From a virus, in IMG/VR virus record IMGVR_UViG_3300046003_002208, positions 1 to 20,866 of that record: a stretch of 20,866 bases of DNA; one strand, written 5' to 3'. Position numbers and translations under genes: made by a program. The stretch's first letter is position 1; every line of letters starts with the position of its first letter. The notes beneath the pieces were generated by a model, which ran no database searches, was not told the DNA's origin, and was given only the letters and a program-made list of their open reading frames with translations. Positions 1 to 20,866 of the stretch are shown one piece after another.

Positions 1-14
1 TGATGACTTTTCAT
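1..14 (-). CDS. Possible start of a further gene cut by the window edge
   Basis: An ATG at 12-14 overlaps the preceding stop as ATGA and opens MKSH before the sequence ends. This matches the coupling style of the operon, but only four codons are visible. Confidence 0.25.
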
Positions 15-238
15 TCAATACCCCAGCGTGTCTTATTTGCCTGGACGGCTATTTCACTTTGATTGCAATAACGGATGCGATCCTCAAGCCAAAGCAAAGC
101 GTTAGAAATGCTATCCACATGAGGCCATAGTTCTTTTGTTATGGGCTTTTCTAATTGATAAGTTTTGGCCAACAGTTTCAAATGCTTACTGCACTCAGCC
201 GATGTCATTAGTTCAACTTGTTCTTGTGTTAGGGTCAT
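11..238 (-). CDS. Hypothetical helical protein
   Basis: The 75-residue product is helical and charged (MTLTQEQVELMTSAECSKHL) with a C-terminal ALLWLEDRIRYCNQSEIAVQ. No family is recognised. It lies after a 75-base gap with a possible extended -10 promoter. The ribosome site is weak (GAAAGATTGCAG). Its TGA at 11-13 overlaps an ATG at 12-14. Confidence 0.5.
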   Translation of the reverse strand: MTLTQEQVELMTSAECSKHLKLLAKTYQLEKPITKELWPHVDSISNALLWLEDRIRYCNQSEIAVQANKTRWGIE

Positions 239-259
239 TCTGCAATCTTTCTATATATT

Positions 260-268
260 ATTATAACA
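260..268 (-). promoter_or_regulatory. Extended -10 promoter candidate TGTTATAAT
   Basis: The minus strand reads TGTTATAAT, an exact extended -10 (TGnTATAAT), with no clear -35 at 17 bases. A start near 253 would give a leader of about 15 bases before the ATG at 238. The 75-base gap after the 313-513 gene contains nothing else I recognise. It is AT-rich, so chance is possible. Confidence 0.35.
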
Positions 269-312
269 TAACTTAGTAAAATCTCGTGTTGTTTTTTTGC
301 AAAACCGTAATC

Positions 313-513
313 TTACCAAACTGTTTGACCCCACTTGCGTCCAAACTCGCAGCCTTTAAGAGCCAGTAGGCTGTAAGTGGGGCTATCTTTTCTGACCCAA
401 TAGCCAAGGCGAACGGTGTCATAGCGAACATCGGGGGTACTGAGGTCTTTGTGTTTAACATTGTTTCTCCATATTTCTATGTCTTGTAGATATTGCCAAT
501 CGGGTTCTATCAT
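313..513 (-). CDS. Hypothetical Trp/Tyr-rich small protein
   Basis: A 66-residue protein with six tryptophans or more spread along it (PDWQYLQDIEIWRNN, LGYWVRKDSPTYS, GRKWGQTVW). The ATG overlaps the previous stop as ATGA. The ribosome site is weak, so coupled translation is likely. No family is recognised. Another minus-strand frame in the same place (273-461) lacks the overlap and is rejected. Confidence 0.5.
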   Translation of the reverse strand: MIEPDWQYLQDIEIWRNNVKHKDLSTPDVRYDTVRLGYWVRKDSPTYSLLALKGCEFGRKWGQTVW

Positions 514-725
514 TCAACTCGATCTTCTAGTGTTATGCTTTTGATCCAGCAATCGCAATAGATGCCCTGACCTTTGATACGATTGTATTCACTAGTGGCC
601 ATAGCACGCTCACTGAAGTTAAGTTCTGCCCAGCGACCATTACCTAGGTCTATTCCAATACAATAAGTTTTTACTGCATCTGGGTTGGCCATTATAGCCG
701 GGGTGATTTTGTTTTGTGCTTTCAC
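510..725 (-). CDS. Hypothetical protein with a GTG start
   Basis: A 71-residue protein starts at GTG 725, overlapping the previous stop as GTGA, after AGAGGT about ten bases upstream. An ATG at codon 12 is less likely. It has a central GIDLGNGRWAELNFSERAMA segment and two cysteines in IYCDCW. No family is recognised. The stop overlaps the next ATG (ATGA). Confidence 0.55.
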   Translation of the reverse strand: MKAQNKITPAIMANPDAVKTYCIGIDLGNGRWAELNFSERAMATSEYNRIKGQGIYCDCWIKSITLEDRVE

Positions 726-964
726 TTGCGTTCTACCTCTTTTAGTCTATGCTCTAGTTCAAATATCTTGCTGGTCATTAGATCGATGTGACGAACTATT
801 TCAATTAGGTTAGTGGATATTTTAACACCTAATTGTGAGTGTTCACTAACTCTTTCACCCAGTTCCATCATTGTGAAACTGCACTCCAGTGCGTTCATTT
901 CTAAGTTGTTTAGTCGGTCATAGGGATTTTGAAATCCAGTATTCATATCGTCATCATCATTCAT
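722..964 (-). CDS. Hypothetical coiled-coil protein
   Basis: The likely start is the ATG at 964 (MNDDDDMNTGFQNPYDRLN), which overlaps the previous stop by eight bases. An ATG at 1000 (92 residues) and one at 946 are alternatives, and none has a clear ribosome site. The C-terminal half forms an amphipathic helix with heptad spacing (LIEIVRHIDLMTSKIFELEH, then RLKEVERK), so the protein probably oligomerises. No family is recognised. Confidence 0.55.
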   Translation of the reverse strand: MNDDDDMNTGFQNPYDRLNNLEMNALECSFTMMELGERVSEHSQLGVKISTNLIEIVRHIDLMTSKIFELEHRLKEVERK

Positions 965-1277
965 ACCAGATTGCGTCCTTAAAATATTCTGCATCGTCAT
1001 TGCCCCAGTAGCGTTCTATCTTGGCCAACAGCTGATCATTGCGTGTAATGATGCAGCAGTTCTTTGTGTCCCAAGGCTTTTCAGTGTCCCAGCGTGTCAA
1101 GACTAATGCTTCAACCTTACGACCGCGCTGCTCCCATAATGCTTCATTGTTCCAGAAGTGGCAAAACTCTTCAAAGCTTAGTTCCCACACTTCACCTCTA
1201 AACTTGGCTTGACAACGACTGCGTTGAAATGCAAGATTGCGAGCGTGTGTAAATGGGTCTTTGATTCTAGGAGCCAT
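957..1277 (-). CDS. HNH-like endonuclease-related protein
   Basis: The start at 1277 (MAPRIKDPFTHARNLAFQRS) follows AAAAAGGATACAAG; an ATG at 1295 overlapping the previous stop is an alternative giving 112 residues. The 106-residue product contains GRKVEALVLTRWDTEKPWDT followed by KNCCIITRNDQL (residues about 57-90). This matches the second half of many phage HNH proteins (lxRxDxxkpWsxeNvxiitR). The N-terminal SRCQAKFRGEVWEL then EEFCHFWNN fits the first half of such proteins. It lies directly behind a clear homing endonuclease gene. It may be a degenerate or accessory nuclease. Confidence 0.5.
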   Translation of the reverse strand: MAPRIKDPFTHARNLAFQRSRCQAKFRGEVWELSFEEFCHFWNNEALWEQRGRKVEALVLTRWDTEKPWDTKNCCIITRNDQLLAKIERYWGNDDAEYFKDAIWYE

Positions 1278-1291
1278 CTTGTATCCTTTTT

Positions 1292-1726
1292 TCATCGGTA
1301 TGCATGGACGATTTCTTTTAAGGTCCACCCCTGTGCATATTTGCGACGCAGTGAGTGATAGGATATGTTTAAGTCGTCTGCCCATTGTGCAAGGCTTTGT
1401 GTCTTACGACGATAGGTGGCAGTGATGTTTTGTCCCGGGCTGTTGCGGCCACGGCGTAGTGGTGTTTCCCAGTGTAGGTTGCCCGGTTCGAAGTTGCCCC
1501 TCTTGTCTTTACGACCTAGTACTGTGCCCTCGGGCTTAGGTCCAAGTTTTCTCATTATCCAGTTTAGAAAGTCTTCGTAATCGTACTTGCCATCCCAATA
1601 CATAGTGATGCCTAATCCGCCATAGTTTTTATAGCTGGGATTATTTTCGTTATAACAGACTGTCTTCATCCAACGCCAACTTCTGTAGTAGGGGTTGTGG
1701 TATTTCGGGTTATAGGTATATGCCAT
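1292..1726 (-). CDS. HNH/AP2-type homing endonuclease with C-terminal helix-turn-helix
   Basis: The 144 residues follow the pattern of phage HNH homing enzymes. RSWRWMKTVCYNENNPSYKN and YGGLGITMYW (residues 15-44) correspond to the family's W..M..RCyn...y..YGGrGI. GPKPEGTVLGRKDKRGNFEP and GNLHWETP (about 62-90) correspond to P.g..ldR.d..g.Y.p.NcrWat. A C-terminal DNA-binding part (SLAQWADDLNISYHSLRRKY, GWTLKEIVHAY) is a typical helix-turn-helix of these enzymes. It would cleave an allele lacking the gene and spread by repair. The ribosome site AAGGAGAAACAA is shared with the 2167 gene. Activity is not certain, because the first metal-binding His of a strict HNH is not obvious. Confidence 0.8.
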   Translation of the reverse strand: MAYTYNPKYHNPYYRSWRWMKTVCYNENNPSYKNYGGLGITMYWDGKYDYEDFLNWIMRKLGPKPEGTVLGRKDKRGNFEPGNLHWETPLRRGRNSPGQNITATYRRKTQSLAQWADDLNISYHSLRRKYAQGWTLKEIVHAYR

Positions 1727-1743
1727 TTGTTTCTCCTTCTTTG

Positions 1744-1751
1744 TATTTATG
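1744..1751 (-). promoter_or_regulatory. Late-type promoter box CATAAATA before the homing endonuclease gene
   Basis: The minus strand reads ACATAAATACAAAG, seven of eight matches to TATAAATA. The predicted start lies only about 12 bases before the ATG at 1726, just enough to include the AAGGAG ribosome site. Confidence 0.45.
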
Positions 1752-1774
1752 TAGCGTGTTTTAAACCAGGGTTG

Positions 1775-2167
1775 TTACTGGAATAGGTCGCCGAACTTAT
1801 TGTTGGTTGTGGAATACGTATGATATGAAGTATGCCCCTTACTTGCGGCTCTCAACATACTCAGTGTGTTTTGAAAGCGTTCGATGTCTATAAGGGGCAC
1901 TAAATCTTTTTTGGGAATACCTTCTACAACTAATCGACTATGTACTGCTTGATCGATTAGCCAAACTATGATTGAGTTGTGTGGGTCAACTACTTTAAAA
2001 CTATTTTCTCTGATTGCGGTGATTGCCTTGGGAAGATAGTCAGTTTCGAATGATGACCAGTTTGCCTGCGTTAGGCTTTTTGATTTGTAAGTGACTACCT
2101 CTTGCAGTAAGTCAATCACTCTTTCTAGATCGCTGTTTGTTAGTTTTATGAAGTCTACTCTTGCCAT
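1775..2167 (-). CDS. Hypothetical helical protein
   Basis: This 130-residue protein is mostly alpha-helical, with an N-terminal charged helix (NSDLERVIDLLQEVVTYKSK) and a core containing IIVWLIDQAVHSRLVVEGIP. The C-terminus is polar and disordered-looking (SYHTYSTTNNKFGDLFQ). No family is recognised. GAGGAG lies eight bases before the ATG, a strong ribosome site. It appears to head its own small unit behind a late-type box. Confidence 0.6.
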   Translation of the reverse strand: MARVDFIKLTNSDLERVIDLLQEVVTYKSKSLTQANWSSFETDYLPKAITAIRENSFKVVDPHNSIIVWLIDQAVHSRLVVEGIPKKDLVPLIDIERFQNTLSMLRAASKGHTSYHTYSTTNNKFGDLFQ

Positions 2168-2184
2168 TTGTTTCTCCTCATCTG

Positions 2185-2192
2185 TATTTAAC
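2185..2192 (-). promoter_or_regulatory. Weak late-type promoter box before the 2167 gene
   Basis: The minus strand reads GGTTAAATACAGA, matching TATAAATA at six of eight positions. From the AAATACA on, the spacing and sequence up to the start codon nearly repeat those before the 1726 gene, ending in GGAGAAACAAATGGC in both. That shared cassette supports a promoter function despite the weak box. Confidence 0.4.
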
Positions 2193-2220
2193 CAGAAGGA
2201 AAATAAATGGGCTCAAACAC

Positions 2221-2427
2221 CTATTTTTTGACTCGTTTTTTATTGCGTCGTTTTTTAGGTTTTACTTTAGCATAGACAGGTTTGACTTCTTTATATTCAC
2301 CAGTATTGGCATCAACTACTAAAATATTTCCGGGTAGTTGATCCGGGCGGCGTTTTACTGGGCGGAATGATTTCTTTTTTCCGAACCTAGCTTTCCAGTC
2401 ATCTGTTTCCTTTTGTGTGTAGTTCAT
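2221..2427 (-). CDS. Small basic hypothetical protein
   Basis: A 68-residue protein with a strongly basic end (KPKKRRNKKRVKK) and a basic patch near residue 18 (KKKSFRPVKRRPDQLPG). It could bind nucleic acid or the acidic surface of a virion protein, but no fold is recognised. The ATG overlaps the previous stop (ATGA) and follows GGAG with a seven-base spacer. Confidence 0.6.
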   Translation of the reverse strand: MNYTQKETDDWKARFGKKKSFRPVKRRPDQLPGNILVVDANTGEYKEVKPVYAKVKPKKRRNKKRVKK

Positions 2428-3173
2428 AGCAGGTCTCCTGCTTTTAGATTCTTAACCTTATTGCCTCGCTTAACGCCTGCGGTGGCAATTATATTATTCT
2501 TGCGTTGGGCTGGAGTAAGATAATGTGCTCCACCTTTTAACAACCATAACCACTGTTGTTCTTGAAAATGTAAATTGATAAAATATTCACCCTCTGTTTT
2601 CCCAGGTGCAAGCACTACGCTTAGATCCTCAATTGTTTGTCCTTTGGTTCTATAACCTTTGGCATAAGTCTTACTGGCTCGTGCAAATCCAAGTTGTGAT
2701 TTCAATTCGGCGTATGATTCTCTCACATTCCAATAATGTCCTGTATCCCAAGTTTCAGCATCTAGTCCTCTTTTCATAAAACGGATTTCACTATTAAGTC
2801 CTGCCATAAAAGTAAGCCAACCAGTTGACCCTGACTTCTTAACATTGATTGCTAGTTTGTATTTGTTCTTACCTTTAATTAATTCTTCAGTAGTGGCATT
2901 ATTATATAGGTCAAGTTTAATATAATCCCAATTTACAGGAATGGTTGGTTCCGTAAAAAGATTTTGGAGATTACCCTCCCCGAGACAAATGACTGCACCT
3001 GGCTGCGAAGCAGGGATGTCTCGCGAAGCGATGCCACTCGGGACCTCCGGTCCTTTCATTAATAGTTTGTCTCGCTCAGGCGTGCAACTATTAACTATAT
3101 AGTCATTATTCGTAGTTATTGTGTAGTTATTGTTGTTAATAATTGCACGGTCGTTGTCTAAAAAATTTTGCAT
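2424..3173 (-). CDS. Hypothetical protein carrying an in-frame palindromic insertion
   Basis: The ATG at 3173 (MQNFLDNDRAIINNNNY) follows TTAAGGAAGAAT; a TTG ten codons earlier has no such site. The 249-residue product begins with an Asn-rich, low-complexity tract. Residues about 38-65 (MKGPEVPSGIASRDIPASQP) come from a GC-rich nested palindrome. The rest, from NWDYIKLDLYNNATTEELIK on, is a mixed alpha/beta domain rich in Trp, Tyr and Lys (GLDAETWDTGHYWNVRESYA, FQEQQWLWLLKGGAHYLTP). No family is recognised. It has its own late-type promoter and overlaps the next gene as ATGA, so it is probably expressed late. Confidence 0.65.
   Translation of the reverse strand: MQNFLDNDRAIINNNNYTITTNNDYIVNSCTPERDKLLMKGPEVPSGIASRDIPASQPGAVICLGEGNLQNLFTEPTIPVNWDYIKLDLYNNATTEELIKGKNKYKLAINVKKSGSTGWLTFMAGLNSEIRFMKRGLDAETWDTGHYWNVRESYAELKSQLGFARASKTYAKGYRTKGQTIEDLSVVLAPGKTEGEYFINLHFQEQQWLWLLKGGAHYLTPAQRKNNIIATAGVKRGNKVKNLKAGDLL
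2981..3074. repeat. Nested GC-rich palindromic element inside a coding sequence
   Basis: CGAGACAAA (2981-2989) and TTTGTCTCG (3066-3074) form a perfect 9-base inverted repeat. Between them are three small hairpins: CTGC-GAA-GCAG (3003-3013), TCGC-GAA-GCGA (3021-3031) and GGACC-TCC-GGTCC (3041-3053). The core is much more GC-rich than the Asn-rich codons beside it, and the reading frame stays open through it. This resembles in-frame palindromic elements known from Rickettsia genes and other REP-like insertions. Confidence 0.6.
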
Positions 3174-3272
3174 ATTCTTCCTTAATGTTGTCGCTGGGTG
3201 CAACTTTTACCAAACAATGTTTTAGATCTTTGTTTAGTGATCTCTCCTAGTCTCGCGGCAAGTCTGACTCTG

Positions 3273-3280
3273 TATTTATA
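3273..3280 (-). promoter_or_regulatory. T4-late-type promoter box TATAAATA before the 3173 gene
   Basis: The minus strand reads AGTATAAATACAGAG, matching TATAAATAC. It lies between the strong terminator and the gene starting at 3173, leaving a leader of about 95 bases. The leader includes an AGGAGAG stretch with no usable ATG behind it. Confidence 0.6.
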
Positions 3281-3324
3281 CTATACTTCAAAAAGGGGGC
3301 TGTAAAGCGATATTTTTGCCAAAG

Positions 3325-3354
3325 AAAAAGCCCAGCATAGGGTCTGGGCTTTTT
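3325..3354. terminator. Strong bidirectional intrinsic terminator
   Basis: AAAAAGCCCAG (3325-3335) and CTGGGCTTTTT (3344-3354) form a perfect 11-base-pair stem with an 8-base loop and T-runs on both strands. On the minus strand it ends transcription from the 3546-4477 genes and the possible small RNA, just before the late promoter box at 3273-3280. Confidence 0.9.
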
Positions 3355-3510
3355 GAATGAAAGCGTTGCACTTTCATTTATCACTTGTCCAATCGAGTCA
3401 AAACCAAGTTTGCCGCTAGGAAAGATAACATTAAGGAAGGGACAAGTGTCAGAGGAAGAAGGAGATCAAAATGGCGTTATTGAAAGTAAAAAGCAATCCG
3501 CCCCTGACAA
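3325..3510 (-). ncRNA. Candidate structured small RNA between promoter and intrinsic terminator
   Basis: This noncoding stretch lies between a TTGACA-17-TTAAAT promoter and an 11-base-pair terminator. Inside it, CACTTGTCC pairs perfectly with GGACAAGTG (3382-3390 with 3440-3448). A second copy of the ACTTGTC segment (complement GACAAGT at 3506-3512) lies at the predicted 5' end and would compete for the same partner, giving two exclusive folds. TGAAAG/CTTTCA (3356-3376) forms another stem before the terminator. I recognise no known RNA family. An alternative is a plus-strand gene remnant: GTG at 3446 after AAGGAAG opens a frame that runs antisense into the zinc-ribbon gene. A 16-codon plus-strand frame with AAGGAGATCAAA before its ATG (3471) also exists. 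Confidence 0.4.
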
Positions 3511-3515
3511 GTACT

Positions 3516-3544
3516 ATTTAAGCATCTTTAAAGAAAACTGTCAA
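3516..3544 (-). promoter_or_regulatory. Sigma70-like promoter for a possible small RNA
   Basis: The minus strand reads TTGACA (3539-3544, full -35 consensus), 17 bases, then TTAAAT (3516-3521, four of six matches to the -10 consensus). A start near 3509 would give a transcript of about 185 bases ending at the terminator 3325-3354. No minus-strand gene with a ribosome site occurs within that span. Confidence 0.55.
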
Positions 3545-3545
3545 G

Positions 3546-3803
3546 TTATCGGCGTAAATCATTCCATTTTTTCTTGCAGTTGTGACACTTGGTTCTCCAG
3601 AAGGGTTGGTCTTTCCAATCCAACTTGCGTTCGATAATGATCACACGATCTCTAACCATAAGGTCGCAGTCATCGCAGGGCTGGTGTGTTTTCTTTAATT
3701 CAAATATGATATCTTCATAGGCTTCTTCAGCAATGTGCCCACCCCACTTTCTGCGGAACTGCCCCAGTGGTTCTACTAACTTTTCAAACTGTTCTTTTTT
3801 CAT
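3546..3803 (-). CDS. Small zinc-ribbon protein
   Basis: The 85-residue protein holds two cysteine pairs, CDDC (near residue 43) and CHNC (near residue 73), about 26 residues apart and flanked by basic residues (KKKWNDLRR). That is a classic zinc-ribbon layout. The N-terminus is helical and charged (MKKEQFEKLVEPLGQFRRKW). Such small ribbons bind nucleic acid or mediate protein contacts; no enzyme motif is seen. No strong ribosome site precedes the ATG. Its C-terminus lies just upstream of a sigma70-like promoter whose -35 box touches its stop codon region. Confidence 0.7.
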   Translation of the reverse strand: MKKEQFEKLVEPLGQFRRKWGGHIAEEAYEDIIFELKKTHQPCDDCDLMVRDRVIIIERKLDWKDQPFWRTKCHNCKKKWNDLRR

Positions 3804-3831
3804 ACCCAGTACTTATGGGCATTTTGGCAAA

Positions 3832-4038
3832 TTACATCTTGATTACGAATACAGCACCGCAGACCAGTGTAAAAATTCCCAGGCCTGATTTGAAGGCAAG
3901 TTTGACGAAAAAGTTCTTAAATCCATCTATTTCTTTGTGGATTTCGTCTATCTTTAGGTCTAAACTGTCTAATCTTTTCTCAATAGCAGCATACCTTATG
4001 CTACATACTTCTTCGTGATCTTTTAGTGTTCTTGCCAT
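3832..4038 (-). CDS. Coiled-coil membrane protein, XhlA/holin-accessory-like
   Basis: The start at 4038 (MARTLKDHEEVCSIRY) is preceded by GGGAG with a six-base spacer. A 36-codon longer frame would overlap the gene before it and lacks such a site. The 68-residue product has an amphipathic heptad region (AIEKRLDSLDLKIDEIHKEI, residues about 18-37) and one C-terminal hydrophobic segment (GLGIFTLVCGAVFVIKM) ending at the last residue. This order, coiled coil then a single membrane span, is that of XhlA-type haemolysin and holin-accessory proteins. If so, it would sit in the inner membrane and assist lysis. No endolysin is in view. Other one-span phage membrane proteins have similar architecture. 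Confidence 0.6.
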   Translation of the reverse strand: MARTLKDHEEVCSIRYAAIEKRLDSLDLKIDEIHKEIDGFKNFFVKLAFKSGLGIFTLVCGAVFVIKM

Positions 4039-4067
4039 GTCATTCTCCCATTGTTCCCATAGATACA

Positions 4068-4277
4068 TTACACTGCCCATTGAGGGTGCTTGAGGGCAAT
4101 AATGCTTTGACTGGGGCCAGTTATTTCCCATATTTCTGTAAAGCAATGATATGGTTCCCCATCTTGATCCTGTCTTATCCAGCGATGATTGTCCAGCAAT
4201 TTAAAATCTTCACGGCGGCACTGAGGAAACACCGCCCTAAATGCATCAACACGACGAGGATTTATTTCTATAATCAT
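4068..4277 (-). CDS. Small hypothetical protein, paralogue B of a tandem pair
   Basis: The ATG at 4277 (MIIEINPRRVDAF), overlapping the previous stop as ATGA, is preferred over a TTG four codons upstream. The 69-residue product shares IEI...R, a charged middle and E(V/I)WE(V/I)TG...H..W.V with its neighbour. It differs in having more cysteines (FPQCRRED, YHCF). Function is unknown. Confidence 0.62.
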   Translation of the reverse strand: MIIEINPRRVDAFRAVFPQCRREDFKLLDNHRWIRQDQDGEPYHCFTEIWEITGPSQSIIALKHPQWAV

Positions 4278-4477
4278 TCCACAATCCAATCACTGTCATG
4301 TGTCTGTATGTGTTGGGCTAGGTCGCCAGTGACTTCCCATACTTCCAAATAATCTGGACCTGTGTCTTCTGGACTTTTAAAACGCCTTCCACTGATCAGT
4401 GTTCGTTGTTCAGCTGAATATCCATTGAATAATTCATTCCAGTGTGTGATCCTTGATTCGATAATTTCAATTTTCAT
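4274..4477 (-). CDS. Small hypothetical protein, paralogue A of a tandem pair
   Basis: This 67-residue soluble protein has no recognised family. Its C-terminal third (YLEVWEVTG...HDSDWIVE) matches that of the next gene (FTEIWEITG...HPQWAV), and both begin with an IEI...R pattern, so the two arose by tandem duplication. Start and stop both overlap neighbours as ATGA. The position directly after the fibre and lectin genes could suit a fibre assembly helper, as in many phages, but no motif supports that directly. Confidence 0.65.
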   Translation of the reverse strand: MKIEIIESRITHWNELFNGYSAEQRTLISGRRFKSPEDTGPDYLEVWEVTGDLAQHIQTHDSDWIVE

Positions 4478-5175
4478 AGATTATCATCCTTGAATGTTGT
4501 GCTGTTGTTAGCACCATCAAAGTGAGCTAACAATGAAGTATTATTGTCACAGTCAATGGGCAATGTTCTAGGAGTAAAATTGCTAGTGTATGTGGCCACT
4601 CCTTTGCGAACACAGAAATCATCAATGTAACCTAGAAAACTAAATCCATCACCTGTATCTGTGCCTATGGCTGCTGGACTAGCTCCAGTGCTTTGAAAGT
4701 CATAGGTAACTGTGGTGCCTGAACCTTGCAGTGTTCCATCAATGAAAACACGCATTGTGCTGCCACTTTTGGTCAAGGCAAAATGATACCATGTGTTGGT
4801 GCTCATAGTAAATGAAAAACTTTGACTTAGATAAGCAGGTCCGGCTCCATTGTTATAAACTTCACACTTGTTTCCGTTTTGAATGTAGATTCCAATGTTG
4901 CCTACTGAGCTTTGTCGTCCACTACACCATATGGTTCTGTAATTTGACACGTTGGTCATATAGATCCAGCATTCAACAGTAAATTCTCCTGTGCCAAAGG
5001 AAAAATCAGTGTTAACTGGAGTAGTGACCCAATCACTTTGGAAGGTAGTAAGTTTGAGACTTGACCCTCCAAACTTACTCTGTTCGGTGCTGATCTTAGC
5101 ACCGCTGTTGGCAGTAAGAACTTTAGCAGTCCTTCTGCCTTGATATTCAAATCCCGCTGTTGATGCGCCTAACAT
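4474..5175 (-). CDS. LamG/concanavalin A-like lectin-fold protein
   Basis: The 233-residue sequence is a single LamG_3 (laminin G-like jellyroll) domain with little extra. It starts with FGGSSLKL, then FTVECWIYM (residues 64-72), then NTWYHFALTKSGSTMRVFID with GT.QGSG, and ends with FLGYIDDFCVRKGVATYTSN followed by FTP. These are the hallmark segments of this fold. Such domains bind sugars and occur in phage fibre tips. The gene starts within the fibre stop (TAATG, one-base overlap), so the two are translated together. It may be a fibre accessory lectin attached to the collagen-like fibre. No signal peptide is visible. Its stop overlaps the next gene as ATGA. Confidence 0.85.
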   Translation of the reverse strand: MLGASTAGFEYQGRRTAKVLTANSGAKISTEQSKFGGSSLKLTTFQSDWVTTPVNTDFSFGTGEFTVECWIYMTNVSNYRTIWCSGRQSSVGNIGIYIQNGNKCEVYNNGAGPAYLSQSFSFTMSTNTWYHFALTKSGSTMRVFIDGTLQGSGTTVTYDFQSTGASPAAIGTDTGDGFSFLGYIDDFCVRKGVATYTSNFTPRTLPIDCDNNTSLLAHFDGANNSTTFKDDNL

Positions 5176-8100
5176 TATGCGTATCCTTTACTTAGACTTG
5201 CCCAGTAGTTAGTACCATCATAGAACACACTGACAATGTCTGTTGCACTGGCCGCAGTTGACAGTGTTTTGCTGCCACCTGCGAACTTCATTGACGAAGT
5301 AAGGGTTCTTCCACCTGTGCCGTCCTGTGTCAAGATGAATGTTGCACTTTGACCTGTCACTGGACTTGTGAATGCGTTGAATGTGATGTTGCCAGTTAGG
5401 GTCATTGCACATATTGTAGCAGTTGAAACATCTGGAGCATAGGTAGCAGTATAACTTTCTGCAACCTTAGTTTCTGTGAAGCCTTTTAGTGCAACATTGG
5501 CGAATGCCACAGAACTTGTAGTGTAAAGATTTTGATCAAAGCTGCCTGCAGGTCCTGTAGGTCCAGCCACACCCTGTGGGCCTTGTGGTCCTGTGTTACC
5601 AGTAGCACCTTGTGGTCCTTGTGGGCCAGTTGCACCAACAACACCTTGTGGTCCTTGTGGGCCAGTTGCACCAACAACACCTTGTGGTCCTTGTGGTCCA
5701 GTTTCTCCAGTAGCTCCTGATGGACCACTTGGTCCTGTTGGTCCAGTAGCTCCTTGTGGGCCAGTTGGTCCAAGAGCAGCCAAGTTGGTCCAGTTTGTGC
5801 CAGTCCAAATGCTAGCAGCACCTGTTTCATATTTGACAGCATCGGGTGTCAATGTGCCAGTGATAAATCCACTGCCGTTGGTGTCATCAATACGATTAAC
5901 AACACCTAAGAACTGGATAAAGTTAGTGCCTGTTGGTACTACATCAGTGTAGCCACCAGTAGCACCAAGGTAAATGCGATCACCTGTGGCAAAACTGTCA
6001 GTGTCAACACCTCTGATCTCACCAAGCACTAACATGCGTCCTTCAGCGTCATCAGCCAGTGTTTCATCTAGAACACCTACTGCAACCTTAGCTGGATCAT
6101 CTGCACGAGCTGCACCAACTGTGATTGTGTTGCCAGTGATACCCACTTGATAAACTGGTGTGCCTTTGCTTAGACTTCCGCCGCTGACGTTTTTAACATT
6201 TTCAAAGATTGTCTTGGCATTGACACGGTCAGTCCATGCTGTACTGCCGTCTGCTTGCCCTTCTAGGTATTCACCATTGCTTGCTGGTGCTGTTGTTGGC
6301 AGTGTGTATTCATCAAACAGTGTTAGTCCGCTGCTGTTAAGATTTAAGAACTGAACACTACTATTCGCATCCTTAAATGTATGACCGGTACTATTGTATA
6401 AGTTTTCAGAGTCTTTTAATTCTAAACGTGTGCTTTCAGTGTTTGTGCCGCTGTTGACAGTTTGAAATATCATTTTACTACCACGAACACTTCCTGAAAA
6501 GTCTTCAATTGCAGTGACCTGTATGCGGGCTGTGCGACTTCCAGCTCCTGTGCCGTTGTTGGCAGTCTGTCCGAAAAACAGCAGCTTACCAACACTGTCA
6601 CCATTCTTCAATGCGTTTCTACGACCGATTGCACCACTCTTGCGTCCACCTGAAATCAACAAGAAGTTGGTGTCATTCAATGTAGTGTTGTCCGCACCAC
6701 TGTTCATAGTCATTGAACCCACTGTTTGACTTGTGCCCACAGTGTAAGTTCCAACTCCACCTGTGGCAGTTCCTAGTGCTGTGATGAATGTGCCTGTAGT
6801 GACGCCTGTTGCGTAGACACGTTGTCCAACACTAATAACACCACTGCTAACTGCTGTGACATCTAATGTTGTTCCACTAATTGATGCTGTGAATACCGCG
6901 GCATCTTCAAACGGCACACCATTTATAGATATCTGAGCATTGACAATGTTCATTGATGTTCTACCGTAGCCTACATGTGTATCAATACCGTTGGCCATGG
7001 TCAATGTTGGTGCGTCATTGAATGCATTTCCAAAGTTTAAGAATGAAGTAGGGGGAGCACTTGCTGAACCTGCCGCCCAAGTTTGATTAAAGAATGCTTG
7101 ACGACTTGTTGTGTTTAGTTGAACACCTTGTGGTTGTGCTCGCATAAAAATTCGTGCACCACTATTAGTTGCTGTTGTGGCATTGCCCGCAAATGCTTCA
7201 GTGGATAATCCAATAATTTGCACTGGTGCAAGATCAACATCGCTGGCCCAACGAGCACCGTCGTATCCACCACCGGCAATGACAAATAATGTATCACCGC
7301 TGCCTGTGGCTGTTGGTGCTGCTGGTGTTCCGCGGCCGCCTTCCATCAAGATTGTTGGAGTTGCTGCCGTTGTTGCACCGCCACCAGGACGATTTTGTCC
7401 ATACCCACGCAAAATAATTTCTGGACGCAGACCTGCTGTGTAGTTGCTGACAACCATTGCTGGTGTTTGTGTGTTGGCTGCACGAATCAATGCCTGTCCG
7501 TTGGCATCTAAGGGGAATCCACCTGATGAAACTAAGTCTTGTGTGACTACACTATTGAATAAGACATTGCTGGTAGTGTTTAATGTTTGGTCAGCACCTG
7601 GTCCGCTCGGTCCAGTCGGTCCAGTTGCACCTGTATCGCCTTGAGGTCCTTGTGGTCCAGTTGCTCCAGCATCGCCTGTTGCTCCACTAGGTCCTTGTGG
7701 TCCAGTTGCACCTGTTGCTCCCGATGGTCCTTGTGGGCCAGTTGCTCCAACATCACCTGTTGCTCCACCAGGTCCTTGTGGTCCAGTTGCACCTGTTGCT
7801 CCCGATGGTCCTTGTGGTCCTGCTACACCCTGTGGTCCAGTTGGTCCTGTTGCACCAGTGATACCAGTTGCACCAGATAGGTCAGTAATGAATGAATAAA
7901 CAGATCCATTCCATAGATACAATCTGTTGTTGTCGCTGTCGTCTGGGTCGCCGGTTTCAATAACCGCAAATTGTCCTGCTGAAATACCTGTCGGTGCTGT
8001 GTCTGCTTCAAGTGCGGCCACGCTGGCATAAGTTTTAGCAATAGTAAATCCGATACCAGCATCACCTTGTGGGCCTTGTGGTCCAACAGCACCTTGTGGT

Positions 8101-8618
8101 CCAGTTGCACCAGTATTACCAGTAGCACCACTAGGTCCTTGTGGTCCTGTTGCTCCAGCTACGCCTTGTGGTCCAGTTGCACCAGTATTACCAGTAGCAC
8201 CACTAGGTCCTTGTGGTCCGGTAGCACCTGCAACTCCTTGTGGTCCTTGTGGTCCGGTATTACCTGTTGCTCCACTAGGTCCTTGTGGTCCAGTAGCACC
8301 AGCTACGCCTTGTGGTCCTTGTGGTCCTGCTGGGCCGCTAGGTCCTTGTGGTCCGATAAGTTCTGCACGACTTGTAATTGCAATGCCGTCTGCAAACTTC
8401 AATGTGCCCACAGTGGCTGTGTTGGAAACTGTTAGGTTAGCAAATGTCACACTGTCTAAAATGCCCACAGCTTGATCTGGACTTGCTAAGTTTCCACCTA
8501 CAGTAGTTCCATCTCCGACAAATAACTTTTCAGTATCTGTTGTCCAGATAGGTTCACCTGCTGCTGGAGTGATTGTTAATCTTTCTGCGTTTGTTCCGCG
8601 TCTAATTTGTAATGGCAT
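5175..8618 (-). CDS. Collagen-like tail fibre protein (1147 residues)
   Basis: Residues 1-45 ([34 protein letters not shown]) match the N-terminal virion-binding segment common in phage fibres and Mtd-like proteins. Three Gly-X-Y blocks follow at about 89-190, 249-341 and 950-1025, built from units such as [10 protein letters not shown]. Between blocks 1 and 2 lies a marine phage fibre domain ([40 protein letters not shown]). Residues about 345-810 form a long beta-rich region. Before block 3 is a segment resembling DUF2190-type folds ([38 protein letters not shown]). The C-terminal 100 residues ([28 protein letters not shown]) are a typical trimer tip. It probably forms a triple-helical side or central fibre for receptor binding. 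AAGGAAAGATT precedes the ATG. Confidence 0.9.
5544..5771 (-). repeat. Collagen-encoding tandem repeat block 3
   Basis: Gly-X-Y residues 950-1025 contain a directly repeated unit encoding [12 protein letters not shown], two near-identical copies about 36 bases long around 5625-5695. The block links the DUF2190-like segment to the C-terminal tip domain. Confidence 0.85.
7596..7874 (-). repeat. Collagen-encoding tandem repeat block 2
   Basis: Gly-X-Y residues 249-341 are encoded by repeated units built on [13 protein letters not shown] and [15 protein letters not shown] 60-base class unit is visibly duplicated (around 7660-7740 and 7740-7810), showing recent tandem amplification. Confidence 0.85.
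8049..8354 (-). repeat. Collagen-encoding tandem repeat block 1
   Basis: Near-uninterrupted Gly-X-Y codons (residues 89-190) use recurring 9- to 36-base units such as GGACCACAAGGACC, with strong repetition at DNA level. The repeat can expand or contract by recombination or slippage in multiples of three without breaking the frame. The GC content is well above the window average. Confidence 0.85.
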
Positions 8619-8627
8619 AATCTTTCC

Positions 8628-9080
8628 TTAAATTGTTCCCATGTCTATTGAATACTGGGGTTGTGATACGATTGTCCCCATATCAATAGGGATTGCTGCA
8701 AATAGCAGACTTAAAATGTTTGTTGAAGCACCGAAGATACTACCAAAGTCCAGTGCTCCACTGAATACTGTTCCAAAATTTTCAACACTAATACCTGTTG
8801 GGAAACTTATCGGTTGTCCTGCAAATCCGTAGATAGCAGGTGTTGTTACACTGTTAAAACTTACGTTATCACTAGTATTGAGACTTTGATTATAAGCACC
8901 ACCTCCACCAAATCCATTGACCGTAACTGGTTGTCTGGTATTGATAACAGAAATAGTGGCAGTGCTGTTGGTTACAACCAACGTGGTCTCAGTCCCTACC
9001 AGTGCTAACTGAAGTGGAGTTGTTACTGTGGCAGTGAAGTTATAAACTACTTCAGTGACTGTAAATGCGCTGAATGCCAT
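8628..9080 (-). CDS. Small fibre-associated structural protein
   Basis: A 150-residue, Thr/Val/Ser-rich protein lies between the adhesin paralogue and the collagen-like fibre. The centre holds a glycine hinge (NGFGGGGAYNQSLNTSDN) followed by VSFNSVTTPAIYG. This QSLNT..NV.FNSV motif also occurs twice in the neighbouring fibre, where it borders the collagen blocks, so the two proteins probably share a trimeric linker fold. The C-terminus is hydrophobic (GASTNILSLLFAAIPIDMG) and repeats the hexapeptide IDMGTI twice. The preceding stop and this ATG are separated by one base, and no strong Shine-Dalgarno site is visible, which suggests coupled translation. It might be a fibre base, a short fibre or an adaptor. 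Confidence 0.6.
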   Translation of the reverse strand: MAFSAFTVTEVVYNFTATVTTPLQLALVGTETTLVVTNSTATISVINTRQPVTVNGFGGGGAYNQSLNTSDNVSFNSVTTPAIYGFAGQPISFPTGISVENFGTVFSGALDFGSIFGASTNILSLLFAAIPIDMGTIVSQPQYSIDMGTI

Positions 9081-9081
9081 A

Positions 9082-9594
9082 TTAATCTACCGTGATTGAT
9101 GAGAACAGTGGACTGGTGCTTAGTGTAGGATCACCTGGTGTAACTCCTGGTTCCCAACATTGAATAAATGCCCATCGATTTGTATTAATCTGAATAGGAC
9201 TGCTGTTATCTCGCCATGTAAATCCTACAATGGTAATAGGAACATTAGCACGAGCATCAGGAAGAATAGGACCTGTATAAAGTCCACCTGGTATTGTGAG
9301 ATTAACTAATCCACTGCCTACGCTGGTAACACTGATATAACTACTGGTTGAAATAACTCCTGAAGGAAAATAACCAATAACATTGCTGTTGGCAAAATTA
9401 GGTTCACCTGTGTTGCGATCAAAACTCATTGTGTCAACAACAATGGTTTGATAGTCAGCATGAAAAGTCCAAGCACTTATGCTTTGACTATAGTTGTATT
9501 GAAGTGTTCTTTGTGTTGAGGGAAAGATCTGTTCGATCTGTATATTATCTGCCCCGCCAAGATACTGAGCAAAATTTAAAACGCCTGCGGCCAT
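9082..9594 (-). CDS. Stand-alone paralogue of the adhesin N-terminal module
   Basis: This 170-residue protein aligns over nearly its whole length with residues 1-150 of the 1435-residue adhesin upstream. Both begin MA(A)G(I/V)LN, and both contain (S/N)x(I/V)(T/I)GYFP, LYTGPILP, NVPI(S/T)IV, a TN near AFIQ/AYIQ, and WEPGV..G(N/D)P. It lacks the Ig repeats and the large middle domain. The shared part is probably a virion-attachment or oligomerisation module, so this protein may cap or decorate the same tail site, or adapt the fibre that follows. AGGAG lies 10 bases before the ATG. The gene is one base away from the next one and seems to lead a unit including the collagen-like fibre. No outside family was recognised. 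Confidence 0.72.
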   Translation of the reverse strand: MAAGVLNFAQYLGGADNIQIEQIFPSTQRTLQYNYSQSISAWTFHADYQTIVVDTMSFDRNTGEPNFANSNVIGYFPSGVISTSSYISVTSVGSGLVNLTIPGGLYTGPILPDARANVPITIVGFTWRDNSSPIQINTNRWAFIQCWEPGVTPGDPTLSTSPLFSSITVD

Positions 9595-9651
9595 GAATTG
9601 TTTTCTCCTAAAGGATTAAAGTTTGTATCTAAGGACACAATCAGTTGATTG

Positions 9652-9659
9652 TATTTATA
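9652..9659 (-). promoter_or_regulatory. T4-late-type promoter box TATAAATA before the short paralogue gene
   Basis: The minus strand reads CTATAAATACAATC, matching the T4 late consensus TATAAATAC over nine bases. It lies 58 bases upstream of the ATG at 9594, directly after the terminator-like repeat of the preceding gene. A short palindrome (ACAATC AGTT GATTGT, 9637-9652) abuts it and could bind a protein or fold into a small stem. Confidence 0.6.
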
Positions 9660-9664
9660 GATAG

Positions 9665-9698
9665 GATAAAAAGACTGTTGTAAACAAGCCTTTTTATC
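9665..9698 (-). terminator. Terminator-like inverted repeat after the large adhesin gene
   Basis: GATAAAAAG (9665-9673) and CTTTTTATC (9690-9698) form a perfect 9-base inverted repeat around a 16-base spacer, in which CTG/CAA pieces can pair partly. The repeat includes the adhesin stop codon TAA (9694-9696). The T-run lies within the stem, so efficiency is uncertain. It mirrors the stop-overlapping hairpin at 14105-14130. Confidence 0.55.
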
Positions 9699-12600
9699 TA
9701 GATAATGAAATATTCTGTTGATATCCAAATCGTGTTCCATATGCCAGTGCTGCTAGATTAGAAGTGATTTGATTGCTGCCATCGCCTCCGATTAGTCTAT
9801 AGGCAATGTAAATAGTAGCCCATTCTTGATCATAAGTTAATTTAGGATCACTGCTAGAATAGTTAACATATGTTTTCCAAAGATCAGTGGCATTGATATT
9901 CAATGTAACTGCTATCGGGGTATTAACCACATTATTTTGTCTTTGAATCTCATATCTATTTGTGTGTAAGAAAAGAGGCGGATTAGATGTTAACGAAATA
10001 TTGCTGGGATTTGTCAATGGCAACGGAACCCAACTAAAGGGATTTACAATATTATCTACATAATAATATAATTCAATAGCCAGTGGTCCATATTCATTGT
10101 ATCTTTGTGTTGAAGTTAGATCTTCAGAATTACTACGTCTAGTCCAAGGACGATTTGCACCGGCTAGACTAGGCAATATAAGATTAAAACTTCCTACAAT
10201 TTTAACTAAACCATCAGTATAACCTGTTGATGCTTTTGTTAATGTAGTTAAAATAGTTAATTCTTTTTGTGGAAGTTGATATCCAGCAATCATTGTTGCA
10301 TTTACAGAACCGAGATTTGGATCAGGAAATCCCATTAAGAAATCTACATTAGTCATAGTGTAACTATTGTAATTGATTACCTGTAATGGCATTGTAGTGC
10401 TGGTACTGTGCTGATACCCAGTTCTATTATAACGTGCTCTAACATCGATCAATGCTGAATTACTGTTGGTCAATGTATTTGATGTAATGGACAAATTAGC
10501 TTGATTATCAACAACAGATGTTGTTCCAAATTCTGCTCCAGTTAATCCATTAAAGAATGTTATCGTGCCCGAATTTAAATTGCTAGTTGCACCTGGGAAT
10601 TTAACAAGATCAACTGATAGGTCAGCAGTTAATCTAGCAGGATTTGTAGAATAAATTACACCATTGCTGCTTCGACCTCTAGTTGCACTGACTGTAATAG
10701 TAGAAGTACTAACTAACTGTCCTTCAATAAAGCTAGGTGGACTGATAAAGGTTGCAGTGGTTACAATATCAATCTCAGGTTGTTGTGCATAGATATCAAA
10801 TCCTATAAACCTACCATACTCTGGTCCTAGACCAATTGTGCCAGGCCATGTGGCATGAATATTAGTAATACTAGAAATAGTTCCAGGTGGTAATACTAAC
10901 TCTGCTGTTTGAATATTATAGGCAACAATGCTGGTAGTGGTATAAACTGTGCCAATACTGGCAGTAGAATAAACAGCATTGCTGCCGGGAATATTACTGT
11001 ATTGAGAACCACGAGGATCATAAGAATGAAGGGCAAAACTTAGATACCATGAATTGCAAAAATCTGTATATTCTTTTTCTACAATATCAACATTATTTCT
11101 AGGAGTCCATTCTTTGAATCCATAATAGGTATCCCTATTATATTCTTCACCTCTCCAATCAGTATAACCAAATTCTCTATAACGTCCATCTTTTAATTTA
11201 TAGATACCCGTAGTGGAAACTGGCACATTTTTATAACCACCATCTGGTCTATATTCATTTGCAGGTAATTGATCTAACTGTTCTTTGAATGGACGATATG
11301 TTTGAAAGGATGTATTTGTTTGACGAACTTCTGGAGTAAATTTAAACAACCATACTTTAATAAATTCTCTAGGTTCTAAATTGCTTTGTAAAGGTCTCAG
11401 CCAATGCACTTCACCGATAAATTCAACTAGGTCAATATGCTGTGTGGTTCCGTATACACCTGTGCTGGTTGATCGATATGCAAAATTAGCACCTGGAAAT
11501 TGAGGTCCAGAATATGATCGAATATATCCAGGAGATATACCATACCTTTCTTCAACTGGAAGATCACTGCCTGAGAAACTACCATTTGCATTTCTAACTC
11601 TAGTAGATGGTCTAAAATACATCCTATAAGGATTTTCTTCACTAACTTCGGGACGACCCAATGTTTCATCAACTTCAATTCCGATAACATTATATCCTCT
11701 ATAATCTCCTATATCATCTGTTCTATAAATGTCATAAACATCATATTGATAATTTGTGTCACGCGGCAATCCACCTGTGAATTCTAGATTAGTCTGATTC
11801 CTTTCATTATACATTAAATTTCCTGTATAACTTTCTCTCTTAGTAACTGTCCAAGTGCCTGTGGTAATAGGATCTAATAAAGTTGTGATATCTGTGGCGG
11901 TTCCAGCACTCATATCATAGTTGGTACCATCATAATATTTCCAAAGACGCCATCTATTTGGATTGACAATTCCATATCTTTGTGCTGCAACCTTGCCTTT
12001 AGTTTTTGCAAATCCTGGAATATACAAATAACTGTCATCAGTTATTTCTGGAATATCTTTTTCCCATGTTGGTGTTGTTCCAGGAATTTCTGAATTTGTG
12101 TTAAAATTAAATTGAGGAGCAGCAAATCTAACATCATTAGTCACAGTGGTTAAATTTCCAGCTGGTGAATTTGCAGGACCAGCGCCAGCAAAGTTTCCAC
12201 TTCTATCTAATGGATTTAAATTATCACCCCTAAACATAATGCTAGGCATTCCAGGATTAATAGATCCACCTTGATACCAAACTGTTTGAGTTGTTTCATT
12301 TTCAGCTCTGCGAATCCAGTTAGCTGTGCCTAATAATGTTGAACCATTGAAAAAACTCACGGTGTTGGTCAATGTGGTGCTGGTTGATGCCCAAACACGT
12401 AGCACATCATTAGTGGCAGTGGTATAGAAACTTAAAACTGGTTCAGGTGTTAATTCATTGCCTGCACGAACTCTATGACTTAGACTGTTGCTATGACTAG
12501 GTGCATTAGCAAAATAGATGCTGTCACCAAAATCACCCGGATATGTTGCAATAATGGTCCAAGTTCCTGTGCTCAATATTGAAGAAACTGTAGATGTTGA

Positions 12601-14001
12601 TTCAAATCCAGAATTGTTTGCTTGATATATAATAACTGATTCAGAATCTTTTGTGGCAGTGACTGTGATATTTTTACTGTAAGTGGTATTAGTGGTACCT
12701 ATTAAAACAGTTAAATTTTCACCAAAGGCAGTACTGTCCGGACTTTTTGACAGTGTTAAATTAAAAGGATTGATAGACAGTGTTCGAGTCAGTGTGTTGC
12801 CCACAGTGATCAATGTGCTGGTAGACCCTGCTGCATATCGACCCACTGTTTGATAACCCCAAGATGTTTTTACTGTTTCATCATTTGTAATCAATACTTG
12901 AGTAACGTATTGTCCAGTGGCTGTTGAAAAACTTTGAATAGTCCAGTTAGTTCCAGTATGAGCAATAGTTGAATCAATCATGCTGGCATTAACAGTGAAT
13001 GTTCCACTGGTTGCACCATTTACCAAATTGCCACTTAAAAATGTAGTACTGGTAAAAGGAATAAACTCATTGATCAAACTCAATGTCACTGTATTTGCAA
13101 CAGCAACACCTGTAGGTGGAAAGCTGGGATCTGGAATCAATGTAATAGAATATAAACTGCTATCACCTGGATAATATATAGCTCGACTGGGAACAAAACT
13201 GTCACTGGATTTAATTAAGGGAATGCCACTGACAATCTGGATTGTTTTATTTGCACTTCGAGTTTTTCCATACTGAGCTTTTCCCCTAAATTCAGCATAG
13301 ACTGTGTAGGTATCAACAGGCATTAATCCATCAGTGTCAATTACAACACTGGCAGCTTTTTCAACAAATAATGCTGTGCCTATTAGATAAGCACTGCCGG
13401 TTGAACTGGTTGCATAAAAACTACATTCGTTGTCTGTGCCCAGATCAATAGGAATGTCACTGATGGCTGTGAGAAAGATATCATCTGAATAGATAGCAAC
13501 ACTGGTTCCATTTAATTCAAGTGTGCTACTAACAGGATCAACTGGTTCGAACCCAACCCAGTTATAAGGATTGCCTAAGGCAACACCGGGTTCCCAGTTT
13601 TGAATATAAGCAATATTAGTGCTGAACTCTTGTCCTTCTTTGGCCCATTTAATATTGACAATACTAATAGGAACATTGTTATCACTGGCAGGTAAAATAG
13701 GACCTGTGTATAGGAAAGCAGGAACAGTGATTGTGCCTGTAGAATACTGTGAAAGAGTTCCGTCATTGTCTGGAAAATATCCAGTTATACTGCTTTTTGT
13801 GAATACAGGTTTATCATCTCGATCTCTTTCAATCTTATCTACCAGTATTGTGCTCCATGCTATTTCAGCAGTCCATCCCTGAGTTCCGCCGCCTTCAATT
13901 GTAAATGTTAATGTTTTCTTCTCATTAGGAAATATATTTCCTACACTGGTAACAGTTTGTAGTGTGTTGAGAAAGTTATTATAATTTAATATGCCGGCCA
14001 T
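9694..14001 (-). CDS. Large Ig-domain tail adhesin or spike protein (1435 residues)
   Basis: The chosen ATG at 14001 (MAGILNYNNF) follows TTAGGAACCACA. A nine-codon longer TTG start has no support, and the paralogue at 9594 starts at the matching position. Residues 1-150 form a module shared with that paralogue (GYFP, YTGPILP, NVPI.IV, WEPGV). About residues 165-620 are Ser/Thr-rich beta repeats of bacterial Ig-like type, including NTVSFFNGSTLLGT near 545. A middle segment of about 400 residues is unusually rich in Tyr, Arg and Trp (NPNRWRLWKYYDGTNYD, GEVHWLRPLQSNLEPREF) and may be the binding or enzymatic head. Another Ig-like repeat (SGTITFFNG) begins near 1143, and the C-terminus is aromatic-rich. 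No catalytic motif was recognised. It is likely a virion surface protein contacting the host. The gene is AT-richer than its neighbours. Confidence 0.75.
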   Translation of the reverse strand: MAGILNYNNFLNTLQTVTSVGNIFPNEKKTLTFTIEGGGTQGWTAEIAWSTILVDKIERDRDDKPVFTKSSITGYFPDNDGTLSQYSTGTITVPAFLYTGPILPASDNNVPISIVNIKWAKEGQEFSTNIAYIQNWEPGVALGNPYNWVGFEPVDPVSSTLELNGTSVAIYSDDIFLTAISDIPIDLGTDNECSFYATSSTGSAYLIGTALFVEKAASVVIDTDGLMPVDTYTVYAEFRGKAQYGKTRSANKTIQIVSGIPLIKSSDSFVPSRAIYYPGDSSLYSITLIPDPSFPPTGVAVANTVTLSLINEFIPFTSTTFLSGNLVNGATSGTFTVNASMIDSTIAHTGTNWTIQSFSTATGQYVTQVLITNDETVKTSWGYQTVGRYAAGSTSTLITVGNTLTRTLSINPFNLTLSKSPDSTAFGENLTVLIGTTNTTYSKNITVTATKDSESVIIYQANNSGFESTSTVSSILSTGTWTIIATYPGDFGDSIYFANAPSHSNSLSHRVRAGNELTPEPVLSFYTTATNDVLRVWASTSTTLTNTVSFFNGSTLLGTANWIRRAENETTQTVWYQGGSINPGMPSIMFRGDNLNPLDRSGNFAGAGPANSPAGNLTTVTNDVRFAAPQFNFNTNSEIPGTTPTWEKDIPEITDDSYLYIPGFAKTKGKVAAQRYGIVNPNRWRLWKYYDGTNYDMSAGTATDITTLLDPITTGTWTVTKRESYTGNLMYNERNQTNLEFTGGLPRDTNYQYDVYDIYRTDDIGDYRGYNVIGIEVDETLGRPEVSEENPYRMYFRPSTRVRNANGSFSGSDLPVEERYGISPGYIRSYSGPQFPGANFAYRSTSTGVYGTTQHIDLVEFIGEVHWLRPLQSNLEPREFIKVWLFKFTPEVRQTNTSFQTYRPFKEQLDQLPANEYRPDGGYKNVPVSTTGIYKLKDGRYREFGYTDWRGEEYNRDTYYGFKEWTPRNNVDIVEKEYTDFCNSWYLSFALHSYDPRGSQYSNIPGSNAVYSTASIGTVYTTTSIVAYNIQTAELVLPPGTISSITNIHATWPGTIGLGPEYGRFIGFDIYAQQPEIDIVTTATFISPPSFIEGQLVSTSTITVSATRGRSSNGVIYSTNPARLTADLSVDLVKFPGATSNLNSGTITFFNGLTGAEFGTTSVVDNQANLSITSNTLTNSNSALIDVRARYNRTGYQHSTSTTMPLQVINYNSYTMTNVDFLMGFPDPNLGSVNATMIAGYQLPQKELTILTTLTKASTGYTDGLVKIVGSFNLILPSLAGANRPWTRRSNSEDLTSTQRYNEYGPLAIELYYYVDNIVNPFSWVPLPLTNPSNISLTSNPPLFLHTNRYEIQRQNNVVNTPIAVTLNINATDLWKTYVNYSSSDPKLTYDQEWATIYIAYRLIGGDGSNQITSNLAALAYGTRFGYQQNISLSR

Positions 14002-14042
14002 TGTGGTTCCTAAGGGATAAAATTCCAAGACTATGGTCTGAA

Positions 14043-14082
14043 AAGTTAAAGAGCATTCATTGAGCTAAGGCTCTTTGAACTT
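14043..14082 (-). promoter_or_regulatory. Hairpin at the predicted 5' end of the adhesin mRNA
   Basis: AAGTT plus AAAGAGC pairs with GCTCTTT plus AACTT, giving 12 base pairs with one bulged base and a 15-base loop. On the minus strand the stem begins almost exactly where a T4-type late transcript from 14088-14095 would start. It could protect the mRNA 5' end, or it could be a second terminator for read-through from the tail operon, although no U-run follows it. Confidence 0.5.
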
Positions 14083-14087
14083 AATGA

Positions 14088-14095
14088 TATTTATA
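14088..14095 (-). promoter_or_regulatory. T4-late-type promoter box TATAAATA before the large adhesin gene
   Basis: The minus strand reads CTATAAATATCATT, containing the full T4 late consensus TATAAATA. It sits just after the terminator and 87 bases upstream of the ATG at 14001. By T4 spacing, transcription would start near 14082. No sigma70 -35 element is obvious. The same 8-mer appears before two other genes in this window, which supports it being a real signal rather than AT-rich noise. Confidence 0.6.
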
Positions 14096-14104
14096 GACTA
14101 ATAG

Positions 14105-14130
14105 AATAAGGGGGCTAATACCCCCTTATT
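14105..14130 (-). terminator. Intrinsic terminator closing the tail tip operon
   Basis: A perfect 10-base inverted repeat, AATAAGGGGG and CCCCCTTATT, is separated by the 6-base loop CTAATA. On the minus strand it overlaps the last base of the tip protein stop codon and is followed by an AT-rich stretch. The A/T ends make it capable of acting on both strands. It separates the tail tip operon from the adhesin unit that follows. Confidence 0.8.
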
Positions 14131-16028
14131 TAGATGCCACCGTAGTCGTTAGGGTTCCAAACAAACCCTGGGCTACTTGATGAGCTTAGGTCACTATAAC
14201 TGGTGCCAAGTCCAGTTCGTGCTTTGAAGTAGAATGTTCCTTCAATAGGTAAGCTGACAATGTCAGTAACTGTGCTGCCAGGTGTAAAGCCGCCAGTTGA
14301 ACTATAGTCATTGGCAAAGTAAACAAACCCACCTGTTGATGTTGTTGAATACCACCATTGTAATTCATCAGGTGCTGAGCTGGTAGGACTGATAGTGCTG
14401 CTTAATGTAAAGCTAGGTGTAGTTGTAGAGATAATAGCTGGGATAGGAGCACTTGGTGCTGGCAGTGTTGCCGAGCCACCAAATGTAGGAATGCCACTTC
14501 CAGGAGTGTCCGCTGAATCTACTAATATCTCATCAGCGTAGATAGTTGAGTCGTATTCTAGTGCAGTAACTTCAACTGTGATAGAACCTTCTTCACCTTC
14601 AATCTCACGAAGTTTAGATATGCGGAATAGCTTGTCAGTAAATCCATATACATTATTAGTGACCTTGACAACATCGCCAGCTTCACACTGAATAGCCGAA
14701 TAGTCAGCACGGAATGTAATGATCTTATCCACACGACTTTGCTTTAGTTCGATTAGACCGATACGGGCTGCGTGTAGTGCGTTGTTGACCATTTCTAATC
14801 TCATACTGAGTGTGTTAGGTGGCTCTAGATCATTCATTTCACTTGGGTCAATGGCACCTTTGAAGTAGTCGTTCTGATCACGGATCTTACGGCTGGCAAA
14901 CTCAACTTCCAATTGATTGTATAGATCTTCTAAGTTGGTTGCTGTGATGCCCACTTCACCTAGTATGTTGTCATCATTGAACTCGAATGCGTTTTCAAGT
15001 TCTGTTTCAGTGGCAGCACGATTGTTCAACAGTTTCCACTGACCTTCACTGTAGTCAAATGTAGTCCAGGCTGATGCACCTTGACTGATCTTTTCGATAC
15101 TATTCTTTACAGTGTCACCTGTAGAAATAACACCATTGATTACATAACGAGCCTGTGTGCTGGTAGTGACGCCATCACTTTGAAACTGGTTAGGCGGGAT
15201 TTGATTGCTGTAATTGAATACACTAACCGTATTACTTGTGCTGATGCTGGTAGTGGTGTTGATCTGTTCAACAGGAATAGCTGCTCCGTATCGCTCCGAA
15301 GTCATGTAGTCATACCAAACAAGTGCTGGGTTGTTTAGTGTGTTGCTCAACTGAAATGTAATTTGTCCCAGTCCAGTTACGCCTTTCTCGCCATTGTAGT
15401 CGATTTGAACAACAGCAAACACAATATCATTAAGTTGATAATTTACATCACTTTCACCCAATAGTGTTCTAGCATTTTCAGTATTGCCTGTTGCCTGTGG
15501 TGGAAAGATCTGATCATAGCTGTTAGTGGATCCGTTATAGACACGCATACGAATAAGCCCATCGTAGTTGGTGTTGGTTGAACCTAATCCGTTTTGATCA
15601 ATACCACTGCGAACAATGTGACTTTCACCAGCATCGGGATCAAATACTAACTTCTGATCGTTCCAGTAGATGTCGCCGACTGAGAATACGCCTGTTTGTG
15701 TTTGCTCACTGATAGCCAACACATAGGTCATTGTTTTGTTTTCGTTTGATATACGAGCATCAGTCACTGTGCCCTTGGTATTGACTGTGCCATAGACTAC
15801 AGGTATTTTGTTGTTAGTTGCGGGTGGGAACTGAATACGCACACCTGGATCCTGTGCTGTTCCACCAGCACCTCCAGTTAGACCCAACAGTCTTGAAGTG
15901 GCCAAAGCCAATCCCACTGCCACAACTGAAGTAACGAATGCAACACCTGCTGCGCCCAATACCGCAGCACCGCCGATTCCTACGACTGCTGTAACAATGT
16001 AGCTTGCCGCAATAGTAAAGACAGCCAT
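14130..16028 (-). CDS. Tail tip/central hub protein, gpJ-like with gpI-like N-terminus
   Basis: A 632-residue protein that probably forms the central hub of the tail tip. Residues about 8-50 form two hydrophobic Ala/Gly/Val segments (AVVGIGGAAVLGAAGVAF), as in the membrane-like region of lambda gpI. The rest follows gpJ-type order. IPVVYGTVNTKGTVTDARIS lies near residue 75, NPALVWYDYMTSERYGAAIP near 231 (family form NPAwvlyDllt..RYG), and ARIGLIELKQSRVDKIITF followed by CEAGDVVKVTNNVYGF lies around 430-470. Residues about 545-632 look like a fibronectin III-type repeat. It is about half the length of lambda gpJ, so receptor binding is probably handled by the separate adhesins downstream. AAGGAATAATT precedes the ATG, and the stop codon lies in a terminator hairpin. 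Confidence 0.85.
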   Translation of the reverse strand: MAVFTIAASYIVTAVVGIGGAAVLGAAGVAFVTSVVAVGLALATSRLLGLTGGAGGTAQDPGVRIQFPPATNNKIPVVYGTVNTKGTVTDARISNENKTMTYVLAISEQTQTGVFSVGDIYWNDQKLVFDPDAGESHIVRSGIDQNGLGSTNTNYDGLIRMRVYNGSTNSYDQIFPPQATGNTENARTLLGESDVNYQLNDIVFAVVQIDYNGEKGVTGLGQITFQLSNTLNNPALVWYDYMTSERYGAAIPVEQINTTTSISTSNTVSVFNYSNQIPPNQFQSDGVTTSTQARYVINGVISTGDTVKNSIEKISQGASAWTTFDYSEGQWKLLNNRAATETELENAFEFNDDNILGEVGITATNLEDLYNQLEVEFASRKIRDQNDYFKGAIDPSEMNDLEPPNTLSMRLEMVNNALHAARIGLIELKQSRVDKIITFRADYSAIQCEAGDVVKVTNNVYGFTDKLFRISKLREIEGEEGSITVEVTALEYDSTIYADEILVDSADTPGSGIPTFGGSATLPAPSAPIPAIISTTTPSFTLSSTISPTSSAPDELQWWYSTTSTGGFVYFANDYSSTGGFTPGSTVTDIVSLPIEGTFYFKARTGLGTSYSDLSSSSSPGFVWNPNDYGGI

Positions 16029-16030
16029 AA

Positions 16031-16483
16031 TTATTCCTTAATATAAGTTCGTTCTGTGCATCTAAAGCCACGACGCTCTAGATCACAGGCTTCAGTTGAT
16101 GTCATCATACTGGTAAAATAAACATTGATCTTACCCTGCTGTTTGAGTTCATCACCTTTTAGGCAGTATTGCTTGAACAATCTACCGCCTATTGTTGATT
16201 TTCTTTTTTCGGGAACCACATACCAAATCAATTCACGCAGTTGAGTTATCTTAGGATTCCACATGTTGGGTTCTTTAATGGCAATTAGTATTCCCACTGG
16301 TTCTTCATCATCAAATGCCAACCACACATAACCATTTTGTAGGAATGTGAATGCTAACTTGCCCAGGTGCTCAACATCTCTGCTGGCGTCTAATGCTTGA
16401 TTATAACTGGTGTCAGTGAGGAAACGCTGCATCAACTTGATCATATGTCTTGCATCCATAAGTGTATGTGCCTGCTTGATCAT
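16031..16483 (-). CDS. GNAT-type N-acetyltransferase in the tail tip cassette
   Basis: The 150 residues follow the GNAT order: an N-terminal helix pair with basic residues, strands around YVWLAFDDEEPVGILIAI (beta 2-3, residues about 52-69), then RELIWYVVPEKRKSTIGGRL. The last stretch corresponds to motif A, where acetyl-CoA pyrophosphate binds (R/Q-x-x-G-x-G/A; here RKSTIGG). A terminal Glu-rich helix and strand include ACDLERRGFRCTERTY, matching the late GNAT helix with an aromatic C-terminal strand. In lambda the gene between L and I/J is K, a peptidase, so this enzyme takes its place. The substrate is unknown; it could be a virion protein or a host target. The start overlaps the gpL-like stop as ATGA. 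Confidence 0.72.
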   Translation of the reverse strand: MIKQAHTLMDARHMIKLMQRFLTDTSYNQALDASRDVEHLGKLAFTFLQNGYVWLAFDDEEPVGILIAIKEPNMWNPKITQLRELIWYVVPEKRKSTIGGRLFKQYCLKGDELKQQGKINVYFTSMMTSTEACDLERRGFRCTERTYIKE

Positions 16484-17127
16484 GCGCCGTCTCCACTGTT
16501 AAACACTGGTGTTGATCCGCCTGTCGGTGCCGGAGCTGAGTAAGGTTTGCCGAAGTCAAATTGACTGTCTGCCAATGCCTTCACACGATACATTCCTGTG
16601 TCACCCGGATACCAAAACTGTTGATCAGCGTCATTAGTTCTGCGTCCAGTGTACTTCTTTTCCATAATGGCGTGAATACTTGAACATTGAATACCAACAG
16701 TGTTGCTGGTTAACTTGTTGTCCTGATCCCAGTTTTCACTTAGATTATAATTGCTGATGTAGCCACTAAAGCGTAGATATACCTGTGTGGCATCATAGTT
16801 GCCTGTAGTGGGATCAAAGAATGCACGATAGATCTGTATCTTGCCACCTTTGATATTGCTGTTCAACACAATGCTCATATAGTTAGGACTACCATCATCT
16901 GGTGGCAATCCACTCAACTGAATAGCAATCTGATTGTTGGTTATCTTTAGGTCATCCTGCATTTCACTCATGCCCATAAAGTTGCCCAGCTGCGAATAGG
17001 TGTTGCCGTTATAGACAACAGGACTATAGGCGTTGCTGATATAGTAGGTAGTAGTGTTAATGGTTATGTCAATCAACAGACAGTGTTTAATGTCTGGATT
17101 TGATAACGCTGGGATACTTGTGGTCAT
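16480..17127 (-). CDS. Minor tail protein, gpL/DUF2163-like
   Basis: This 215-residue protein is likely part of the tail tip complex that closes the tube below the tape measure. The key evidence lies around residues 155-185: KKYTGRRTNDADQQFWYPGD and then TGMYRVKALAD...FDFGK. Many phage tail assembly proteins of the gpL/DUF2163 kind have a comparable GRRT..DQ..FPGDkGm segment near the C-terminus. In lambda-type gpL this region can bind an iron-sulfur cluster, but here the region contains no obvious four-cysteine set, so cluster binding is not supported. The last 25 residues are Pro/Gly/Ser rich. Overlaps of four bases with both neighbours suggest translational coupling. Confidence 0.7.
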   Translation of the reverse strand: MTTSIPALSNPDIKHCLLIDITINTTTYYISNAYSPVVYNGNTYSQLGNFMGMSEMQDDLKITNNQIAIQLSGLPPDDGSPNYMSIVLNSNIKGGKIQIYRAFFDPTTGNYDATQVYLRFSGYISNYNLSENWDQDNKLTSNTVGIQCSSIHAIMEKKYTGRRTNDADQQFWYPGDTGMYRVKALADSQFDFGKPYSAPAPTGGSTPVFNSGDGA

Positions 17128-17771
17128 ACGATTCTCTCAATCAGTTCGAAGTTGCCTGTGTATTGAACAAGTTGCATAGGCGTCAGTTGATAAGTTGGTA
17201 ATCCACTGACAACTACTCGCCAAGTGCAACTGTTGGCAACATCAAGTCCTTGACCTACTAGGTTAACACCTTCACTGGTTATGACATTTCTGTGCAGTGA
17301 AACATTAGTAGTAGTACTAGAACCTCGTGTGCAAGTTTCTGCCACTGTGTAAGGATAACGACTATTCTCTGGTTGAATGTAATCACCCTTGGCAAATATC
17401 ACTGTGCTGCTAGTCACTATTGGCAAGGTAGTCAACGTGAATGTATCTGTGCCCACTGCGTGGATTGTCATTGCTGCTAAGTTAGCGGTGCTTAAGCCCC
17501 CTTGATATGCAGTAATGTAATTCATGTTAGTTGTATTGCTAAGTTTGATTGTGTATTCTTCAACACGGTCACCACCGTCAATGACTTCAATCAGATCACG
17601 ACTGTCTGCCCATTTAAGGTAAGCTGGTGGTGTCACTGTAAACTTCCACGGCTGAGCACTGGCACGCTCTGCTGTCTTAATACGTTGGCTACGGCTGATT
17701 GTTTGACCCACAACACGACGGCGGTCGATCTCAATAACTTGTGCCTTGTCTATAATTGTCTGTAATGACAT
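17124..17771 (-). CDS. Minor tail protein directly after the tape measure (gpM position)
   Basis: A 215-residue protein lies between the tape measure and a gpL-like gene, where lambda encodes the distal tail protein gpM. It is mostly predicted beta structure, rich in Thr, Val and Ser. It starts with a basic stretch (EIDRRRVVGQTISRSQRIKT) that includes QTISRSQRI, a phrase I associate with minor tail proteins that begin by reorienting on the tube end. The C-terminus is YTGNFELIERIV. AGGAG precedes the ATG. It shares its first base with the tape measure stop and overlaps the next gene as ATGA. No Pfam family was recognised from sight. The role in the tail tip baseplate is inferred from position. 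Confidence 0.65.
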   Translation of the reverse strand: MSLQTIIDKAQVIEIDRRRVVGQTISRSQRIKTAERASAQPWKFTVTPPAYLKWADSRDLIEVIDGGDRVEEYTIKLSNTTNMNYITAYQGGLSTANLAAMTIHAVGTDTFTLTTLPIVTSSTVIFAKGDYIQPENSRYPYTVAETCTRGSSTTTNVSLHRNVITSEGVNLVGQGLDVANSCTWRVVVSGLPTYQLTPMQLVQYTGNFELIERIV

Positions 17772-19987
17772 TATCTGCTCCTAGTTGGTTGGCTTCTACG
17801 GCCCTGTTCTGTCACAGCATAGATGAAACTTGGATCCTTAGCAACCAAGCTACGGAAACTGCTGGCATCTACTGCCTGTATGTTATAGTTGACCACTGTC
17901 TGTCCGCCACCCATACTGCTTGAGTTTTGTCCACTGCCCTTCAATGCTGAGTTGCTGATTATCTTACCTGCTGATTGTGGCACAAACATTTCAGGACCAC
18001 GTTCGCCTACTATGATAGGTGTTGCACCCTGCACTGGACCACCGTTGGCCATACCGAACAAGCTGCCTAACGGTCCACCAATAGCAGCCACAATGGCACG
18101 GCGAACTGCGATACGGATTAGGTCAGCGATGATACTGTTGGCTAAGTCTTTGAAACTTAACTTGCCAGTTTGTGCAAATTTAACAAATGCATCTTCCATA
18201 CCGCCGGTAAAGTTTTCGAAACTGTCAGCTATCTGTTTTCCAGTGTCCATTGCATTGTTCTTGAAGTCTTCAAATGATTCCTTTAATGGATCAACACCCA
18301 CAACCACTTCAATTTGTTTTTGTGCAATGTTTTTATAACCATTTGCAATTGCTGTAAGTCCATCTGCAAGTTCTTGGGCACGCTCCGGTGTTAATCCATC
18401 TTCACCGGCAAATGATTCAGAGAATGCACGACCTGCTTCTAATGCTGCTTTACGAGCATTTTCTTGAATTTTGGCAATTTGTTTTTCTAATGGATTTAAT
18501 CCTGCTAAACCTTGTTCAAAATCTAAATTTACACGCTGGTCGTTTATTCCACGCAGAATATCACCCAACTGTGATTGACTTGAGATTTGACGATCAATTT
18601 CAGAGACAATTCTTTTTAATGTATCTTCTTGTTGTTGATATTCAAAATTTTGTTTTCTTGTTATCTCAAAGATATCTTGTTCGCTGGTCTTTAATCCTTC
18701 AAGTTCATCAATAGATTGTTGAATCAATACAAGTGTTTCTTTTTTGGCTGTGGCTTTTTTCGCTTCTAATGCGGCGATTTGATCACCATACTTCTTTTCA
18801 ATTTCTGCTGTGCCTTTGATCAATTCTTGTTCATATTCACTCTTACCTAATAATTCAACCTGCATGGTATAACGATCCATGTTGGCTTGACTTGCACGAC
18901 GATAACCAGCAGTCATATCATTGATAGTCTGCATTTCTTTAGCCAGTGCATCAGCAGCACGCTCAGCTTCTTTTCGACGTTGTTCTGCTTCACGCTTTAG
19001 ACGTTCTGGATCTGCTGCTCCGAATCCACCTGGTGCAGTTGCAGCACGATCAATGGCTTCTTGTGTTCTTCCTCTTGAAACACCAGCAGCAGGTGCCATT
19101 AGGCGACTCATTCTTTCTTCTTCAGTCTCTTGTCGTGTAATTAATGGAGTTCTCGGTTCAATGCCTAATAAACTACTCATGAATCCACGAAGACCTGGAC
19201 CAAGATAACTCTTTTGTCCTATATCTTCAAGTTTCTTTTCAATCCTATCTGCTTTTTCATAAGCAGTATCAATATCAAGTGCAAGTTGTCCAAAGAAACT
19301 TAATAATTTTCTTTCAAGACCATCACGCACACGATCAATAGCTTCGGCGTATTTGTCTAACTTTTGAATCTCAGCATCTTTAACAGGATCAGCAATGGCT
19401 TGTAGTTTAGTAAGATCAAGTTTAGTAATGTTCTTACCTAAAATATCCACTGCGGCAGCATATCTTTCACCGCTGAGATTGCCTGCTTGAAACTGTTTAG
19501 TTATATCGCGAAGTATTGCCTCAGTACTGCGAACTGCTCCGCCAGCATCAGTGACAAATACTCCTAATGTTCTAAAACTTTGTTGCAGTTTTTCATTACC
19601 ACCAGCAGCATCTTGCACATTCTGATTTAACTTAGCAGCAATTTGACCAAAATCATCAGCTTTACCGCCAGCTTCAATTACACTGGTTCTAAAGTTTAAC
19701 AGTGTTCCTTCCGCAATACCAGTTGCACCTGCGATGTCGCTGATGCTGGCAGCAAGATTGACTGCCTGTAGTCCCAATGCTGCAAACGCTCCGCCAGCGG
19801 CCCCAGCAGCCAAGCCAATAGGACCTAATTTGCTGAAGATGCCAGTTAGTGCATTGTTTAACGGACCAGTGCTGGCACCAAATTGAGCGACTTCATTGCT
19901 GAGATTTTCAATGCCCTTAGTAGCTTTGTCAATAGCAGCTTGTCCTTCTACCTTAAATCTTAATAAGAACTGTTCTATGGTTGCCAT
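17771..19987 (-). CDS. Tape measure protein, lambda gpH type
   Basis: At 738 residues this is the tape measure protein, which sets tail length and is delivered through the tube during infection. The N-terminus carries a hydrophobic Ala/Gly-rich segment (about residues 55-95, including PIGLAAGAAGGAFAAL). A long charged helical region spans roughly 330-560, with many Lys, Glu and Gln residues. About residues 590-643 match the lambda-type C-terminal domain (FAQTGKLSFKDLANSIIADL), followed by ANGGPVQGATPIIVGERGPE, typical of gpH-like proteins. It follows the chaperone pair, as expected. AAAGGA precedes the ATG. Its stop TAA overlaps the next start as TAATG. By the usual 1.5 angstrom per residue rule, the tail would be about 110 nm, if no processing occurs. 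Confidence 0.93.
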   Translation of the reverse strand: MATIEQFLLRFKVEGQAAIDKATKGIENLSNEVAQFGASTGPLNNALTGIFSKLGPIGLAAGAAGGAFAALGLQAVNLAASISDIAGATGIAEGTLLNFRTSVIEAGGKADDFGQIAAKLNQNVQDAAGGNEKLQQSFRTLGVFVTDAGGAVRSTEAILRDITKQFQAGNLSGERYAAAVDILGKNITKLDLTKLQAIADPVKDAEIQKLDKYAEAIDRVRDGLERKLLSFFGQLALDIDTAYEKADRIEKKLEDIGQKSYLGPGLRGFMSSLLGIEPRTPLITRQETEEERMSRLMAPAAGVSRGRTQEAIDRAATAPGGFGAADPERLKREAEQRRKEAERAADALAKEMQTINDMTAGYRRASQANMDRYTMQVELLGKSEYEQELIKGTAEIEKKYGDQIAALEAKKATAKKETLVLIQQSIDELEGLKTSEQDIFEITRKQNFEYQQQEDTLKRIVSEIDRQISSQSQLGDILRGINDQRVNLDFEQGLAGLNPLEKQIAKIQENARKAALEAGRAFSESFAGEDGLTPERAQELADGLTAIANGYKNIAQKQIEVVVGVDPLKESFEDFKNNAMDTGKQIADSFENFTGGMEDAFVKFAQTGKLSFKDLANSIIADLIRIAVRRAIVAAIGGPLGSLFGMANGGPVQGATPIIVGERGPEMFVPQSAGKIISNSALKGSGQNSSSMGGGQTVVNYNIQAVDASSFRSLVAKDPSFIYAVTEQGRRSQPTRSR

Positions 19988-19992
19988 AACCG

Positions 19993-20262
19993 TTATCCTT
20001 TACTTTGTTTCTTTACCCACTCTTGAATATATTCTTCAGTGGGCTTTGTCATACCGTCTCGAGCCTGGGGGCTATAACCTTCATCTAGTCTTCGGGCATA
20101 AGGATAAGTGGCTTCAATTGTGTCCTTGTTAAGAAAGGTATTGCGTTTAGCGTTGCCTGTCTTAAATGGAGTAATCTTTCGAAAGTGATTAAACCCTTCC
20201 TTAGCCATGGCTTCAGCAGTGATCTCTTTTTTGATCTGCTGCAACCTTAGATATATACTCAT
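19993..20262 (-). CDS. Small HK97 gp10-like tail completion or neck protein
   Basis: This 89-residue protein has the compact pattern of the HK97 gp10 family: a helical N-terminus, then TPFKTGNAKRNT (family form PvdTGnLr), a short strand, YPYARRLDEGYSP (family form YA..vE.G) and DGMTKPT close to the C-terminus (family form QPFlrPA). Members of this family act at the head-tail or tail-completion interface. The gene starts inside the ATGA overlap with the frameshifted chaperone and ends just before the tape measure gene. That is odd, because gp10-like genes normally precede the major tail protein gene. It is shorter than the usual 110-140 residues. A different small tail protein with a convergent motif is possible. 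Confidence 0.6.
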   Translation of the reverse strand: MSIYLRLQQIKKEITAEAMAKEGFNHFRKITPFKTGNAKRNTFLNKDTIEATYPYARRLDEGYSPQARDGMTKPTEEYIQEWVKKQSKG

Positions 20263-20791
20263 CCTTTTGTCCTTTTTACCAGTTCTTCAAGATCTTCAGT
20301 TTTGTAATTGTTTTCATTTTGAGGATCTTTACAATAATTTTCCCAAGTAGTCATCACATCCATAACCATGACATCGAATGTTGTGGCATGTTCTACTATC
20401 TCACTAGGTAGTTTGCGATAGTGTCTTGCCAGCGTTCCGATTGTTATTAGTTTTGATGTGTCCCAGCTTCCTTCACTGACTTCTTGGTCCCGGACTTTCC
20501 CAGGTTGTCATTGATCCTCACTAAAACTGCCAGTGTAAGATCTAGTGGCAACACTTCATCATCGGAAATGGCTTTGCTGCCATCTTCTTTGAGAATAATT
20601 TTACGGATTGTTGCCATTAATTGATCGCTGCTAGATTCCTTTTGATATCTGTAGAAATCAAAGTAGGTGTCAAGATCAATGTGATCCTTCATCCAGAATT
20701 TAACAGCCTCGCCATAGTTTTCAACGATGTCTGCATCGTCAATGGCTATTTCAAGTAGTTGGGGTTTCTTTACGAAATTTGTGATGTTCAT
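20259..20791 (-). CDS. Tail assembly chaperone fusion by -1 frameshift, lambda gpGT-like
   Basis: If ribosomes slip back one base on GGGAAAG (20495-20501), the product continues from residue 99 for 78 more codons, giving 177 residues. The added part begins VRDQEVSEGSWDTSKL, includes LARHYRKLPSEIVEH, and ends ELVKRTKG. It has no stop codon until a TGA at 20259-20261, which overlaps the ATG of the next gene as ATGA. Without the shift, about 185 bases would be an unexplained gap in an otherwise gapless operon. The open frame, slippery site, length and overlap all agree. In lambda the T part recruits the tail tube protein to the G-coated tape measure. An AGGA lies 13 bases upstream of the heptamer and may act as an internal stimulatory site. 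I saw no convincing downstream stem-loop. Confidence 0.85.
20447..20791 (-). CDS. Tail assembly chaperone, lambda gpG-like (unshifted product)
   Basis: This 114-residue acidic, helical protein lies two genes upstream of the tape measure gene, where lambda has gpG. Proteins of this class coat the tape measure protein during tail tube assembly and are absent from the finished virion. The start ATG follows AAGGAAGAAAG, a good ribosome site, and overlaps the upstream stop as ATGA. Codons 98-99 (GGA AAG) sit inside the heptamer GGGAAAG, the same slippery sequence lambda uses in G-GT. The unshifted frame ends only 15 codons later with the tail SGTKKSVKEAGTHQN. No sequence family was recognised; the call rests on position and on the frameshift arrangement, which is very characteristic. 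Confidence 0.82.
   Translation of the reverse strand: MNITNFVKKPQLLEIAIDDADIVENYGEAVKFWMKDHIDLDTYFDFYRYQKESSSDQLMATIRKIILKEDGSKAISDDEVLPLDLTLAVLVRINDNLGKSGTKKSVKEAGTHQN
20495..20501 (-). promoter_or_regulatory. -1 programmed frameshift site GGGAAAG
   Basis: On the minus strand the heptamer reads G GGA AAG in the zero frame, the X XXY YYZ pattern that allows tandem P- and A-site slippage. It is identical to the lambda G-GT slippery sequence. It lies at codons 98-99 of the chaperone gene, with 15 zero-frame codons left before the stop and 78 open codons in the -1 frame. Confidence 0.85.
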
Positions 20792-20865
20792 CTTTCTTCC
20801 TTTTTATCTTTAATGATGTGTAGAACTGCAAGTGCAAACTTGAGTCTACTGTTAATCTTGTCATC
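20788..20865 (-). CDS. C-terminus of an unidentified gene upstream of the tail chaperone (partial)
   Basis: An open frame enters from the right edge and codes for 25 residues, starting DDKINSRLKF and ending IIKDKKEER, before a TGA. That stop overlaps the ATG of the next gene as ATGA, the junction type used throughout this window. In lambda-type tails this place holds a minor or major tail protein gene or a short gene next to one. Too little is visible to name it. A second frame is also open across this stretch, so the assignment rests mainly on the stop/start overlap. Confidence 0.45.
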   Translation of the reverse strand, partial: DDKINSRLKFALAVLHIIKDKKEER

Positions 20866-20866
20866 T

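Follow-up and report, generated by a model that had tools for sequence, protein, structure and literature searches.

A probable tail assembly chaperone with a predicted lambda G/GT-type −1 frameshift in a divergent family of uncultivated phages

The window analysed here is the whole 20,866-nucleotide stretch of IMG/VR virus record IMGVR_UViG_3300046003_002208. Towards its end, on the minus strand, lies an ORF of 114 amino acids plus stop (20447–20791) that we call G, the predicted short form of a tail assembly chaperone. Codons 97–99 of G read CTG GGA AAG and contain the slippery heptamer G GGA AAG (20501–20495, minus strand), which the original prediction had placed in frame at codons 98–99. 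The −1 frame continues from 20495 to 20259 on the same strand as an extension, T, of 78 residues. Its TGA stop (20261–20259) overlaps the ATG of the next gene (20262–20260) as ATGA (20259–20262, minus strand). A −1 slip would give a G–T fusion of 177 amino acids, and the length, the 78 open codons and the ATGA overlap all agree with what had been predicted. T itself had been assigned to 20259–20446; this stretch is real as the portion past the G stop, but the coding part in the −1 frame begins at 20495. A further TGA in the −1 frame (20508–20510, minus strand), four codons upstream of the slip, bounds the T frame on its other side.

GGGAAAG occurs twice in the window, against 1.9 occurrences expected by chance. 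The heptamer alone is not unusual there; it gains weight from its register, from the open frame that follows and from conservation. No stop interrupts the −1 frame in the 60 codons that follow its overlap with G, where the other two frames have five and six. The first ATG, GTG or TTG of T in the window comes only at codon 43, with ATG codons from there on. In these genomes, T is likely to be overlooked or cut short by gene callers.

Two other genes of the window deserve mention. Directly upstream of G, a small ORF on the minus strand (20788–20865) is cut by the contig end so that only its 3′ end is seen, and its TGA overlaps the start of G as ATGA; small ORFs of about 60 amino acids occupy the same place in two distant relatives (L195:2763–2960 and L196:2471–2656). 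A GNAT acetyltransferase-like gene (16031–16483, minus strand; phrog_1249, 6.6e-12) sits inside the tail module, flanked by tail genes at 16480–17127 and 14130–16028.

The next large gene downstream of G and T encodes a lambda-type tape measure protein (17771–19987, minus strand; Tape_meas_lam_C, 1.1e-21; phrog_339, 1.7e-27). The chaperone locus is close to it and not directly adjacent as in lambda, because a gene of 89 amino acids (19993–20262, minus strand) intervenes. This small gene was found in 23 of the 24 related records tested. In the window it has weak similarity to tail-completion/Neck1 families, and its relatives resemble the C-terminal part of these families (phrog_169, 1.2e-11 in L196). 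Such a gene would not usually be expected between T and the tape measure.

A real frameshift could serve a protein that is not a tail assembly chaperone, a reading that we consider very unlikely. It draws on the family searches with the window's own G or T, which gave no significant match, and on profile comparisons with lambda G/T, HK97 gp13/gp14 and the Kolga chaperones, which found no sequence homology; low sequence similarity is usual among the tail assembly chaperones of this group (PMC5009743). Against it stand the frameshift layout itself and the position of G shortly before a lambda-type tape measure. Weak matches to Phage_TAC_13 were also obtained in 8 of 21 G family members (best E 0.0088). 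Structure prediction with AlphaFold2 gave a model of G with a mean pLDDT of 79 and a less certain, helical domain for T (75). Among 350,542 PDB chains the top match to the predicted G fold was 2ob9, the HK97 tail assembly chaperone, at a probability of 0.87, an E value of 0.09, which is not significant, and a TM score of 0.41. The best match in BFVD was A0A6J5LPC3, a UniProt homologue already named tail assembly chaperone, which is 49% identical to G over 114 columns (TM 0.87).

We searched for relatives by scanning IMG/VR contigs from G, which recovered loci between 100% and about 26% identical, and 21 relatives were aligned in G. Scans anchored on T only, which avoid selection for the G side, yielded many more. 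All loci were pooled and duplicates were dropped by identical 400-nucleotide context, with related contigs still counted separately; 91 representatives are left below about 85% similarity. This gave 126 distinct T-bearing sites; a contig end cuts one of them, and the other 125 could be assessed. The 177-amino-acid fusion had no match among annotated phages by tblastn, and genome-contig scans likewise gave none. Methylophilaceae phage P19250A has tape measure and J relatives in common with the window, and we saw no G/T relative among its ORFs. One 36.6-kb contig (G008, the contig of L010; 1–8000, 27000–36627) has a chaperone/tape-measure module close to either end, and the two modules differ; the assembly may have gone full circle through a genome of roughly 28 kb and continued into a variant strain.

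In six pairwise comparisons, T read in the −1 frame had pN/pS values of 0.08–0.31 and no stops, where the highest value, 0.31, belongs to the closest pair with only nine differences. The other frames in the same comparisons had values of 0.47–4.6 and four to nine stops. Judged from these sequences, protein-like evolution of T is limited to the −1 frame. Conserved residues (W11, G20, A23, Y26, LPS 29–31, D41 and WE 51–52) start soon after the slip. T is an overlapping −1 ORF without a start of its own that is conserved as protein, as in lambda G/GT. The expectation that the −1 frame would be conserved at the protein level in related phages was borne out by the aligned relatives and by 122 of the 125 assessable sites, and stops that break the extension were seen in none of the relatives examined.

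An in-register slippery heptamer is present at these 122 sites: GGGAAAG in 114, GGGAAAA in 5, GGGAAAC in 2 and GGGGGGC in 1. Elsewhere in these genes the codons that compose it are seldom chosen among their synonyms (Leu codons ending in G, 23%; GGA, 18%; AAG, 31%), and conservation of the amino acids alone therefore does not explain why the heptamer is retained.

Stimulators of slippage are less uniform. The AGGA of the window (20515–20518, minus strand) lies exactly 13 nucleotides upstream of the heptamer, as predicted, and is a possible Shine–Dalgarno-like stimulator. It is found only in the window, L002 and L003, the other relatives tested having a weak form or none, and in this role would be confined to the closest relatives (96–100% identical in G). 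Among the relatives tested there was no conserved Shine–Dalgarno-like site about 10–14 nucleotides upstream of the heptamer of the kind known from dnaX, and we rejected dnaX-like stimulation as a general feature because AGGA is lineage-limited. Downstream RNA structure gave no consistent signal across relatives, and an Rfam search returned no match. The sole strong case is a site with the GGGAAAA variant (L011:2842–3392), where the predicted downstream structure reaches −20.2 kcal/mol (z −2.6) and perhaps compensates for the altered heptamer. On the sequence evidence, no conserved stimulator assists slippage at the heptamer.

The three assessable sites without the heptamer (L096, L098 and L199, from two samples) form one lineage. 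At each of them we found a tandem arrangement with no slippery site (L096:1–926, L098:3001–3926 and L199:3001–3917): G1, of about 122 amino acids without T, and G2–T, an uninterrupted in-frame fusion of 181–184 amino acids made of a second G copy and T. Loss of the heptamer with the gene kept, a pattern that would have counted against the prediction, was thus seen only where G and T are fused in frame. We regard this coincidence as a natural experiment that supports the frameshift reading. All parts of the arrangement are under purifying selection between L096 and L098 (pN/pS 0.16–0.20). In the tree, which has a midpoint root only and is limited in resolution by its 99 columns, G1 clusters with G2 (SH-aLRT 94, not starred) and the T domains of the lineage form one clade (support 100); we infer the direction of change. 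The pattern fits one duplication, followed by fusion of G to T and loss of the slip site. It is likely, in our assessment, that tandem duplication took the place of frameshifting once within one chaperone family, leaving G alone and an in-frame G–T fusion whose ratio translation initiation would then determine. A duplicated chaperone that replaces a frameshift was not reported in the literature that we searched, and such a report may still exist.

These observations also bear on the idea that T is an independent small gene with its own start and no frameshift. Start codons do occur in the T frame, as ATG from codon 43 in the window and at codons 15–27 in some relatives. They are scattered, however (first at codons 15 to 48 among relatives), and none is conserved, whereas the conserved T protein (VKNQ...W...IG.LAK.Y) begins at the slip, ahead of any conserved start codon. 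A stop 3–7 codons upstream of the slip bounds the T frame in most relatives, the heptamer is kept despite its rare synonymous codons, and T is joined in frame to G in the lineage that lacks the heptamer. We consider an independent T very unlikely. The chance that a sequencing error or a recent frameshift mutation split one gene into a pseudogene is close to nil: a single-base indel would likewise give two overlapping ORFs, but the two-frame layout recurs at about 120 distinct sites on contigs from many samples and is under purifying selection, and this conservation rules the explanation out.

We put at roughly 95% the probability that a −1 frameshift of the lambda G/GT type lets the locus produce two forms of a tail assembly chaperone, where we infer the slippage, its rate and the chaperone role. 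The lambda-like arrangement originally proposed was upheld by gene position, slippery site, conservation of the −1 frame and weak fold similarity. Most ribosomes would stop at 20447 and release G of 114 amino acids, and a minority would shift back by one base at G GGA AAG, enter the T frame and make the 177-amino-acid G–T. By analogy with lambda, the slip rate would set the ratio of major G to minor G–T, with G coating the tape measure protein and T recruiting the major tail protein. On this evidence a large, divergent family of uncultivated phages joins the known users of G/GT frameshifting, and plain GGGAAAG persists, with no conserved stimulator, in G proteins as little as about 26% identical. 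If the duplication is real, its lineage and the frameshifting relatives form a matched pair with which to ask what makes phages retain frameshifting. The long form is made in another way in the lineage that lacks the slip site, which argues that selection maintains both forms and not frameshifting itself.

The locus is a predicted, sequence-divergent example of a frameshift type that is already known. In lambda, roughly 30 G are made per GT, G binds along the tape measure and T recruits the tail protein; G_GGA_AAG is highly shift-prone in Escherichia coli, and lambda-type G–T frameshifting is widespread (PMC5009743). The window has the same heptamer and register, the same layout of a short and a long chaperone and the same position upstream of a lambda-type tape measure. 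It differs from lambda in its shorter T, in the 89-amino-acid gene before the tape measure and in having no detectable sequence homology. HK97 gp13/gp14 (2ob9) likewise combines a −1 frameshift with an additional gene that separates chaperone from tape measure and is a moron in HK97, although the fold match is weak and sequence homology is lacking. A0A6J5LPC3, from an uncultured Caudovirales phage, is a predicted database protein that belongs to the same G family as the window. Chaperones that do without frameshifting, as the L096/L098/L199 lineage seems to, have precedents: some Microbacterium EA phages appear to express both chaperone ORFs separately (PMC7302621), and T4-like phages have a mechanism other than frameshifting, according to the title of Vladimirov 2022 (in the reference list of PMC12846349). 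The duplication lineage pairs a copy of G with an in-frame G–T, probably from a duplicated G, and may differ from these precedents in that respect.
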